Positions 1-64,000 of a stretch of DNA of 64,000 nucleotides are shown one piece after another. The translations under genes and the position numbers were made by a program. The stretch is from Cellulophaga sp. 20_2_10. Lineage in GTDB: Bacteria > Bacteroidota > Bacteroidia > Flavobacteriales > Flavobacteriaceae. The number at the start of each line of letters is the position of its first letter. Positions within the stretch are counted from its first letter, which is position 1. The stretch covers positions 1 to 64,000 of the forward strand of contig NZ_JAMCOJ010000012.1 of NCBI RefSeq assembly GCF_023476645.1. The letters are read 5' to 3'. Below the pieces are notes generated by a model that worked only from the letters and a program-made list of their open reading frames with translations, ran no database searches and was not told the origin of the DNA.

Positions 1-91
1 CCTCGCGTGGCCGCGCGAAACTAAAGCTTATTATCTTACACTTTTTGTATCTTCGTTCTCAAGGCCGAACTGCGTTTAGCAGGGCGTTGAC
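1..91. other. GC-rich edge sequence with a bulged hairpin, cassette-junction-like
   Basis: The first 25 bases are very GC-rich against an AT-rich background. Positions 64-85 form a bulged hairpin: GCC, unpaired GAA, CTGC, loop GTTTA, GCAG, GGC. It is followed directly by GTTGAC (86-91). Bulged imperfect palindromes ending in GTT are what integron attC sites look like, and the insertion sequence begins at about 88, right at this GTT. No integrase gene or cassette ORF is in view because the window starts here, so a cassette junction is only a suggestion. It could equally be the end of an unrelated repeat. Confidence 0.25.
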
Positions 92-125
92 ACACATTTT
101 GACCCGTCCTGAAATAAGGCTACAT
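88..125 (+). repeat. Left inverted repeat of the IS3 element
   Basis: The segment starts with TG at 88-89. Its inner part (about 107-125) is the reverse complement of 1310-1328 with two mismatches. Confidence 0.65.
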
Positions 126-138
126 AATTTTAAACATT

Positions 139-510
139 ATGTATAGAAATGACAAAGTAATTAGACGTTACAATGAACCTTTTAAATTAAAGATTTTAGC
201 CGAACTTACAACCGGAAAACACACCAAGAGTGAACTTTGTAAACTCTACTCTATTGCTCCAACAACCGTAAATGTGTGGATTAAAAAGTACAATCGTAAA
301 GACTTAATGAACACCAGAGTAAAAGTGGAAACTAAAGATGAAATATCTAGAATTAAAGCACTTCAAAAAGAGGTCGAACAACTTAAAAAACTTCTACTTA
401 AAAAGGACTTGGATGCTATGGTACAGGATTGTTATCTTGAAGTAGCAGCTGAAGATCTTGGCTATAGATCAGTTAATGAACTAAAAAAAAAGCTAAGTAT
501 AAAGCCTTAA
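139..510 (+). CDS. IS3-family transposase OrfA
   Basis: A 123-aa protein with an N-terminal helix-turn-helix (about residues 8-55, YNEPFKLKILAEL through TTVNVWIKKY) and a C-terminal leucine-zipper-like coiled coil (about 68-95). This is the usual IS3 OrfA arrangement for recognising the inverted repeats and dimerising. Near its end the gene contains nine A residues followed by G (483-492), a classic slippery run. Slipping back one base there joins OrfA to OrfB as OrfAB. The ATG start lies shortly after the left inverted repeat. The protein looks intact. Confidence 0.9.
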   Translation: MYRNDKVIRRYNEPFKLKILAELTTGKHTKSELCKLYSIAPTTVNVWIKKYNRKDLMNTRVKVETKDEISRIKALQKEVEQLKKLLLKKDLDAMVQDCYLEVAAEDLGYRSVNELKKKLSIKP

Positions 511-1283
511 TTAAAGCTAAACAGAGATCTAAGGGATTTGCTTCTTTAACAACTATAACCCATTGTTTTGGACTAAAACGTGATGCTTATTACAAGCATA
601 AAGACAGAGCTGATAGAAGTTTAAGGCTAGAACAGCAGATTATAGATATCGCTAGAAAAAGACGCAAATCCCTTCCTAAAGAAGGCGTGAGAAAACTTGT
701 AAAATCCTTAAATATGGACTTTACTAAAGCTAATATTAAAGTTGGTAGAGATACTTTATTTAATGTACTTAGAAAAAATCAAATGCTGACACTTATAAGG
801 AAAACCAGTGCTAGAACTACGAACTCTTATCATCGTTTTTATAAATATAATAACATCATAAAAGACTTAGAAGTTACTAGAGCTAACCAAGTTTGGGTAT
901 CTGATATCACATACATTAGAACCATAAAGGGCTTTTGCTACCTGGCTTTAATAACAGATATGCATTCAAGGAAAATAGTTGGTTATGACGTTAGTGATAG
1001 CCTGGAACTAAAAGGATGTGTCAGAGCGCTTAATAAAGCCGTTTATCAAGCTAAGAAAATTAAAGGACTCATACATCACTCTGATAGAGGAATACAATAT
1101 TGCAGCAACGTATACACTCAAATATTAAAAAGAAAAAAGATAGATATAAGTATGACCGAAGAAAATCATTGTTACGAAAATGCAATGGCAGAACGTGTAA
1201 ATGGAATTTTAAAAGATGAATTTTATTTAGACCAAACCTTTGATAACGTGAGTCACGCTAAGAGAGCTGCAAAAAATGCGTAA
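483..1283 (+). pseudogene. IS3-family transposase OrfB (DDE), 3' truncated
   Basis: The frame is open from the slippery A run at 483, in the -1 frame relative to OrfA, so it is probably made only as a frameshifted OrfAB fusion; the first internal ATG-like start is much later. It holds the HTH_21-like segment and the rve integrase core. The DDE residues are visible in WVSDITY, HHSDRG and the AERVNGILKDEF block. The protein stops after SHAKRAAKNA, where family members normally continue about 25-30 residues (the asparagine-rich, HLSL-type tail). The missing tail is replaced by a stop codon and a short GC-rich palindrome. I read this as a 3' truncation and call the copy probably inactive. Confidence 0.8.
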
Positions 1284-1287
1284 AATC

Positions 1288-1303
1288 TCCCGAAGCCTCG
1301 GGA
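1288..1303. repeat. Short perfect palindrome at the OrfB truncation point
   Basis: TCCCGA, four-base loop AGCC, TCGGGA. It lies exactly where the OrfB reading frame departs from the family sequence. It has no downstream T run, so it is not a good terminator. It may be a small dispersed palindromic repeat. Confidence 0.6.
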
Positions 1304-1309
1304 TTAACC

Positions 1310-1337
1310 TGTAGCCATATTTCAGAACAAGACAAAT
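1310..1337 (-). repeat. Right inverted repeat of the IS3 element, degenerate
   Basis: The inner 19 bases match the inverted left end with two mismatches; the outer bases do not match and the terminal CA is absent. Confidence 0.55.
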
Positions 1338-1425
1338 ACATATTAAAAACAGCCACCTAATCGCTTTAAAATAAAATATTTACTTACTTTTAATACTGTA
1401 ATTTTTAATAACGCAAACAGCTATT

Positions 1426-1752
1426 ATGGGCCTATTTAATCTATTTAGAAAAGAAAAAAAGGATAAACACAAAACTGAATTTAAATTCAGTGATGCAGAA
1501 AATAAAGCCATTTTTACGTGTAACCACGTGACCGATCTTAAAAGACCTATTTTATATGCATCACACGACAATGATGGAGATTGGCAGTTCTTGTGCGGAC
1601 AGGATGAACACACTGAAGAAAATGCAAAAATTATTTCTTTAAAGAATGCTGTGGAATTAGATAGTACATTAAATCAGTTATTTGAAATGCCAATTGGAGT
1701 TGGTGCAGAACGTACTGCAGTTGGAGAAAAATGGAATCCGTTTAAACTTTAA
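1426..1752 (+). CDS. Small hypothetical protein, DUF2185/Imm33-like
   Basis: A 108-aa soluble protein. After a basic N-terminus (MGLFNLFRKEKKDK) it has a pattern AIFTCNHV, RPILYASHD, GDWQFLCG, AKIISLKNAVELD, then VGAERTAVGEKWNPF. The repeated beta strands, the H-D and the DGDWQFLCG turn resemble the DUF2185 (Imm33-type) family, in which some members are immunity proteins. No toxin gene is adjacent, so an immunity role is not supported here. It stands alone after the insertion sequence and is followed by its own hairpin terminator. The family assignment is from memory of the motif and is tentative; the gene itself is convincing. Confidence 0.7.
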   Translation: MGLFNLFRKEKKDKHKTEFKFSDAENKAIFTCNHVTDLKRPILYASHDNDGDWQFLCGQDEHTEENAKIISLKNAVELDSTLNQLFEMPIGVGAERTAVGEKWNPFKL

Positions 1753-1819
1753 TTCTAAAGATAAATTTCTATTGTATAAAATTTTCAGTGTCTTCTATTC
1801 TAAAAACACTATTATACAC

Positions 1820-1852
1820 AAAAAGCTTCCCTATATAAGAGAAGCTTTTTTA
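1820..1852 (+). terminator. Rho-independent terminator of the 1426-1752 gene
   Basis: A ten-base stem AAAAAGCTTC / GAAGCTTTTT with an 11-base loop ends in a T run. Confidence 0.8.
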
Positions 1853-1870
1853 GCTTTAATAGTATAAAAT

Positions 1871-1901
1871 AAAAAAGCCTCTCAGTTTCCTGAAAGGCTT
1901 T
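1871..1901 (-). terminator. Terminator of the tRNA-Ser/tRNA-Pro unit
   Basis: The stem AAGCCT / AGGCTT reads on the minus strand into a run of six T, directly after the CCA end of tRNA-Pro. Confidence 0.75.
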
Positions 1902-1903
1902 CT

Positions 1904-1981
1904 TGGTCGGGGTGGCAGGATTCGAACCTGCGACCTCCGCGTCCCAAACGCGGCGCGATAACCGGGCTACGCTACACCCCG
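1904..1981 (-). tRNA. tRNA-Pro (anticodon TGG)
   Basis: A complete cloverleaf on the minus strand. The acceptor stem is CGGGGTG / CACCCCG with discriminator A, the T arm contains GGTTCGAATCC, and the anticodon loop reads TTTGGGA. The CCA end is encoded (1904-1906), unlike the neighbouring tRNA-Ser and tRNA-Arg. It is co-transcribed with tRNA-Ser 70 bases upstream. Confidence 0.95.
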
Positions 1982-2051
1982 AATAGTTATCTTCTTTAAT
2001 TTCAATACTTGAGAAATTTTCTGTCCTCGCAATTTGCTTTGACAGCTATTG

Positions 2052-2140
2052 CGGAGAGACAGGGATTCGAACCCTGGGTAAGTGTTTCCACCTACGACGA
2101 TTTAGCAAACCGTTCCTTTCGGCCACTCAGGCACCTCTCC
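2052..2140 (-). tRNA. tRNA-Ser (anticodon GCT)
   Basis: An 89-base class II tRNA with the long variable arm typical of serine. The acceptor stem is GGAGAGG / TCTCTCC with discriminator G, and the anticodon loop is TTGCTAA. CCA is not encoded. It is first in a two-tRNA unit with tRNA-Pro, driven by the promoter at 2182-2212. Confidence 0.95.
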
Positions 2141-2181
2141 AATACTCTTTAAAGAACTTACACAGTTTTTAATTGCGAGTG

Positions 2182-2212
2182 CAAATATATAACGATTAAG
2201 CATAGCTACCAA
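2182..2212 (-). promoter_or_regulatory. Bacteroidota-type promoter of the tRNA-Ser/Pro unit
   Basis: On the minus strand a -33 TTG (2210-2212) is followed after 20 bases by the -7 element TATATTTG (2182-2189), matching the family consensus TTG / TANNTTTG. Transcription would begin about 35 bases before tRNA-Ser. Confidence 0.8.
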
Positions 2213-2470
2213 GTGTTTTTAAACTTTTTTTAATCTTTTTTTTGATATTTCTGGTAACGTGCTCATTATAAGTATTATTAGAATGAAACTTTTTTTAATT
2301 ATTTTTTTACAGTCTACATTTTACTTTCAAAAGTTAACATACAACTTATAAGACTCCCCTTTTCTATAGTTTCATTTCCCTGATATATCTGTTCACTACA
2401 TTATATATAAAGATCATTTTTTTACCGAATTAATGAAATAAAAAAAAACTAAAATTATTTTAAATTTTAC
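2213..2470. other. AT-rich intergenic spacer, nothing recognised
   Basis: About 260 bases of AT-rich sequence between two divergent tRNA promoters. I see no ORF with coding character, no strong hairpin and no repeat. Confidence 0.5.
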
Positions 2471-2502
2471 TTGCATATTATAAATTGGTTATTGTATATT
2501 TG
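2471..2502 (+). promoter_or_regulatory. Bacteroidota-type promoter of tRNA-Arg
   Basis: -33 TTG (2471-2473), 21-base spacer, -7 TATATTTG (2495-2502). The start would lie near 2509, about 27 bases before the tRNA. Confidence 0.85.
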
Positions 2503-2535
2503 CAGCCCGAAAGACAGATATTATGTCTTTTAAAT

Positions 2536-2609
2536 GGTCGCGTAGCTCAGCTGGATAGAGCATCTGCCTTCTAAGCAGACGGTCAAAGGTTCGAATCCTT
2601 TCGCGATCA
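2536..2609 (+). tRNA. tRNA-Arg (anticodon TCT)
   Basis: A 74-base cloverleaf with acceptor stem GGTCGCG / CGCGATC, U8-A9, D arm AGCTCAGCTGGATAGAGC, anticodon loop CTTCTAA and T arm GGTTCGAATCC. CCA is not encoded. It reads AGA/AGG arginine codons and is a single-gene unit with its own promoter and terminator. Confidence 0.95.
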
Positions 2610-2610
2610 C

Positions 2611-2643
2611 AAAAAACCTTCAGTTAACGCTGAAGGTTTTTTT
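2611..2643 (+). terminator. Terminator of tRNA-Arg
   Basis: Stem AACCTTCAG / CTGAAGGTT, with A and T tracts outside the stem. Confidence 0.85.
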
Positions 2644-2802
2644 GTTTCTATATCTTTTCTACTCCTTAATGATAGCCAAACAAAAAGCCTTCTAAAGTTT
2701 AAAAAAGTATTGCATAACAACTAGGTGTACACATCAATACATTATGAAACAGATATTTACAAAAAAAAGCATCCTTGATTTAGTTAAACACCAAACATAA
2801 AT

Positions 2803-3600
2803 TTACTTATTAAAATATTCCTTTAATTTTTCAACAGGTCCCGTTTTACGGTTTTTAAAGGCGTGTGCAAAGCTACTTAGTATTAATACTGCCGCAGCAC
2901 TATAGGCAACGCAAACCAACGTCTCCTCTACTCCCTTGTTGGCTATGGCAATTGCAATTAGAGCCCAAGCACCTACAAGAGCAAACTCGCGCATATTTCT
3001 TTGCCAAGTAACAACTAAATTAATTACTACAGCTACTACAATCATCACTACTGCCCACACAACTGGTTCTAAACCAAAACCATCCCAATTAACTTTTACG
3101 AGATATGCAGATACATTAGCAATACTTGCTACAGCTACCCAACCACTATAAATTACAAATGGCCACCATAAAAAAGTAATTACAGAAATTGGAGCATCCC
3201 ATAATTCCATTTTATTGTTCCACACTATTTTTAATAAAGAAAACAATAATAAGAATATAAAGATACAGGACAGTCCCGTATACCCATAAATCCAGCATAC
3301 AACCCAACTACAATTGGCTATACATGAAACTACAAACCACCAACCTATTTTTAGCACAAATTGATTATCGCGTACTTTTACAAAAAGACTTCTTCCCTGA
3401 TAAATAACATAAGAAAATACAAAAAGGTAAATTAATCCCCAGATTGAAAAAGCATAACCTGCAGGCGTAAATAACGATCGTAAACCACCTGAAACTTCCC
3501 CAATCGTTGTACCATTCATTTTACCTGTGTTAGACAGGTAATTCATAACCAATGTAGAAATAAATGCTACTCCGTTTGCAACTTGCAATACTTTTTTCAT
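2803..3600 (-). CDS. TspO/MBR-like tryptophan-rich membrane protein
   Basis: A 265-aa polytopic membrane protein with about eight hydrophobic segments and many Trp residues. The N-terminal block FTPAGYAFSIWGLIYLFVF resembles the conserved start of tryptophan-rich sensory (TspO/MBR-like) proteins of Bacteroidota, which are longer than the five-helix TspO of about 160 residues. The family binds porphyrins or other small hydrophobic ligands in characterised members; the ligand here is unknown. I start it at the ATG at 3600 (MKKVLQVANG) rather than the in-frame TTG eight codons upstream, because a hydrophobic segment then follows a normal basic start. It is a single gene, downstream of the yajC operon terminator. 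Confidence 0.7.
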   Translation of the reverse strand: MKKVLQVANGVAFISTLVMNYLSNTGKMNGTTIGEVSGGLRSLFTPAGYAFSIWGLIYLFVFSYVIYQGRSLFVKVRDNQFVLKIGWWFVVSCIANCSWVVCWIYGYTGLSCIFIFLLLFSLLKIVWNNKMELWDAPISVITFLWWPFVIYSGWVAVASIANVSAYLVKVNWDGFGLEPVVWAVVMIVVAVVINLVVTWQRNMREFALVGAWALIAIAIANKGVEETLVCVAYSAAAVLILSSFAHAFKNRKTGPVEKLKEYFNK

Positions 3601-3640
3601 TTTTGCTTTTTTTATAAGATACAAAATCGACTACAAACAA

Positions 3641-3672
3641 AAAAGCATCGATTTTCATCGATGCTTTTTTAA
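3641..3672 (-). terminator. Terminator after the nusB-DUF1573-yajC operon
   Basis: A 12-bp perfect stem AAAAGCATCGAT / ATCGATGCTTTT with loop TTTC and T-rich flanks on both strands. It separates yajC from the TspO-like gene. Confidence 0.85.
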
Positions 3673-3688
3673 ATAGTAATTTATAGTA

Positions 3689-3991
3689 CTACTTTTTTTC
3701 TGCTACTGGCTCATTCATTTTCTGACTCATTTCCATAGAAATAGCAGATCTAGAAAATTTAATTTTGCCAGACATCGTCTCAATTATACAAGACATATCT
3801 TTATCGTTTAGATCAAAAATTTTACCATGCATTCCGCTCTTGGTAATAACTTTATCTCCTTTTTTTAACTCTGTTGCAAATTTCTTTTCGTTCTTAGAAC
3901 GTTTCATTTGCGGTCGTATCATAAAAAAATATGCTACTATAAATATACCTACCATTGGTAGAAAAGGGTACTGCTCTAATATTTGATCCAT
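3689..3991 (-). CDS. yajC: Preprotein translocase accessory subunit YajC
   Basis: A 100-aa inner-membrane protein with one N-terminal transmembrane helix (about residues 10-25, PMVGIFIVAYFFMI). It is followed by the hallmark RPQMKRSKNEKKF and GDKVITKSGMHGKI of YajC, the accessory partner of SecDF in the Sec translocon. Its length is typical. It is the last gene of nusB-DUF1573-yajC, five bases from the DUF1573 gene, an arrangement common in Flavobacteriaceae. In many relatives coaE follows, but here a terminator and an unrelated membrane gene do. Confidence 0.95.
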   Translation of the reverse strand: MDQILEQYPFLPMVGIFIVAYFFMIRPQMKRSKNEKKFATELKKGDKVITKSGMHGKIFDLNDKDMSCIIETMSGKIKFSRSAISMEMSQKMNEPVAEKK

Positions 3992-3995
3992 ATTT

Positions 3996-4475
3996 TTACT
4001 TTGTCGGAATTAATGCTGTTGTTCCGTTTTTAGGGTTTACAAAAGCTTTTATGCGTAAAGTTTCTCTTCCTTTAGCTGTATTTGCTGTTACTGTTACTGC
4101 TTTGGCTATTTGATTTTGACCAGAACCGTTAAATTTAACTAACATTTCTCCAGATTCTCCTGGAGCAATTGCTTTGTTTTTTGGGTATTCTGGAATAGTA
4201 CATCCACAAGTACTTTTTGCATCTGTAATAATTAAAGGTGCATTACCTGTATTTGTAAATGTAAAAACTGTTTGTTGTGGAGTTCCTTGTTCAATAGTAC
4301 CAAAATCAAATTCAGTTCTATCAAAACTCATTTCTGGTAAGTTTTTAGCATTGCTATCTCTTTCAGCAGCGTTATCAACATTAGCCATAATTATTTTATT
4401 AGAAGCATTGTCTTTACAAGATGTAAACGACATAGCAAACACAGCTACTCCAAGCATTAAAATAATCTTTCTCAT
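3996..4475 (-). CDS. DUF1573 lipoprotein
   Basis: A 159-aa protein with a lipoprotein signal peptide (MRKIILMLGVAVFAMSFTSC, lipobox FTSC, Cys20). The rest is a DUF1573 Ig-like domain with the typical FDFGTIEQG, FTFTNTGNAPLII and STCGCTIPEYP motifs. It probably sits in the periplasm or at a membrane face, but DUF1573 has no settled function. It is the middle gene of the nusB-DUF1573-yajC operon, 45 bases after nusB. The CGC pair could form a disulphide or bind a ligand; that is speculation. Confidence 0.9.
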   Translation of the reverse strand: MRKIILMLGVAVFAMSFTSCKDNASNKIIMANVDNAAERDSNAKNLPEMSFDRTEFDFGTIEQGTPQQTVFTFTNTGNAPLIITDAKSTCGCTIPEYPKNKAIAPGESGEMLVKFNGSGQNQIAKAVTVTANTAKGRETLRIKAFVNPKNGTTALIPTK

Positions 4476-4520
4476 AGTTTTAAATTTTATTTTGTTTTAC
4501 ACAAAATTAATGAATATTTA

Positions 4521-5468
4521 TTATAATAATCCTCTACCCATCTTTTTTAACTTTCCTTCACTTTTATACTCACGTACTAGCTTATCTAAAATACCGTTTA
4601 TAAAGATGCTACTTTTTGGTGTAGAGTATTCTTTTGCTATTTCTAAGAACTCATTTATAGTAACCTTCTCTGGTATAGACGGAAAATTTAAAAGCTCACA
4701 AATTGCCATTTTTAGTAAAATACCATCTATGTCTGCAATACGGTCTTTGTCCCAATTAGGAGTTTTACCAACTATTTCTTTAACATATTCGGCATCATTT
4801 AACAATGTTTTGGTTAGCAATTGTTTTGCATAAACCATATCATCGTCTTCTTTTAAAAGCTCTGGCAAGAAAAAAGATTCTACCACATCTGACTTCGCTT
4901 TCTTTATTAACTTTAATACAAATGTATTTATAATAGGAATATCATCTATCCAAGTTAATTTATCGTCCTCAAAATAATCGTATATTTTTTCGTTAGGAGC
5001 AATTACAAATTTGTAAAGATTTGCTAACAAGTCTCTATCTTCTTCGTAGCTACTTGTATTGCTCGTCATATACGTTGTATAGTATTCACTCTCTACAACT
5101 TCTTTGTATATTAACTTAACATACTCTTCATTTAAATACCAATTGTTTAATTTTCGGCTAGACAATTCTTCGAGAAGTAATTTATTGTCTGCTATTTGTA
5201 ACAATACCTTGTTGTTTACAAACTTTTTTCTGTCCGGATACGCATCAGAAACATTACCTAAATAACTTTTAGATGCAATTTCTGCTTGCTCTTCTGCTCT
5301 CTTTTGCAGTTCTACCAACAAACTTAACATTAGTAAGTATAATGTATACATACTATCTACACTGTATTTTAAAAACTTTACCTGTTTTTCTAGTGTATCA
5401 TCTTGCGAATGAGTTAGGGCGTAAATACACTGCATTACTTTAACCCTGATATGCCTTCTTGTTAGCAT
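4521..5468 (-). CDS. nusB: Transcription antitermination factor NusB
   Basis: A 315-aa protein. Characterised NusB proteins are about 140 residues, and the all-helical NusB domain is the C-terminal part here (about 190-305: DRIADIDGILLKMAICELL, PEKVTINEFLEIAKEYS, FINGILDKL). The first 180 residues include LTRRHIRVKVMQCIYAL, which looks like the domain's usual N-terminal RNA-binding helix separated from the core by a long insertion. This long form is usual in Bacteroidota. NusB joins NusE (S10) on boxA RNA to promote antitermination in rRNA operons. It is first in the operon with DUF1573 and yajC. Confidence 0.92.
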   Translation of the reverse strand: MLTRRHIRVKVMQCIYALTHSQDDTLEKQVKFLKYSVDSMYTLYLLMLSLLVELQKRAEEQAEIASKSYLGNVSDAYPDRKKFVNNKVLLQIADNKLLLEELSSRKLNNWYLNEEYVKLIYKEVVESEYYTTYMTSNTSSYEEDRDLLANLYKFVIAPNEKIYDYFEDDKLTWIDDIPIINTFVLKLIKKAKSDVVESFFLPELLKEDDDMVYAKQLLTKTLLNDAEYVKEIVGKTPNWDKDRIADIDGILLKMAICELLNFPSIPEKVTINEFLEIAKEYSTPKSSIFINGILDKLVREYKSEGKLKKMGRGLL

Positions 5469-5505
5469 TGAAAAAGAACTTTAATTTGTTAAAAATTATA
5501 TTTTG

Positions 5506-5538
5506 CAAAAGTACTATTATATTTTTCAAATGTACCAA
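5506..5538 (-). promoter_or_regulatory. Probable promoter of the nusB operon
   Basis: On the minus strand TTG (5536-5538), 22 bases, TACTTTTG (5506-5513). The spacing is one base over the usual range. The start would fall about 45 bases before the nusB ATG. Confidence 0.5.
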
Positions 5539-5638
5539 TTGTAACAAGTTTTTATCTTATGATAATGATAACATAAGGTTATGGTTCAAAAACCTATCTT
5601 TGCTAACTTAGTACAACACCACTATCTTTATAACATAA

Positions 5639-7396
5639 ATGAAAGAATTAAAACACATTAATAAGTACTTTAAAAAATACTGGCTTAAGCTTACAATTGG
5701 TATTATAATCACAGTTATTGCTCGCGTATTTTCTTTAGTAATGCCCCCTTATGTAAACAAATCTATAAACGTTGTAAAAGAGTTTATAACCCAGGATAAT
5801 ATAGATATATCTGTAGTTAAAAGCCACTTACTGGAATATATCCTTATTATTTTAGGTGCTGCCCTTTTATCTGGTTTTTTTACATTTTTAATGAGACAAA
5901 CCATTATTAACGTATCTAGATATATAGAATACGATTTAAAAAATGAGGTTTACGACCATTACCAAAAATTAAGTTTAAACTTTTACAAAAAGAACAGAAC
6001 TGGTGATTTAATGAACAGAATTAGCGAAGATGTTAGTCAGGTTAGAATGTATTGCGGCCCTGCCTTAATGTATGGTATGAACACGATTACGCTATTTGCC
6101 TGCATTATTCCCATAATGTATTCTAAAGCACCTTCATTAGCACTTTACACCTTAATACCTCTACCAATTTTATCTGTTTTAATTTATAACATTAGTAAGT
6201 TAATACACAAGCGTAGTACCATTGTACAGCAGTTTTTATCTAAACTATCTACGTTTGCGCAAGAATCTTTCTCAGGTATTTCTGTAATAAAAGCATATAG
6301 CATAGAAGATCGTACCAATGCAGAGCTTACCTCTTTAGCCAATGAAGGAAAAGAAAAAAGCATGGCTTTGGTAAAAATAAATGCTTGGTTTTTTCCACTA
6401 ATGGTGCTTCTTATTGGTATAAGTAACATTATTGTTATTTATGTAGGAGGACAACAATATATAAGCGGCAAAATAGAAAGCATAGGACTTATAGCTGAGT
6501 TTATAATCTATGTAAATATGCTTACTTGGCCTGTTGCAATCGTTGGTTGGCTAACCTCTATTATACAAAGAGCAGAAGCATCACAAGCAAGAATTAACGA
6601 GTTTTTAAAAGAGAAACCAGAAATAGAAAATACGGTTACAACTCCTATGGATATTAAGGGTGAAATAGAGTTTAAAAATGTAAGCTTCACTTATGATGAC
6701 ACTAACATTACAGCTCTAAAAAACATATCTTTTTCTATAAAACAAGGAGAAACTGTTGCTATTATAGGTAAAACTGGTAGTGGAAAATCGACTATATTAG
6801 ACCTTATTGCTAGATTATACGACGTTTCTTCTGGTGATATATTAATAGATGGCACCTCTATTAAAAAAGTAAACCTAGATTGTCTAAGACAAAACATAGG
6901 TGCTGTACCCCAAGATGCTTTCTTGTTTTCAGATTCTATAAAAGACAATATTAAATTTGGGAAAGAAGACGCTACCGATGAAGAAATAATTACAGTTGCT
7001 AAAAAAGCCGTTGTTCATAAAAATATTATGAACTTTAAAGAAAAGTACGACACTGTTTTAGGAGAAAGAGGAATTACACTAAGTGGCGGACAAAAGCAAC
7101 GAGTTTCTATTGCTAGAGCACTACTTAAAGACCCTAATATTTACTTGTTCGACGATTGCCTTTCTGCCGTAGATACAGAAACTGAAGAACAAATACTTAA
7201 CAACCTAAAATCTGCTTCTAAAAATAAAACTACACTAATAGTTAGCCACAGAGTCTCGTCTGCAAAAAATGCTGATAAAATCCTAATTCTGGACGATGGT
7301 AAAGTTGTTCAAGAGGGCACTCACAGTTCTTTATTCGCAGTAGAAGGCTATTATAAAGCTCTTTATAATAGTCAACTATCAGAGAAAGAAAGTTAG
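5639..7396 (+). CDS. ABC exporter (MsbA-like), fused permease and ATPase
   Basis: A 585-aa half-transporter. Residues about 15-310 hold six transmembrane helices of the exporter fold and 340-575 the nucleotide-binding domain. Walker A is GKTGSGKST (about 378), the signature is LSGGQKQR (about 481), then Walker B YLFDDCLSAVD and the H-loop SHR. The residue after the Walker B aspartate is Asp (DDCLSAVD) rather than the usual catalytic Glu, as in degenerate sites of heterodimeric exporters. The substrate could be lipid or drug and is not determined by sequence. A -7 element TATCTTTG lies at 5595-5602. The PUR-family gene follows on the same strand 81 bases later. Confidence 0.9.
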   Translation: MKELKHINKYFKKYWLKLTIGIIITVIARVFSLVMPPYVNKSINVVKEFITQDNIDISVVKSHLLEYILIILGAALLSGFFTFLMRQTIINVSRYIEYDLKNEVYDHYQKLSLNFYKKNRTGDLMNRISEDVSQVRMYCGPALMYGMNTITLFACIIPIMYSKAPSLALYTLIPLPILSVLIYNISKLIHKRSTIVQQFLSKLSTFAQESFSGISVIKAYSIEDRTNAELTSLANEGKEKSMALVKINAWFFPLMVLLIGISNIIVIYVGGQQYISGKIESIGLIAEFIIYVNMLTWPVAIVGWLTSIIQRAEASQARINEFLKEKPEIENTVTTPMDIKGEIEFKNVSFTYDDTNITALKNISFSIKQGETVAIIGKTGSGKSTILDLIARLYDVSSGDILIDGTSIKKVNLDCLRQNIGAVPQDAFLFSDSIKDNIKFGKEDATDEEIITVAKKAVVHKNIMNFKEKYDTVLGERGITLSGGQKQRVSIARALLKDPNIYLFDDCLSAVDTETEEQILNNLKSASKNKTTLIVSHRVSSAKNADKILILDDGKVVQEGTHSSLFAVEGYYKALYNSQLSEKES

Positions 7397-7477
7397 AAAA
7401 ATGTTGTCAATTAGCTATTTTTTTTCCATTTTTGAGGAATACTATGATAACATTACACTAACGAGATAACTATAACA

Positions 7478-7855
7478 ATGAGTGAAAAAGAACTAATGGA
7501 TCAGGAAGAGATTTATTCAAAAGTACTAAGAGCCGGCAGACGGACTTATTTTTTTGATGTGAGGAGTACTAAGGCAGGAGACTATTATTTAACGGTTACT
7601 GAGAGTAAAAAATTTACACACGATGATGGATCTTTCCATTATAAAAAGCATAAAATTTACTTATACAAAGAAGATTTTACTCCTTTTAAAGAGCTTTTAA
7701 ATGAAATGATGGACTACATTATTAATGAAAAAGGTGAAGAAGTAATTTCCGACAGACACCAAAAAGACTTCAAAAAAGAAGAACGTATTAATGGTGAAGA
7801 AGTAGAAGCTATTGCAACAAGTAGTTTTACAAACGTAAGCTTTGACGACATCTAG
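7478..7855 (+). CDS. PUR-family DNA/RNA-binding protein (DUF3276)
   Basis: A 125-aa protein. Residues about 10-85 form a PUR repeat (KVLRAGRRTYFFDVRSTKAG, YYLTVTESKK, KIYLYKEDFTPFKELLNEMM), the fold of eukaryotic Pur-alpha and of the Borrelia single-stranded nucleic acid binding protein. The C-terminus is acidic and probably flexible. Such small DUF3276 proteins are widespread in Bacteroidota and probably act in the cytoplasm on single-stranded DNA or RNA. A strong terminator follows, and the upstream gene is the ABC exporter. Confidence 0.88.
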   Translation: MSEKELMDQEEIYSKVLRAGRRTYFFDVRSTKAGDYYLTVTESKKFTHDDGSFHYKKHKIYLYKEDFTPFKELLNEMMDYIINEKGEEVISDRHQKDFKKEERINGEEVEAIATSSFTNVSFDDI

Positions 7856-7877
7856 ATAACAAAAAACATGTATCTTT

Positions 7878-7907
7878 AAGCGACTCTCAAAAAGAGTCGC
7901 TTTTTTT
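7878..7907 (+). terminator. Terminator of the PUR-family gene
   Basis: Stem AAGCGACTCT / AGAGTCGCTT, loop CAAAA, then a T run. Confidence 0.9.
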
Positions 7908-7929
7908 AGCTCTAAAAACGAACTCATCT

Positions 7930-10446
7930 ATGAAAAAAAGACTGCTTTTATTAATTTTTGTCGTGTTTCAATATACCCAAGCTCAACAAAAATTAGATCT
8001 TAATTATTACCTACCACAAAACATTACGTACAACCAAGATATTCCAAAACCCATAGACGTTATAGGTCATGAGGTTGGCGAATGGCACGTATCTCATGAC
8101 AAACTGCAATTCTACATGCAAACATTAGCAAAAGCTAGTGACAGAATCGCTATAGAAAACCGAGGAGAAACGTATGAGGGCAGACCTATATTATTGTTGA
8201 CTATTACATCTCCTAAAAACTTGAAAAATATAGAAAACATAAGACAAACTCACCTTACAAACACAGATGGTAATGCAGATACTAGCAACCAACCTATAGT
8301 TGTATACCAAGGTTTTTCTATACACGGTAATGAACCAAGTGGTGCAAATGCTGGTTTAGCTTACGCGTACTATTTAGCAGCTGCACAAGGCCCTGAAATA
8401 GAAAACTTATTAGATAATATGGTTATTCTAATGGATCCTGCTTTTAATCCAGATGGAATTCAACGCTTTGCACATTGGGCGAATAGTAATAAAAGTAAAA
8501 ATCTAAATCCAGATGGTAATGATAGAGAATATCATGAAACTTGGCCAAACGGACGTACAAATCATTATTGGTTTGATATGAACCGTGATTGGTTACCAGT
8601 ACAATTACCAGAAAGCAAAGCAAGAATTAATACGTTTCATAAATGGCTGCCCAATATTCTAACAGACCATCATGAAATGGGCACAAACTCTACTTTCTTT
8701 TTTCAACCTGGAGAACCGACAAGAGTACATCCTTTAACCCCAAGTGTAAATCAAGAATTAACAGCAGAGATTGGCACATACCACGCCAAGGCTTTTGACA
8801 AAATAGGATCTTTATACTATTCTGAAGAAAATTATGATGATTACTATTATGGCAAAGGATCTACTTTTCCAGATGTTAATGGTAGTATTGGTATTTTGTT
8901 TGAGCAAGGTAGTTCTCGTGGCCACGTACAAGAAAGTGAAAACGGCGTACTTACCTTCCCTTTTACTATTAGAAATCAATTTACGGCAGCATTATCTACT
9001 ATAGAAGCTGCATATAATATGAGATCTAAAATACTTGGATACCAACAACAGTTCTATAAAAATACAAAGGCAGAAGCCGCAAAAAGCAAAACAAAAGCTA
9101 TCATTTTTGGCGATAGTAAAGATGCTGCTAAAACATGGCATTTAGCTGATATTTTACAAAGACACAAAATAAAATTTAACGAACTTAAAAGCGATGTTAG
9201 CTTAAACGGAAAAGAATACAAAAAAGGAGCTAGTTATGTTGTTCCTATGAACCAGAAAAACTATCAACTAATAAATGCTATGTTCGAGAAAAGAACAACG
9301 TTTACAGATAGTTTATTTTACGATATTTCTGCTTGGACGTTTCCTCTTGCTTTTAATTTGGACTATACCGAAACTACAAGTCTAACTAATGTAGGTGACG
9401 AAATTAAAGATTTACAACCATTACAGGGTGCTATAACTGGCGAAAGTAGTTATGCTTATTTATTTGAGTGGAATGAATACTACAGTCCAAAAGCTTTAAA
9501 CACAATTTTAGAAGCTGGTATTAGAGCTAAAGTTGGCAAAAGCCCATTTAGTGTAGAAGGTAAAGACTATGATTATGGCACTATAATGGTTCCTGTGCAA
9601 AATCAGAAATATAACAAACAGGAGCTTCATCTATTTTTAGAAAATGTTGCTAAAGAAAATAACCTAAATATTACTGCTGTTGGTACTGGCTTAACTAAAG
9701 GTATAGATCTAGGTAGTAATGAATTTGATCCGTTAAAAAAACAGCAAGTAGCTCTTTTAGTGGGTAGCGGTGTAACGTATGCAGATGCAGGAGAAATTTG
9801 GCATTTGTTTGATCAGCGTTATAATATGAAAATTACAAAGCTAGATACCGATTATTTTTCTAGAGTAGATTTAAGTAGATATACCACTTTAATTGTGCCT
9901 AGTATTTATGGCAGTGCACTAGATAAAAGCTCTGTTGCTAAAATTAAAGAATGGGTAAAAGCTGGAGGAACTTTAATTGCATATAGAAACGCCGCATATT
10001 GGCTAAATTCTAATGAACTAATGAAAATTGATTTTAAAAAGGATTCATCACTAGTAGCCAAGAACATTCCTTTTGATAAGCGTAGAGATTTTAGAGGAGC
10101 ACAAGTAACTGGTGGCGCTATTTTTGAAGCTAAATTAGACCGTTCTCATCCAATAAACTTTGGCTATAAAAATGATAAATTACCATTATTTAGAAATACC
10201 AATATTTATATAAACCCAGACAAAAACAGTTATAACAACCCTATACAGTATACTAGTAACCCATTATTAAGCGGTTATATTTCTAAGGAAAACCTAGATA
10301 TATTAAAAAATAGTGTTCCGTTTAAAACGCAGAGTTACGGTAAAGGCCGTGTCATATTATTTACCGATAATACCAACTTTAGAGCCTTTTGGTTTGGCAC
10401 AAATAAATTACTTATGAACGCTATTTACTTTAGCAAAATGATGTAA
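7930..10446 (+). CDS. Secreted M14-family zinc carboxypeptidase
   Basis: An 838-aa protein with a signal peptide (MKKRLLLLIFVVFQYTQAQ). The M14 domain follows: HxxE zinc ligands at His132 and Glu135 (SIHGNEPSG), a later histidine at 247-248 (DHHEMG) and a catalytic-type glutamate at 325 (ILFEQGSSRG). The C-terminal half contains a ThuA/DJ-1-like glutamine-amidotransferase fold (VALLVGSGVTYADAGEIWHL, TLIVPSIYG, GGTLIAYR), as in other long M14 peptidases of Bacteroidota. There is no clear type IX sorting domain, so it is probably periplasmic. It would trim peptides from the C-terminus; the substrate is unknown. It is a single gene between terminators. Confidence 0.9.
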   Translation: MKKRLLLLIFVVFQYTQAQQKLDLNYYLPQNITYNQDIPKPIDVIGHEVGEWHVSHDKLQFYMQTLAKASDRIAIENRGETYEGRPILLLTITSPKNLKNIENIRQTHLTNTDGNADTSNQPIVVYQGFSIHGNEPSGANAGLAYAYYLAAAQGPEIENLLDNMVILMDPAFNPDGIQRFAHWANSNKSKNLNPDGNDREYHETWPNGRTNHYWFDMNRDWLPVQLPESKARINTFHKWLPNILTDHHEMGTNSTFFFQPGEPTRVHPLTPSVNQELTAEIGTYHAKAFDKIGSLYYSEENYDDYYYGKGSTFPDVNGSIGILFEQGSSRGHVQESENGVLTFPFTIRNQFTAALSTIEAAYNMRSKILGYQQQFYKNTKAEAAKSKTKAIIFGDSKDAAKTWHLADILQRHKIKFNELKSDVSLNGKEYKKGASYVVPMNQKNYQLINAMFEKRTTFTDSLFYDISAWTFPLAFNLDYTETTSLTNVGDEIKDLQPLQGAITGESSYAYLFEWNEYYSPKALNTILEAGIRAKVGKSPFSVEGKDYDYGTIMVPVQNQKYNKQELHLFLENVAKENNLNITAVGTGLTKGIDLGSNEFDPLKKQQVALLVGSGVTYADAGEIWHLFDQRYNMKITKLDTDYFSRVDLSRYTTLIVPSIYGSALDKSSVAKIKEWVKAGGTLIAYRNAAYWLNSNELMKIDFKKDSSLVAKNIPFDKRRDFRGAQVTGGAIFEAKLDRSHPINFGYKNDKLPLFRNTNIYINPDKNSYNNPIQYTSNPLLSGYISKENLDILKNSVPFKTQSYGKGRVILFTDNTNFRAFWFGTNKLLMNAIYFSKMM

Positions 10447-10466
10447 TTTAAATTACATCAGCTTAT

Positions 10467-10499
10467 AAAAAATCCCGAGTTTATAACTCGGGATTTTTT
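10467..10499. terminator. Bidirectional terminator between M14 peptidase and csaA
   Basis: A 15-bp stem AAAAAATCCCGAGTT / AACTCGGGATTTTTT with a three-base loop serves both convergent genes. Confidence 0.9.
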
Positions 10500-10517
10500 G
10501 TTTTATCACTTTTACCA

Positions 10518-10856
10518 CTACCCTACTTTTAAACCGTTTTGAACTTGAGCTTCTGGATTTAATAAAATAACATCTTTACCATCTACAGCTCCCATTACCA
10601 AACATTCGCTCATAAAATTAGCGATCTGTTTTTTAGGAAAGTTTACAACAGCAATAATTTGCCTGTCTAGCAACTGGCCTTTACTGTAACGTAATGTTAT
10701 TTGTGCAGATGTTTTTAAAACACCTATTTCTTCACCAAAATCTATCTGTAATTGATAAGCTGGGTTCCGTGCTTCTGGAAAATCTTCTACATTAATAATT
10801 GTACCTACACGCATATCTATTTTAGAAAAATCGTTCCAGGTAATTTGCTCCTTCAT
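10518..10856 (-). CDS. csaA: CsaA-like tRNA-binding (EMAP-II/Myf) protein
   Basis: A 112-aa protein consisting of one tRNA-binding OB-fold domain: FSKIDMRVGTIINVEDFPEA, AYQLQIDFGEEIG, TSAQIT, and LVMGAVDGKDVILLNPE. Stand-alone proteins of this length are CsaA, described in Bacillus as a chaperone-like tRNA-binding homodimer linked to protein export; cellular function elsewhere is uncertain. It lies 26 bases downstream of the frameshifted DinB/YfiT-like gene, so the two were probably co-transcribed. Confidence 0.88.
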   Translation of the reverse strand: MKEQITWNDFSKIDMRVGTIINVEDFPEARNPAYQLQIDFGEEIGVLKTSAQITLRYSKGQLLDRQIIAVVNFPKKQIANFMSECLVMGAVDGKDVILLNPEAQVQNGLKVG

Positions 10857-10882
10857 TTGTGTGTGTTTTTATTATTATTAAT

Positions 10883-11430
10883 CTACAACCACCCTTCTAT
10901 TTTACACAGGTTTTCTATATGCGCAAAATGATGATTGCTATGCCAAGCATACCTACCTATATTTTCTGCAACACTAACCGATGAGTTATCTGCTGGGTGT
11001 ATAAATTCTAGTTGTAATTGTTCTACCGATAATGCATTTAATAAATACACCATTTTTGCATGTAAAGCGGTAATGTAATTTAGAGATAATACTATTGGCG
11101 CTGTAGTTGCATCTGTTAACATTGCCCAATCTTTCTCTTCATATGCTTTTATAATTGGTTTATTCTCTGTTAAAGACCATTTAAACCGTGTATAGCTGTG
11201 GTGGTGACTATCTCTGCTATATGATGAATAAGCTGCCTAACAGACCACCCTTCTGGCCTGTATGGTGTATTTAATTGTATATCACTTAAACCAACAACCA
11301 AATTTCCTAACTTTTTAGGAAAATCTTCTAAAACCAAAATCCAATTGTGTAGTTGTTCTTTAGAAATTTCTTTAGGACAAGAAAAATGACCAATAGGATA
11401 TTTAAGCGTATCTAATGTATTATTTTTCAT
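10883..11430 (-). pseudogene. YfiT/DinB-superfamily bacillithiol-transferase-like gene, frameshifted
   Basis: The gene starts at ATG 11430 and reads YPIGHFSCPKEIS through YRPEGWSVRQLIHHIAE, then leaves frame at about 11211-11215 and stops at 11170. In another frame the family sequence continues: DSHHHSYTRFKWSLTENKPI, AYEEKDWAMLTDATTAPIVL, ending AWHSNHHFAHIENLC. An extra GA in the coding strand (TCTCT on the plus strand at 11211-11215) accounts exactly for the shift. The metal-ligand histidines (LIHH, WHSNHHFAH) are all present across the two halves. The intact protein would be about 180 residues, a DinB-fold metal-dependent thiol transferase like Bacillus YfiT. It is either a recent pseudogene or a sequencing error. 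Confidence 0.85.
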
Positions 11431-11660
11431 ACTTACAGCTGTCTATTTTAGTACTTATAGTAGTCATTATCAACCATAAAAGTACATAAAATTATAATTT
11501 AATTAACTTTTAACGCAACCCTTTTAACATTATTGAGTCTAGTAGAAGTAGCACATATAATTAGTTTTTTTAGTTATATGCAGAAAAAGCGGTAGGGTTT
11601 TTGTTAACATAGTTGTTATATACCTATAACGTTTAAAGAAATAAATTAACCTGTAAAGAT

Positions 11661-11798
11661 ATGATCACTTTTTTCCTTATTTTATCTGTATTAATTGTTA
11701 TAAATATTGTTCTATTAACTGTAAGTGTAAACGGTAGTTTTTTATCTAAACGAAAAAACCTCCCTTTAGAAAAGAGAGGTCTTAAAAATTATGCTTAG
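11661..11798 (+). CDS. Possible 45-aa single-span membrane protein
   Basis: An ORF of 45 codons begins at ATG 11661. Residues 2-21 are strongly hydrophobic (ITFFLILSVLIVINIVLLTV) and the tail is basic (SKRKNLPLEKRG). It is plausible as a small membrane protein, but its 3' part overlaps the terminator of the opposite-strand PPIase gene, and I have no homology evidence. The rest of the gap 11431-11812 shows no other feature. Confidence 0.3.
   Translation: MITFFLILSVLIVINIVLLTVSVNGSFLSKRKNLPLEKRGLKNYA
11753..11780 (-). terminator. Terminator of the cyclophilin-FKBP gene
   Basis: On the minus strand ACCTCTCTTT pairs with AAAGGGAGGT (one mismatch), followed by six T. Confidence 0.7.
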
Positions 11799-11812
11799 TA
11801 TTTTAATAGTGC

Positions 11813-12748
11813 TTATTTAACACCCATTAATTCTACATCAAATATTAAAGATGCATTTGGAGGTATAACTCCACCTGCTCCAGCACTACCATATGCTAAG
11901 TTAGAAGGAATAACAAAACGAGCTTTGTCTCCTACTTCTAATAAAGCAATACCCTCATCCCAACCTGGAATTACTTGTCCTACTCCTAATTGAAAATCTA
12001 TTGGTTCGTTTCTTTTGTAAGATGAATCAAAAACTTCACCACTTGTTAAAGAACCTTCATAGTGTACAGAAACAGTTTTACCGCTTTCTGCTTTAACACC
12101 ACCAGTACCTTTTTGAATAACTTTGTAACGTAAACCAGATGCAGTTTCTTCAAAACCAGCAGCTAATTTTTCCATTTCATCAGCAGCACTAGCTTTTTCT
12201 TCAGCTAATCTTTTTTCTCTAGACCCTTCAAAAGTTCTAAATGCTTCAACTGCATTCCATTTTTCAGCTTCATCACCAACTCTAACTATTTCTAAACTCT
12301 CTAGAGTATCATCTTGTGCAATAGCATCTACAACATCTTGACCGCTTTCTACGTTCCCAAAAACTGTGTGCTTATTATCTAACCAAGGTGTAGCTATGTG
12401 AGTTATAAAGAACTGACTTCCGTTTGTTCCAGGACCAGCATTAGCCATAGATAATACTCCTGGACCAGAATGCGTTAAATCTGGATGAAATTCATCATCA
12501 AACTTATAACCAGCATCTCCTGTACCTGTTCCTAATGGACAACCACCTTGGATCATAAAATCTGGAATAACTCTATGAAATTTTAATCCGTTATAATATG
12601 GTGTTCCTTGTGGCTTTACAGAGTTTTCTAAATTTCCTTCAGCTAAAGCAACAAAGTTACCAACTGTACCTGGTGTTTTATCGTGAGTTAATTTTACTAA
12701 AATTTCTCCTTTAGTAGTATTGAATTTTGCGTAAATTCCGTCTTGCAT
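11813..12748 (-). CDS. Cyclophilin-FKBP fusion peptidyl-prolyl isomerase
   Basis: A 311-aa cytoplasmic protein with two unrelated prolyl isomerase folds. Residues about 5-158 are a cyclophilin (FHRVIPDFMIQGG at 58-69, GTNGSQFFI at 107-115, WLDNKHTVFG at 122-131). Residues about 160-200 form a charged helical linker (GSREKRLAEEKASAADEME). Residues about 205-311 are an FKBP domain (VSVHYEGSL, VFDSSY, IPGWDEGI, IPSNLAYG, PPNASLIFDVEL). Both active sites look complete. There is no signal peptide, so it acts in the cytoplasm on nascent or misfolded chains. Dual-family immunophilins of this order are known from a few Flavobacteria. It is a monocistronic gene with its own terminator. Confidence 0.92.
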   Translation of the reverse strand: MQDGIYAKFNTTKGEILVKLTHDKTPGTVGNFVALAEGNLENSVKPQGTPYYNGLKFHRVIPDFMIQGGCPLGTGTGDAGYKFDDEFHPDLTHSGPGVLSMANAGPGTNGSQFFITHIATPWLDNKHTVFGNVESGQDVVDAIAQDDTLESLEIVRVGDEAEKWNAVEAFRTFEGSREKRLAEEKASAADEMEKLAAGFEETASGLRYKVIQKGTGGVKAESGKTVSVHYEGSLTSGEVFDSSYKRNEPIDFQLGVGQVIPGWDEGIALLEVGDKARFVIPSNLAYGSAGAGGVIPPNASLIFDVELMGVK

Positions 12749-12826
12749 ATCGCTTTATTTTTTTTGAACCGCAAAGATAGTCATTGTTTTCTGTTGAAAA
12801 AAGTTTCGCAGTTTAAGAATTTGTTA

Positions 12827-14221
12827 TTATCCTTTTATCTTTTTTGATGTTACAATACCGTATTTATCAAACAAATACACTAAGCTGGTCATAGTTGCGG
12901 CTCCTAATTCTAATTCTCTTTTATTTACGTGTTCAAAAGTATCATTAGCCGCATGATGATGATCAAAATAACGCTGAGAATCTGGACGTAAGCCAGCTAA
13001 AACCATATTATCTTTTTTAAGCGGACCAACATCTGCTCCACTACCTCCTTTTTCAAATAAATGAATTAAGTAAGGTTTAAACAAATTCCTCCAACTATCT
13101 ACTTGTTCAAAATTATCATCAGAACAATCAAAAGAAAAACCTCTTGGCGAAAAACCACCAGCATCACTCTCTAGAGCAAATATGTGATTTTCATTTTTAC
13201 TGTTTGCAACCTCAGCATATTTATTGCCACCACGTAAACCATTTTCTTCATTCATAAACAAAACAGCTCTAATAGTTCTCTTTGGCTTATAACCCGATGC
13301 TTTTATTAAACGTAATACATCCATACTTTGTACAACACCAGCACCATCATCATGAGAACCATCTCCTAAATCCCAAGAATCTAAATGTCCGCCTACTACA
13401 ATAATTTCATTAGGGTATGTACTTCCTTTTATTTCTCCTATTACATTGTAAGACTGTACATCTTCTAATTGCTTGCAATTTTGCTTAAAAAAGAATTTTG
13501 TCTCTGAGTTTAATTTTAATGCTATAGACAGCAACTCGGCTCCGTTAGTACTAATTGCTGCTGCAGGTATTCTATTTTTCACAGGAGTATCTCCGTAACT
13601 CATAGAACCCGTATGTGGATAATCGTCTAAGCGTAAATTTACAGAACGTACTATTACACCAACTGCTCCATATTTACCCGCTTCTGCGGCACCAGAATAA
13701 CGCTGATCTACACAACCACCGTAGGCTGTAAATGTTACAATATCTTTAGGATTCATAGGTCTATTAAAAAATACTATTTTACCTGAAATTTTATCTTTAC
13801 CTAAAGTTTGTAATTCATCTATACCTTTTACTTCCACTACATTTGCTCTTAGACCTAAACCAGAAGTAGCCACCGAACCTCCTAACGCACAAATTGGCAC
13901 ACTTGTAGAAGTACCATCTTCAGATAAAATATTTGCATATTCCGCTATACCGCGCACCCATTTTGGCACCATTACAGGTTGTAGATACACACGATCTAAC
14001 CCTAATTTATCCAATTCTTTTTTAGTGTAATTTACTGCTTGTTCTGCTTCTATAGACCCAGATAAACGCCCTCCTATTCTATTAGACAAATGATCTAACC
14101 AACCATAAGACATACCATCTGTTAATGATGCATCGTAAATAGCTCTAAGTTGTTTTTCGTCATCGGTTTGCGAGAAAACGGTTGCGCATATAAAAAGGAA
14201 TACTAAGGTTAATTTCTTCAT
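12827..14221 (-). CDS. Secreted M28-family metallopeptidase with PA domain
   Basis: A 464-aa protein with a signal peptide (MKKLTLVFLFICATVFSQ). A PA-type insert lies at about 120-240 (GKIVFFNRP, GAVGVIVRS). The di-zinc peptidase core has ligands in GGHLDSWD, DDGAGV, FMNEENG, LESDAGG and FDHHHAANDTFEHVN. This is the arrangement of M28 aminopeptidases and plasma glutamate carboxypeptidase-like enzymes, which release N-terminal residues or cleave dipeptides. It probably acts in the periplasm or outside. It starts one base after the PPK2 stop codon, so the two are in one operon. Confidence 0.9.
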   Translation of the reverse strand: MKKLTLVFLFICATVFSQTDDEKQLRAIYDASLTDGMSYGWLDHLSNRIGGRLSGSIEAEQAVNYTKKELDKLGLDRVYLQPVMVPKWVRGIAEYANILSEDGTSTSVPICALGGSVATSGLGLRANVVEVKGIDELQTLGKDKISGKIVFFNRPMNPKDIVTFTAYGGCVDQRYSGAAEAGKYGAVGVIVRSVNLRLDDYPHTGSMSYGDTPVKNRIPAAAISTNGAELLSIALKLNSETKFFFKQNCKQLEDVQSYNVIGEIKGSTYPNEIIVVGGHLDSWDLGDGSHDDGAGVVQSMDVLRLIKASGYKPKRTIRAVLFMNEENGLRGGNKYAEVANSKNENHIFALESDAGGFSPRGFSFDCSDDNFEQVDSWRNLFKPYLIHLFEKGGSGADVGPLKKDNMVLAGLRPDSQRYFDHHHAANDTFEHVNKRELELGAATMTSLVYLFDKYGIVTSKKIKG

Positions 14222-14222
14222 T

Positions 14223-15173
14223 CTATTCTGATTCTAGTTGAGTTTTATATAGTTCTAAATTTGCCTTTATCTTATCGTCTAATTCCGGCTCTTTAATATC
14301 TTTATACTTTTTTAATTCTTGTAGTAATATTGATGCTACAATTACTCGTGCTCCTTTTTTATTATCCGCTGGTACCACATACCAAGGAGCGTGCGTTTTA
14401 GAAGTTTTATTTATAGCATCTTCATAATACTCTTGGTAAGAGTCCCACAGTTTACGTTCTTTTAAGTCTCCTGGAGAAAATTTCCAGTTTTTTTCTTTAA
14501 GATCAAGTCTACGCAATAACCTTTGACGTTGCTCTTCTTTAGATAAATGCAAGTAAAACTTATAAATTAAAGTTCCGTTTTCTGCTATATGCTTTTCAAA
14601 ATTATTTATTTGTTCAAATCTTTTAGCCCAGAAAGCATCATCTATATCTGCTACGCTATGTACACCTGGTATATGCTCGCCCATAATATATTCCGGATGC
14701 ACACGTGTTACCAAAACATTCTCGTAATGGGTTCTATTAAAAACACCAAACTTACCTTTTGCAGGTAGCGCAATGTAGTGTCTCCACAAATAATCGTGTT
14801 TACGTTCTAGTTCTGTTGGCACTTTAAAACTATGCACAACTACACCACGAGCATTAAAATCTTTAAAAATTTCACGAATAAGACTATCCTTCCCCGAAGT
14901 ATCCATTCCTTGCAAACAAATTAAAACACTGTATTTACCATGCGCATATAAAGTATCTTGAAAATCTCCTAACTCTTCCCTAATTTCCTCTAATTCCTTT
15001 TTTAATTTTTTATCAGATTCTCCAAAAGTTTCTACCGTTGGTTGGTTAGACAGTTTTAATTTTTCTGATGCCTTATATTTTTTTATATCTACGTTCCGCA
15101 CTTGTGTAAGGTTTAGTTTTTTTAAGAGACTGAATATACCATATTTAATTGATGAATCCTTGTAAAATAACAC
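14223..15173 (-). CDS. Polyphosphate kinase 2 family protein
   Basis: A 316-aa PPK2-type P-loop kinase. It has a Walker A GMDTSGKDSLIREI, FKVPTELERKHDYLWRHY, the lid/Walker B region FNRTHYENVLVTRVHPEY, and KFYLHLSKEEQRQRLLRR, WKFSPGDLKER, APWYVVPADNK. The family transfers phosphate between polyphosphate and nucleotides; this form resembles the class that phosphorylates AMP or ADP, but the class is not certain. No ATG is available: GTG at 15173 gives the full frame, while GTG at 15101 (MRNVDIKKYKASEKL) would match the usual N-terminus better. The M28 gene follows after one base. Confidence 0.88.
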   Translation of the reverse strand: MLFYKDSSIKYGIFSLLKKLNLTQVRNVDIKKYKASEKLKLSNQPTVETFGESDKKLKKELEEIREELGDFQDTLYAHGKYSVLICLQGMDTSGKDSLIREIFKDFNARGVVVHSFKVPTELERKHDYLWRHYIALPAKGKFGVFNRTHYENVLVTRVHPEYIMGEHIPGVHSVADIDDAFWAKRFEQINNFEKHIAENGTLIYKFYLHLSKEEQRQRLLRRLDLKEKNWKFSPGDLKERKLWDSYQEYYEDAINKTSKTHAPWYVVPADNKKGARVIVASILLQELKKYKDIKEPELDDKIKANLELYKTQLESE

Positions 15174-15278
15174 ATCATTAGGATTTTTCGTCCCTTTAAC
15201 GATAATAAAAGGTTATCATTTTATTACGCATTATATTGCTATTGAATCTGTACTTAAGGGTGCCCCAAAACCTTAAAA

Positions 15279-15926
15279 ATGATACATAAAACAAAAATAT
15301 TATACCTACTAGCAACAGCACTTCTGTTGTGTTCTTTTGTTGTAAATACTACCTGTGATTTAGTTAAGTCTAATTTAGGTGTTGTGTTAAAGCAAACAAA
15401 TAAAGCTGTACTAGCAAAGGACATAAATACAATTAAATACCACGCGTACAAAGCCATTAAAATAGTACAAAAACTAGAAAAGCAATTAGAAGATTGTAAT
15501 TGTGATGATGCTACGCAAGATGTTAATCAAGGATTAAACCTATTAAAAGAGGTAACAAAAACAAATTCTTTTGAAACAGCTAAAGCATTAACAAAAGAAG
15601 CTGAAGATTGTATTAACTCTGGCATAATTGCTATTGCTAATTTTAGCAGAAAAAGTAAACTCATTTCTAAGTCTCCTAATAACGAGTTATATGCTGCTGT
15701 AGATAGTATTTTAATTCCGTTTGAAAAGTCTATGAAAAAAATGGTTGTAGATACAGAAAACTGTAAAGAAGCATATAAATTAGCGAAAGAGATTTATCAT
15801 AAAAACGAGTTAAAACTTATGGATACGTCTTTAAGTGAATCTAAAAAATACTATCATTTAAGATCAAAAGAGATCGCAAAGCAAACTATAGCTAAATTAG
15901 AAGATTGCGCTACTAGAGCTAATTAA
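15279..15926 (+). CDS. Secreted helical protein of unknown function
   Basis: A 215-aa protein with a probable signal peptide (KILYLLATALLLCSFVVN). The rest is predicted mostly helical and rich in Lys, Glu and Ala, with several cysteines (NTTCD, LEDCNCDD, EDCIN, TENCK, LEDCA) that could pair in the periplasm. I recognise no family. It is convergent with the SRPBCC gene and overlaps its stop by four bases. It stands alone, so context gives no hint. Confidence 0.65.
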   Translation: MIHKTKILYLLATALLLCSFVVNTTCDLVKSNLGVVLKQTNKAVLAKDINTIKYHAYKAIKIVQKLEKQLEDCNCDDATQDVNQGLNLLKEVTKTNSFETAKALTKEAEDCINSGIIAIANFSRKSKLISKSPNNELYAAVDSILIPFEKSMKKMVVDTENCKEAYKLAKEIYHKNELKLMDTSLSESKKYYHLRSKEIAKQTIAKLEDCATRAN

Positions 15927-16453
15927 TTGCGTTCTAGCTCATTTTTTAAGGCTAGTAAGCCTTCATCAAAATCTTTACCCACCACTTTATCCATATTCAT
16001 GAAAAGCATCATAATACTCATCGGAAAAACATTTTTTCCTGAGAAGCCCCAAGTAATTTTAGTTTTGTTTTCTCCCGTATCGTACATCTTAAAATAACAA
16101 TTGGAAATAGACTTAAATGGTTTAAAAAAACGCAATTCACCTTCTATATGTTCGCTTTCTAAAATATTAGTTATCTCTTGTTCGCCTTCCCCTACCTCCT
16201 TATTACCGTTCCAGTAACTAACAAAACCTACAGTACCATCTACACCTATATATTTACGAGCCATACTAGGATCTTTCTTTGCCCAGGGCGACCATATTTC
16301 TTGGTTCTTCACCAGTAACACATAATTAAAAACCTCTTTTCTTGGTTTAGAAATATCTATAGATCTAAATACGTTGTAGCTTTTGGGTGCAGCTAGTGCT
16401 AAAATTGCAACTAGTATCAATAGCCCTACGACTATGTAAATTGCTATCATCAT
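15923..16453 (-). CDS. SRPBCC (START-like) family membrane-anchored protein
   Basis: 176 aa from the ATG at 16453. Upstream in-frame codons give an unlikely leader, whereas MMIAIYIVVGLLILVAILAL is a proper N-terminal transmembrane helix. The remainder is an SRPBCC polyketide-cyclase/START-like domain (FRSIDISKPRKEVFNYVLLV, WSPWAKKDP, GEQEITNIL, FKSISNCYFKMYDTG, ITWGFSGKN). These domains bind small hydrophobic ligands or lipids; the ligand is unknown. It lies 81 bases after trmH on the same strand. Confidence 0.8.
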   Translation of the reverse strand: MMIAIYIVVGLLILVAILALAAPKSYNVFRSIDISKPRKEVFNYVLLVKNQEIWSPWAKKDPSMARKYIGVDGTVGFVSYWNGNKEVGEGEQEITNILESEHIEGELRFFKPFKSISNCYFKMYDTGENKTKITWGFSGKNVFPMSIMMLFMNMDKVVGKDFDEGLLALKNELERN

Positions 16454-16533
16454 TTGGTTTTTGGTTTTGATTGGTTCTTCAATGTACAAAAAAAAAGGAT
16501 AACAAATTGTAAGTTTTAATGCCACATAACTGT

Positions 16534-17190
16534 CTAGTTTTCTTTATAATAACGCTCTAAAATCTCGTCAATACTCTTAATAGAATTTTTAGTCCACTCT
16601 AATCTAACTTCTAGTTTTTCGGCTTCTGTAAGTTGCCAATTCGTAGCCGATTTTTTTAGTCTTGCTGTTAGGCTTTGCAATAATATTGCTGCGGATACAG
16701 ATATATTTAAGCTCTCGCTAAAACCTACCATAGGTATTTTTACAAATCCATCTGCTTTGTCTAGTACTTCTTGACTTAACCCACTTCTTTCTGTTCCAAA
16801 GAAGAGTGCTATTTTATCATCAATTACAAAATCATCTAACAAATAAGAATCTGTATGCGGAGATGTTGCTATAATTTTATAACCGTCTTTACGCAATGTA
16901 TCTATACAATCTGTTGTTGTATTATATCTTGGGGTACTTACCCATTGCTGCGCACCCATTGCTATATTTTTATCTAAACGTTCACTGTATTTACTTTCTA
17001 TTAAATGTGCTGTTTGTACACCAAAAGCATCACAACTTCTAACAACTGCACTCGTATTATGCATTTGAAAAACGTCTTCTACCGCTACTGTTATTTGGTT
17101 GGTTCTATCTTCTAAAATATCTAGAAAACGCTGTTTACGTTCGTCACTTATAATGTTTTCTAAATACGTTAATAGTTTAGTGTCTGTCAT
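16534..17190 (-). CDS. trmH: tRNA (guanosine-2'-O)-methyltransferase, TrmH/SpoU family
   Basis: 218 aa from the ATG at 17190 (MTDTKLLTYLENII); the in-frame TTG three codons upstream is less likely. It is a SpoU-type SPOUT methyltransferase with the three family motifs: NTSAVVRSCDAFGV, IALFFGTERSGLSQE and MVGFSESLNISVSAAILL. The C-terminal helical extension fits TrmH, which methylates ribose of G18 in tRNA using S-adenosylmethionine. It is divergent from the sirtuin gene with a 55-base spacer that would hold both promoters. Confidence 0.9.
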   Translation of the reverse strand: MTDTKLLTYLENIISDERKQRFLDILEDRTNQITVAVEDVFQMHNTSAVVRSCDAFGVQTAHLIESKYSERLDKNIAMGAQQWVSTPRYNTTTDCIDTLRKDGYKIIATSPHTDSYLLDDFVIDDKIALFFGTERSGLSQEVLDKADGFVKIPMVGFSESLNISVSAAILLQSLTARLKKSATNWQLTEAEKLEVRLEWTKNSIKSIDEILERYYKEN

Positions 17191-17245
17191 AAAGACCAAT
17201 ATAAAAAGAAAAGTTTAATTTTATAAAAAACTGAATATAATTAGA

Positions 17246-17938
17246 ATGAAAAATATAGTATTATTAACTGGAGCCGGAATTAGTGCAGAAAGTGGTATTA
17301 AAACATTTAGAGACGCAGATGGTCTATGGGAAGGTCACAATGTTATGCAAGTAGCTTCTCCGCAAGGTTTTGCTGCAAATCCAACTCTTGTTTTAGATTT
17401 TTACAACCAAAGAAGAAAACAATTATTAAGTGTTACTCCTAATAAAGCACATGCAGCTATTACAGAATTACAAAAGCATTTTAATGTAACGGTAATTACC
17501 CAAAACGTAGATGATTTACACGAACGTGCAGGCAACAACAATGTATTGCATTTACACGGCGAACTTCTAAAAGCCCGTTGTACCAAAAAAGAATCTGATG
17601 TAACTGACTGGACAAAAGACTTAAACTTGGGAGATGTATCTAAAAACGGAAATCAATTAAGACCACATATTGTTTGGTTTGGAGAAGAAGTTCCTTTATT
17701 AGAAAAAGCTGCAAAAATAACTGAAACCGCAGATATCTTAATAATTATTGGCACCTCTATGCAAGTGTATCCGGCTGCTAGTTTAGTACATTATGTACCT
17801 AATGGCACTCCAATATACTTTATAGACCCTAAGCCAAGTATTAAAAAAACAGACTTTAATAACTTAACTATAATAAGCAAAACCGCAGTAAATGGGTTAC
17901 CTACTCTTGTTTCATCTTTAATTGATACAATGCTCTAG
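17246..17938 (+). CDS. cobB: NAD-dependent deacylase, sirtuin class III-like
   Basis: A 230-aa sirtuin. NAD-binding motifs are GAGISAESGIKTFRD (9-23) and TQNVDDLHERAG (85-96), and the catalytic histidine is His104 in LHLHGE. Tyr53 and Arg56 (FYNQRR) form the YxxR pair of class III sirtuins that favour succinyl- and malonyl-lysine. The usual four zinc cysteines are absent: only Cys112 remains in the region where the zinc module sits. It probably removes acyl groups from metabolic enzymes in the cytoplasm. Its last 38 bases overlap the convergent haem-binding gene. Confidence 0.9.
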   Translation: MKNIVLLTGAGISAESGIKTFRDADGLWEGHNVMQVASPQGFAANPTLVLDFYNQRRKQLLSVTPNKAHAAITELQKHFNVTVITQNVDDLHERAGNNNVLHLHGELLKARCTKKESDVTDWTKDLNLGDVSKNGNQLRPHIVWFGEEVPLLEKAAKITETADILIIIGTSMQVYPAASLVHYVPNGTPIYFIDPKPSIKKTDFNNLTIISKTAVNGLPTLVSSLIDTML

Positions 17939-18374
17939 TATCTTTTACCCAACTAATAACTGCTTCTTTTTGTGCTGTAGATAAATTTGCTTCACTATGT
18001 GTCCACGTATATTCGTCTAAAGGCATTTCGCCACTATCTATAGTTTCTATTACCTCTTCTAATTTATGATCTTTTTTCTTTAGAGAGTAATTTTTCCAGT
18101 CAGAAAAATTTAAATGTTTTTTACCATCTTTAACGTGATCTGCCAACCAATAAGATACAGGTGCTATGTTATTATACCAAGGATATGCTGTAGTATTACT
18201 ATGGCAATCAAAACAACTTGCTGCTAGTATTTTTTGTACTTCTTTAGAGGGGTTTGTTTCTGTTAAAAACGCGGTTTTTAAATCGGTTTCTGCGCTATTC
18301 TGTTCTGGTCTATAAAATTGCATTGCAATTAAAACAACTAAAAGCGCTACTAGTATTTTTTTTAGTATTTTCAT
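17901..18374 (-). CDS. Haem-binding domain protein (CxxCH), membrane anchored
   Basis: A 157-aa protein with an N-terminal hydrophobic anchor (ILVALLVVLIAMQFY). A haem-binding domain of the Haem_bd type follows with one c-type motif, SCFDCHSN (Cys54-His58), and WYNNIAPVSYWLADHV and SGEMPLDEYTW further on. It would be exported and carry covalently bound haem, with a role in periplasmic redox or haem handling that is not established. It converges on and overlaps the 3' end of the sirtuin gene by 38 bases. Confidence 0.88.
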   Translation of the reverse strand: MKILKKILVALLVVLIAMQFYRPEQNSAETDLKTAFLTETNPSKEVQKILAASCFDCHSNTTAYPWYNNIAPVSYWLADHVKDGKKHLNFSDWKNYSLKKKDHKLEEVIETIDSGEMPLDEYTWTHSEANLSTAQKEAVISWVKDTRALYQLKMKQE

Positions 18375-18409
18375 CCTGTTAAATTTACAATTGCAAAGTA
18401 CAATTTTTT

Positions 18410-18973
18410 GTGACTAAATCAGAATTATATTCGTGGCTAAAAAGTAGTGTTAATCACTCTAAAGAAAAAAGGCAACAAATTTCCAGTGTTATTTTAGAGC
18501 ACCCCTATTTGGTTTCTGACCTACTAGATATAGTACACTCTGTTAACGACCCCATTTCTTGCAAAGCTGCCTGGGTTTTGGAGTTTGCTGTTAAAGAAAA
18601 TACTACTATTATTTTTCCGGTGATTACTCCATTTGCAAAAGAATTAAAATCTTTAAAGCTAGAATCTAGTATTAGACCCTGCGCTAAAATATGTGAAATT
18701 TTGATGCTACAGTATTTTTCAAAAAAAGAGAATAACATCAAAGAACAGCTTAAAGAAAATCACCTAGAACAAATTACTACCACTTGTTTTGATTGGCTTA
18801 TTGGCGACCACAAAGTAGCAACACAAGCATATTCTATGACAAGCCTTTTACTCCTAGGACAAAAATACAATTGGATATACCCAGACTTACGTAGTATTTT
18901 AGAAAAAAACTACCACACAGGTACAGCAGCATACAAAGCAAGAGCACGTTTAACGTTAGCAAAAATTAAATAA
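18410..18973 (+). CDS. Hypothetical HEAT-like helical protein upstream of purB
   Basis: A 187-aa soluble protein, mostly amphipathic helices in a repeating pattern (KRQQISSVILEHPYLVSDLL, CKAAWVLEFAVKENTTII, IRPCAKICEILMLQYFSKK, KVATQAYSMTSLLLLGQKY), which suggests a HEAT/ARM-type repeat fold. I recognise no enzyme motif. The start codon is GTG (18410); no in-frame ATG precedes it. It is on the same strand as purB, 120 bases upstream, but purB has its own -7-like element so co-transcription is uncertain. Confidence 0.75.
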   Translation: MTKSELYSWLKSSVNHSKEKRQQISSVILEHPYLVSDLLDIVHSVNDPISCKAAWVLEFAVKENTTIIFPVITPFAKELKSLKLESSIRPCAKICEILMLQYFSKKENNIKEQLKENHLEQITTTCFDWLIGDHKVATQAYSMTSLLLLGQKYNWIYPDLRSILEKNYHTGTAAYKARARLTLAKIK

Positions 18974-19057
18974 ATTATTTTTTAGTTTGATGTTGTTTCG
19001 TCCTAAAAACAAGCATAGAAAACAGCTTATAGATAGGCATATAACTCAACTTTTGAC

Positions 19058-19065
19058 TATATTTG
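19058..19065 (+). promoter_or_regulatory. Putative -7 element of purB
   Basis: TATATTTG, 29 bases before the purB ATG. No clear TTG at the right distance, so the promoter is only half supported. Confidence 0.4.
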
Positions 19066-19093
19066 CAGCTTTTAAAAATCAATTCAAAAACAG

Positions 19094-20437
19094 ATGTCTT
19101 TAAACCAATTAAATGCTATTTCTCCTATAGACGGAAGATACAGAAACAAAGTAGATGCTCTAGGTCCTTTTTTTTCTGAGGAAGCATTAATAAAATACAG
19201 AGTTAGAGTAGAAATTGAATATTTTATTGCGTTATGCGAAATTCCGCTACCTCAATTAGAATCTTTTGATACTTCTTTATTTGAAAACTTACGTTCTATA
19301 TACGAGAACTTTTCTACTGAAGATGCACAAGCCATTAAAGAGATAGAAAAAGTTACAAATCACGATGTAAAAGCTGTTGAGTACTTTATAAAAAAAGAAT
19401 TTGACAAACTTGGTTTAGAGAAATTTAAAGAATTTATACATTTTGGTTTAACATCACAAGACATAAATAATACCGCTATTCCGCTTTCTATAAAAGAAGC
19501 TATGAATGAGGTTTATGTACCTATGTTTTTTGATGTTGTAGATAAACTAGAAACTTTGGTTGTAGAATGGGCAGAAATACCTATGCTTGCTAGAACGCAC
19601 GGACAACCAGCTTCTCCTACTCGTTTAGGAAAAGAAATAGAGGTTTTTGTAGTTCGTTTAAAAGAACAATTCAATTTATTAAACGATGTACCAAGTGCTG
19701 CTAAATTTGGCGGTGCAACTGGTAACTTTAATGCCCACAAAGTTGCATACCCATCTATAGATTGGAGAGCATTTGGACAGCAGTTTGTGCAAGAAAAGTT
19801 AGACTTACAACACTCTTTCCCTACTACACAAATAGAGCATTATGACCATATGGCTGCTTTGTTTGACACCCTTAAGCGTATAAACACTATAATTATAGAT
19901 TTAGATAGAGACTTCTGGACATATGTGTCTATGGATTACTTTAAGCAAAAAATTAAAGCTGGTGAAGTTGGTTCTTCTGCTATGCCACATAAAGTAAACC
20001 CTATAGATTTTGAAAACTCTGAAGGAAACTTAGGTATGGCAAACGCTATTTTTGAGCACCTATCTGCCAAATTACCTATTTCTAGACTACAGAGAGATTT
20101 AACAGACAGTACTGTTCTTAGAAACGCAGGCGTACCTTTTGCACATACAATGATTGCTTTTGGCTCTACATTAAAAGGTTTAAATAAGTTATTGCTTAAT
20201 AAAGAAAAATTTGAGCAAGATTTAGAAAACAATTGGGCTGTTGTTGCAGAGGCTATACAAACTATATTGCGTCGTGAAGCATATCCTAACCCATATGAAG
20301 CTTTAAAAGGCTTGACTAGAACTAACGAGAAAATTAACCAGAATTCTATAGCTAACTTTATAGATACACTAGAAGTTTCTGATGCTATTAAAACCGAATT
20401 AAAAGCTATTACACCTAGTAACTATACTGGTATTTAG
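19094..20437 (+). CDS. purB: Adenylosuccinate lyase
   Basis: A 447-aa enzyme of the fumarase/aspartase superfamily. It has NAISPIDGRYRNKV at the start, THDVK-type NHDVKAVEYF, HFGLTSQDINNTA, ARTHGQPASPTRLGKE, the mobile signature loop GSSAMPHKVNPIDFEN (carrying the catalytic serine) and QRDLTDSTVLRN. It splits succinylaminoimidazole-carboxamide ribotide and adenylosuccinate, releasing fumarate, in purine synthesis. Length matches the E. coli-type PurB. It is followed by a bidirectional terminator. Confidence 0.97.
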   Translation: MSLNQLNAISPIDGRYRNKVDALGPFFSEEALIKYRVRVEIEYFIALCEIPLPQLESFDTSLFENLRSIYENFSTEDAQAIKEIEKVTNHDVKAVEYFIKKEFDKLGLEKFKEFIHFGLTSQDINNTAIPLSIKEAMNEVYVPMFFDVVDKLETLVVEWAEIPMLARTHGQPASPTRLGKEIEVFVVRLKEQFNLLNDVPSAAKFGGATGNFNAHKVAYPSIDWRAFGQQFVQEKLDLQHSFPTTQIEHYDHMAALFDTLKRINTIIIDLDRDFWTYVSMDYFKQKIKAGEVGSSAMPHKVNPIDFENSEGNLGMANAIFEHLSAKLPISRLQRDLTDSTVLRNAGVPFAHTMIAFGSTLKGLNKLLLNKEKFEQDLENNWAVVAEAIQTILRREAYPNPYEALKGLTRTNEKINQNSIANFIDTLEVSDAIKTELKAITPSNYTGI

Positions 20438-20466
20438 TACTAGATTTTACATACCTAATACAAAGC

Positions 20467-20500
20467 AAAAACCCATCAATATTTAAATTGATGGGTTTTT
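20467..20500. terminator. Bidirectional terminator between purB and the giant nuclease gene
   Basis: Stem AAAACCCATCAAT / ATTGATGGGTTTT flanked by A and T tracts, serving convergent genes. Confidence 0.9.
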
Positions 20501-20518
20501 ATTTTATCTATAGTCTGC

Positions 20519-23500
20519 TTAACGCTTTATAAGCAATCTTGCTTTTTGCGTAACACCATTTACTCTTACTTTTAAAAAGTATTTTCCACGTCTTAAATAA
20601 CTTAAATTATACGTTAAGTTAGACTTACCAGCTGTAAGCTGCTCTTGTGTACTAAACACTTTTCTACCATAAAAATTATAGATTATAAAGTCTGCATTTG
20701 TGTCCATATTACTATCTAACTGAATATTTAAATAGTTTCTAAATGGGTTTGGATACAATCTTAAATTGGTAATAGACACCTGTTCTGACGCATTACAAGA
20801 ACCTAATGTTGCACCATAATACTTTACAAAAACTGCGGCTGCCCATGAAGACATACAGTAAGATTTTCCTCTGTAACAAACCTCAACTCCTGGTCTGTAT
20901 GCATTACCACACCTTACATCTTCTACCTCTACAGTAACATCTGCAGTTGCAGAACAACCATTGGCGTCTGTAACAGTAACTATGTATGTTGTAGTTGTTT
21001 CTGGACACGCACTAATATCTTGCGTAGTTTCTCCGTTACTCCACTCGTAACTATATGGAGCAACACCACCTTCTACAGCAATTACATTTAAAGTAGTACA
21101 CGAGTTATATCCTAAGTAAACTTTAGTGTTATCAGAAACAGAAACCGTTATAGCTTCTGGTGCAATTATACTAAAATCTTCAGTAACCTCATTACCTAAA
21201 GCGTCTGTAACAATTACACTATGCGCACCAGCCTCTAAGTTAGTTGCAGTTTCTGTAGTATCGCCATTACTCCATTCATAAGAATATGGTTTTGCACCAC
21301 CTTCTACAACTACTGTAGCTGTACCATCTGTAGCCGTGCCACAAGTAACATCTGTGGACGTAATACGTACTAATTCTAGTCCTTTTAACTGAAAACGCGC
21401 AGATACCGGAAAGTGATCTGATACCGTATTAGGATAATCACTATCATAAAACTCATAATGTACACGAGCAGATTGTGCTATGTAATTTTCGTTTAACTCG
21501 TTAGTTATGGTAATATGGTCTATCATATTTTCTCTAAACACATATGACCTAAAACCTTGGTCACTTAATGTTTTTGAAACTATGTTATAGTTAACCTCAT
21601 CTGTAGCGTAAGCATTAAAACTAGACGTTGTAGTTGTTGTAATATCTGCAACTGTTGCATCTACATCATCATTATAATCTCCCAACAAAATAAGTTTTTT
21701 GTCTGCATATTGTACATCTAAAGTATCTTTTAACACCTCAACATCATACTTACGCATATCATACCTATCTTGTGCATCTGTACCACTATTTGCTCTGGCG
21801 TGTAAAGCAACAACATTAATTTGCTCTGTTTCTCCATTAATAGTTACATCTGCCGTCATTAAAAATGGCAAACGACCACTTGCATAAAAACGATCTGTTG
21901 TGTTAGGATAATTTACCAAAGCAGAATCATCTCCTCCATTGTATAATGGGTGAATAGTTTGCAACAATACTTTTGTGTTTACCACATTTACAGTTGTTGT
22001 ATTGTAGATAAATCCTAGTTTTTGATTAACACCAGGATCGTTAGGTCTAGAAACTGCTGGTGAAAGTACATAGTCGTACCCAGGAAGCTCACTTACCATT
22101 TGAGTAAACAAAACTTCATCTGCAATTTCTTCTACAGCATAAATATCTGCATCTAACTTAATAATAACAGCTTTTATACTGTCTTTCTGTATAGCGTCTG
22201 ACATTGGGTTACCTGCAGCAGGTGAGTTTGCTTCATCTCCAAACCACTCTATATTCCAAGCTACCACATCTAACGTTTTGTCTTTTCCTATTTGTACCGG
22301 AATTGTTGGTGGTACATATTCTCCTGCACACGGCATATCCTCTGCAGATCTCGGTAGCAATTGGTAGTTTTCATAAAAACGACCAACTACACCTGTAATT
22401 TCTGTACAAGTATTAGGCTGACCTAAACCAACTAGTGCTTCTACATCATTATCTATACGAAGTGATCCGTTACCAGATGCATCTGTTATAGTGTAATTAG
22501 AATTCCCAAAAAGAATATCTCCTGGCTTAGGAAAAACAGGATTCATAACACGTACCAATTCTGCCGGATGATTTACCAACTCACTTAATGTAACTGTTAT
22601 TGGTGTAATTGCATTTGTTGGCGTACCATTATCCTCTACATTGGTAACCGTTGCTATTTGTAACTGGTCATTAAAAGCGCTTCTAGTACCTGTTACAGTA
22701 ATAGAATCACCTACCATAAATACACCTTCTCCATGCACTAAAGCATCAAAAACGGCAATTGCCCCTGTTGTATCTTGTATGTAAGCAGAACCTGCAAAAG
22801 CATCTGCAACAGTTAATACTCCCGTTACAGTAACCACTTCACCATCTGCAACATTTCTTGCAGCTGCTATACTAATAACAGCTGGTGGCGGAATTACAGC
22901 TCCATTTTCTGTTCCTGGAGACGGAATAGCTTGCGTGTACGTTGCTGTGTTTCTTACTCCTCCTTGTCCGTTTGGAAAACGTTGTGATGAATGTCCGTCT
23001 TTATTACCTAATTCATCTTCATTAATTTGAGCTTCACCTGCATTTAGCAAAACCAATAATTCTGTAGCATCATTATCATTAGTGTCATACACAAAAGCAT
23101 CTATTAAATTAGTTGTAGTTACAGCCACTTTACTAAAGTCTGATGCATTACCTGCATACAAGGCAACTGCATCTGCACCGTTTTGCAAGCCATTACTTGG
23201 CATTATTAAGCTTACATTTGGTACATCTACATTACCCATTACAAAATACCCTTCCGCATTAGTTGTGTATCCATCTAAATCATAAGCAGCATAACTTAGA
23301 TTATTAGATCCATTGTAGTGTACTAAAACAAAACCATCTAAAGCCGTATTTCCTTTACCTCCGTCATACAACTCTACAAATTCTTGTGTATCTGTACCTG
23401 CTGTATCTGCGTCTACCTCGTTAATAACTAACGTAATTGGCTCTGTAGCATTTGTGTTAGATGCTCCTGGTGTTGGTAACGCTTGTACATAAGTAACAGT

Positions 23501-26188
23501 GCTTAACGCATCACCAGAACCATTTGTATAACGTTGTAAAGAATGTGCATCTTTATCGCCAGAACCATCTTCATTTATTTGTGCCTCACCTGTATTTAAT
23601 AATACTAGTAACTCAGCATCATCGCTATCATTAGTATCATACACTAAAGCATCTAAAAGGTTTGTTGTACTTATTGCAGAATTGTTTGGAAAGTCTGTTG
23701 CATCACCCGTATATAAAGCAACAGCATCTGCACCGTTTTGCAAGCCATTACTTGGTATTACAATGTTTACATTTGGCACATCTACATTTCCTATTACAAA
23801 ATAACCATTAGCATCTGTTGCATATCCATCTAAATCATAAGCAGCATAACTTTGATTGTTAGAGCCATTATAAAAAACTAAAACTTTACCATCTAAAGCT
23901 GTATTTCCTGCTCCGCCATCATATAGCTCTACAAACTCTTGTGTATCTGTACCTGCTGTATCTGCATCTAACTCGTTTATTAAGATTGATGCTTCTGTTG
24001 GTGGCACAACTACGACCTGTCCGTTTGCTGCTCCTGGTGTTGGCGCTTCTTGTGCAAAAGTAGCGGTGTTTTGTGCTCCTCCTGCTCCGTTTAATATACG
24101 TTGAGAAGAATGATTATCCTTATCTCCTGCTCCACCTTCGTTAACTTGAGTTTCACCTGCATTTAACAAAACTAATAATTCTGCGTCGTCACTATCGTTC
24201 GTATCATACACAACGGCATCAACTATATTATCTGTAGTAATATCAGAACCGTTTGGAAAATCTGAAGCATCACCGGAATATATAACAACAGCATCTGCTC
24301 CATTTTGCAACCCATTACTTGGTATAACCAAACTTACATTTGGTACATCTACATTTCCTATTACAAAATAACCATTAGCATCTGTTGCATATCCATCTAA
24401 ATCATAAGCGGCATAACTCTGGTTGTTAGAGCCATTATAAAGAACCATTACAAGACCATCTAAAGCCGAGTTTCCTGTTCCGCCATCAAACAACTCTACA
24501 AACTCTTGTGTATCTGTACCGGGTGTATCGGCATCTATTTCATTTATTAAAATTGATGGAGACGTTACTGGTGCAGAAGAAGTACCTTCTAAACGAACAT
24601 CATCAAAACCTGCGTAATCACTACCTCCGTTTTGTTTTACAAATAATTTTAAACTTACGGAAGAAACCGTATTAGGAACTGAAGCTTTAATTTGTTCCCA
24701 GTCTGCGGTGCTGTATGGACTACCAACTGTTACAACTTGCACTCCTTGAGAAGTACCATCGTGAAAAATTTCATAGCTAATTGTATCACCATTAGTTACA
24801 TCATAACCAACAACATTAACAGCAAAAGACAAACTAACATCTGTAAAAGTAGAGACATCTATAGCATCAAAAGTTAATGTACCACCATCTGCAGTACCAC
24901 AATTACCATCTAAATCTCTAATACCAAAAAAATTAGCACCTGTATTAGCTGTACTTATAGATCCTACGCTAGTTACTACATCCCAAACATCACTACCACC
25001 ATCATTACAATTATTTGGTGATGTTGTATAGTTCCAGTTGTCCGTAGCTGTACTCTCGTACCCTTGAAAAACAATATAATCTCCTGTTGGCGGTGTTACT
25101 ACCGTACCCTCTAAAGTTGTAACAGAAGCTGTATTACTATTTACAGATGTGTTACTTGCAGCGTCTATTGCTTTTACCGCAAAAGTATACGTTGTGTTAG
25201 CTGTTAAGTTTGTTACTTGGTAAGTTGTTCCGCTTACCACACCAACCAAAGTACTACCATTAAAAATTTGGTATGCTGTAACACCTACATTATCTGTAGC
25301 AGCATCCCAACTTAAAAGTGTCTCTGTTTCTGTAGTATTTGCTGCAACTAAATTTAAGGGTGCAGTTGGATCTTCTGTATCTGAGCTTATATTATTAAAT
25401 CTGTTTTCTGCTTGTGGTCCGCCCCAAATAGAAGTTGCAAAAGCAGGGTTGTCTATAAAAGGATTTCTGTTTCCTTGAATACCTTCTAACAATACGTTTC
25501 TATTAACTTCTACTTGAGAAACTGGATCTTGCACATTCCATTCTAAAAAAATATCTGGAACATCCGCACTATATGTGGTGGTGCCTGTACCAACATTTAT
25601 AGGCAAACATTGGTTGCCGTAACGCACGTACATATACAAAATCATTCTAGCAACATCTCCTTTCCACTCATCTCCTGGGTACCAGATGTTACCGCCCATT
25701 AAACCGGCATTACCACTACCAGCACCAAAAGGGTGGTTGTTACGTAACGAGTTAAATTGTACATCTGAAGATCTTAAATGGTGTGCATCTGATCCTGGAC
25801 CAGACGTTCCTAAATTTGGATTTCCTAACGATTTTGGAAAAACGTGTTCTCTGTTCCAATCGCCAACGCCACCGCCATTACTGTTTTTACTTCTTGTACG
25901 GTCTGTAGTGGTATTTGAATCGCTATCATTATACCCATAAACCAACAATACATTAGTAGAGTTTGCCGGATCTAAATCTGTTTGTTTTAAAGCGTCCCAT
26001 ACGCCTGGTGTGTAACTTAGTACAGTATTTTGTGTTGTTGTAACTAAGCTAGATAAGTCGGTTTTTAAGTTAACACCCGTTTGTGTAACATCTGTTCCGT
26101 TGTAGTATGCTGGCACTTGACAATAGCCTAAAGCCGTCAAAAGCAGCATTCCAATGGAAACGAATACTTTAAAGTAATTTTTCATCAT
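20519..26188 (-). CDS. Giant secreted double-nuclease protein with lamin-tail repeats and type IX sorting domain
   Basis: 1889 aa. Order: signal peptide (1-24); endonuclease I-like domain (about 27-260) with the WNREHVFPKSLG and GSDAHHLRSSD active-site region; fibronectin type III domain (272-358); a MAM/jelly-roll-like domain (369-536); three lamin-tail domains (about 545-722, 733-910, 918-1096); an OB-like domain (1103-1290); an endonuclease/exonuclease/phosphatase domain (1304-1600: VAWNIEWFG, AVEEI, LLGDYNDDVD, SDHFPV); two SprB/PKD-like repeats (1608-1757); a short Cys-rich module (1758-1800); and a type IX C-terminal sorting domain (1805-1889, LRLYPNPF to KARLLIKR). It is probably exported by the type IX system to degrade extracellular DNA for phosphate, nucleosides or biofilm turnover. 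It stands alone between terminators. Confidence 0.9.
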   Translation of the reverse strand: MMKNYFKVFVSIGMLLLTALGYCQVPAYYNGTDVTQTGVNLKTDLSSLVTTTQNTVLSYTPGVWDALKQTDLDPANSTNVLLVYGYNDSDSNTTTDRTRSKNSNGGGVGDWNREHVFPKSLGNPNLGTSGPGSDAHHLRSSDVQFNSLRNNHPFGAGSGNAGLMGGNIWYPGDEWKGDVARMILYMYVRYGNQCLPINVGTGTTTYSADVPDIFLEWNVQDPVSQVEVNRNVLLEGIQGNRNPFIDNPAFATSIWGGPQAENRFNNISSDTEDPTAPLNLVAANTTETETLLSWDAATDNVGVTAYQIFNGSTLVGVVSGTTYQVTNLTANTTYTFAVKAIDAASNTSVNSNTASVTTLEGTVVTPPTGDYIVFQGYESTATDNWNYTTSPNNCNDGGSDVWDVVTSVGSISTANTGANFFGIRDLDGNCGTADGGTLTFDAIDVSTFTDVSLSFAVNVVGYDVTNGDTISYEIFHDGTSQGVQVVTVGSPYSTADWEQIKASVPNTVSSVSLKLFVKQNGGSDYAGFDDVRLEGTSSAPVTSPSILINEIDADTPGTDTQEFVELFDGGTGNSALDGLVMVLYNGSNNQSYAAYDLDGYATDANGYFVIGNVDVPNVSLVIPSNGLQNGADAVVIYSGDASDFPNGSDITTDNIVDAVVYDTNDSDDAELLVLLNAGETQVNEGGAGDKDNHSSQRILNGAGGAQNTATFAQEAPTPGAANGQVVVVPPTEASILINELDADTAGTDTQEFVELYDGGAGNTALDGKVLVFYNGSNNQSYAAYDLDGYATDANGYFVIGNVDVPNVNIVIPSNGLQNGADAVALYTGDATDFPNNSAISTTNLLDALVYDTNDSDDAELLVLLNTGEAQINEDGSGDKDAHSLQRYTNGSGDALSTVTYVQALPTPGASNTNATEPITLVINEVDADTAGTDTQEFVELYDGGKGNTALDGFVLVHYNGSNNLSYAAYDLDGYTTNAEGYFVMGNVDVPNVSLIMPSNGLQNGADAVALYAGNASDFSKVAVTTTNLIDAFVYDTNDNDATELLVLLNAGEAQINEDELGNKDGHSSQRFPNGQGGVRNTATYTQAIPSPGTENGAVIPPPAVISIAAARNVADGEVVTVTGVLTVADAFAGSAYIQDTTGAIAVFDALVHGEGVFMVGDSITVTGTRSAFNDQLQIATVTNVEDNGTPTNAITPITVTLSELVNHPAELVRVMNPVFPKPGDILFGNSNYTITDASGNGSLRIDNDVEALVGLGQPNTCTEITGVVGRFYENYQLLPRSAEDMPCAGEYVPPTIPVQIGKDKTLDVVAWNIEWFGDEANSPAAGNPMSDAIQKDSIKAVIIKLDADIYAVEEIADEVLFTQMVSELPGYDYVLSPAVSRPNDPGVNQKLGFIYNTTTVNVVNTKVLLQTIHPLYNGGDDSALVNYPNTTDRFYASGRLPFLMTADVTINGETEQINVVALHARANSGTDAQDRYDMRKYDVEVLKDTLDVQYADKKLILLGDYNDDVDATVADITTTTTSSFNAYATDEVNYNIVSKTLSDQGFRSYVFRENMIDHITITNELNENYIAQSARVHYEFYDSDYPNTVSDHFPVSARFQLKGLELVRITSTDVTCGTATDGTATVVVEGGAKPYSYEWSNGDTTETATNLEAGAHSVIVTDALGNEVTEDFSIIAPEAITVSVSDNTKVYLGYNSCTTLNVIAVEGGVAPYSYEWSNGETTQDISACPETTTTYIVTVTDANGCSATADVTVEVEDVRCGNAYRPGVEVCYRGKSYCMSSWAAAVFVKYYGATLGSCNASEQVSITNLRLYPNPFRNYLNIQLDSNMDTNADFIIYNFYGRKVFSTQEQLTAGKSNLTYNLSYLRRGKYFLKVRVNGVTQKARLLIKR
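22901..24556 (-). repeat. Three tandem lamin-tail domain repeats within the giant nuclease gene
   Basis: Units at about 24556-24023, 23992-23459 and 23437-22901, period near 560 bases. Long stretches are nearly identical in DNA as well as protein (for example SNGLQNGADAV and GTDTQEFVEL in every copy). This suggests recent duplication or gene conversion. Confidence 0.85.
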
Positions 26189-26330
26189 TTTTCATATAGG
26201 TTTATTGCTGGTAAAACTACATTTAATAGCAATTAAAATTACTGGTCTAATATTAACTTATTATTAACGATTACTATTAATTGTTGATAACCTTATGTAC
26301 TGTTTTTGTTTCCTTAAAATTGAACAAAAA

Positions 26331-26353
26331 AAAGACCGCATATAGCGGTCTTT
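26331..26353 (-). terminator. Terminator of the MscS gene
   Basis: Stem AAAGACCGC / GCGGTCTTT, loop ATATA, with a seven-T run on the minus strand. Confidence 0.88.
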
Positions 26354-26374
26354 TATATAAAGAAACAAATTGTC

Positions 26375-27217
26375 TTATTTGTTAATTTGTACTTCGTGTG
26401 GATAAGGAATTTCAATTTTAGCCTTGTCTAATGCTAATTTAGAACCTTCAATAGTTGCAAAATATACATCCCAATAATCTTCTGGCTTACAAAACGGACG
26501 CACTGCTAAATTTACAGAGCTATCTGCTAATGCCTCTACGTTTACAGATGGTGCAGGATCTTTTAAAACCTTAGGGTTAGCTACAAGCATTTCTAAAAGC
26601 ACTTCTTTAGCTTTCTTCATATCCTCTCCATAACCAATACCTACAGTGGTATCTACTCTCATTTTACCCTCTGCGGTGTAATTAATAATATTACCATTTG
26701 CCATTGCGCCATTAGGTACTATTGCTAATTTGTTTTGAGGTGTAATTAATTTAGTTGTAAAAATTTCAATTTCTTTTACATTTCCTAAAACACCTTGTGC
26801 CTCTACTAAATCTCCAATTTTGTATGGCTTAAAAATCATAATTAAAACGCCTCCTGCAAAATTCCCTAAAGATCCTTGTAGTGCTAAACCAATTGCTAAA
26901 CCTGCTGCTGCAAGAATAGCTGCAAAACTTGTAGTTTCTACACCAAGTTTTGATATTACCATAATGATTAAAAAGATTTTTAATCCCCATGATAAAAGAT
27001 TTAATAAAAATCGTTGTAATGATTCGTCGTAATTTCCTTTACTTAATACTTTTCGGGCAGCACCAGCAAGCTTTTTTATAACCCATGAACCAATCAAGTA
27101 AATTGCTATAGCTCCTAAAATTTTGGGACCATAATCTGTTACAAAATCAATTCCTTTAGTCATCCATAGACCAGCCGTGCCCGCAGTCTCCTCAATAATT
27201 TCTGCACTTTCTTGCAT
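26375..27217 (-). CDS. Small-conductance mechanosensitive channel (MscS family)
   Basis: A 280-aa membrane protein with three transmembrane helices (about 32-50, 72-92, 95-125). The pore-lining helix carries the Gly/Ala pattern AILAAAGLAIGLALQGSLGNFAGG. The cytoplasmic beta and alpha/beta vestibule domains follow (PYKIGDLVEAQG, VPNGAMANGNIINYT, EIPYPHEVQI). It is close to E. coli MscS in length (286 aa). It releases solutes on hypo-osmotic shock. It is a single gene; its neighbours are unrelated. Confidence 0.95.
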   Translation of the reverse strand: MQESAEIIEETAGTAGLWMTKGIDFVTDYGPKILGAIAIYLIGSWVIKKLAGAARKVLSKGNYDESLQRFLLNLLSWGLKIFLIIMVISKLGVETTSFAAILAAAGLAIGLALQGSLGNFAGGVLIMIFKPYKIGDLVEAQGVLGNVKEIEIFTTKLITPQNKLAIVPNGAMANGNIINYTAEGKMRVDTTVGIGYGEDMKKAKEVLLEMLVANPKVLKDPAPSVNVEALADSSVNLAVRPFCKPEDYWDVYFATIEGSKLALDKAKIEIPYPHEVQINK

Positions 27218-27324
27218 AATTGTTAATGTTTAAATAGTTAATGTTGGGTACAAGATATAAAATGTATCTAACATAAAAATAAATCTAGATTAACAATTGT
27301 TAACATTTTAGCATTTAACACCAA

Positions 27325-27357
27325 AAAACCCTGCTTAGCTATGTTAAACAGGGTTTT
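27325..27357 (-). terminator. Terminator of the sigma/DUF4252 operon
   Basis: Stem AAAACCCTG / CAGGGTTTT with a 15-base loop and a T run on the minus strand. Confidence 0.8.
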
Positions 27358-27374
27358 ATAACAAAATAAAAATA

Positions 27375-27920
27375 TTACTTTCCAAAAATATTTCCTAGAC
27401 CTTTAAAATCATCTTCATTTATGTCTGACTTTTCCATAGCGGAAATAAATTTTCCTAAGTAAGCAGGATTCATATTATCGCCAACCACGCGGATTAGAGC
27501 AAAACCTTTATCATCTTTATAGCCATAAACAATAACCTCGTCTATTGCATCTTCTTCTCCTGTAAACTTAACTACGCCCTTTGCCATTTTAGAGTTAATT
27601 TTCATTAACTGAGTGTATTTTTTATCACCCAAAATAGCATTTACTTTTGTTTTTTCTACTTTATAAGAAGCTACATTATCTGTAGTCTTATTAAATGCTA
27701 AAACATTCACTTTCTTTATTGACTCTACTGCTTTTTTCTCTTCTGGAGATAAATTTGCCGTTGCTATATTTAAGATACTCGTAGGAATATCAAAAGATAA
27801 AAAATTCTCGTTTTCATTACTATCTACGTAATACTCTTGTAAACTTTGATTAGAAGAACAAGAGCCTAATGTAACCAACAAAATTAATGCTGCTGCTATG
27901 TGTTTTATACTGTTTTTCAT
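27375..27920 (-). CDS. DUF4252 lipoprotein
   Basis: A 181-aa protein with a lipoprotein signal peptide (IAAALILLVTLGSC, Cys21). The DUF4252 domain follows (VESIKKVNVLAFNKTT, YTQLMKINSK, DEVIVYGYKDDKGFALIRVV, DDFKGLGNIF). The function of DUF4252 is unknown. It is the last gene of an operon sigma, anti-sigma-like, DUF4252, DUF4252, an order seen repeatedly in Bacteroidota, so it is probably a target or sensor of the sigma system at the envelope. Confidence 0.88.
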   Translation of the reverse strand: MKNSIKHIAAALILLVTLGSCSSNQSLQEYYVDSNENENFLSFDIPTSILNIATANLSPEEKKAVESIKKVNVLAFNKTTDNVASYKVEKTKVNAILGDKKYTQLMKINSKMAKGVVKFTGEEDAIDEVIVYGYKDDKGFALIRVVGDNMNPAYLGKFISAMEKSDINEDDFKGLGNIFGK

Positions 27921-27941
27921 ATTGATGTATGTTAATTATGA

Positions 27942-27978
27942 AAACTAACAAGGCTAACTTTTCTAACCTTGTTAGTTT
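27942..27978 (-). promoter_or_regulatory. Strong intra-operon hairpin between the two DUF4252 genes
   Basis: A 12-bp stem AAACTAACAAGG / CCTTGTTAGTTT. On the minus strand only four T follow it, so it may attenuate, or protect the upstream message, rather than fully terminate. Confidence 0.6.
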
Positions 27979-27988
27979 GTGAATATTA

Positions 27989-28522
27989 TTATTTTTTAAC
28001 TTCCTTTAATTGCTCTGGTAAACCCATTTTACTTGTTAATGAACCTATTTTATTTAAATCTATATCTCCCGTAATAGATACTAAAACTGTTTCTACCTTA
28101 CGACCATCAACTTTTGCATTTTGTATATCACTAACAAACATTAAAAGTTCACTCACGTGATCTTCATCTTTACCGCTTTTTATGTAAAATTTAATATTAG
28201 CCTCTTTATCTTTTACACGCATAAGCTCTTCTAAAGAAGCTGTTTTTAAGTAAGATTTCATTGTGGTAAGCATATCTGTTCCTATTTTACTATCCTCTGT
28301 AATAAAAACTTTTAGGCTACTAATACTCTTAGCTATATCTATATACTCTTGATTTTCTTTATCATTAACATCTACATCTATCTTTGTTAATAGATTAAAC
28401 ATACTTTTATTTACGATAAGAGATGATACGTTATCTAAATCCTCGAACTTGTCAAAAATTGACTGTGAAAATCCTGTAAATGGTAATGCAGTTAATACTG
28501 CTATGATTAATAATTTTTTCAT
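27989..28522 (-). CDS. DUF4252 secreted protein
   Basis: A 177-aa protein with a cleavable signal peptide (MKKLLIIAVLTALPFTGFSQ) and the DUF4252 pattern (VSSLIVNKSMFNLLTKI, SSLKVFITEDS, LMRVKDKEANIKFYIKSGK, VSELLMFVSDI, VLVSITGDIDLNKIGSLT). It is paralogous to the next gene but without a lipobox, so it is probably periplasmic. It follows the anti-sigma-like gene by nine bases in the same operon. Confidence 0.88.
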   Translation of the reverse strand: MKKLLIIAVLTALPFTGFSQSIFDKFEDLDNVSSLIVNKSMFNLLTKIDVDVNDKENQEYIDIAKSISSLKVFITEDSKIGTDMLTTMKSYLKTASLEELMRVKDKEANIKFYIKSGKDEDHVSELLMFVSDIQNAKVDGRKVETVLVSITGDIDLNKIGSLTSKMGLPEQLKEVKK

Positions 28523-28531
28523 AATTTAATT

Positions 28532-28951
28532 TTAATTTGTTTTGTAAATCTTGTTTTTTGCTTCTTCAAATTTATTAAGGTAAACCAGTTTTTCGGTGCC
28601 TTTGTTTAAGTTTTGAGCTATAAGACTAAATGCTTTTTTTGTTTGTTGTAAAACATACTCTGCCTCTTTTTGCTCTCGGTAATCATTACCGTAATAAATA
28701 CCAAATACTAAAACTGCTACTGCTGCTACGGATAACCATTTATAATTTCTTTTTCTAGGTTTTAATGGCACCTGCTTGGTAAATGTTTCTTCTTTAGCTA
28801 CAGAAAAGTATGTAAACATTGCTGTGTACTCTTTTAAATGCGGAGCAACATCACCCTTTAAAAAATAGGCTTTTAATGCTTCTTCTTCGGCAACCGTTGT
28901 GGTAGCTTCTAAATACTTTTCTATTAATTTTTCTATATTATGCAATTCCAT
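28532..28951 (-). CDS. Probable anti-sigma-like membrane protein
   Basis: 139 aa from the ATG at 28951 (MELHNIEKLIEKYLEATTT); an in-frame TTG five codons upstream is the alternative. The cytoplasmic N-terminal part has the short helical layout of ECF anti-sigma domains (YLEATTTVAEEEALKAYFL). One transmembrane helix (about 75-92, WLSVAAVAVLVFGIYYG) and a short outer helical region follow. It overlaps the sigma gene by 14 bases, as co-regulated sigma/anti-sigma pairs do. No zinc-binding HxxxC motif is present, so the assignment rests on layout and context. Confidence 0.7.
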   Translation of the reverse strand: MELHNIEKLIEKYLEATTTVAEEEALKAYFLKGDVAPHLKEYTAMFTYFSVAKEETFTKQVPLKPRKRNYKWLSVAAVAVLVFGIYYGNDYREQKEAEYVLQQTKKAFSLIAQNLNKGTEKLVYLNKFEEAKNKIYKTN

Positions 28952-29447
28952 AATTATGCTTTTCAATTAATTTTTCTCTCACTGTTTTTCTTGCTCTAGA
29001 CAATGCCACTCTAACCGCTGCAGGTGTCATCTCTAGTAATTTACCAATCTCATCAAAACTATATTGCTCTACATCTCGCAATTGCAATGCCATTTTTTGC
29101 TGTTCTGGTAAACTCTCCATTATTTTTTCTACCCAGTTTACACTGTCTTGTGCTTCTACTTGGCGTTGTAAAGAAGCACTCCCGTCTGTGTAATTACTAT
29201 GTACCAACTTTAAATTACTTGCTTGTTTAGATTTTAACCTGTCTAAACAAAAGTTCTTTGTCATTGTCATGGCAAAGGCTTCTACACTTGCATACTGTTT
29301 CATCCGGTCGTTTTTAGACCATAATTTTAGCAGTATCTCTTGGGTGGCATCTTCTGCTTCCTCTGTAGAAACAAGCAATCTCTTAGCTAACCTAAAGAGC
29401 TTGTCTTTAAAAGGCATTACTACATTTAGAAATTCTGTTTGTTTCAT
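28938..29447 (-). CDS. ECF-type RNA polymerase sigma factor
   Basis: 169 aa from the ATG at 29447 (MKQTEFLNVVMPFKDKLFRL); the in-frame GTG upstream is less likely. Region 2 is at about 15-80 (LLVSTEEAEDATQEILLKLW) and region 4 at about 105-160 (SLPEQQKMALQLRDVEQYSF, IGKLLEMTPAAVRVALSRAR). It directs RNA polymerase to a small set of envelope genes, probably including its own operon. The next gene, overlapping by 14 bases, is the likely anti-sigma factor. Confidence 0.9.
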   Translation of the reverse strand: MKQTEFLNVVMPFKDKLFRLAKRLLVSTEEAEDATQEILLKLWSKNDRMKQYASVEAFAMTMTKNFCLDRLKSKQASNLKLVHSNYTDGSASLQRQVEAQDSVNWVEKIMESLPEQQKMALQLRDVEQYSFDEIGKLLEMTPAAVRVALSRARKTVREKLIEKHNYGIA

Positions 29448-29677
29448 TTTTAGTTTGGTTGTTGCTACAAACACTAGTACTAATGTCTATATAAGGAAGA
29501 CGATGGATAACAGTTTTTGTTACAAAAAAGTTTTTTTTTATAAAAGATGTCAGTAATTTACAGCATTGTAAACCGACACACTATATATAACGTATATCTA
29601 CTATACCTAATATATATGTAAAATTATGGAACAATAATTGAGACTAACATTGTTCTTACACTAAATAAATAACTATT

Positions 29678-31201
29678 ATGAAAAAAACAGTATTTCTATT
29701 ATCTGGGTTGATATTATTCTTATCTGCCTGTGATAAAAATGATGACGACGGAGGAGATGTTAAAACAGGAGAGATAAAATTAAACAACGAAATAAACGAG
29801 TTTATCTGGAAAGGACTTAACCATTGGTACTATTGGCAACCAAATGTTAGTGCATTAGCAGATACAAAAGATGATGACCAAGATGCGTTTTATACATATT
29901 TAAATGGTTATAGTGGTCCTGAGGAATTGTTTGATGCTTTAAAATATACAGAAAAAGATGATTTCTCTTGGTTTATTGATGATGTAGATGAGCAATTAGC
30001 AAGTTTTAATGGTATTAGCACAACTTACGGTATTACTAGAGGGCCTCTAGTACAAGTTAGTGGCACTAATAACGTAGTACAAGTTATAGGTTCTGTTGCT
30101 GCAGGTTCTCCTGCTGAAGCTGCTGGATTAAAAAGAGGTGATATTATTTCTAAAGTTGATGGAGAAATAATGACTGTTGATAATTATATTATTATCAACA
30201 AACTATACACTCAAGAAAGTGTAACATTAGGTTTAGCCACTGTTTCTGAGACTGATGCATTAACACAAACTGAAGAAAAATCAATTACTGCTGCAACTTT
30301 ATCTATAAATCCTGTATTACATACAAGTGTGATAGAAGAAGGCGGACGTAAAATTGGCTACCTTGTTTACGAAGGTTTCCGTGGTACGTACAACGGAGAA
30401 TTAAACGATGCTTTTGGAGAATTAAAAGCAGCTGGAGTAAATGAACTTATTTTAGATTTTAGATACAATGGTGGTGGTTCTGTATTAACATCTGCGTTAT
30501 TAGCAAGTATGATTTACGGTGAAGCTACAGCTGAAACAAATAGCACTAATGGTGAAATTTTTGCAGAATTAAAATACAACGCAAAAAGAGATGCTGCTAA
30601 TAGTAGTACATACCCATTTTTTCAAGATGTTTTCTTGTACGATAAAATTTCTGGAGATTATACAGGAGCTACTGATATGAATAGATTAACGGGAATTACA
30701 AGACTTTATGTTTTAGGTACAGAGAGAACAGCTTCTGCTAGTGAAATGATTATAAACGGCCTTAGGCCTTATATCCCAGTTACAGTTATTGGTGAAAAAA
30801 CTACAGGTAAAAATGAAGGTTCTACCACTATTGTAGATGCTCCTAAAGGAAGTAGAGATGAACCTTATACTGATACAGACAACAGAAGCACAAAACATAC
30901 TATAGGCATGCAGCCAATTGTTTTTCAAATTTTTAACAAAGAAGGAAATAACGATTATGGCGATGGTTTTGTACCAAAAATAGAAGTTATAGAATACCAA
31001 TATTACAAAAACATTAAACCTTACGGTGATACTACTGACCCTTTATTACGTGTTGCATTAGATGATATGCTTGGTACTGCTGCTAAATTTGATTTACAGA
31101 AAGATACAAACGCAGCTAAAGTTACAAAAGGTGTAAAATACCCTAAGTTTAGCTCAGAAATGTATATTATGCCAAATGATATTAAACCTACTAGTAAGTA
31201 A
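29678..31201 (+). CDS. S41-family (C-terminal processing) peptidase lipoprotein with PDZ domain
   Basis: A 507-aa protein with a lipobox signal (LILFLSAC, Cys18) followed by Asp-rich DKNDDDGGD, a surface-export-like acidic stretch in Bacteroidota lipoproteins. A PDZ domain lies at about 125-180 (AAGSPAEAAGLKRGDIISKV). The S41 core follows with the catalytic serine in TERTASASEMIIN and lysine in VIGEKTTGKNEGS. It would cut exported proteins near their C-termini on the periplasmic or outer surface. It is divergent from the sigma operon and monocistronic. Confidence 0.92.
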   Translation: MKKTVFLLSGLILFLSACDKNDDDGGDVKTGEIKLNNEINEFIWKGLNHWYYWQPNVSALADTKDDDQDAFYTYLNGYSGPEELFDALKYTEKDDFSWFIDDVDEQLASFNGISTTYGITRGPLVQVSGTNNVVQVIGSVAAGSPAEAAGLKRGDIISKVDGEIMTVDNYIIINKLYTQESVTLGLATVSETDALTQTEEKSITAATLSINPVLHTSVIEEGGRKIGYLVYEGFRGTYNGELNDAFGELKAAGVNELILDFRYNGGGSVLTSALLASMIYGEATAETNSTNGEIFAELKYNAKRDAANSSTYPFFQDVFLYDKISGDYTGATDMNRLTGITRLYVLGTERTASASEMIINGLRPYIPVTVIGEKTTGKNEGSTTIVDAPKGSRDEPYTDTDNRSTKHTIGMQPIVFQIFNKEGNNDYGDGFVPKIEVIEYQYYKNIKPYGDTTDPLLRVALDDMLGTAAKFDLQKDTNAAKVTKGVKYPKFSSEMYIMPNDIKPTSK

Positions 31202-31225
31202 TATTTTACTTAAAGGCTAGAAAAC

Positions 31226-31257
31226 AAAAAGGCTCACTAAATAGTGAGCCTTTTTTT
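31226..31257. terminator. Bidirectional terminator between the S41 peptidase and the B12 locus
   Basis: Stem AAAAAGGCTCACTA / TAGTGAGCCTTTTT serving convergent genes. Confidence 0.9.
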
Positions 31258-31276
31258 ATGGGTAATTGTGAGGTTC

Positions 31277-32332
31277 TTAGTTAAAATAAACTCCGCCTGG
31301 TATAAGACCAACATCAAAAGTTTGCTCTAATTGTTTTGTTTCTAAATCGTATATAGATATAGATCCATTACTTGCATAATCTTTAGCGTCTGTTACATAC
31401 ATTTTATCGTCGTGTATAGTCATATTATAATAACTAATACTTTCTATATATGCTGCAGTAGGTAATTCTGTGTCTTCAATATCCATTTTGTAGATATTAC
31501 CTCCAAGGCCATAATAAAATTCATCATCATCTAAACCTAAAGAACCTGGATGCTCAGTAGCACCAAATGTATAATTAACGATATCACTATAATCTCTTGT
31601 ATTAATTTTAGATAAAACACCTCCTGTTTCATCTTTAGTAAAACTAGGTTTTCCACTAGCTAATACCCATAAGTAACCATCTTCTATTTGCATAGAATTA
31701 GGCACATCACCAACTTCTATAGTGTTAGATAGTTCATTTGTAATAGTATTAATTACAGAAACTTTATTATTAGTACCATAAGCACCAGAATGCGCTACAT
31801 ATAAAACATTATTTTTACCTAATAATTTTTCTGGACCTAAAACTACAGGAATAGTACCTTCTATTGCAAAACTACTTAAGTTAATAATTGCAATATAATC
31901 ATCATTTTCATCTGCAGTATCTCCCCAGTTACTTACATAGCCTTTTCCGTTAGAAACAGCAAAATAACGTGGATTATTAAGTCCTGTTGTAATTTCCCCT
32001 AATTTTTCAAACGTATTTCTGTTTACAATTGAAATTTTATTAGAAACATTTGCTATAATATATGCTTCATCATCATTAAAACCTATAGATTGTACTATTG
32101 TACCTAAATCTTCATTATTAACTTTCTTATATACCTCTGACTCCATAGTAGAGTAGTCATCAGAAATATAGTTGATAGTTCCTGTTCCGCCAGAGAAAGC
32201 GCCTTCGTTTGTTATTAAAATTCCGTTATCATATGCACCTTTTGGCAGGTCTACTGAATTATCATCGCTCTCACAAGAAATAATTAAAAATCCTAAAGCG
32301 AGTATTCCTGCTATTTTACCTTTCATTTTCAT
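31277..32332 (-). CDS. Beta-propeller surface lipoprotein, BtuG-like (DUF5074/YncE type)
   Basis: A 351-aa lipoprotein (GILALGFLIISC, Cys20, then the acidic ESDD). The body is a run of propeller blades of YncE/DUF5074 type (ILITNEGAFSGGTGTINYIS, SIVNRNTFEKLGEITTGLNN, VLYVAHSGAYGTNNKVSVIN, GDVPNSMQIEDGYLWVLASG, ending DVGLIPGGVYF). It begins four bases after the TonB-dependent receptor and shares its cobalamin riboswitch. In Bacteroides, BtuG is a surface propeller lipoprotein paired with BtuB that captures B12 with very high affinity. I infer the same role here from architecture and context, not from residue-level similarity. Confidence 0.8.
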   Translation of the reverse strand: MKMKGKIAGILALGFLIISCESDDNSVDLPKGAYDNGILITNEGAFSGGTGTINYISDDYSTMESEVYKKVNNEDLGTIVQSIGFNDDEAYIIANVSNKISIVNRNTFEKLGEITTGLNNPRYFAVSNGKGYVSNWGDTADENDDYIAIINLSSFAIEGTIPVVLGPEKLLGKNNVLYVAHSGAYGTNNKVSVINTITNELSNTIEVGDVPNSMQIEDGYLWVLASGKPSFTKDETGGVLSKINTRDYSDIVNYTFGATEHPGSLGLDDDEFYYGLGGNIYKMDIEDTELPTAAYIESISYYNMTIHDDKMYVTDAKDYASNGSISIYDLETKQLEQTFDVGLIPGGVYFN

Positions 32333-32336
32333 AGTA

Positions 32337-34172
32337 TTAAAATTTAGTTGTTAGTTGAACCATTATGTTTCTATTAGGCATAGGTCTAAATGCCGTGTTC
32401 TGATATTCTTTATTAAATAAGTTATTAATTCTTAATCCCAGAGAAGTTGTGTTTTTAGCTGTTTTTACAACATCATAACTCATTCCTAAATTTGCAACGG
32501 TATACCCAGGTAACTCGCTGCTATTATCTGTAGTTGTGTACACCAAATCGTTTCTTAATAATTGTATGTAAGCTTCAGCTTTTTTATAACTAAATGCTAG
32601 GTTAGATGTTATCTTGTGTAAAGGAACATACATTAATTGCTTGTCGTTACTATCGTCTATAGATTTTGTATATGCGTAATTAGTTAACCATACCAATTTA
32701 CTTTGCCCTAGGTGCTTTGTTACAGCTGCTTCTGCTTCTGCTCCATACTGTGTAACATCTTTTACGTTAACAGGTATCCAACCTTCTCCTGCAATAGGTC
32801 TCCATTGTATCATTTCAGATAGTTTTGTGTAATAGCCTATGACATTAAAACGAACATTTTTTAAATTAAAATAATTGCCAACTTCTACTTGTTTAGATGT
32901 TTCCGGTACTAAATCCTTATTACCTGCTCCTACCCAATACGTGTCGTTAAAAGTGGGAATTCTATAATTTTTAGAGGCGCTTAATGTTACATTATATAAT
33001 TTAGATATATTATACGCTCCGCTAAAAACAAACAAAAACGGACTAGAAAAATCACTTGTATAATCTTTTCTAACATTAAAACTATATTTTAATTTGTTTG
33101 TTAGTTTATGTTGCATTAAAATAGATACTGATGTAATGTTTCTATTAGATTCTTCTATATTTCTACCAATTACATCTGTGTAATTATTATCTATAATTGC
33201 ATTTAAAACTACATTAGAAAAAGTGTATTTATAATCATAATTAAACAAATAAGAATTAGCATAACCAAATGCATATTCTGGTCTATCTTTATTTGCATAA
33301 TACTTATATCTTTCATACAAATGTGCCACCTTTAAACGGCTAATTTTTTTATCGTTAAAATTACTCCACTCCAACATTGTTCTAACATTGGTGTTTTTAT
33401 AATTCTCGTTAGAATTTGCTAATAACGTTCCTGAAAAATCTCTAGAACCCAAATACGTGTTTTGGTATAGTTTTAAAATATTGTTATCTGAAATTAAATA
33501 CCCTAGACTAAGATCTACGTTTCCGTTTTCATAAGCTCCATTTTCATTTTTTTGGTCTGTTCCCAAGTATTTATAATCATTATTAGATGAGTTATAATTT
33601 AAACCAAGATTAAGTGACAACTTTTTAGAACCTAAAGAAAGTTTATAGTTTGTGCTTTGCGTATCAAAACTACCATAACCTATACGTAGTTCGTTATCTA
33701 AGTGCTCTTTAAAGTTAAAAGAATTATTTAGGTGAATACTACCTCCTATGGCACCACTACCATACTGTACACTACCACCACCACTTTTTACAGTAACATT
33801 ATTGTAATTAGAGGTTACAATGGTATTAAAGTCGGTTTGGCCGTTTAACTGGGAATTTATATTTATTCCGTTCCAAATAACTGCTGTTTGTTGCGCATTT
33901 GTTCCTCTAAAAGATGGCGAAGAAACCATACCATAGCCATTTTCTTTAAAATAAATTGTACTGTTATACCTTAGTAAATCTGTAAAAGAATTGGTCTTGC
34001 TTAAAACGGAATCTGTTAAAACCTGCTTTTTATTACCTACAGAAAACTGAGACAATTTAGCATCCGTTAAAATAACTTCATCTAAAACAACAACACTATC
34101 CTTTTTTTGTGCAAAAGAAAATAAGACTGTGAAAAAACACAATGCAGAAAACAAATATTTTTTATTCATCAT
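32337..34172 (-). CDS. btuB: TonB-dependent outer membrane receptor, BtuB-like
   Basis: A 611-aa protein with a signal peptide (YLFSALCFFTVLFSFAQ). A plug domain follows (about 30-150: LLRYNSTIYFKENGYGMVSS, SFRGTNAQQTAVIWNGIN, VQYGSGAIGGSIHL), then a 22-strand-type beta barrel ending in an aromatic residue (VQLTTKF). The size is that of E. coli BtuB (about 614 aa) rather than the 900-1000 residues of SusC-type receptors. The upstream cobalamin riboswitch fixes the substrate as cobalamin or a related corrinoid. It passes the ligand into the periplasm using TonB energy, for the divergently coded BtuF/BtuC/BtuD. Confidence 0.93.
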   Translation of the reverse strand: MMNKKYLFSALCFFTVLFSFAQKKDSVVVLDEVILTDAKLSQFSVGNKKQVLTDSVLSKTNSFTDLLRYNSTIYFKENGYGMVSSPSFRGTNAQQTAVIWNGININSQLNGQTDFNTIVTSNYNNVTVKSGGGSVQYGSGAIGGSIHLNNSFNFKEHLDNELRIGYGSFDTQSTNYKLSLGSKKLSLNLGLNYNSSNNDYKYLGTDQKNENGAYENGNVDLSLGYLISDNNILKLYQNTYLGSRDFSGTLLANSNENYKNTNVRTMLEWSNFNDKKISRLKVAHLYERYKYYANKDRPEYAFGYANSYLFNYDYKYTFSNVVLNAIIDNNYTDVIGRNIEESNRNITSVSILMQHKLTNKLKYSFNVRKDYTSDFSSPFLFVFSGAYNISKLYNVTLSASKNYRIPTFNDTYWVGAGNKDLVPETSKQVEVGNYFNLKNVRFNVIGYYTKLSEMIQWRPIAGEGWIPVNVKDVTQYGAEAEAAVTKHLGQSKLVWLTNYAYTKSIDDSNDKQLMYVPLHKITSNLAFSYKKAEAYIQLLRNDLVYTTTDNSSELPGYTVANLGMSYDVVKTAKNTTSLGLRINNLFNKEYQNTAFRPMPNRNIMVQLTTKF

Positions 34173-34184
34173 AATAATTTAAAC

Positions 34185-34201
34185 ATCCTTAACCCGAGGA
34201 T
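34185..34201 (-). promoter_or_regulatory. Small hairpin between riboswitch and btuB
   Basis: ATCCT / AGGAT with a seven-base loop, between the aptamer and the ATG. It may belong to the expression platform; the stem is short. Confidence 0.35.
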
Positions 34202-34216
34202 TTTTATATAAACTGG

Positions 34217-34402
34217 TACTAAATATGGCAGGTCTCCTGACTTGCGTCTTTTTGTCTTCCTTCCCGTTACTAGTGAAACAGTGGATTGTAGTTACAAAAA
34301 GCATTTACCCTTGGTAAACTTAGCTTACAGTTGCGGGAACAGTTTTGGATTTTCACCAAATTCCCTTTTAATCTTACTACACTAGGTAGTTAGAACCAAA
34401 AT
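34217..34402 (-). promoter_or_regulatory. Cobalamin (adenosylcobalamin) riboswitch
   Basis: On the minus strand the aptamer has the invariant elements in order: GGTGAAAATCC, a TTCCCGCAACTGTAAGC segment (B12-box type core), ACGGGAAGG, and AGTCAGGAGACCTGCC at the 3' side. The spacing and the paired flanks fit a class I cobalamin riboswitch. High cobalamin would reduce expression of btuB and the propeller gene downstream. The divergent btuF operon does not lie under it. Confidence 0.93.
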
Positions 34403-34408
34403 TCGGCG

Positions 34409-34416
34409 CAAAAGTA
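34409..34416 (-). promoter_or_regulatory. -7 element upstream of the riboswitch
   Basis: TACTTTTG on the minus strand, a few bases before the 5' end of the aptamer. I see no clear TTG at the standard distance. Confidence 0.5.
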
Positions 34417-34457
34417 ATCCTTTTTACTCAATTTTTTCATTCAAATGTAAATTACAC

Positions 34458-34465
34458 TACTTTTG
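34458..34465 (+). promoter_or_regulatory. -7 element of the btuF operon
   Basis: TACTTTTG. A start near 34472 would exclude the in-frame TTG at 34463 and support the ATG at 34484 as the btuF start. Confidence 0.5.
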
Positions 34466-34483
34466 GACTTTAATTCGCCATCA

Positions 34484-35638
34484 ATGAAAATTTTAAAAAT
34501 TGTTCTTTTAAGTTGTTTTTTTATACTTGCTTCTTGCAAAGAAAAAACACAGCAACCATTACCTACAACTACTGTAAAACCTAGTAAAGTAGACCTTAAT
34601 TACGCAAAAGGTTTTACCATAGAAAAGCAAGCAAATGGCGTTACTATTTTAAAAATTACCTCTCCTTGGCCAAAAGCAGAATCTGCTTTTACGTATGCAC
34701 TTGTTCCTAAAGAAAAAGCCGCTAGTATTAATTTAAATAAAGACGATTATGATGCCATTGTAACTGTTCCTGTGCAGAAACTAGTTGTAACATCTACAAC
34801 ACACATACCTGCTTTAGAAGCTTTAGGTGTTTTAGACAAGCTAGTTGGTTTTCCTAATACAGATTATATATCTTCCCCTACTGCTAGAACCTTGGTAAAT
34901 TCTGGTAAAATTGAAGAATTAGGTGTTAACCAATCTTTAAACACCGAAATGGTTATTGCACTAAATCCAGACGTTGTTGTTGGTTTTGGTATAGATAACA
35001 ACAATAAAACATACAGCACTTTACAACGCTCTAATATACCTGTTGTTTTTAATGGCGATTGGACAGAGGAAACTCCACTTGGCAAAGCAGAATGGATTAA
35101 ATTTTTTGCTCCTTTTTTTAATACAGAGGCAAAAGCCGATTCTATTTTTAAAACTATAGAAACCAATTATAATATAGCTAAAGAACTCGCTAAAAAAGCA
35201 ACCAATAGACCAAGTGTTTTAACTGGTGGTTTGTACAAAGATTTATGGCACGTAGCTGGCGGAAAAAGTTGGATGGCTCAGTTTTTAAAAGATGCTAACT
35301 CTAATTATTTATGGAGCAATTTAGAAGAAACTGGTGGTGTTGGTTTAAGTGTAGAAAGTGTTTTTGATAAAGCTGGCAAAGCCGATTTTTGGATATCGCC
35401 ATCTAGCAACTCTAGTTATAAAGAAGTTGCAGAATCTAGTGAGCATTATACCCAGTTTGATGCTTATAAAAATAAAAAAATATATACTATCACATTGGTT
35501 AAAGGAGAAACTGGAGGTGTACTATTTTTTGAGCTTGCTCCTAATAGGCCGGACTTGGTATTAAAAGACCTTATTTCTATTTTTCACCCAGACGTTTTAC
35601 CGGAATATAAGACTACATTTTTTAAACCGCTACAATAA
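34484..35638 (+). CDS. btuF: Cobalamin-type ABC transporter substrate-binding lipoprotein, BtuF-like
   Basis: 384 aa from the ATG at 34484, chosen because a lipoprotein signal (MKILKIVLLSCFFILASC) follows at once and a -7 element overlaps the upstream TTG. The rest is a two-lobed class III binding protein (TSTTHIPALEALGVLDKLVGF-type first lobe, then EMVIALNPDVVVGFG and KADFWISPSSN). Such proteins carry cobalamin, haem or siderophores; the position opposite a cobalamin riboswitch points to cobalamin. It is the first gene of btuF-btuC-X-btuD and ends one base before btuC. Confidence 0.9.
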   Translation: MKILKIVLLSCFFILASCKEKTQQPLPTTTVKPSKVDLNYAKGFTIEKQANGVTILKITSPWPKAESAFTYALVPKEKAASINLNKDDYDAIVTVPVQKLVVTSTTHIPALEALGVLDKLVGFPNTDYISSPTARTLVNSGKIEELGVNQSLNTEMVIALNPDVVVGFGIDNNNKTYSTLQRSNIPVVFNGDWTEETPLGKAEWIKFFAPFFNTEAKADSIFKTIETNYNIAKELAKKATNRPSVLTGGLYKDLWHVAGGKSWMAQFLKDANSNYLWSNLEETGGVGLSVESVFDKAGKADFWISPSSNSSYKEVAESSEHYTQFDAYKNKKIYTITLVKGETGGVLFFELAPNRPDLVLKDLISIFHPDVLPEYKTTFFKPLQ

Positions 35639-35639
35639 G

Positions 35640-36671
35640 GTGTTGCATCAAAAAAAATACACATTAGCATTTATTCTATTACTTGTTTTACTGGTAATAT
35701 GTTTTTGTATTAGCATCAGTTTTGGGTCTGTAACTATACCCTTTACAGATACTATTAGTGCTATTTTTGGGGGCGAATTACAAAAAGAATCTTGGGGTTA
35801 TATTATTAGGAATTACAGAATACCCAAAGCAATAACAGCCATATTAACTGGTGGTGGCTTAGCGTTAAGCGGTTTGTTAATGCAAACATTATTTAGAAAC
35901 CCACTTGCTGGCCCATTTGTTTTGGGTATTAGTTCTGGTGCTAGTTTAGGTGCTGCTATTTTAATTATGGGAGCTTCTATGTTGTCAGGTATTTTTACAT
36001 TCGGTGTTGTAAATAATGTAACCTTAGCTATAGCTTCTAGCACGGGTAGTTTTCTAGTTCTATTATCGGTAATGGTTGTTGCTGCCAAAGTAAAAGATAC
36101 TATGGCTCTATTAATTATTGGCTTAATGTTTGGGAGCATTACCGCTGCAATTGTTAGTGTATTATCGTACTTTACAGATGCAGAACAATTGCAACAATAC
36201 ATTTATTGGTCTTTTGGTAGTCTTGGTAACTTATCTTGGTCACAATTAGGCTTATTAGCTATTATAATTGGTACAGGAATTTTTATAAGCATCTTTACTA
36301 TTAAATCTTTAAATGCTTTTTTATTGGGTGAAAACTATGCGCGTAGTTTAGGTGTGCATATAAAAAAACAACGTTTTTTAATTATACTAGCTACAGGTTT
36401 ATTAGCTGGCGGTATTACTGCTTTTGCGGGCCCTATTGCTTTTATAGGATTGGCTGTACCACATTTAACCAGACAAGTATTTAATACCACAAATCATAAA
36501 ATACTAATTCCTGCTGTACTTCTTTACGGAGCCATTTTAATGCTCCTATGCGATACAATTGCACAATTACCATCTAGTGCTTATGTTTTGCCCATAAACG
36601 CTATTACCTCTATTATTGGTGCGCCTGTAGTAATTTGGCTGTTAATACGTAAAAAGAAAATGGTATTTTAG
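35640..36671 (+). CDS. btuC: FecCD/BtuC-family ABC transporter permease
   Basis: A 343-aa permease with about ten transmembrane helices. Family signatures include RIPKAITAILTGGGLALSG, LMQTLFRNPLAGPFVLGISS, YWSFGSLGNLSW, the cytoplasmic coupling segment SLGVHIKKQR, and GPIAFIGLAVPHLTRQ. It forms the homodimeric inner-membrane channel for corrinoids (or metal chelates). The start is GTG at 35640, one base after the btuF stop; no ATG is available. The cognate ATPase gene is displaced 0.7 kb downstream by the gene at 36688. Confidence 0.92.
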   Translation: MLHQKKYTLAFILLLVLLVICFCISISFGSVTIPFTDTISAIFGGELQKESWGYIIRNYRIPKAITAILTGGGLALSGLLMQTLFRNPLAGPFVLGISSGASLGAAILIMGASMLSGIFTFGVVNNVTLAIASSTGSFLVLLSVMVVAAKVKDTMALLIIGLMFGSITAAIVSVLSYFTDAEQLQQYIYWSFGSLGNLSWSQLGLLAIIIGTGIFISIFTIKSLNAFLLGENYARSLGVHIKKQRFLIILATGLLAGGITAFAGPIAFIGLAVPHLTRQVFNTTNHKILIPAVLLYGAILMLLCDTIAQLPSSAYVLPINAITSIIGAPVVIWLLIRKKKMVF

Positions 36672-36687
36672 CAAAAATTCAAAAGCT

Positions 36688-37314
36688 ATGTTTAAATTTT
36701 GGAAGCAAGAAAATGCTAAATACAATAAACTTATTTTAATAAAAGACAGTTGTATCTTTATTGGTAATCCGGATGAAAAATCAATATCCAAATTAAATTC
36801 TGAAACTACTGATTTTTCATTTTTAAAAGGAATTTTTAGTATCCCATATTCATATATTAAGAAAATTGAAACACAAAAAGGAAAACATAAAATTTCAATT
36901 TATTATGGTAAAGAATCTGAAGAAGAAATAGTTATTAAAGACGAAAACATAAAAAAAGAAATATTTAGTTATTTAAAAATTGATATTCATAATGCAGAAT
37001 ACAAAAGTAAAAAACCAAATGTATTCATATACGCTAAATCACAAATGTTTGCAGTTTTGATTGTAAGTTTAATTTTTGGGTATTCTTTTTACTCTGCTCA
37101 CATTATTGAAAATCAACTTTTTGATTACATATATGTTCCTAATATTCTTTTATTACCCATAATTAATATGGGAACTACAAAAATAGCAATTGTCTTTGCT
37201 GTATTAATTACCATTTGCTTATTTGGATTAGTACATAAACTAAAGTCAATATCTGAAATTGAGTCTATTATTCCCTTTAAAAGCTTTAATAATTATATTG
37301 AAAAGAATATCTAA
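36688..37314 (+). CDS. Unknown PH-like membrane protein inserted in the btu operon
   Basis: A 208-aa protein. Residues about 12-100 form short beta strands like a bacterial PH domain (KLILIKDSCIFIGNPD, IFSIPYSYIKKIETQKGK, ISIYYGKESEEEIVIKD). Two transmembrane helices follow (about 112-132 and 168-185), and the tail is charged. It has no transporter motif. It lies between btuC and btuD, where the three transporter genes are normally contiguous. Its codon use looks more AT-rich and Lys/Ile-rich than its neighbours. Architecture matches the protein at 40629, so the two may be distant paralogues. Confidence 0.7.
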   Translation: MFKFWKQENAKYNKLILIKDSCIFIGNPDEKSISKLNSETTDFSFLKGIFSIPYSYIKKIETQKGKHKISIYYGKESEEEIVIKDENIKKEIFSYLKIDIHNAEYKSKKPNVFIYAKSQMFAVLIVSLIFGYSFYSAHIIENQLFDYIYVPNILLLPIINMGTTKIAIVFAVLITICLFGLVHKLKSISEIESIIPFKSFNNYIEKNI

Positions 37315-37342
37315 ATTTAAACGAATAAAAAAAATTACTTTA

Positions 37343-37350
37343 TAACTTTG
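37343..37350 (+). promoter_or_regulatory. Possible -7 element upstream of btuD
   Basis: TAACTTTG, about 28 bases before the ATC codon where btuD should start. No TTG is visible at the expected distance. Confidence 0.3.
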
Positions 37351-37377
37351 GTTTAGGTAATTTACAAAACAAAAAAC

Positions 37378-38169
37378 ATCGAAAAAGAACAACAGCATAC
37401 AGCCCTAGAAGTAAAAAACCTAAGCATTGGTTACAGCTCCAAGAAACAACAAAATGTTATTTCTAAGGATATTAATTTTGCTTTGCAAAAAGGGGAATTA
37501 ACTGCTATTGTTGGTATAAATGGCATAGGAAAATCTACTTTGCTGCGTACTTTGGGTAATGTACAACCAAAACTTAGTGGTACTATTAGTATTGATACTA
37601 TTGAAATTAACGACTACAAACCAGGACAATTAGCTGCCAAAATAAGCGTTGTTTTAACAGAAAAAATAGCCTCTAAAAACTTAACTTCTTTAGAAGTCAT
37701 TGCCCTAGGAAGACAACCATACACCAATTGGATAGGTACTTTAACAGCAACTGACAAACAAAAAATTACAGAAGCTATTTCTTTGGTTCAAATTGAAGAA
37801 TTACAGCACAAAAAGTGCTATGAACTTAGTGACGGACAATTACAAAAAGTAATGATTGCCAGAGCCTTGGCACAAGACACCTCTATTATTTTGTTAGACG
37901 AACCAACATCTCACCTAGATTTGTACCACAAGGCAACTATATTAAAACTATTAAAAAACATAGCGCATAAAACTAAAAAGACGATTCTATTTACAACACA
38001 CGAAATAGAAGTTGCTTTGCAATTATGCGATAAAATTTTAATTCTAGATAAAAATACAAGTCATTTTAATACTCCAGATGCACTAATTGCTGCTAAAAAG
38101 TTTGATTCCCTTTTTCCGAAAGATACTATTACTTTTAATCCTGAAAGTGGTTCTTTTAAAGTCGTCTAA
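37378..38169 (+). CDS. btuD: Cobalamin-type ABC transporter ATPase, BtuD-like, with no standard start codon
   Basis: A FecE/BtuD-type ATPase. Walker A is GINGIGKST, the signature LSDGQLQKV, Walker B SIILLDEPTSHLD and the H-loop TTHE. The family sequence begins before the first TTG (37483): the frame upstream reads ALEVKNLSIGYSSKKQQN VI and is open back to a TAG at 37354. No ATG, GTG or TTG exists in that stretch. The most ATG-like position is ATC at 37378 (ATC GAA AAA GAA CAA), so the natural start may have mutated or been lost when the upstream gene was inserted. The TTG at 37483 would cut off the first nucleotide-binding strands. The start is therefore uncertain. Confidence 0.85.
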   Translation: MEKEQQHTALEVKNLSIGYSSKKQQNVISKDINFALQKGELTAIVGINGIGKSTLLRTLGNVQPKLSGTISIDTIEINDYKPGQLAAKISVVLTEKIASKNLTSLEVIALGRQPYTNWIGTLTATDKQKITEAISLVQIEELQHKKCYELSDGQLQKVMIARALAQDTSIILLDEPTSHLDLYHKATILKLLKNIAHKTKKTILFTTHEIEVALQLCDKILILDKNTSHFNTPDALIAAKKFDSLFPKDTITFNPESGSFKVV

Positions 38170-38251
38170 ATTTTCTGCCAGTTTCTAAAAACTATAAAGA
38201 AAACAAAAGACAAAACCTTTATCTTTACTTTTTTATAGACACTAGAATTTT

Positions 38252-39583
38252 ATGCCCGATTTTTTAATTTACTTTTTAGTTGCCATTTTATGCCTTGCTG
38301 CAGGTTACTTTTTAGGGAATTATATTCAGAACCTTAAAACAAAATCTAGCCAAAGTGCTCTATTAGAAAGAGAATCTATATTAAAGCAAAACTTGACTAC
38401 ATTAGAAAATAAACTATTATCTCTAGAGGATGAAAAAAACTCTTTGCGTGAAGACAAAGAGCTACTTGGAAACAGAATTACAAGATACCAAGCAGATTTA
38501 GAAAACCTTGAACTTAAGAATACAGAACAAAAACAAGAAGTAGAACAGCTTCAAGAAAAGTTTACCAAAGAGTTTGAAAACTTAGCGAATAAGATTTTAG
38601 ACGAAAAAAGTACCAAGTTTACAGAACAAAATCAGGTAAACATTAAAAACATTTTACATCCATTACAAGAAAAAATTCTGTTGTTTGAGAAAAAGGTTGA
38701 AGAAAGTCAGAAAGAAAACATCAGCATACATTCTGCCTTAAAAGAACAATTATTAAACTTACAGAGTCAGAACCTAAAAATTACCCAGGAAGCAGAAAAC
38801 TTAACTAAAGCATTAAAAGGCGATAGTAAAATGCAAGGAAACTGGGGAGAACTGGTGTTAGAACGTGTACTAGAAAAATCTGGATTAGAAAAAGATAGAG
38901 AATATACAGTACAGCAAAGTTTTACAAGAGAAGATGGTTCTAGAGTATTACCAGATGTTATTATTAATTTACCCGATAATAAAAAAATGGTAGTAGATTC
39001 TAAAGTATCTTTAACCGCTTACGAGCGTTATGTAAATGCGGACGATGAAACTGATAGAGAACAATTTTTAAAAGAACATATTGCTTCTCTACGTAAACAT
39101 GTAGATCAATTATCAGCAAAAAAATATGAAGACTTATACGAAATGGAAAGTCCAGATTTTGTCTTGCTTTTTGTTCCTATAGAACCTGCTTTTGCAGTAG
39201 CCATTAATAATGATAACAACTTATACAACAAGGCTTTTGAACAGAACATTGTTATAGTTACCCCATCTACTCTACTTGCTACTTTACGCACTATAGATAC
39301 AATGTGGAACAATGAAAAACAACAACGTAATGCCATACAGATTGCCAAACAAGCTGGTGCTTTGTATGACAAGTTTGAAGGTTTTGTTGGTGACTTAACT
39401 AGAGTTGGCAAAAAAATGGATGAAGCTAAAACGGAGTACAAAGGCGCTATGAATAAGTTGGTAGAAGGTCGCGGTAACATTGTAACTTCTATAGAGAAAC
39501 TAAAAAAAATGGGTGCCAAGGCTAAAAAATCTATTCCTGAGTCAATTTTAAATAGAGCTTTAGATAACCACGAAGAATTATAA
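38252..39583 (+). CDS. rmuC: DNA recombination protein RmuC
   Basis: A 443-aa protein with an N-terminal transmembrane helix (FLIYFLVAILCLAAGYFLG). A long coiled coil follows (about 30-175), then the RmuC core (about 185-400): QGNWGELVLERVLEKSGL, LPDVIINLPDNKKMVVDSKV, SPDFVLLFVPIEPAFAVAI, VIVTPSTLLATLRTID. RmuC limits inversion and other rearrangements at repeats; the core is a PD-(D/E)XK nuclease-like fold. Its operon partners are unclear: the next genes are 28 and then 4 bases apart, so it probably leads a three-gene transcript. Confidence 0.93.
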   Translation: MPDFLIYFLVAILCLAAGYFLGNYIQNLKTKSSQSALLERESILKQNLTTLENKLLSLEDEKNSLREDKELLGNRITRYQADLENLELKNTEQKQEVEQLQEKFTKEFENLANKILDEKSTKFTEQNQVNIKNILHPLQEKILLFEKKVEESQKENISIHSALKEQLLNLQSQNLKITQEAENLTKALKGDSKMQGNWGELVLERVLEKSGLEKDREYTVQQSFTREDGSRVLPDVIINLPDNKKMVVDSKVSLTAYERYVNADDETDREQFLKEHIASLRKHVDQLSAKKYEDLYEMESPDFVLLFVPIEPAFAVAINNDNNLYNKAFEQNIVIVTPSTLLATLRTIDTMWNNEKQQRNAIQIAKQAGALYDKFEGFVGDLTRVGKKMDEAKTEYKGAMNKLVEGRGNIVTSIEKLKKMGAKAKKSIPESILNRALDNHEEL

Positions 39584-39611
39584 ACAAAAACAACCATTAT
39601 ACTTTTATAAA

Positions 39612-39977
39612 ATGAAAAAAGCATTAATTATTACCGTATTACTTATTGTAGCCGTATTTGCAGCTATGTATGCCTTTATATATTATGTGCCAATTAGCGA
39701 GGGTTATAGATCTGGCGAATTAATAAAATTTAGCCACAAAGGAGTTATTGTTAAAACCTGGGAAGGAGAAATAAGTCAAGGAATATCTGGAGCGCAAATA
39801 TTTTCTTTTTCGGTTTTAGATAAAGACGAAGACATTATAAATAAGTTAAAAGAATACCAAGGTAACTATGTAAAGGTTACCTATGTAGAGCGTTACGCAA
39901 CTTTTTCTTGGTTAGGTGATACTAAATATTTTATTACAGAAGTAACAAAAGAAAAATCTCCACACGTTAGAAATTAA
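39612..39977 (+). CDS. Small membrane-anchored protein of unknown function
   Basis: A 121-aa protein with an N-terminal transmembrane helix (ALIITVLLIVAVFAAMYAFI) and an exported beta-rich domain (GYRSGELIKFSHKGVIVKTW, AQIFSFSVLDKDE, GNYVKVTYVERYATFSWLGD). Proteins of this kind are common in Flavobacteriaceae between rmuC and a thioesterase. Some are annotated as 6-phosphogluconate dehydrogenase, which the sequence does not support. No catalytic motif is visible. It is four bases upstream of the thioesterase gene. Confidence 0.8.
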   Translation: MKKALIITVLLIVAVFAAMYAFIYYVPISEGYRSGELIKFSHKGVIVKTWEGEISQGISGAQIFSFSVLDKDEDIINKLKEYQGNYVKVTYVERYATFSWLGDTKYFITEVTKEKSPHVRN

Positions 39978-39981
39978 GACT

Positions 39982-40524
39982 ATGAAAAAATTTAAAACGG
40001 CTAAAGAATCTAAAGTTTCTATAACAGAATTAATGTTGCCTGCACACTCTAATTTTGGAGGTAAAGTGCACGGTGGTTATATTTTAAATCTAATGGACCA
40101 AATTGCATTTGCTTGTGCCTCTAAACACTCTAGAGGTTACTGCGTAACTGCATCTGTAAACAGAGTAGATTTTTTAAACCCCATAGAAGTAGGAGAATTA
40201 GTGACACTTAAAGCATCTATAAACTATACGGGTAGAACCTCTATGGTTGTTGGTGTTAGGGTAGAATCTGAAAATATTACATCAGGAGAAAAAAAACACT
40301 GTAATTCGTCTTATTTTACAATGGTTGCTAAAGATGCAGATGGTAAAAGCTTAGTAGTGCCAGGACTTTTAGTAGAAGATAAACAAGGCATACGCAGATT
40401 TGCGCGTAGTATTAGACGTAAAGAGCAAGCCTTTAAAAGAAGTAACACTTTTGAATCTTCTAACTTTAAGATTGAAGACTTTGTAGACACCTTAGAATCT
40501 GAAAACATTAAAATTGAACTTTAG
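39982..40524 (+). CDS. Acyl-CoA thioesterase, hotdog fold
   Basis: A 180-aa single hotdog domain: MLPAHSNFGGKVHGGYILNL with the active-site Asn/His-Gly region, MDQIAFACASKHS, CVTASVNRVDFLNPIEVGEL and INYTGRTSMVVGVRVESENI. This matches YciA/ACOT7-type thioesterases, which hydrolyse acyl-CoA in the cytoplasm. It follows the 39612 gene by four bases. The C-terminal tail is charged and not part of the hotdog fold. Confidence 0.9.
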   Translation: MKKFKTAKESKVSITELMLPAHSNFGGKVHGGYILNLMDQIAFACASKHSRGYCVTASVNRVDFLNPIEVGELVTLKASINYTGRTSMVVGVRVESENITSGEKKHCNSSYFTMVAKDADGKSLVVPGLLVEDKQGIRRFARSIRRKEQAFKRSNTFESSNFKIEDFVDTLESENIKIEL

Positions 40525-40628
40525 CTTAAAAGCAATCAAATATTAATTAACTATAGTCAAATATATATTGATGTGTATGTATTTTAGTATGCTTGTCTAC
40601 ATTTATCAAAATATAAAAAAATAGATAA

Positions 40629-41243
40629 ATGCAACAATTTATAATTAATCCTAAAGCAGCATATATTAAAAACATATTATTAACAGATACTACAATCAGG
40701 GTCTGTGATGAAGATTATGAAACTATAGAGGCTTTTACAGCAGAATTAGATTCAGATAAAAAAGGGCTATTAAACACACAACATACTTTTAGTTATACAG
40801 ATATTTTAAAAATTGTTCCTTTTACAGCAGAACAAGGTTTTCAAGTATTTTTTACTGAAAAAGGGAAGAAAGAAAAAGTGTATTTGGATTTTGCCTCACA
40901 AGAGGAATTTCAGTCTACCTTAGATACCATCGTTTCTAATGCCAGTTTCACAAAAAATATAGAGCAGAAAAAAACCAAAGCTTGGTTAAAACCTGCTTTA
41001 TACAGTTTAGTGTCTGCAATATTAACTTTTGCTACATATGATAGTGCACTAAAGTTAGAAGCCGGTGAAAATGTAACTGTATCTGGCTCTAGAAGAGGAT
41101 TAAAGAAAATACTTATATCTATTTCTGAAACTTTAGGATCTACCAATACTCTTATATTAGGAACTCTTATTACTGTTGTATTTATCTTTTTCGCTATAAA
41201 ATCTTATAAAAAAAGTAACATAGAACAAGAAATTTATAGCTAG
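40629..41243 (+). CDS. Unknown PH-like membrane protein
   Basis: A 204-aa protein. N-terminal short beta strands (NILLTDTTIRVCDEDYETIE, FSYTDILKIVPFTAEQGFQV, KVYLDFASQEEFQSTL) resemble a bacterial PH-like domain. Two transmembrane helices follow (about 115-135 and 175-192), separated by a loop. I recognise no named family. It leads a run of envelope genes (WG-repeat lipoprotein, LytS/LytTR pair, further lipoproteins) and is 23 bases from the next gene. Confidence 0.7.
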   Translation: MQQFIINPKAAYIKNILLTDTTIRVCDEDYETIEAFTAELDSDKKGLLNTQHTFSYTDILKIVPFTAEQGFQVFFTEKGKKEKVYLDFASQEEFQSTLDTIVSNASFTKNIEQKKTKAWLKPALYSLVSAILTFATYDSALKLEAGENVTVSGSRRGLKKILISISETLGSTNTLILGTLITVVFIFFAIKSYKKSNIEQEIYS

Positions 41244-41266
41244 ACCTCCCAATTAAAATAAAATTT

Positions 41267-43315
41267 ATGCTTAAAAATATAATAGTACCATTAGCTTTAG
41301 TTATTGGTATTTGCTCTTGTACGTCACAAAAAAAACCATTAAAAAATATAGACAAGGACAATCCATTACTAAAAGCTATAGACACCTTAACTCTTACTGA
41401 AGCTAAAAAACTTTTAGAAGAAGAAAACCAAGGTATTACTATGCTATTAAATTTTTCGAGCATAAATTTAGAATTATCGGTAGAGACATCTCAGAAAAAA
41501 GACACTACTATTTTTAAGGAAAATCCATATAAAATTTACTCAAAGGATACCATAGATAAACACATTACAGATTTTACTAATGAGATTATATTTGAGCAAA
41601 AAATAACTCCTCCTAACGCTACTTTAAGGTTTGGAGGCTATAGCTCATCAGATTTAAAATTAAAATATATTAAAGAGCATTGGGATAAAATTGATAATCC
41701 AATAAAAATACAAGTAGAAAAAAAGTTTTTTTCAGATAAAACAACTGTAACAGATACAGCAACTTGTATAAAAAACTCCAATGGATATCTAGTTCATACT
41801 TTTTCTTCTGCTAAAAATGTAGACAGTATAAATACTAACTTTATTTACAGTGTACCAAATGTTAAAGAGTATATCCTAGATGCTTCTACAACAGAAATTG
41901 ACACTATTGCTATAAGCTACAAAAAAGTAGATTACAACAAGGTACAGATTACATACCCCAGCTATTTAGAAGACAATATTGTTTCTATTGAAGCAATACA
42001 TGAAAATGGTGAAATTTTAGAAGAAAAAGGGATTTCTAGCAATTCCAAGCCTACTGAAGAAATGCTATCTTATTTAAAAGATGTAAAGTCTATCTTTTCT
42101 AAAACAATTAAAAAGATTGATAATAATAAGATTAAAACAAAAGAAGATTTAAAAAACAGTTTATTACAAACCGTACCAGAAACACCTATAAACTCACGTA
42201 CAACCTATACTACTTATTCTGCTAAAGGAGAGATAGATAAAATAAAACTCTTTATAAATAAAGGCAAACCAACAGTAAACACAAAAAAAGTAACCCTAAA
42301 ACCATCTAGCTACAAAAAATCTAATTTTGGTTATTATATAGCACAAGACAGTACCACAAATAAAAGCGGTTTTGTTAATGCTGCTGGTAATTGGGTTATT
42401 AAGCCTACGTACAACAACTTAGAATACGTTTTAGATTATTATTACTACACAGAAGACACAGACTACACTAGAGAATATCTTTGGCTAAACACTACAAACA
42501 ATACGCTAGAGAAAATAGATTATGTGTTATATAGATATGAAATCTATGATGGTAACATTGTTATTACAGAAAAAGAAGTTAATGGTCCTAAAGGTTTAAT
42601 TAATGCAAAAACAGGTAAAGTATTATTACCTAATATTTATAACAATATTTACCCCGAAAAAGGCTATTTTAATGTTTATAATAATCGAAAAACTAGTCTT
42701 TATAATAAATACGGAAAACAAATATTACCAGAAAGGTTTAATAGAATAACGGTTTTAGAAAATAGTTTTATAACTGAAATTGACAAAGAAAATGGTATCA
42801 ATGACACCGATATATACACCTTAACTGGAAAAAATATTACCAATGGTAGATGGCAAAATTTTGAAGGTGACTTTGGCAAAGCTGGACTTATACTTGCCGC
42901 TAAAAATTATATAAAAGACAACGTAAATTATACAGATAAGGATGCCTTTATTAATGAAAAGGGAAAAGTAATTATTGACTTAAAAGGGTACCAATGGGCA
43001 GATATTTTTTCTAATGGCCTAGCTGCTGTAAAGGAAAAAGGAAGTAATTTATATGGATATATTAACACAAAAGGAGACGTTGTTATTCCTTTTGAATACA
43101 AAGAAGCTAAATATTTTCAAGAAAAATACGCTTATGTAATAAAAAATGGAACAGCCTATTTAATAGATAAAAACAACAAAGTTTTTAAAAAGTTTCCAGA
43201 TACAGCAAACTCAATGACGTTAAGTACTGATAGTAATAATGCTACATACAGCCTATATAGCGGTGAGACTTACAATGCAGATGGCGAATTATTAAAAAAA
43301 GAAGAAAATAATTAA
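41267..43315 (+). CDS. WG-repeat lipoprotein
   Basis: A 682-aa lipoprotein (LALVIGICSC, then TSQKK). Residues about 20-345 are an uncharacterised region. Residues about 350-660 contain WG repeats (SGFVNAAGNWVIKPTYNN, GPKGLINAKTGKVLLPNIYN, SLYNKYGKQILPERFN, YGYINTKGDVVIPFEYKEAK). WG repeats are short beta units of unknown, probably protein-binding, role. It lies between the PH-like membrane protein and the histidine kinase. The first half looks lineage specific. Confidence 0.8.
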   Translation: MLKNIIVPLALVIGICSCTSQKKPLKNIDKDNPLLKAIDTLTLTEAKKLLEEENQGITMLLNFSSINLELSVETSQKKDTTIFKENPYKIYSKDTIDKHITDFTNEIIFEQKITPPNATLRFGGYSSSDLKLKYIKEHWDKIDNPIKIQVEKKFFSDKTTVTDTATCIKNSNGYLVHTFSSAKNVDSINTNFIYSVPNVKEYILDASTTEIDTIAISYKKVDYNKVQITYPSYLEDNIVSIEAIHENGEILEEKGISSNSKPTEEMLSYLKDVKSIFSKTIKKIDNNKIKTKEDLKNSLLQTVPETPINSRTTYTTYSAKGEIDKIKLFINKGKPTVNTKKVTLKPSSYKKSNFGYYIAQDSTTNKSGFVNAAGNWVIKPTYNNLEYVLDYYYYTEDTDYTREYLWLNTTNNTLEKIDYVLYRYEIYDGNIVITEKEVNGPKGLINAKTGKVLLPNIYNNIYPEKGYFNVYNNRKTSLYNKYGKQILPERFNRITVLENSFITEIDKENGINDTDIYTLTGKNITNGRWQNFEGDFGKAGLILAAKNYIKDNVNYTDKDAFINEKGKVIIDLKGYQWADIFSNGLAAVKEKGSNLYGYINTKGDVVIPFEYKEAKYFQEKYAYVIKNGTAYLIDKNNKVFKKFPDTANSMTLSTDSNNATYSLYSGETYNADGELLKKEENN

Positions 43316-43381
43316 TATTTCTAAAAACATATTGTAATAATTACAAGCATTTGGTTATATTCAATTTTGTTAAACCAATTT

Positions 43382-45085
43382 ATGAAGCAGTTAAAAACCA
43401 TAATTCTATTTTTCTTATGTCTTGGAATATATCAACCTATACAAGCACAGCAAACACTAGAGGAGTTATTTAATTCTAGAGAGTATTATGTAGTTATAGA
43501 TACCCTTAATAAAAAAAAGGAAATAGAAAAACTTAGTTTAGACGAACTCTTTTATCTTACTAAATCCTATGGTAGAACTAGGCAGTATTCTAACGGGTTA
43601 GTATTCTCTAATAAAATGACAAAAGAGGCCATGCGTTTAAAAGATACAACCAATCTGGTTAGGGCTTTTAATTTAATGGCAGAAAATCTTATCGACTTAA
43701 ATGAAATTGAAAAAGGAATAGAGTATTGTGAAAAAGTAGCTCCTATTTTTAGAGAAAAAGATTCTATTGCTTACCAAAGTCTATGCTTTAAATGGGGAAT
43801 GTTGTATTATCATAATGGTGATTTTAAAAAAGCCCATAAAATATACAACAATATTACGTATCCTAAATATAGGAAACTATCGTTATTTAACAATAACTAC
43901 GCGTTAACTCTAATGGGACTAGAAAAGTGGGACGAGGCTATTGTTTACCTTAAAAAAACATTAAAACAGTCTGATGAAAGAAACCATAATGTTCATTACT
44001 CTAATATTGGCTTAGCATATATAAGAAAAGGAAGCTGGAAAAATGCCAAAATATACTTAGATTCAGCTGCTATATCGCTAACAGAAAACTCTACACTTTA
44101 TAATAAAAAAAACTTATACGAACATTATTTTGACCTATATAGATCTCAAAATAAATTAATTGAAGCTTCTGGGTACTTAGACTATATAGAAGACACTAAT
44201 GAAGAAATCTTTAGAGAAAAAATTAGTGAAAAAATACATGCTTTAGAAAGCTCTGACAAACAATTAAAAGTTGCTAATAGACGAGAAACAACTTTAATAA
44301 AGCAAGTAAAAGTTATAGATAACCGCCTAGAAATTGCAGAGAAACAAAAAATATGGGGTGCCTTTTTATTGCTTTTATTAACCGTTACCCTACTTTCTGC
44401 TTTATTTATTTTTAAATATCGAAATATAAAAACAGCTCATGAACACATACAAACAGAACAACGTTTGTTACGCTCACAAATGACTCCTCATTTTATATTT
44501 AATAGTTTATCTGTTCTCCAAGGGATGATCTTGAACAAGGAAGACAAAAAAGCAATTATTTATTTATCTAAATTCTCTAAACTCCTACGTTTAATTTTAG
44601 AAAACTCCAGAGAAAAACTTGTACCCTTAAAACAAGAGTTAAAAGCACTACAAAACTATATTGACTTACAAAATATGCGAGGTCAAAATGGCTTTAATTA
44701 TAGTTTAATAGTCGATGAAAAATTAAATGATGTAAATGTACTTGTACCACCAATGTTAATGCAACCATTTGTAGAAAATGCCATAGAACACGGTTTTAAA
44801 AACAATATGGAAAACGCAGAAATATCACTTAAAATAAGTTTAGAAAATAATAAACTAGTCTGCTTAATTAAAGACAATGGTTTAGGTATTAATGCTACTA
44901 AACAAAACACGAATAGTAAAAAGAAGTCTTTATCTACACAGATAACAGCAGAACGCCTAAAAATTATCTCTAAAGAATTAAAAGTAGAAACTGGCGTTAT
45001 AATAGAAGATAGATCAATTTACAAAGAACAAGGAACACTTGTTACACTTACTTTACCATATAAAATAGAAACAGAAGATGCTTAA
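43382..45085 (+). CDS. LytS/YpdA-type sensor histidine kinase with TPR region
   Basis: 567 aa from the ATG at 43382; the TTG five codons upstream is less likely because a signal-like segment (LKTIILFFLCLGIYQPIQAQ) follows the ATG. The periplasmic part (about 30-290) is helical TPR-type (GLAYIRKGSWKNAKIYLDSA, MGLEKWDEAIVYLKKTL). One transmembrane helix lies at about 325-345. The cytoplasmic part has a short coiled coil, the His_kinase domain with QMTPHFIFNSLSVLQGMI (His phosphoacceptor) and HATPase motifs (QPFVENAIEHGFKN, IKDNGLGI). It overlaps its response regulator by eight bases, a normal LytS-LytTR pair. Confidence 0.92.
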   Translation: MKQLKTIILFFLCLGIYQPIQAQQTLEELFNSREYYVVIDTLNKKKEIEKLSLDELFYLTKSYGRTRQYSNGLVFSNKMTKEAMRLKDTTNLVRAFNLMAENLIDLNEIEKGIEYCEKVAPIFREKDSIAYQSLCFKWGMLYYHNGDFKKAHKIYNNITYPKYRKLSLFNNNYALTLMGLEKWDEAIVYLKKTLKQSDERNHNVHYSNIGLAYIRKGSWKNAKIYLDSAAISLTENSTLYNKKNLYEHYFDLYRSQNKLIEASGYLDYIEDTNEEIFREKISEKIHALESSDKQLKVANRRETTLIKQVKVIDNRLEIAEKQKIWGAFLLLLLTVTLLSALFIFKYRNIKTAHEHIQTEQRLLRSQMTPHFIFNSLSVLQGMILNKEDKKAIIYLSKFSKLLRLILENSREKLVPLKQELKALQNYIDLQNMRGQNGFNYSLIVDEKLNDVNVLVPPMLMQPFVENAIEHGFKNNMENAEISLKISLENNKLVCLIKDNGLGINATKQNTNSKKKSLSTQITAERLKIISKELKVETGVIIEDRSIYKEQGTLVTLTLPYKIETEDA

Positions 45086-45812
45086 AGCTTTAATAGTAGA
45101 AGACGAACTTTATATTAGAAAAGGGTTATTAGCAATGATAACTTCTTTAGAAAAAGATATAACAATATTAGGAGAATGCGAATCTGTAAAAGAAGCAGTA
45201 GTCGTTGCAAATGCCTGTAATCCAGATCTAATTTTTTTAGATATAAACCTTATAGATGGTAATGCTTTCGATTTTTTAGAGCAAACCACCAACCTAAATT
45301 ATAATGTAATATTTATTACTGCATACGAGCAGTATGCACTACAAGCACTAAAAAACGGTGCTGTAGATTATATTTTAAAACCCGTAGATATTGAAGAGTT
45401 AGAGGCAGCAATAGACAAAGCCATAACTACAAATGCAGAAACACAGCAAGAACAATTACAAGTTGTTAAAAACGAAATGCTTGGACGTAAAAAAGAAAAA
45501 CTTGTTTTACGCTTGCAAGAAGGTTTACAAATTATAGAATTTAAAAATTTAACGCATTGTAAATCTGATAAAGGATACACTACATTTTATTTATCTAGTG
45601 GAAAATCTTATATCGCGTCTAAACCAATTAAGGAATTTGAAGATCAATTCCCTGAAGATCGTTTTATGCGTACACACCAATCTTATGTTGTTAATTTAGA
45701 TTACATAGATAAGTACGATAAAAACGGATATATCTTTCTAAAGTCAGGAGAACAAATTCCGGTTTCTGCTCGCCGTAAAACTGAATTTGTAGAACGCTTA
45801 CTAAACAACTAA
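45078..45812 (+). CDS. LytTR-family response regulator
   Basis: A 244-aa regulator. The receiver domain (1-120) has acidic DE at VEDELYI, phosphoacceptor Asp in DLIFLDINLIDG, and KPVDIEEL. The LytTR DNA-binding domain (about 135-244) has THCKSDKGYTTFYLSSGKSY, FMRTHQSYVVNLDYIDKYDK and IPVSARRKTEFVERL. It is phosphorylated by the kinase whose gene it overlaps. LytTR regulators usually bind direct repeats near promoters of envelope genes; no target sites were identified here. Confidence 0.94.
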   Translation: MLKALIVEDELYIRKGLLAMITSLEKDITILGECESVKEAVVVANACNPDLIFLDINLIDGNAFDFLEQTTNLNYNVIFITAYEQYALQALKNGAVDYILKPVDIEELEAAIDKAITTNAETQQEQLQVVKNEMLGRKKEKLVLRLQEGLQIIEFKNLTHCKSDKGYTTFYLSSGKSYIASKPIKEFEDQFPEDRFMRTHQSYVVNLDYIDKYDKNGYIFLKSGEQIPVSARRKTEFVERLLNN

Positions 45813-45928
45813 TCGTTTTTAGCTTCAAATATAAACTCATCCTTAACTAATATAGATTCTTCATATACATAACCGGCTTTAGACTATACATTTACTCCTA
45901 AATTAAGAGTAAATACTCTTTAGCAAAA

Positions 45929-46486
45929 ATGACGATGAAACTAAAATCTATTTTACCTATACTCCTACTCTTTATATTCTTTTCCTGCAAAGAAAAAGTA
46001 TATAAAGCTAATGCAGATGGGTTTATACAGATTGATGAAGTTCTGAAAAAGAAGTTTGGTAAAGATGCGCTTTACACAGATATAATATTACAAAATTACC
46101 AAGAAAAAGGAATCCAAGTTGATGCCACTGTTACAAACACGCCTGAATCTTTACGTATGGAAGGCTGGTCGTTTAAAGATAATGCCTGGGCACAACTATC
46201 AGAAATTTCTTTGAAATTAGAAAAAGGTGAAATAGAAAACTATATGTTTTCTCTACAAAAAGAAATAGATATTAGCTCTATAGATGGCTTAGTTAAAAGA
46301 GCTATAAAGACTGGCAACCAAAACACGTCTAAAAAAGAGTTAATCCTTCATAAAATAGTTATCTCTTCCCCATTAGACGGCAATAAATCCGGATTAGAAT
46401 ATCATATACAATTAAAATCTAAAATAGATAGTACAACATATAACTACTACTATTTAGCAAACGGAGAGCCTAATACTATAAACTGA
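45929..46486 (+). CDS. Lipoprotein of unknown function
   Basis: A 185-aa lipoprotein (ILPILLLFIFFSC, Cys20). The mature part is mixed alpha/beta with GFIQIDEVLKKKFGKDALYT, GWSFKDNAWAQLSEISLKL and a C-terminal YYYLANGEP. I recognise no family. ATG at 45929 and at 45935 are both possible. It is 116 bases downstream of the response regulator on the same strand and could belong to its regulon. Confidence 0.7.
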   Translation: MTMKLKSILPILLLFIFFSCKEKVYKANADGFIQIDEVLKKKFGKDALYTDIILQNYQEKGIQVDATVTNTPESLRMEGWSFKDNAWAQLSEISLKLEKGEIENYMFSLQKEIDISSIDGLVKRAIKTGNQNTSKKELILHKIVISSPLDGNKSGLEYHIQLKSKIDSTTYNYYYLANGEPNTIN

Positions 46487-46597
46487 AAACGAATATTAAT
46501 TAACTCTAGGCGAATATTCATTGCTTAAAGTAATTACAACTGCCTTGCTATAAATTAGCGTATATATTAAAATAAGTCCTATTCAAAATTAAAAATT

Positions 46598-47233
46598 ATG
46601 AAAAAAGTAAAACAACTAAAGTTAACTGCTATCTACTGTTTAGCAATATTTAGTGCTGTTTCTTGCTCTAAAAGCGAACAATTAAAAGACGAAAAGCTAA
46701 GTAGCTTTATGCTTGGTGGTATATATTTTATTCACGGATACGGCGGTGTAAGCGATGTGGAGTCTATGATGAGTAATGCTAACTACACTACAAATGAACA
46801 GCTGGCTAGTGGCTATAAAGAAATATTTGAATTTCCTTTTGAAAGAACGGACGCTGCTGGGGCTAAAAGAATGCTTAAAAGTGCTTGGGATATTACAAAT
46901 AAAGAATCTTTATTAGAATCTTTAGAAGAATTAAAAACTAGAGATTACACATACAAATCTTGGGATTACGCTAGAGTTGCGAATAATGTTTGTATGGGTT
47001 ACGCTTCTGAATACTTAACGAAAGAAGAATCTTTAGAAATCTTATCTGAAACATTGGTTATGGCTAAAGAAAAGTACGCAGATTGGGACACTTACTTCTC
47101 AGATTTTGATAAGGGAAGAGTTGAATGGAATTCTAATGATCCAGAAAAAGAATCTTTTGAAACATTAGCAAAAACTATTACTAAAGGAGAAAAATCTATT
47201 TACAATATACTACCTCTTAATCCACAGGAGTAG
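46598..47233 (+). CDS. DUF1266-like lipoprotein
   Basis: A 211-aa protein with a lipobox (CLAIFSAVSC, Cys23). The mature part has the spacing of DUF1266: AWDITNKESLLESLEELKTR, then WDYARVANNVCMGYASEYLT and ETLVMAKEKYADWDTYFSDF. E. coli YbeU/YbeR are named members; the function of the family is unknown. Being a lipoprotein is unusual for the domain, as I remember it. It is downstream of the 45929 lipoprotein. Confidence 0.72.
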   Translation: MKKVKQLKLTAIYCLAIFSAVSCSKSEQLKDEKLSSFMLGGIYFIHGYGGVSDVESMMSNANYTTNEQLASGYKEIFEFPFERTDAAGAKRMLKSAWDITNKESLLESLEELKTRDYTYKSWDYARVANNVCMGYASEYLTKEESLEILSETLVMAKEKYADWDTYFSDFDKGRVEWNSNDPEKESFETLAKTITKGEKSIYNILPLNPQE

Positions 47234-47239
47234 AACAAT

Positions 47240-47283
47240 AAACCCCAACTTAAGGGAAGAGATTTTTATCTCCCTTCTGGGGA
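47240..47283 (+). terminator. Long nested hairpin after the DUF1266 gene
   Basis: CCCC / GGGG enclose an inner stem GGGAAGAGAT / ATCTCCC. No T run follows, so it may stabilise the mRNA end rather than terminate by itself. Confidence 0.45.
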
Positions 47284-47331
47284 TAATAAAAGCAAGACTA
47301 CGAAACCCCACATTTAGATTAGTTAGTAAAT

Positions 47332-47371
47332 AAAAATCCCCATTAGATAAATTTCTAATGGGGATTTTTTT
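47332..47371. terminator. Bidirectional terminator between DUF1266 gene and carB
   Basis: Stem AAAAATCCCCATTAGA / TCTAATGGGGATTTTT with T tracts on both strands. Confidence 0.9.
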
Positions 47372-47388
47372 ATTGTAAAGATTTTACA

Positions 47389-50241
47389 CTATTTGCTTAA
47401 GTACATTTTACGTCTTGCATATAAGTTGTAAAACTCATCATCCTTTAAACTATCTATAAACAAGATACTTTCTCCTGTACTTTTCATCTCTGGGCCTAAA
47501 TTCTTATTTACATTAGGAAATTTATTAAAAGAGAAAACAGGTTGTTTAATTGCATACCCTTCTAATTGAGGGTTAAAATTAAAGTCTTTTACTTTTTTCT
47601 CTCCTAACATTACCTTAGTAGCATAATTTACATATGGCTCTTTGTATGCCTTTGCTATAAAAGGAACGGTTCTAGATGCTCTAGGGTTGGCTTCTATAAT
47701 GTAAACCATATCATCCTTAATAGCAAACTGTATGTTTATTAAACCTACTGTATTTAATGCTAAAGCTATTTTTTTAGTATGGTCTTTAATTTGTTGCATT
47801 ACAAACTCTCCTAAGTTAAAAGGAGGTAATGTAGCGTTAGAATCTCCAGAGTGTACACCACAAGGCTCTATATGCTCCATAATACCTATAATGTAAACAT
47901 CTTCCCCGTCACAAATAGCATCTGCCTCTGCTTCTATTGCACCGTCTAAGTAGTGATCTAAAAGAAGTTTATTTCCTGGAATAGATTTTAATAAATTAAC
48001 AACATGCTCTTCTAGCTCTGCTTTGTTTATTACAATTTTCATTCCTTGACCTCCTAATACGTAAGATGGTCTTACTAATAACGGAAAATCTAACTCGTCT
48101 GCTAAATCTAAAGCTTCATCTGCAGTTTCTGCAATACCATACTGAGGAAAAGGGATGTTATTTTCTAATAACATTTTAGAGAAATTACCTCTATCTTCTG
48201 CTAAATCTAAAGCTTCAAAACTAGTTCCTATTATTTTTATCCCGTATTTAGATAATTTTTCTGCAAGCTTTAAAGCTGTTTGTCCACCTAACTGTACAAT
48301 AACCCCTTCTGGCTTTTCATGCTGAATAATATCATAAATATGTTCCCAAAAAACAGGTTCAAAATATAATTTGTCTGCTGTATCAAAATCGGTAGATACC
48401 GTTTCTGGGTTACAGTTAATCATTATAGTCTCGTAGCCACATTCTGCAGCTGCCAAAACACCATGTACACAGCAATAATCAAATTCTATACCTTGTCCTA
48501 TTCTGTTTGGTCCAGAGCCTAGTACTACAACTTTTTTCTTATCACTTACAATACTATCATTTTGCACATAACGTTTACCGTCTGGCGTTTCTATCTCCTC
48601 TTCAAAAGTAGAATAGTAATAAGGTGTCATTGCTTTAAATTCTGCAGCACAAGTATCTACTAGTTTAAATACTCTATTTATGCCTTGTGCAGAACGTTTT
48701 TTATGTACTTCACTCTCGTAACAGTCTAGCATATGTGCTATTTGTCTGTCTGCAAAACCTTTTTGCTTTGCTTCTAACAATAACTCTCTTGGTAAACTTT
48801 CTATTGTATACTTAGAAATTTCTTTTTCTAGGTGATGTAATTCTTCATACTGACGTAAGAACCACATATCTATTTTAGTAATTTCATGAATTCTACTTAA
48901 CGGAATTCCTAATTGTATTGCATCATATATAACAAAAACCCTATCCCAACTTGGCACGGTAAGTTTTTGTATTATTTGATCATAATCTGTATAACCTTTA
49001 CCGTCTGCACCTAAACCATTACGTTTAATTTCTAAAGACTGTGTTGCCTTGTGCAATGCTTCTTGAAAAGAACGGCCAATACCCATAACTTCTCCAACAG
49101 ATTTCATCTGTAAACCTAAAGTTCTATCAGATCCTTCAAATTTATCAAAGTTCCAACGTGGTATTTTTACAATAACGTAATCTAAAGTAGGCTCAAATAA
49201 AGCAGATGTAGATTTAGTAATTTGGTTATCTAGTTCATCCAAGTTATAACCAATAGCTAGTTTAGAGGCTATTTTTGCAATTGGATACCCTGTTGCTTTC
49301 GATGCTAATGCAGATGATCTAGAAACCCTTGGGTTAATTTCAATTGCAATAATATCTTCTTTTTCATCCGGACTAACGGCAAATTGTACATTACAACCAC
49401 CTGCAAAGTCACCAATACTACGCATCATATGGATAGCCATATCTCGCATTCTTTGGTATGTAGTATCAGACAATGTCATAGCAGGAGCTACCGTTATAGA
49501 ATCTCCTGTATGTATCCCCATTGGATCCATATTTTCTATAGCGCAAATAATAACAACGTTATCATTTTTATCACGTAATAACTCTAATTCATATTCTTTC
49601 CAACCTAGTAATGCTTTATCTATCATTACTTCATGTATAGGAGAAATCTCTAACCCTACACTAAGTAACTCATCAAAATCTTCTGGTTTGTAAACTATAG
49701 AAGCACCAGCACCACCTAAAGTATAAGAAGCTCTAATTACCAACGGAAAACCAAACTCCTGTGCTATTTCTTTACCCTTTAAAAAAGAAGTTGCTGTTGC
49801 TTGTGGTGCCATGCCAACACCAATTTTAAGCATTAGCTCTCTAAATTTTTCACGATCTTCTGTAATATTAATCGCGTCTATATCTACACCTATTATTTCT
49901 ACATTAAAATCTTCCCAAATTCCTTTTTCATCTGCCTCTATACACAGATTTAATGCAGTTTGCCCACCCATTGTTGGCAAAACAGCATCTATATTTGGAT
50001 GATTTTTTAAGATTTCTATAATAGATTTTGTTGTCAATGGTTTTAGGTACACATGATCCGCCATTGTTGGATCTGTCATAATTGTAGCAGGATTGCTATT
50101 AATTAAGATTGTCTCTATTCCATCTTCGCGCAAAGAACGTAATGCTTGTGATCCAGAATAATCAAATTCACATGCTTGCCCTATTACTATTGGTCCAGAA
50201 CCTATTATTAAAATAGATTTAATGTCTTCTCTTTTCGGCAT
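47389..50241 (-). CDS. carB: Carbamoyl phosphate synthase large subunit, without regulatory domain
   Basis: 950 aa with two homologous ATP-grasp halves (about 1-400 and 550-935). Visible features include SILIIGSGPIVIGQACEFDY, GGQTALNLC, the second-half VVLGSGPNRIGQGIEFDYCC and INCNPETVSTDFDTADKLYF. It makes carbamoyl phosphate from bicarbonate, ammonia and ATP with CarA. E. coli CarB has 1073 residues; the C-terminal MGS domain that binds UMP, IMP and ornithine is absent. The gene ends at a proper terminator, so this is the natural short form, not a truncation. carA is not in the window. Confidence 0.97.
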   Translation of the reverse strand: MPKREDIKSILIIGSGPIVIGQACEFDYSGSQALRSLREDGIETILINSNPATIMTDPTMADHVYLKPLTTKSIIEILKNHPNIDAVLPTMGGQTALNLCIEADEKGIWEDFNVEIIGVDIDAINITEDREKFRELMLKIGVGMAPQATATSFLKGKEIAQEFGFPLVIRASYTLGGAGASIVYKPEDFDELLSVGLEISPIHEVMIDKALLGWKEYELELLRDKNDNVVIICAIENMDPMGIHTGDSITVAPAMTLSDTTYQRMRDMAIHMMRSIGDFAGGCNVQFAVSPDEKEDIIAIEINPRVSRSSALASKATGYPIAKIASKLAIGYNLDELDNQITKSTSALFEPTLDYVIVKIPRWNFDKFEGSDRTLGLQMKSVGEVMGIGRSFQEALHKATQSLEIKRNGLGADGKGYTDYDQIIQKLTVPSWDRVFVIYDAIQLGIPLSRIHEITKIDMWFLRQYEELHHLEKEISKYTIESLPRELLLEAKQKGFADRQIAHMLDCYESEVHKKRSAQGINRVFKLVDTCAAEFKAMTPYYYSTFEEEIETPDGKRYVQNDSIVSDKKKVVVLGSGPNRIGQGIEFDYCCVHGVLAAAECGYETIMINCNPETVSTDFDTADKLYFEPVFWEHIYDIIQHEKPEGVIVQLGGQTALKLAEKLSKYGIKIIGTSFEALDLAEDRGNFSKMLLENNIPFPQYGIAETADEALDLADELDFPLLVRPSYVLGGQGMKIVINKAELEEHVVNLLKSIPGNKLLLDHYLDGAIEAEADAICDGEDVYIIGIMEHIEPCGVHSGDSNATLPPFNLGEFVMQQIKDHTKKIALALNTVGLINIQFAIKDDMVYIIEANPRASRTVPFIAKAYKEPYVNYATKVMLGEKKVKDFNFNPQLEGYAIKQPVFSFNKFPNVNKNLGPEMKSTGESILFIDSLKDDEFYNLYARRKMYLSK

Positions 50242-50305
50242 TGTAACTTATTTTATTGTTTTGGGTGTAATTTTAAACGTAGTATACGTACGATTAGGTC
50301 AAAAA

Positions 50306-50337
50306 AAAGGTGCTACTTTTAAAAAAGTAACACCTTT
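50306..50337 (-). terminator. Terminator of rpmH
   Basis: On the minus strand AAAGGTGTTACTTT pairs with AAAGTAGCACCTTT (one mismatch), followed by eight T. Confidence 0.82.
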
Positions 50338-50361
50338 ATTATTTTATAATATATATAATCA

Positions 50362-50523
50362 TTATTTCTTATGTCTCAACTCAGAAGATACAGTAAGTTT
50401 TTTTCTACCCTTAGCTCTTCTTCTAGCTAAAACTTTTCTACCGTTTACAGAAGCCATACGCTCTCTAAAACCGTGTTTATTTTTTCTCTTTCTTTTTGAT
50501 GGTTGAAACGTTCTTTTCGGCAT
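50362..50523 (-). CDS. rpmH: 50S ribosomal protein L34
   Basis: A 53-codon gene. The protein begins [20 protein letters not shown], continues [20 protein letters not shown] and ends [10 protein letters not shown], which is the full and unmistakable L34 sequence. It is a basic large-subunit protein. The gene stands alone with a strong promoter (50593-50622) and its own terminator; rnpA is not adjacent here, which differs from the common rpmH-rnpA order. Confidence 0.97.
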
Positions 50524-50592
50524 ACTAGAATATCTTTATAATAATGTAATGTAAAAATCTTAACTTTAATTTTGCTCTATAAAAGCTGGGCG

Positions 50593-50622
50593 CAAATATA
50601 CAAAGAGTTTTTTCATTAGCAA
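50593..50622 (-). promoter_or_regulatory. Bacteroidota-type promoter of rpmH
   Basis: On the minus strand TTG (50620-50622), 19 bases, TATATTTG (50593-50600). The start would be about 63 bases before the ATG. Confidence 0.82.
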
Positions 50623-50693
50623 ACCTAATTAATAAAATATTTTAGTTTGTTTTTAGTACTTTTGCATTTGCAAATTTATAACACTCTTTTTAA

Positions 50694-51581
50694 ATGAAAA
50701 AATTATTCTTTCTTACCTCGGTTTTACTATGCTCTTTAGGTATTAAAGCTCAATCTAAATTAGAATACAAACTTTCTGTTGGTGATACTTTTATTGTACA
50801 ACAAAATGCAAAACAAGTTATTACTCAAGAAATGCAAGGTATGTCTCACGAGCTTACTAACGATATTTTTGGTGAGTATAAAATGAAAGTTTTAGAAAAA
50901 AAAGATGGTGCTTACGTATTAGAAATGTCTTTTACAGATTTAAATATGAAGATGACATCTAATTTACAAGGTATTTTAATGGATGTAAAAGCCAAAGAAG
51001 TTAAAGAAGGTGACTTACAATCTGAAATGTTTAACTCTATCCTAAATATTCCTGTAAAAATTACTTTAGCTAGCAATGGTGATATTACTAATGTTGACGG
51101 CGGAGACCAATTAGTAAGTAAAATGATGGATGCTTCTGGTATTACAGACCCTACTACTTTGGCCTCTGTAAAAGCATCTTTAGGTAAAGAATACGGAACA
51201 GAAGGTTTAGCTAGTAGCTTTAAACAAATGACTTACATTTACCCAAATACAGCAACTAAAGTTGTTGTAGGTGATACTTGGGAAAATGAATACTCTGGAA
51301 AATTAAATACCAAGAACAAGTGGACATTAGATGCCCAAGACGCAAATAGTACAACTTTAAGCTGTACTGCAGCTGTTGTAATGACCGTTAAAGACACTAA
51401 TGCTATTATGGATTTAACAGGAACACAAACAACCAAAGCAATAGCAAATGCTAAAACTGGCTTTATTACTACAATGGAAGTTACTGGTACATCTAGCGGA
51501 AATTCTATAGTACCAATGTTAGGGGATCAAAAAATACCAACAAAAATTACATCAACAATTAGTTATAAAACAATAGAATAA
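50694..51581 (+). CDS. DUF6263-like secreted protein
   Basis: A 295-aa protein with a signal peptide (MKKLFFLTSVLLCSLGIKAQ). The mature part is a beta-rich domain (LEYKLSVGDTFIVQQNAKQV, GEYKMKVLEKKDGAYVLEMS, NSILNIPVKITLASNGDITN, NTATKVVVGDTWENEYSGKL). This fits DUF6263, a family of periplasmic proteins of unknown function in Bacteroidota. A -7-like TACTTTTG is at 50657-50664. The next gene starts seven bases after its stop. Confidence 0.78.
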   Translation: MKKLFFLTSVLLCSLGIKAQSKLEYKLSVGDTFIVQQNAKQVITQEMQGMSHELTNDIFGEYKMKVLEKKDGAYVLEMSFTDLNMKMTSNLQGILMDVKAKEVKEGDLQSEMFNSILNIPVKITLASNGDITNVDGGDQLVSKMMDASGITDPTTLASVKASLGKEYGTEGLASSFKQMTYIYPNTATKVVVGDTWENEYSGKLNTKNKWTLDAQDANSTTLSCTAAVVMTVKDTNAIMDLTGTQTTKAIANAKTGFITTMEVTGTSSGNSIVPMLGDQKIPTKITSTISYKTIE

Positions 51582-51588
51582 AAAGAAT

Positions 51589-52104
51589 ATGTTCAATAAA
51601 AACATTAAAATAGGTATTGCAGCCTTAATCATAGCTTACGCAGTTTATCAATTTATAGAAGGTAATATAGGTAATGGCATTGCCCTTATTCTTTTTTCTC
51701 TTGTATTTGTATTCTTCTACTTTAGAAACGAAATTATTTTACTTGCCTTTTTAAAGATGAGAAAGCAAGATCTTGCTGGAACTCAAAATTGGTTAACTAA
51801 AATTAAAAACCCTGAAGGAGCTTTAACAGTAAAACAACAAGGGTATTACAACTACTTACACGGAATTATATTTTCTCAAACAAACTTAACTCAAGCTGAA
51901 AAATACTTTAAAAAAGCACTTAAGCTTGGTTTAACAATGGATTATGATATGGCTATGGCTAAATTAAGCTTAGCTGGTATAGCAATGCAGAAAAGACGTA
52001 AAAGAGAAGCTACACTACTTTTAACTGAAGCTAAGAAGCTAGATAAGCAGAATATGCTTGCAGATCAAATAAAAATGATGAAGCAACAGATGAAGAAGAT
52101 CTAA
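51589..52104 (+). CDS. TPR-containing small membrane protein
   Basis: A 171-aa protein with two N-terminal transmembrane helices (IGIAALIIAYAVYQFI, GIALILFSLVFVFFYF). A helical domain of two to three TPR-like units follows (GYYNYLHGIIFSQTNLTQAE, KYFKKALKLGL, AMAKLSLAGIAMQKRRKREA, LLLTEAKKLDKQNM). It probably anchors a protein-interaction module to the inner membrane. It is transcribed with the DUF6263-like gene and followed by a strong terminator. Confidence 0.8.
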   Translation: MFNKNIKIGIAALIIAYAVYQFIEGNIGNGIALILFSLVFVFFYFRNEIILLAFLKMRKQDLAGTQNWLTKIKNPEGALTVKQQGYYNYLHGIIFSQTNLTQAEKYFKKALKLGLTMDYDMAMAKLSLAGIAMQKRRKREATLLLTEAKKLDKQNMLADQIKMMKQQMKKI

Positions 52105-52130
52105 TTCTTTATAAATCATAGATTACAAAA

Positions 52131-52165
52131 AAAGCCCTTAAAACAGATGTTTTAAGGGCTTTTTT
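52131..52165. terminator. Bidirectional terminator between TPR gene and lytic transglycosylase
   Basis: A 14-bp stem AAAGCCCTTAAAAC / GTTTTAAGGGCTTT, loop AGAT, T run. Confidence 0.9.
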
Positions 52166-52186
52166 TATGTAGTATAATTTGTAGTA

Positions 52187-53131
52187 CTAATCTATTTTAT
52201 AATATCCTTTATTAGGAATCTCAATAGTATATTTTTTTCTTGAGTTATTGTTTAAATGTGGTTCTCTTAACCAAGGATTGTGTCTTTTTAAAACCTTGTA
52301 GTTAATCTCATACTCATTTGCAAAGTCAGCAAAGTTAGATACAGGCACATCTACATCTACAGTAAAACTAGGTACAGCATTATACATATCTTTTTCAGAA
52401 ATCTCAAAACCATATTTATCTGGAGCTGCCAAAATCTCTTTAATAGCCATAATTCTAAAAAGATATCTACCTGTCTCTTGTCCTAATAACAAATCGTAAT
52501 AAGAATCTACTTTTTGCTGATTTAAATATTTGTTAATAGCACCTGCCCCTGCATTGTAAGACGCAGCAGCCAATGTCCAATTACCAAATTTCTCTTTGTA
52601 TTTTTTTAAGTACCTACAAGCAACCTCTGTAGATTTTTGAATGTGGTAACGTTCATCTACGTTATCATTAACCTCTAAACCATATTCTTTACCTGTAGCT
52701 CTCATAATTTGCCAAAAACCAGTAGCACCTGCTGGCGATACTACATTTTGTAATCCACTTTCTGCAACAGCCAAATATTTAAAATCGTCTGGAACACCAT
52801 TTTTTGCTAAAATTGGCTCTATTATAGGAAAGTATTTGTTTGCTCTTTTCATTAATAGCAAAGCATTAGACTGCCAGTAAGTGTTTACTAAAAACTCACG
52901 ATCTATACGCTCCATAACCTCTGGATCTGTTAACGGAACAGATTCTCCTGCAAAATTTAAATCTGCCGGAATTTCTATTGACGATACTCTGTATTCATTA
53001 TCTGGAGCCACATTAGCAGCTTCTTCATTATTTTCTTGTGGTGCAACTGCACTACTCTGCACTGCAAACATTAGTGATCCTGCCACTAAAACGACTCCCA
53101 AAAACATTAGTATACTTTTTATAACTTTCAT
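52187..53131 (-). CDS. Membrane-anchored lytic transglycosylase (MltD-like)
   Basis: A 314-aa protein with an N-terminal signal anchor (ILMFLGVVLVAGSLMFAV). The GH23 lysozyme-like domain (about 90-250) has the catalytic Glu in AVAESGLQNVVSPAGATGFW, then IMRATGKEYGL and AAASYNAGAGAINKYL. The last 50 residues (ANEYEINYKVLKRHNPWLRE) look like a LysM-type peptidoglycan-binding module. It cleaves the glycan backbone to form 1,6-anhydromuropeptides during growth or recycling. It is a single gene. Confidence 0.9.
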   Translation of the reverse strand: MKVIKSILMFLGVVLVAGSLMFAVQSSAVAPQENNEEAANVAPDNEYRVSSIEIPADLNFAGESVPLTDPEVMERIDREFLVNTYWQSNALLLMKRANKYFPIIEPILAKNGVPDDFKYLAVAESGLQNVVSPAGATGFWQIMRATGKEYGLEVNDNVDERYHIQKSTEVACRYLKKYKEKFGNWTLAAASYNAGAGAINKYLNQQKVDSYYDLLLGQETGRYLFRIMAIKEILAAPDKYGFEISEKDMYNAVPSFTVDVDVPVSNFADFANEYEINYKVLKRHNPWLREPHLNNNSRKKYTIEIPNKGYYKID

Positions 53132-53187
53132 CCTCTATCTATTTCTATATTAAATTCAATTCTTCTCAAAGATATTAAATACCTTAT

Positions 53188-53838
53188 CTATTCTAAAATT
53201 ATTTGTGGTAAATGCTCGTTAAACCATTTAAACCTATTTATAATCATAATATGAGTTCCTTTTGATATAGGAATACAGCCTTTTATATATTTTATAGGAA
53301 AAACAGGGTCGTTATCTCCGTGAATATGTACCAAATTAGGATCACTCTCTGTCTGCTCCCAATTTACCATCTGATCTAAAGACCAATCTAAATAATACTT
53401 ATCCTTAACAGATAAATACTCCTCATACAACTCTAAACGCTTTGTTACCGTTTCTCCAAAAGCATACTTACCTAAAACCTCCATATTAGTTACCAAGCCT
53501 GTTGGCAATAGCTTATACGCTTTTGTAAACTTAGCCAAGCGCATACGTTTTGGAAGTTCGTATTTAGTTTTGACACTAGATATTAGAATTACTTTTTTTG
53601 TGTGTATATGCTTGGCCATCTCTTGTACCAAGATACCACCGAAAGAAACACCTATTAATACAACGTCTGTATGTGTAATTTTAGTACACATCTCTATTGC
53701 ATATTCTTCTAGAGTCATTCCCTTGCGGGGTACAAACCATTCTAGCAAATGTTGATTAAAAGTTTCTTCCGGTAGTTTAATGTTTTTAAATATCGAAGGA
53801 TTAGCTGCCATACCTGGCATTAAGTAAACGTTAATCAT
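53188..53838 (-). CDS. Alpha/beta hydrolase
   Basis: A 216-aa protein with a complete hydrolase triad: Ser in VLIGVSFGGILVQ, Asp in HIHGDNDPVFP and His in KGTHIMI. There is no signal peptide. The small size and absence of a large cap suggest an esterase/lipase-like enzyme of unknown substrate. It is on the same strand as the transglycosylase 56 bases downstream; no operon partner is obvious. Confidence 0.82.
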   Translation of the reverse strand: MINVYLMPGMAANPSIFKNIKLPEETFNQHLLEWFVPRKGMTLEEYAIEMCTKITHTDVVLIGVSFGGILVQEMAKHIHTKKVILISSVKTKYELPKRMRLAKFTKAYKLLPTGLVTNMEVLGKYAFGETVTKRLELYEEYLSVKDKYYLDWSLDQMVNWEQTESDPNLVHIHGDNDPVFPIKYIKGCIPISKGTHIMIINRFKWFNEHLPQIILE

Positions 53839-54019
53839 ATATTAAGGCAACTAAGGGTTTAGTAAATTGAAAACTAGGTTTTTACGTATTTTTAGCGTAA
53901 CTTTGTAAGGTTATCATCACTTATTTATAGTAAGTATTTTATGATAAAACTTATCTAAATATCGTCATTTTTGAACACATTGACGCATATTTTAACTACA
54001 ATTTAAAACCATATACTAT

Positions 54020-54316
54020 ATGAATGAAGTAGAGATTAAAGACAATAGTTTTTTACGCCAGTATGAAACTAAAGTTAATGGACACTTGGCTAAATTAGAA
54101 TACTCTTCACAAGAACGCAAAGTGTTTTTAACAAAACTAATAGTTCCTGAAGAGATTATAGCTGTAGATTTTAAAGAAAACTTTATCAAAGCCGTTTTAA
54201 GCGATATTCAAGAAAAAAATATGCGCGTAGTTCCTACAAGTCCAGATGTTGCTAGTTTTTTAAGAAAAAACAAAAGATTGTACAAAGAAATGCTACCAAT
54301 AGGTATTCGTATCTAA
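54020..54316 (+). CDS. Small GNAT-fold protein with degenerate acetyl-CoA loop
   Basis: A 98-aa protein resembling the short GNAT proteins of the COG2388 type (LAKLEYSSQERKVFLTKLIV, then FIKAVLSDIQEKNMRVVPTS, PDVASFLRKN). The pattern VVPTSPDVASFLRKN is the conserved C-terminal part of the family. The acetyl-CoA pyrophosphate loop, usually R-G-x-G before the helix, is replaced by VPEEIIAVDFKENF. It may have lost acetyl-CoA binding. It has its own strong terminator. Confidence 0.72.
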   Translation: MNEVEIKDNSFLRQYETKVNGHLAKLEYSSQERKVFLTKLIVPEEIIAVDFKENFIKAVLSDIQEKNMRVVPTSPDVASFLRKNKRLYKEMLPIGIRI

Positions 54317-54322
54317 AAAATT

Positions 54323-54366
54323 AAAAAAGGTGCTAAAAAGTTATTTTACTTTTTAGCACCTTTTTT
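54323..54366. terminator. Bidirectional terminator between GNAT gene and mtaB
   Basis: A near-perfect 19-bp stem (GGTGCTAAAAAGT / ACTTTTTAGCACC core) with A and T tracts. Confidence 0.92.
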
Positions 54367-54393
54367 CTATACTGTTTTTCTATATTAATTTTT

Positions 54394-55722
54394 CTATACT
54401 GTAGCTATTGTATTTACAAAATTAAATCTAACTAAGCCATCCTCATCAATTTCTGTTAGCTCTATCTTGTGTAATGTATTTACCAATTCTGGATTCCAAG
54501 GAGCTTTTACTTTTACATAATTCTCTGTAAAACCATTTATATATCCTTCTTTATTTTCACTCTCGAACAAAACTGTTCTAGTTGTACCAAGCTGACTCTC
54601 ATAAAAAGCTCTACGCTTTTTAACAGATAAACCTCTAAGCATTTTACTTCGTTTTGCTCTCACATTTTTAGGCACAGCATTATCCATAGATGCAGCTACC
54701 GTATTGTCTCTTTCTGAGTATGTAAAAACGTGTAAATAAGAAATATCTAATTCATTTAAAAAATGATAGGTTTCTAAAAAGTGTTCCTCTGTTTCCCCAG
54801 GAAAACCAACAATAACATCTACACCTATACAAGCGTGTGGCATTACTTCTCTAATTTTAGCAACACGATCTATGTATAAATTAGTTAAATACCTACGACG
54901 CATTAATTTTAGAATAGCATCACTACCACTCTGTAACGGAATATGAAAATGCGGCACAAAAGAATTACTCTTAGATACAAACTCAATAGTCTCGTTTTTT
55001 AGCAAGTTTGGCTCTATAGAAGATATTCTAAGCCTATTAATCCCTTCAACAGTATCTAAAGCCTTTACGAGATCTAAAAATGTATGCTGGTGTTTTTTGT
55101 TTCCAAATTCACCTTTACCATAATCACCAATATTAACACCAGTAAGTACAATTTCTTTTATGTCTTTTGTAGCTATTTCTGCTGCATTTTTTAAAACATT
55201 ATCTAAAGTATCACTTCTAGAAATACCTCTTGCTAACGGAATAGTACAATATGTACATTTATAATCGCACCCATCTTGCACCTTTAAAAAAGCACGTGTT
55301 CTATCTCCTATTGCATAACTACCAACATAAAAATCTGCCTCTTCAATTTCGCAAGAATGTATTTCTCCAAAATCATTTTTAGACAAGTCGTTAATATAGT
55401 CTGTAATTTTAAATTTTTCTGTTGCGCCTAAAACCAAATCTACACCATCTACCGCTGCTAGTTCTTCTGGCTTTAATTGCGCATAACAACCAACTGCAGC
55501 AACAAAGGCATTTGGATTCTTCTTTTGAGCTTGCTTTACAATAGATTTAAATCTTTTATCTGCATTTTCTGTAACAGAACATGTATTAATTACATACATA
55601 TCTGCAGCTTCTGCAAAATCTACTCTATCAAAACCTTCATCTACAAAGCTACGTGCTATGGTAGAAGTTTCTGAAAAGTTAAGTTTACAACCTAGTGTAT
55701 AAAAAGCTACTTTCTTCTTCAT
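54394..55722 (-). CDS. mtaB: tRNA t6A37 methylthiotransferase MtaB
   Basis: A 442-aa radical-SAM enzyme. The UPF0004 domain (1-110) carries Cys ligands of the second cluster (YTLGCKLNFSETSTI, INTCSVTENADKRF, VGCYAQ). The radical-SAM cluster motif is DGCDYKCTYCTIPLARG. A TRAM domain is at the C-terminus (about 375-435). The LGCKLNFSE start and lack of other features separate it from MiaB and RimO. It adds a methylthio group to t6A37 in ANN-reading tRNAs. Single gene. Confidence 0.94.
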   Translation of the reverse strand: MKKKVAFYTLGCKLNFSETSTIARSFVDEGFDRVDFAEAADMYVINTCSVTENADKRFKSIVKQAQKKNPNAFVAAVGCYAQLKPEELAAVDGVDLVLGATEKFKITDYINDLSKNDFGEIHSCEIEEADFYVGSYAIGDRTRAFLKVQDGCDYKCTYCTIPLARGISRSDTLDNVLKNAAEIATKDIKEIVLTGVNIGDYGKGEFGNKKHQHTFLDLVKALDTVEGINRLRISSIEPNLLKNETIEFVSKSNSFVPHFHIPLQSGSDAILKLMRRRYLTNLYIDRVAKIREVMPHACIGVDVIVGFPGETEEHFLETYHFLNELDISYLHVFTYSERDNTVAASMDNAVPKNVRAKRSKMLRGLSVKKRRAFYESQLGTTRTVLFESENKEGYINGFTENYVKVKAPWNPELVNTLHKIELTEIDEDGLVRFNFVNTIATV

Positions 55723-55851
55723 TCTTAATTAATTACGGCATTTTTTATTGGGGAGCAAAGATACAAATTACTTCTGTATATAGAAGTTAGCAACGGAACC
55801 ATAATTGGCACAACTACTACTTATCTAACGCTATTAAAACCAATAAATTTA

Positions 55852-56499
55852 TTAAGGCGCAAGCCTTTCTATCTTCCAATTATAATCTTCTTGCAACTCG
55901 TACCTAATTCGGTCATGCAACCTATTTGGTCTTCCTTGCCAGAACTCTATAGAAACAGGTTTTACAATATAGCCACCCCAGTGTTTTGGCCTTTCTATTT
56001 CTTTATTCTCATATTCTTCTTCTAGCGACTTTAATTTAGCTTCTAAATATTCTCTAGAAGGTATAACCGTACTTTGATCTGATACTATTGCACCTAGCTT
56101 ACTGCCATCTGGTCTAGATTCAAAATAACCATCAGATAAATTTTCAGCAATTTTTTCTGCTTTTCCCTTAATAATAACCTGCCTTTCTAGATGAGGCCAA
56201 AAGAAGGAAATACACATATTAGGGTTATTAGCTATCGCTTTCCCTTTTTCACTTTCATAATTGCTATAAAAAATAAAACCTTCGTGTGTATACTTTTTTA
56301 ATAGCACCACTCTACTTTTAGGAAAACCGTCTAATCCTATGGTAGAAATTGTCATGGCATTTGGCTCGTCTACACCCTCTGTAGCCTCTACCTCATAAAA
56401 CCATTTTTGAAATAACTCTATTGGATTCTCTGATACCCCACCTTCTAAAAGTTCGCTTTTCTGGTACGATTTTCTATAGTTTCCTAAATCCTGCTTCAT
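55852..56499 (-). CDS. pdxH: Pyridoxamine 5'-phosphate oxidase
   Basis: A 215-aa FMN-dependent oxidase. Family segments: NAMTISTIGLDGFPKSRVVL, YTHEGFIFYSNYESEKGKAI, ISFFWPHLERQVIIKGKAEK, SKLGAIVSDQSTVI, and the C-terminal PVSIEFWQGRPNRLHDR. It oxidises pyridoxine or pyridoxamine 5'-phosphate to pyridoxal phosphate in the cytoplasm. Length matches E. coli PdxH (218 aa). It is followed by mtaB downstream on the same strand, with a 129-base gap. Confidence 0.96.
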   Translation of the reverse strand: MKQDLGNYRKSYQKSELLEGGVSENPIELFQKWFYEVEATEGVDEPNAMTISTIGLDGFPKSRVVLLKKYTHEGFIFYSNYESEKGKAIANNPNMCISFFWPHLERQVIIKGKAEKIAENLSDGYFESRPDGSKLGAIVSDQSTVIPSREYLEAKLKSLEEEYENKEIERPKHWGGYIVKPVSIEFWQGRPNRLHDRIRYELQEDYNWKIERLAP

Positions 56500-56587
56500 A
56501 ACGTGATGTCTAATTTAATAACGCATACAATATCATTCTAAAAACTTAAAACAATGCCGTATTTACAACTACAAATTTAGCAAATAT

Positions 56588-57511
56588 TTAAGCAGAAGAA
56601 GACTCGTTTTTAGTGTTTTTAATATCGTTAGCTATACTCTTGTAGTTAATAACCGCCACAGAAATAATAATAACAAAAACACCAAACCATTGTATGCCTT
56701 TAATTTCTTCGTGTAAAATTATGCTTGCCGTTAATATAGAGACAGGAATTTCTAATGACGTTAAAATACTACCTAAGCCAATGCCCGTAATAGGGAACCC
56801 TTTATTAAATGCAATTGGAGGTAAAACAGCACCGAAAAAACCCAAGAACAATCCGTATTTCCAGAAGCTTAAACTTGCATAATCAAATTCAGATATAAGC
56901 GCAGTATTCCATATTAACAGAACAATTAATAAACCACCTAAAACTAAATACTTACTCCTAACCATATTAGGTAAACTTACAGCAACTGTGTTAGACGCAT
57001 ATAACGTAGCCGTATAACATATACTTGCCATAATACCCAAAACAAAACCTTTTGGATCTATAGATTGACTTTCCTGAAAAACATTTACCGCAAATAAAGT
57101 ACCTATAACAACCAAGATACTACCAAATAGCTTAAGTTTATCTACCTTTTTGCTCAATATCATCTCTAACACAACACCCAACCAAATGGCTTGCATTAAA
57201 AATATAATTGCCACAGAAACAGGAATATAATTAAGACTTAAATAATAAAAATAACTGGTTAAACCGGCAGCCGTACCAAAAAGCATAAGCTTTAATTTTC
57301 CGTTCTTATTTTCTTTTGTTTTTGCAACAGTACGGTTCTTCTTATTTAGCAAAGCCAATAATGCCACGCCAACAAAACCTATAAGATATTGCAATGTATT
57401 TAACCCACTAGTACTAAACCCTTCTAAGTTAGCCTTTTTAACAAATGTTGCTAACACACCATAGCTAGCTGCCCCAATAAGAACATATAGCACTCCTTTT
57501 AACTTCTCCAT
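56588..57511 (-). CDS. EamA-family (DMT superfamily) transporter
   Basis: A 307-aa membrane protein with ten predicted transmembrane helices in two EamA repeats (VLIGAASYGVLATFVKKANL, then MASICYTATLYASNTVAVSL). The second repeat has the typical GFFGAVLPPIAFNKGFPITG and SILTSLEIPVSILTASIILH. Members export metabolites or amino acids; the substrate is not predictable. Single gene upstream of pdxH on the same strand. Confidence 0.88.
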   Translation of the reverse strand: MEKLKGVLYVLIGAASYGVLATFVKKANLEGFSTSGLNTLQYLIGFVGVALLALLNKKNRTVAKTKENKNGKLKLMLFGTAAGLTSYFYYLSLNYIPVSVAIIFLMQAIWLGVVLEMILSKKVDKLKLFGSILVVIGTLFAVNVFQESQSIDPKGFVLGIMASICYTATLYASNTVAVSLPNMVRSKYLVLGGLLIVLLIWNTALISEFDYASLSFWKYGLFLGFFGAVLPPIAFNKGFPITGIGLGSILTSLEIPVSILTASIILHEEIKGIQWFGVFVIIISVAVINYKSIANDIKNTKNESSSA

Positions 57512-57656
57512 ACTAAATTATAAATTAGTGCACTTTAAAGTTTGTTGGAAAATGAAGTAATGTATTCACTGTAAAAACCGTGACAAATACTAGACACTCC
57601 AAACTTTAAAAAGCGGGCAAAGATAAAGTTTATAAAATAGATAATTGTTGTTAGGC

Positions 57657-58562
57657 TTAAAAATTGAAGGCTTTACCATCTTCCCCTAAAAACACGGGTT
57701 TAAAAACCTCTTCTGCTTCTTCCTTAAATAAGTCGGTAGACTTGTAACGGGTAGAATAGTGTCCTAATACTAAAGCACCAACATTTGCCTCTTTAGCTAT
57801 TGTAGCTGCTTGTTTTGCTGTAGAATGCTTTGTTTTTGTTGCTAACTCGGCTTCTGAGTCTAAAAATGTAGCTTCATGATATAAGACATCTACATCTTTA
57901 ATAATAGGAACTATACTTGGCTCAAAAACAGTATCACTACAAAAGGCATAACTTTTTGGTTTAGGCGGATCAAAAGTTAACGCTGCATTAGAAACCACAC
58001 TACCATTATCTAAAGTAATGCCTTTTCCGTTTTTTATTTTTTGATAATAACATTTATCAATACCATAAGCAGTAACGGCCTCGATATTTAATTTACGATC
58101 CACCTCCTTTTCCTGAAACAAAAAACCGTTTGTGTAAATTCTATGATTTAGCGGTATAGTAGATACTTTTATTTTATCATCTTCAAAAACTACGGTAGAT
58201 TCTTTACTGGTTAACTCATGAAAATAAAGTGGATAATTGGTCCATGAATCTCCAAGTTTTAACAGCATCGTTATTGCCTCTTTTATACCTTTTGGTCCGT
58301 AAATATGTAATTCGTTTTCTCTACCTAATAATCTAAAAGTAGATACTAGTCCTGGTAAACCAAAAAAATGATCGCCGTGTAAGTGAGATATAAATATATG
58401 TTTTATTCTAGAAAACTTAAGCTTGCTCTTTCTAAGTTGCACTTGCGTACCTTCCCCACAATCTATTAAAAATAAATGTCCTCTTATATCTAATGTCTGA
58501 GATGTAGGGTTCGCCAGTGTACGTGGCGTAGCTGCGTGACAACCTAATACTGTTAATTGCAA
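57657..58562 (-). CDS. rnz: Ribonuclease Z
   Basis: A 301-aa metallo-beta-lactamase-fold nuclease. It has the zinc motif ISHLHGDHFFGLPGL, FLIDCGEGTQVQL, YAFCSDT, VLYHEATFLDSEAELATKTK and the late histidine in LGHYSTRYK. It cuts the 3' trailer of tRNA precursors, needed where CCA is not encoded, as in two of the three tRNAs here. The start is TTG: no ATG is in frame nearby, and MQLTVLGCHAATPRT matches the conserved N-terminus. Confidence 0.95.
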   Translation of the reverse strand: MQLTVLGCHAATPRTLANPTSQTLDIRGHLFLIDCGEGTQVQLRKSKLKFSRIKHIFISHLHGDHFFGLPGLVSTFRLLGRENELHIYGPKGIKEAITMLLKLGDSWTNYPLYFHELTSKESTVVFEDDKIKVSTIPLNHRIYTNGFLFQEKEVDRKLNIEAVTAYGIDKCYYQKIKNGKGITLDNGSVVSNAALTFDPPKPKSYAFCSDTVFEPSIVPIIKDVDVLYHEATFLDSEAELATKTKHSTAKQAATIAKEANVGALVLGHYSTRYKSTDLFKEEAEEVFKPVFLGEDGKAFNF

Positions 58563-58646
58563 AATAGTTGTAATTGATAAGTTAATATGATAAAAAACAG
58601 CAAACAGAATTAACTTATTTACTATAAAAAAATAATATCTCTAAAA

Positions 58647-58979
58647 TTAAATGCCTAAATCACGTTCAATTTCTTCCATTTCTACAATATCTCTTGCTTC
58701 TTTTATGGTAGGAACTACAGAAATCTCTTCTGGCACATCATCATAAGAAACTTTGTTAGTAACCAAAACAAAAGATTTATTAGAAGCTCTATGCGTATTA
58801 GACAAGTCTAAAAACTCTAACACGTCTGAAGTGGTTAACGCAGAAAACGAAAAAAGATTTACAATAATATGATCGTTCTTTATTTTATCGTAAGCGTTGT
58901 TTAAATTTTCTAAAAATTTTGCTAAAGAGATGTTCTCTTGATCCACAATTGTTGTTGTACCATCTTTTTCAAAAACCAT
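58647..58979 (-). CDS. STAS-like small protein between pyrB and rnz
   Basis: A 110-aa protein with the alternating strand-helix order of a STAS domain (HIIVNLFSFSALTTSDVLEF, SFVLVTNKVSYDD, ISVVPTIKEARDIVEMEEIE). It lacks the usual conserved phosphorylatable Ser followed by SGL-type residues of anti-anti-sigma factors. In Flavobacteria it often carries a ribonuclease Z name by transfer from its neighbour; the sequence does not support that. It is six bases downstream of pyrB, in one operon. Confidence 0.78.
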   Translation of the reverse strand: MVFEKDGTTTIVDQENISLAKFLENLNNAYDKIKNDHIIVNLFSFSALTTSDVLEFLDLSNTHRASNKSFVLVTNKVSYDDVPEEISVVPTIKEARDIVEMEEIERDLGI

Positions 58980-58985
58980 AATGTA

Positions 58986-59930
58986 TTATTTTATTTTAGA
59001 TGCCAGTAAATAAATAACAGCCATACGTACGGCTACGCCATTTTCTACCTGATCTAGGATTATAGATTGATTAGAGTCTGCAACATCACTAGTAATCTCT
59101 ACACCCCTGTTTATTGGTCCTGGGTGCATTATCACTATTTCCTTATCTAGACTTTCTAGTAATGTTTTATTTACGCCAAACTGTTGAGTATATTCTCTAG
59201 TTGTTGGAAAATAACTAATATCCATACGTTCGTTTTGTACGCGTAACATGTTAGCAACATCGCACCAATTAAGTGCTTTACGTAGATCTGTTTCTACTGT
59301 TACCCCTAAAGACTCAATATGTTTTGGAATTAATGTTTTTGGTCCACAAACCTTAACATTTGCTCCCTGTAATTTTAAAGCTAAAATATTAGACAATGCT
59401 ACTCTTGAGTGCAAAATATCACCCACAATAACTACATTTTTACCGGCAACTTCTCCTAGCTTTTCTCTTATAGAATAAGAATCTAACAAAGCTTGTGTGG
59501 GATGCTCGTGCGCACCGTCACCTGCATTTATAATTGATGCATTTACGTGCTTAGACAAAAATACACCTGCTCCAGGGTTTGGATGACGCATAACAACCAT
59601 ATCTACTTTCATAGATAATATGTTGTTTACTGTATCTATTAAAGTCTCTCCTTTTTTTACAGATGATTGAGATGCTGAAAAATTAATAACATCTGCAGAA
59701 AGTCTTTTTTCTGCCAATTCAAAAGAGAGTTTTGTTCTTGTACTGTTTTCAAAAAAAACGTTAGCTATTGTAACATCCCTTAAAGAAGGCACTTTTTTAA
59801 TAGACCTATTAATAACTTCTTTAAAATGATCAGCGGTTTCAAAAATGAGATTAATATCGTTTTTGTTAAGATATTTTATTCCTAATAAGTGCTTTACACT
59901 CAATTCGCTCATTTTCGTTGTTTTATTCAT
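58986..59930 (-). CDS. pyrB: Aspartate carbamoyltransferase catalytic subunit
   Basis: 314 aa from ATG 59930; the ATG at 59912 (MSELSVKHLLGIKYL) fits the conserved family start better. It has the carbamoyl-phosphate site ENSTRTKLSFELAEKRL, MRHPNPGAGVFLSKH, HEHPTQALLDSYSI and VMHPGPINRGVEI. It joins carbamoyl phosphate (from CarAB) to aspartate in pyrimidine synthesis. Its start overlaps the pyrR stop by eight bases, so pyrR-pyrB form an operon. No pyrI regulatory gene is present in the window. Confidence 0.96.
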   Translation of the reverse strand: MNKTTKMSELSVKHLLGIKYLNKNDINLIFETADHFKEVINRSIKKVPSLRDVTIANVFFENSTRTKLSFELAEKRLSADVINFSASQSSVKKGETLIDTVNNILSMKVDMVVMRHPNPGAGVFLSKHVNASIINAGDGAHEHPTQALLDSYSIREKLGEVAGKNVVIVGDILHSRVALSNILALKLQGANVKVCGPKTLIPKHIESLGVTVETDLRKALNWCDVANMLRVQNERMDISYFPTTREYTQQFGVNKTLLESLDKEIVIMHPGPINRGVEITSDVADSNQSIILDQVENGVAVRMAVIYLLASKIK

Positions 59931-60462
59931 TTATTAAATAGACAATATCTTGTCCTTCATTCTCATCCCAAAGGACTTGTACCTTTTCCCCATTAATTGC
60001 ATCTACTTGCCTACCTCTATAATTAGGTTGTATTGGCAAATGTCTACTAAATCTGCGGTCTATTAAGGTTAGTAATTCTATTTCTGCAGGTCTACCAAAA
60101 GATTGTACTGCGGTTAATGCAGATCTAATGCTTCGCCCTGTATAGAGTACGTCGTCTATAAAAACCACTTTTTTATCTTCAACTAAAAAATCTATATGGG
60201 TTTTACTTGCTTCTAAAGTTTTATCTCCTCTTCTAAAGTCATCTCTATAAAATGTGATATCTAAAGAACCTAAATTTATTTCTTTAACTCCATATTCTTG
60301 TGTTAAAAGATCTGTAAGTCTTTTAGCTAAAAATGTGCCACGTGGCTGCAATCCTATTAAGACGGTGTCTTTAAAATCTGAATGATTTTCTAATAACTGA
60401 CAAGCCAATCTATGTAATATGATTTGGATTTCTTTAGAGGAAAGTAGTACTTTTTTACTCAT
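59923..60462 (-). CDS. pyrR: PyrR bifunctional regulator/uracil phosphoribosyltransferase
   Basis: A 179-aa phosphoribosyltransferase-fold protein with the PRPP loop VVFIDDVLYTGRSIRSALTA, GLQPRGTFLAKRLTDLL near the start, and RHLPIQPNYRGRQVD. In Bacillus PyrR binds UMP and pyr mRNA to attenuate the operon and also has uracil phosphoribosyltransferase activity. It leads pyrR-pyrB-STAS-like gene. I did not see a PyrR-binding attenuator hairpin upstream, so regulation here is unproven. Confidence 0.93.
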   Translation of the reverse strand: MSKKVLLSSKEIQIILHRLACQLLENHSDFKDTVLIGLQPRGTFLAKRLTDLLTQEYGVKEINLGSLDITFYRDDFRRGDKTLEASKTHIDFLVEDKKVVFIDDVLYTGRSIRSALTAVQSFGRPAEIELLTLIDRRFSRHLPIQPNYRGRQVDAINGEKVQVLWDENEGQDIVYLINE

Positions 60463-60634
60463 AGGTTAGGATACCAAGACTTTTGCTATACAAAAATAGC
60501 AATTTATACGTAAAGTAGTTAAATAAACTAAACTCTTTATTTATATGTTTCTATTTTTTAAAACTTAGAGCATTGTCTAAGTTCTAAAATTAACTACAAA
60601 ACAGCAATTTAGCTATTCGTTTTTAGGCATAAAA

Positions 60635-60662
60635 AAAAGCCTAAACTTTCGTTTAGGCTTTT
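60635..60662 (-). terminator. Terminator of rpsA
   Basis: A 12-bp stem AAAAGCCTAAAC / GTTTAGGCTTTT, loop TTTC, with T run on the minus strand. The rest of 60463-60683 shows only a TATTTTTG -7 element for pyrR (60491-60498, minus). Confidence 0.9.
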
Positions 60663-60683
60663 AAAATTTATTAAAATGTGAGC

Positions 60684-62516
60684 TTACTTTTTGTTAGCTG
60701 CGTCCATTTTATCTTTTAACGCTTGTAAAGCTTCGTTAGCATCACCTAAAGTTGGCTTAGCTTCGTCTGCTGCTGCTGATTGTCTCTTAACAGCTGCTTT
60801 TACATTACGTTGTTCTTCTTCTCTAAAAATTGCAGTATGACTAGCAACAACTCTCTTAAATTCTTTATTGAATTCAATTATTTTAAAGTCTGCTTCTTCA
60901 CCTTTTTCAATTTTCTTACCATCTTCTTTCTCTAAGTGGCGAGTTGGTACAAATGCTGCAATGTCTTCGTTAAAGTTAACAATTGCTCCTTTATCTACCA
61001 TTTCATCTATAGTACCTTTATGTACTGTATCTAAAGCAAATTCAGTTTCGTATTTATCCCAAGGGTTATCAGTAGTTTGTTTATGACCTAAACTAAGTTT
61101 ACGTGCATCTACATCTAATTCTAATACCTCTACTTCTAAAGTTTCACCAACAGTAACAAACTCAGATGGGTGCTTAATTTTCTTAGTCCAAGAAAGATCA
61201 GAAATATAGATTAAACCATCTATACCTTCTTCCATTTCTACAAACACACCAAAGTTAGTAAAGTTACGTACAATACCTTTATGCTTAGAGTTAACTGGGT
61301 ATTTAGTTACAATATCAGTCCATGGATCTGGAGTTAATTGCTTAATACCTAGAGACATTTTACGATCGTCACGATCTAAAGTTAAGATTTGAGCTTCAAT
61401 CTCATCACCAACTTTTACGAAATCCTGAGCCGAACGCAAGTGCGTAGACCAAGACATTTCAGAAACGTGTACTAAACCTTCAACACCTTCAGCAACTTCA
61501 ATAAATGCACCGTAATCTGCTATAACAACTACTTTACCTTTAACTTTGTCACCAACTTTCATGTCTTCGCTTAACGCTTCCCATGGGTGCTTCTCTAATT
61601 GCTTAAGACCTAATTGAATTCTAGATTTGTTATCATCAAAATCTAAAATTACAACGTTCATTTTCTGATCTAATTCAACAACCTCATTTGGATGGTTAAT
61701 TCTAGACCAAGAAAGATCTGTAATATGGATTAAACCATCTACACCACCAAGATCAATAAACACACCGTAAGAAGTAATGTTTTTAACAACACCTTCTAAT
61801 ACTTGTCCTTTTTCTAATTGACCAATGATTTCTTTCTTCTGTTCTTCAATATCAGCTTCAATTAATGCTTTATGAGAAACAACTACGTTCTTAAATTCTT
61901 GGTTAATCTTAACAACCTTGAATTCCATGTTTTTACCAACATATTGATCGTAATCTCTAATTGGCTTAACGTCTATTTGAGAACCTGGCAAGAATGCCTC
62001 AATTCCAAATACATCTACGATCATACCACCTTTAGTTCTACACTTAACATGACCATTAACGATTTCTTCTTTTTCACAAGCGTTATTAACTCTGTCCCAA
62101 GCCTTGATTGTTCTAGCTTTTCTGTGAGATAATACTAATTGACCACTTCTGTCTTCACGAATATCAATTAAAACCTCAACGCTGTCTCCAACCTTAAGAT
62201 CTGGATTGTAACGAAATTCGTTTAATGATATAACACCTTCAGACTTAGCGTTAATATCAATAATAGCTTCACGCTCAGTTAAATGAACAACTGTACCTGT
62301 AACTACTTCTTCATCTGCAGTATCTACGAAGTTTTCAGCAACCATCGCTTCAAACTCTTCTAATTTAGAATCGTCTACACGCTCAATTCCTTCTTCGTAC
62401 TTATCCCAATCAAATTCAGCCAAAAATTCTTTTGGATCTTGCTTAGGTGTTACTGCTTTTACTTCTGGTGCCGTTGTAGATTCCTCTACTTGAGCGTTGT
62501 TTTTGTCTTCAGCCAT
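60684..62516 (-). CDS. rpsA: 30S ribosomal protein S1
   Basis: 610 aa from ATG 62516 (MAEDKNNAQVEESTTAP); an in-frame TTG nine codons upstream is rejected because the ATG start gives the usual acidic N-terminus. Six S1 OB-fold repeats follow from about residue 65 (for example TGTVVHLTEREAIIDINAKS, GVFIDLGGVDGLIHITDLSW, GAFIEVAEGVEGLVHVSEMS, GVFVEMEEGIDGLIYISDLS). It binds mRNA on the small subunit. In Bacteroidota, where Shine-Dalgarno use is weak, S1 is probably central to initiation. The promoter is at 62631-62661. Confidence 0.96.
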   Translation of the reverse strand: MAEDKNNAQVEESTTAPEVKAVTPKQDPKEFLAEFDWDKYEEGIERVDDSKLEEFEAMVAENFVDTADEEVVTGTVVHLTEREAIIDINAKSEGVISLNEFRYNPDLKVGDSVEVLIDIREDRSGQLVLSHRKARTIKAWDRVNNACEKEEIVNGHVKCRTKGGMIVDVFGIEAFLPGSQIDVKPIRDYDQYVGKNMEFKVVKINQEFKNVVVSHKALIEADIEEQKKEIIGQLEKGQVLEGVVKNITSYGVFIDLGGVDGLIHITDLSWSRINHPNEVVELDQKMNVVILDFDDNKSRIQLGLKQLEKHPWEALSEDMKVGDKVKGKVVVIADYGAFIEVAEGVEGLVHVSEMSWSTHLRSAQDFVKVGDEIEAQILTLDRDDRKMSLGIKQLTPDPWTDIVTKYPVNSKHKGIVRNFTNFGVFVEMEEGIDGLIYISDLSWTKKIKHPSEFVTVGETLEVEVLELDVDARKLSLGHKQTTDNPWDKYETEFALDTVHKGTIDEMVDKGAIVNFNEDIAAFVPTRHLEKEDGKKIEKGEEADFKIIEFNKEFKRVVASHTAIFREEEQRNVKAAVKRQSAAADEAKPTLGDANEALQALKDKMDAANKK

Positions 62517-62630
62517 TTGCTGATTAAAATTTGTATTTTGCAATGTTACAAGAGTTAAACTTCCACTACAAAAGATGTTATATAAATTTTATTATCCCTT
62601 TTCCTCTTACACTACCGTTAAAAAGGGGTG

Positions 62631-62661
62631 CAAAAATACAACTAAATACTTACTAAAACAA
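62631..62661 (-). promoter_or_regulatory. Bacteroidota-type promoter of rpsA
   Basis: On the minus strand TTG (62659-62661), 20 bases, TATTTTTG (62631-62638). The start lies near 62624, giving a leader of about 108 bases that could hold autoregulatory structure. Confidence 0.82.
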
Positions 62662-62785
62662 GTACTGCTTTTAACTAATTTTCAAGCTATTAGCTAGCTG
62701 TTCTAATTTTTTAGAATTTTTGCTTTAAGATTGATGTAATATTTAGTATATTGAGCTTATTAATTAACTATAAATAATAAACATT

Positions 62786-63166
62786 ATGAGCGTAAAAGCA
62801 AAATACCAATCTGTTTTAGATCTTGGTGAAAAATTAGCAATTAAAGATGGTAACGTAACTGAAGAAGGTGGCGTTTTAAAGATAAAAGGACAAGCTGCTA
62901 CGCAGTACGAAAAAAACCTAATTTGGGATAAGATTAAAGAAGTTGGTGGCGATAGTCCTGCAGATGTTACAGCTAACATTTCTATTGAAGATGAATCTGT
63001 TTATCACAGACATACCGTAAAAGGTGGTGATTCTTTAAGTAAAATTGCGAAGCATTATTACGGAGACCCAATGAAATATAAGCAAATTTTTGAGGCTAAC
63101 ACTGGAGTCTTAAAAAATCCTGACGTTATACACCCTGACCAAGTTTTGGTAATACCAAATTTATAA
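62786..63166 (+). CDS. LysM-domain protein, Kbp/YgaU-like
   Basis: A 126-aa protein with an N-terminal BON-like region (about 20-65: LAIKDGNVTEEGGVLKIKGQ, GGDSPADVTANISI) and a C-terminal LysM domain (about 74-125: RHTVKGGDSLSKIAKHYYGD, FEANTGVLKNPDVIHPDQVL). It has no signal peptide, so like E. coli Kbp (YgaU) it would be cytoplasmic; Kbp binds potassium. It is a single gene on the plus strand between rpsA and cmk. Confidence 0.88.
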   Translation: MSVKAKYQSVLDLGEKLAIKDGNVTEEGGVLKIKGQAATQYEKNLIWDKIKEVGGDSPADVTANISIEDESVYHRHTVKGGDSLSKIAKHYYGDPMKYKQIFEANTGVLKNPDVIHPDQVLVIPNL

Positions 63167-63183
63167 AATACAGCGGTTAAAAG

Positions 63184-63217
63184 AAAACGGCAATCTAAAT
63201 TTTAGATTGCCGTTTTT
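63184..63217. terminator. Bidirectional terminator between LysM gene and cmk
   Basis: Stem AACGGCAATCTAAA / TTTAGATTGCCGTT with a very short loop and T tracts on both strands. Confidence 0.92.
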
Positions 63218-63222
63218 TTATT

Positions 63223-63915
63223 TTATTCTTTTTCTATAATGCGTAATGCGTAATTATGCATTCGCTCAAATTGTTCTACCAGCCCCATATCACTATTATC
63301 AAACTCAATAGCATCTTTTGCTAATATTAATGGTGATTCTTTACGGTTAGAGTCTATATAATCTCTGCTTCTTACATTTTTTAGAACTTCCTCAAAAGTT
63401 ACATCATCTCCTCTATCTAATAGCTCTTTATAGCGTCTGTGAGCTCTTGTCTCCGGAGAAGCAGTCATAAATACTTTAAATTCTGCGTCAGGAAAAACGA
63501 CTGAACCAATATCTCTACCGTCCATTACAATACCTTTATCCTTACCCATTTCTTTTTGCATTTCTACAAGCTTTGTGCGCACCTCTTTTACAGCTGCCAC
63601 TTTACTTACTAGTTTAGAAACTGCCAATGTTCTTATTTCTTTCTCTACGTTTTCATCATTTAAAAACATTTCTGAAAAACCCAATTCTTCATTATGCACA
63701 AATTTTACATTTATGCTTGGTAAAGCTTCTACTAACGCAGTAAAATTATCACTAGTTTCAGAAACAAAACCTTTTCTTATAGCATATAAAGTTACCGCTC
63801 TATACATTGCTCCTGTATCTACATATACATAACCTAGAGCTTTTGCTAGTTGCTTTGCAATGGTACTTTTTCCGGTAGATGAATAACCATCTATAGCTAT
63901 GGTGATTTTTTTCAT
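63223..63915 (-). CDS. cmk: Cytidylate kinase
   Basis: A 230-aa NMP kinase. The Walker A loop is IAIDGYSSTGKSTIAKQLAK, then YVDTGAMYRAVTLYAI, MDGRDIGSVVFPDAEFKVF (LID and CMP-binding region) and RDYIDSNRKESPL. It phosphorylates CMP and dCMP with ATP. cmk next to rpsA is a conserved neighbourhood; here the LysM gene sits between them on the opposite strand. The upstream region (63916-64000) contains only a weak hairpin GGCTA / TAGCC, possibly the end of a preceding minus-strand gene. Confidence 0.96.
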   Translation of the reverse strand: MKKITIAIDGYSSTGKSTIAKQLAKALGYVYVDTGAMYRAVTLYAIRKGFVSETSDNFTALVEALPSINVKFVHNEELGFSEMFLNDENVEKEIRTLAVSKLVSKVAAVKEVRTKLVEMQKEMGKDKGIVMDGRDIGSVVFPDAEFKVFMTASPETRAHRRYKELLDRGDDVTFEEVLKNVRSRDYIDSNRKESPLILAKDAIEFDNSDMGLVEQFERMHNYALRIIEKE

Positions 63916-64000
63916 ATTTATATTCTTAAAATAAAGGCTACCTAAATTTAATTAAATAGCCTCTACAATTTTAGATTTTTTTTGCATTTTTTACTTTTTG

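Follow-up and report, generated by a model that had tools for sequence, protein, structure and literature searches.

The btuD gene of Cellulophaga sp. 20_2_10 is very probably intact and initiated at a weak near-cognate start codon, ATC at position 37378, the gene inserted upstream of it being a separate event. The position and the near-cognate nature of this start are well supported by the comparison of orthologous loci; its use by initiator tRNA, its low yield, its sensitivity to IF3 and its biological purpose are what we infer by analogy with known near-cognate starts.

Reading frame of btuD and organisation of the B12 region

The window analysed was a stretch of 64,000 nucleotides (contig NZ_JAMCOJ010000012.1). 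Direct reading confirmed the initial annotation in that btuD has no normal start codon and that ATC stands at 37378 (37378..37380, plus strand), and both the absence and an ATH codon (ATA, ATC or ATT) at that place recur in independent assemblies. The frame had also been described as open from 37354; it is indeed open, but an in-frame TAG occupies 37354..37356 of the plus strand and closes it upstream, so that it is open from 37357. From there the codons read GTA ATT TAC AAA ACA AAA AAC ATC GAA AAA GAA CAA CAG CAT ACA GCC CTA GAA GTA AAA AAC. The ATT at 37360..37362 is the sole other ATH codon of the open leader and lies off the conserved column described below, so it is a less likely start. 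No ATG, GTG or TTG is found in frame before the TTG at 37483..37485, 35 codons past the ATC and after the NLSIGY motif.

The btuD gene belongs to a divergent pair of units, apparently for B12 handling, in which a receptor gene on the minus strand is opposed to btuF-btuC-ORF-btuD on the plus strand. The receptor gene (32337-34172, minus strand) is btuB-like and TonB-receptor-like, and a cobalamin riboswitch (RF00174, 34210..34415, minus strand, 105 bits) lies upstream of it; no further Rfam match up to E 0.1 was found within 31500-40500, and so no riboswitch before btuF-btuC-btuD. The plus-strand unit consists of a gene for a btuF-like binding protein (34484..35638; Pfam Peripla_BP_2, E 1e-22), the btuC permease gene (35640..36671; Pfam FecCD, E 1e-78), which starts with GTG followed by TTG and ends with TAG at 36669-36671, an inserted 208-aa ORF for a probable membrane protein (36688..37314), and btuD (37378..38169; Pfam ABC_tran, E 7e-30), encoding the ABC-type ATPase of a probable B12 importer, with 263 codons from the proposed ATC and TAA at 38167-38169. 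Pfam thus places a FecCD permease, a periplasmic binding protein and an ABC ATPase together in the window. As in the BtuCDF cobalamin importer, the three are consecutive and stand beside a TonB-receptor-like gene with a cobalamin riboswitch; unlike in that system, the btuD start is non-canonical, some lineages have extra genes between btuC and btuD, and the NCBIfam equivalog cut-offs were missed, the best matches being BtuC for the permease and FecE for the ATPase, both below cut-off. The names btuC, btuD and btuF are based on domain, gene order and riboswitch.

Start codons of btuD across the family

Thirty btuD loci were obtained from the window genome and its relatives (41 of 60 genomes matched, and 30 became loci). 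To these were added the best 80 of 517 named btuD loci from species genomes, in which close relatives hence weigh heavily, and 97 further btuD stretches as an even sample of the family, giving 207 loci, or 192 once identical copies were removed. The tblastn match served as an ungapped anchor for each locus, column 0 being the codon that aligns with 37378. A locus was called canonical if an in-frame ATG, GTG or TTG stood at most eight codons from column 0 within the open frame. One locus (L022), with a run of N upstream of btuD, was scored as canonical.

By this rule 128 of the 192 distinct loci were canonical and 64 were not, so that non-standard initiation, suggested by the initial annotation for this one gene, is strongly supported and reaches far beyond the window genome. 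Column 0 of the 64 non-canonical loci is occupied by ATC in 30, ATA in 16, ATT in 15, GTC in two and AAA in one, the last with ATC one codon upstream. ATH therefore stands exactly at column 0 in 61 of the 64 loci (39 of 42 after collapse at 80% identity). At other columns it was found in 11 of the 64 at -1, in no more than these 11 for any column from -9 to -1, in 13 at most for any upstream column from -12, and in none to two at +1 to +6; at column +7, within the first strand, 38 of the 64 loci carry ATH and the window carries ACA. The ATH codon is retained at column 0 across btuC-btuD gaps of 1 to 1059 nt. Among the 128 canonical loci, the start codon stands exactly at column 0 in 80 (ATG 52, GTG 17, TTG 11), within two codons of it in 115 and further off in 13. 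The 48 loci with a start off column 0 have assorted codons there, including six ATH; as these six have a canonical codon elsewhere, the count of 64 is probably conservative. In two loci (L024 and L121) the start region lacks canonical and ATH codons alike, and both carry GTC at column 0, like Streptomyces sigR.

The leader upstream of column 0 is A-rich. In the window, A is read at -12, -6 and -3 from the ATC (37366..37377, plus strand). In the 64 loci the fraction of A is 0.70 at -13, 0.86 at -12, 0.70 at -11, 0.55 at -6 and 0.64 at -3, and is lower (0.33-0.39) at -9 and -8; after collapse of the loci below 80% identity, A is at -12 in 33 of 42, with a leader-wide A of 0.42. G makes up 0-9% at positions -13 to -5, and being almost absent upstream of btuD it leaves no Shine-Dalgarno sequence. 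Leaders of this kind, A-rich and lacking a Shine-Dalgarno sequence, are usual in Bacteroidetes, a phylum that does not use the latter. In Flavobacterium johnsoniae, initiation is described as tuned by adenines at -3, -6, -12 and -13, with an A-rich stretch from -14 to -11 (PMC6847099).

A conserved isoleucine could by itself explain column 0, as ATT, ATC and ATA are exactly the three isoleucine codons. The real start would then be another non-standard codon further upstream, or BtuD would come from the upstream gene through a frameshift or readthrough, and several loci do have a second ATH upstream, such as ATT 37360 in the window. We consider this quite improbable. Fourteen of the 64 non-canonical loci have an in-frame stop no more than two codons before column 0, no upstream column rises above the 13 loci given above, and the A-rich box is spaced to the column-0 codon. 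Frameshift or readthrough is further opposed by the upstream gene, which varies from locus to locus, and by the wide range of gap lengths. The column that bears ATG, GTG or TTG in most orthologues bears ATC, ATT, ATA or GTC where those are missing, which makes a plain isoleucine unlikely and suggests a selective exchange with start codons. In two of the 64 loci, where the btuD frame overlaps btuC, an ATG is present 16 or 17 codons upstream. A frameshift fusion of btuC and btuD was also considered, the end of btuC being A-rich, and was rejected on account of in-frame stops between the genes in the loci checked and of the differing upstream gene.

It is very unlikely that BtuD is shorter and translated from the inner canonical codon, TTG 37483. 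A canonical codon is present at that column in 15 of the 64 loci, and the closest relatives show no clear synonymous excess before the TTG. Between the window and its four closest relatives there are 4-9 synonymous and 5-8 amino-acid changes in the 35 codons that run from the ATC to the TTG, and this stretch alone, short and variable as it is, gives no clear sign of constraint. Against the inner start, the NLSIGY motif would be lost, and the four closest relatives keep it as NLSVGY or SLSIGY; the first canonical codon downstream is scattered among the 64 loci, from codon 9 to codon 158; and the canonical loci overwhelmingly (115 of 128, as above) begin at the upstream column or within two codons of it. 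The TTG was therefore rejected as the start.

The inserted ORF and the btuC-btuD gap

The view that an unrelated gene interrupts the btu operon holds. Relatives of the 208-aa ORF were found in three of 60 genomes searched, namely that of the window, G006 and G033; the homologues in the latter two have 49 and 46% identity and are located elsewhere, and in G006 btuC and btuD are 11 nt apart. The four closest relatives (G002, G005, G015 and G011) have no insert, a btuC-btuD gap of 19-34 nt and the identical ATC. The description of the product as PH-like was not borne out by domain searches: neither Pfam nor NCBIfam assigns it to a family, the one Pfam hit (ETRAMP, E 0.014) being below threshold. 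Its AlphaFold model, with a mean pLDDT of 50.7, was too poor to support a fold search, although the order of strands followed by helices is compatible with that label. The gap carrying the ORF has 22% GC.

Other genes occupy the gap elsewhere, as named by sequence inspection: one for a beta-lactamase-fold serine-hydrolase-like protein in G004 and G016, one for a secreted protein in G018 and one for a lipoprotein-like protein in Joostella. The gap seems to be a recurrent place of insertion, with differing unrelated genes in loci L014, L015, L024 and L104.

The initial annotation had also proposed that the insertion removed the btuD start, in which case btuD would be damaged or its start improvised. 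No other locus read has the 208-aa ORF between btuC and btuD, and the window shows no canonical start. Such damage is nevertheless most improbable, since the four insert-free relatives have ATC too, as do two other Cellulophaga-group genomes with a different gap of 1.06 kb, and the btuD frame is intact over its 263 codons. The initial annotation had named an identical ATC in relatives as a refutation; what this ATC refutes is damage or a base-calling error, and it supports non-standard initiation. ATC and ATG differ by a single base, but a base-calling or assembly error has practically no chance of being the cause, as many species show the same result in assemblies made independently, the single-contig genomes G002, G013, G009, G010 and G015 among them. 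Under initiation at the ATC, the inserted gene would be a separate event that moved btuD about 700 nt away from btuC and left its start untouched.

After such a move btuD may possess its own promoter: by position, a candidate is TAACTTTG at 37343..37350 (plus strand), which resembles the Bacteroidetes -7 promoter box. A scan for sigma-70-type promoters between btuC and btuD gave nothing exceeding shuffles, and TAnnTTTG occurs in the window at chance frequency, so we treat a promoter of its own as no more than possible.

Comparison with neighbouring genes and infC

Genes in the same loci rarely lack a canonical start: this was so in 1 of 65 btuF, 1 of 160 btuC, none of 86 rmuC and none of 55 thioesterase genes (2 of 366 in total), and under the same rule in 62 of 192 btuD genes. 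A further control gene, btuB, gave no usable loci. The two exceptions among the controls were btuC of L183, which begins ATT ATT ACT CTG, and btuF of L128.

A wider scan for similar genes was small, with 95 and 62 non-overlapping pairs. Comparison of 400 kb of G002 with 400 kb of G013, both Cellulophaga stretches, yielded 95 non-overlapping orthologous frame pairs, in five of which both members had a frame conserved for at least eight codons before their first canonical codon. Only in btuD did the conserved upstream frame exceed 25 codons (60 and 57 codons). The other four flagged pairs were the receptor gene beside the btu genes, where the riboswitch probably accounts for the conserved leader, and three with 8-19 conserved codons, which we took for conserved leaders or frames in the rRNA region. 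A scan against a near relative, G011, produced 98 candidates among 293 pairs and was discarded, as non-coding DNA and shadow frames also align at such closeness.

As a known positive we used infC, in 48 loci (L136, at G000:C57, and L234-L280) from 18 genomes of the genus and the best 30 of 59 hits in the family sample. Six of the 48 were unreadable with the motif used and were dropped. All 42 readable loci have ATA, and no ATG, GTG or TTG, at the expected N-terminus, followed by an alanine codon (GCA in 41, GCC in one). Judging from these loci, the IF3 of the family itself appears to start at AUA.

Distribution of the non-canonical start

In a family sample of one genome per genus, btuD was found in 113 of 149 genomes (E 1e-70). 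The census of start codons covered 110 of these 113 loci (G019, G020 and G029 were left out), and 17 of the 110 had no canonical btuD start (15 ATH, 2 GTC). Within the genus of the window, 12 of 18 genomes have a btuD without a canonical start and six have a canonical one. Among the named loci, the best 80 of 517, the non-canonical form was present in all 14 Arenibacter and in 11 of 21 Maribacter loci; it also occurs in Galbibacter, Zhouia, Leptobacterium, Kriegella, Ulvibacterium, Muriicola and Cerina.

A quickly built BtuD tree has a branch (SH-aLRT 84) with 102 of the 192 rows on one side, and 62 of the 64 non-canonical loci belong to that side. At least 21 changes between the canonical and non-canonical states are needed on the tree, and well supported branches force 10 of these; with so many switches the weak start is dispensable. 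As far as the tree goes, the trait clusters in that part of the family, where it is probably old; it is rare outside it and has often been lost or regained. Recurring across many genera, the near-cognate start has the look of a trait that has been retained, and not of damage or a sequencing error.

Proposed mechanism and comparison with known near-cognate starts

AUC, AUU and AUA each differ from AUG by one base and are weak starts, against which IF3 discriminates in other bacteria. In btuD, the ribosome would be placed by the A-rich leader without a Shine-Dalgarno sequence, and initiator tRNA would read the ATC at 37378, so that the protein would begin Met-Glu-Lys-Glu. The weak start would hold BtuD synthesis below the level given by AUG, and that level may be tied to IF3 or to initiation stringency, as for infC. 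The simplest purpose would be to keep a soluble ATPase beneath the level to be expected from its A-rich leader. BtuD may also be linked to IF3, and hence to growth state.

Near-cognate starts are known in other bacteria. The infC gene of E. coli starts with AUU, and E. coli pcnB reportedly does so too. Like infC, btuD has a near-cognate AUH start at a fixed position. The two differ in that the product of infC, IF3, gives a clear feedback loop, and BtuD is not known to act in translation; moreover, infC has ATA in all 42 loci of the family, whereas btuD floats between ATT, ATC, ATA, GTC and canonical codons.

In S. aureus, infC starts with AUA, and AUH starts are also described for cvfC1 (AUU), ccpN (AUA) and citZ (AUA), those of cvfC1 and ccpN being conserved (PMC13009471). 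In poor medium the AUU and AUA starts there gave roughly 10% of the AUG yield, and in rich medium ccpN reached up to 30% (PMC13009471). An extended Shine-Dalgarno sequence accompanies S. aureus infC, cvfC1 and ccpN, according to that paper (PMC13009471), unlike in btuD, with its near absence of G at -13 to -5 (0-9%). Streptomyces sigR starts with GTC and is repressed by IF3, which sets its ratio to its partner (PMC5472188). With btuD it shares a non-canonical start in an operon with partner proteins that need balance, and GTC is found in two btuD loci as well; unlike btuD, it encodes a regulator, and its IF3 effect was measured (PMC5472188), whereas for btuD such an effect would follow by analogy.

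A change from AUG to AUU was recorded once in 61,358 reconstructed prokaryotic AUG starts, in a published survey (PMC5622118). Annotation that favours ATG, GTG and TTG may hide some of these changes. Given such rarity, the recurrence in btuD calls for selection, or at least for long tolerance. No paper on a non-AUG btuD was found among those listed by a search of the open-access literature. We regard the btuD start as a new example of an already known type of element; its setting, a transporter subunit with no Shine-Dalgarno sequence and with near-cognate codons that float, was not found described in that search.

Gene callers limited to ATG, GTG and TTG are likely to truncate or miss such proteins. 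With ATG, GTG, TTG, ATC, ATT, ATA and GTC all occurring at one place in a single gene, the btuD loci amount to a natural series, in bacteria that do not use Shine-Dalgarno sequences, suited to testing how a weak start is chosen and what keeps it in place. B12 is the cofactor of methionine synthase, and hence of the supply of initiator methionine. We tentatively propose, while holding it rather doubtful as a whole, that a large clade of the Flavobacteriaceae restrains its B12 uptake at the level of translation: a weak start without a Shine-Dalgarno sequence would be kept by selection, BtuD would follow IF3 or initiation stringency, and the import of B12 may thereby be coupled to the initiation machinery.
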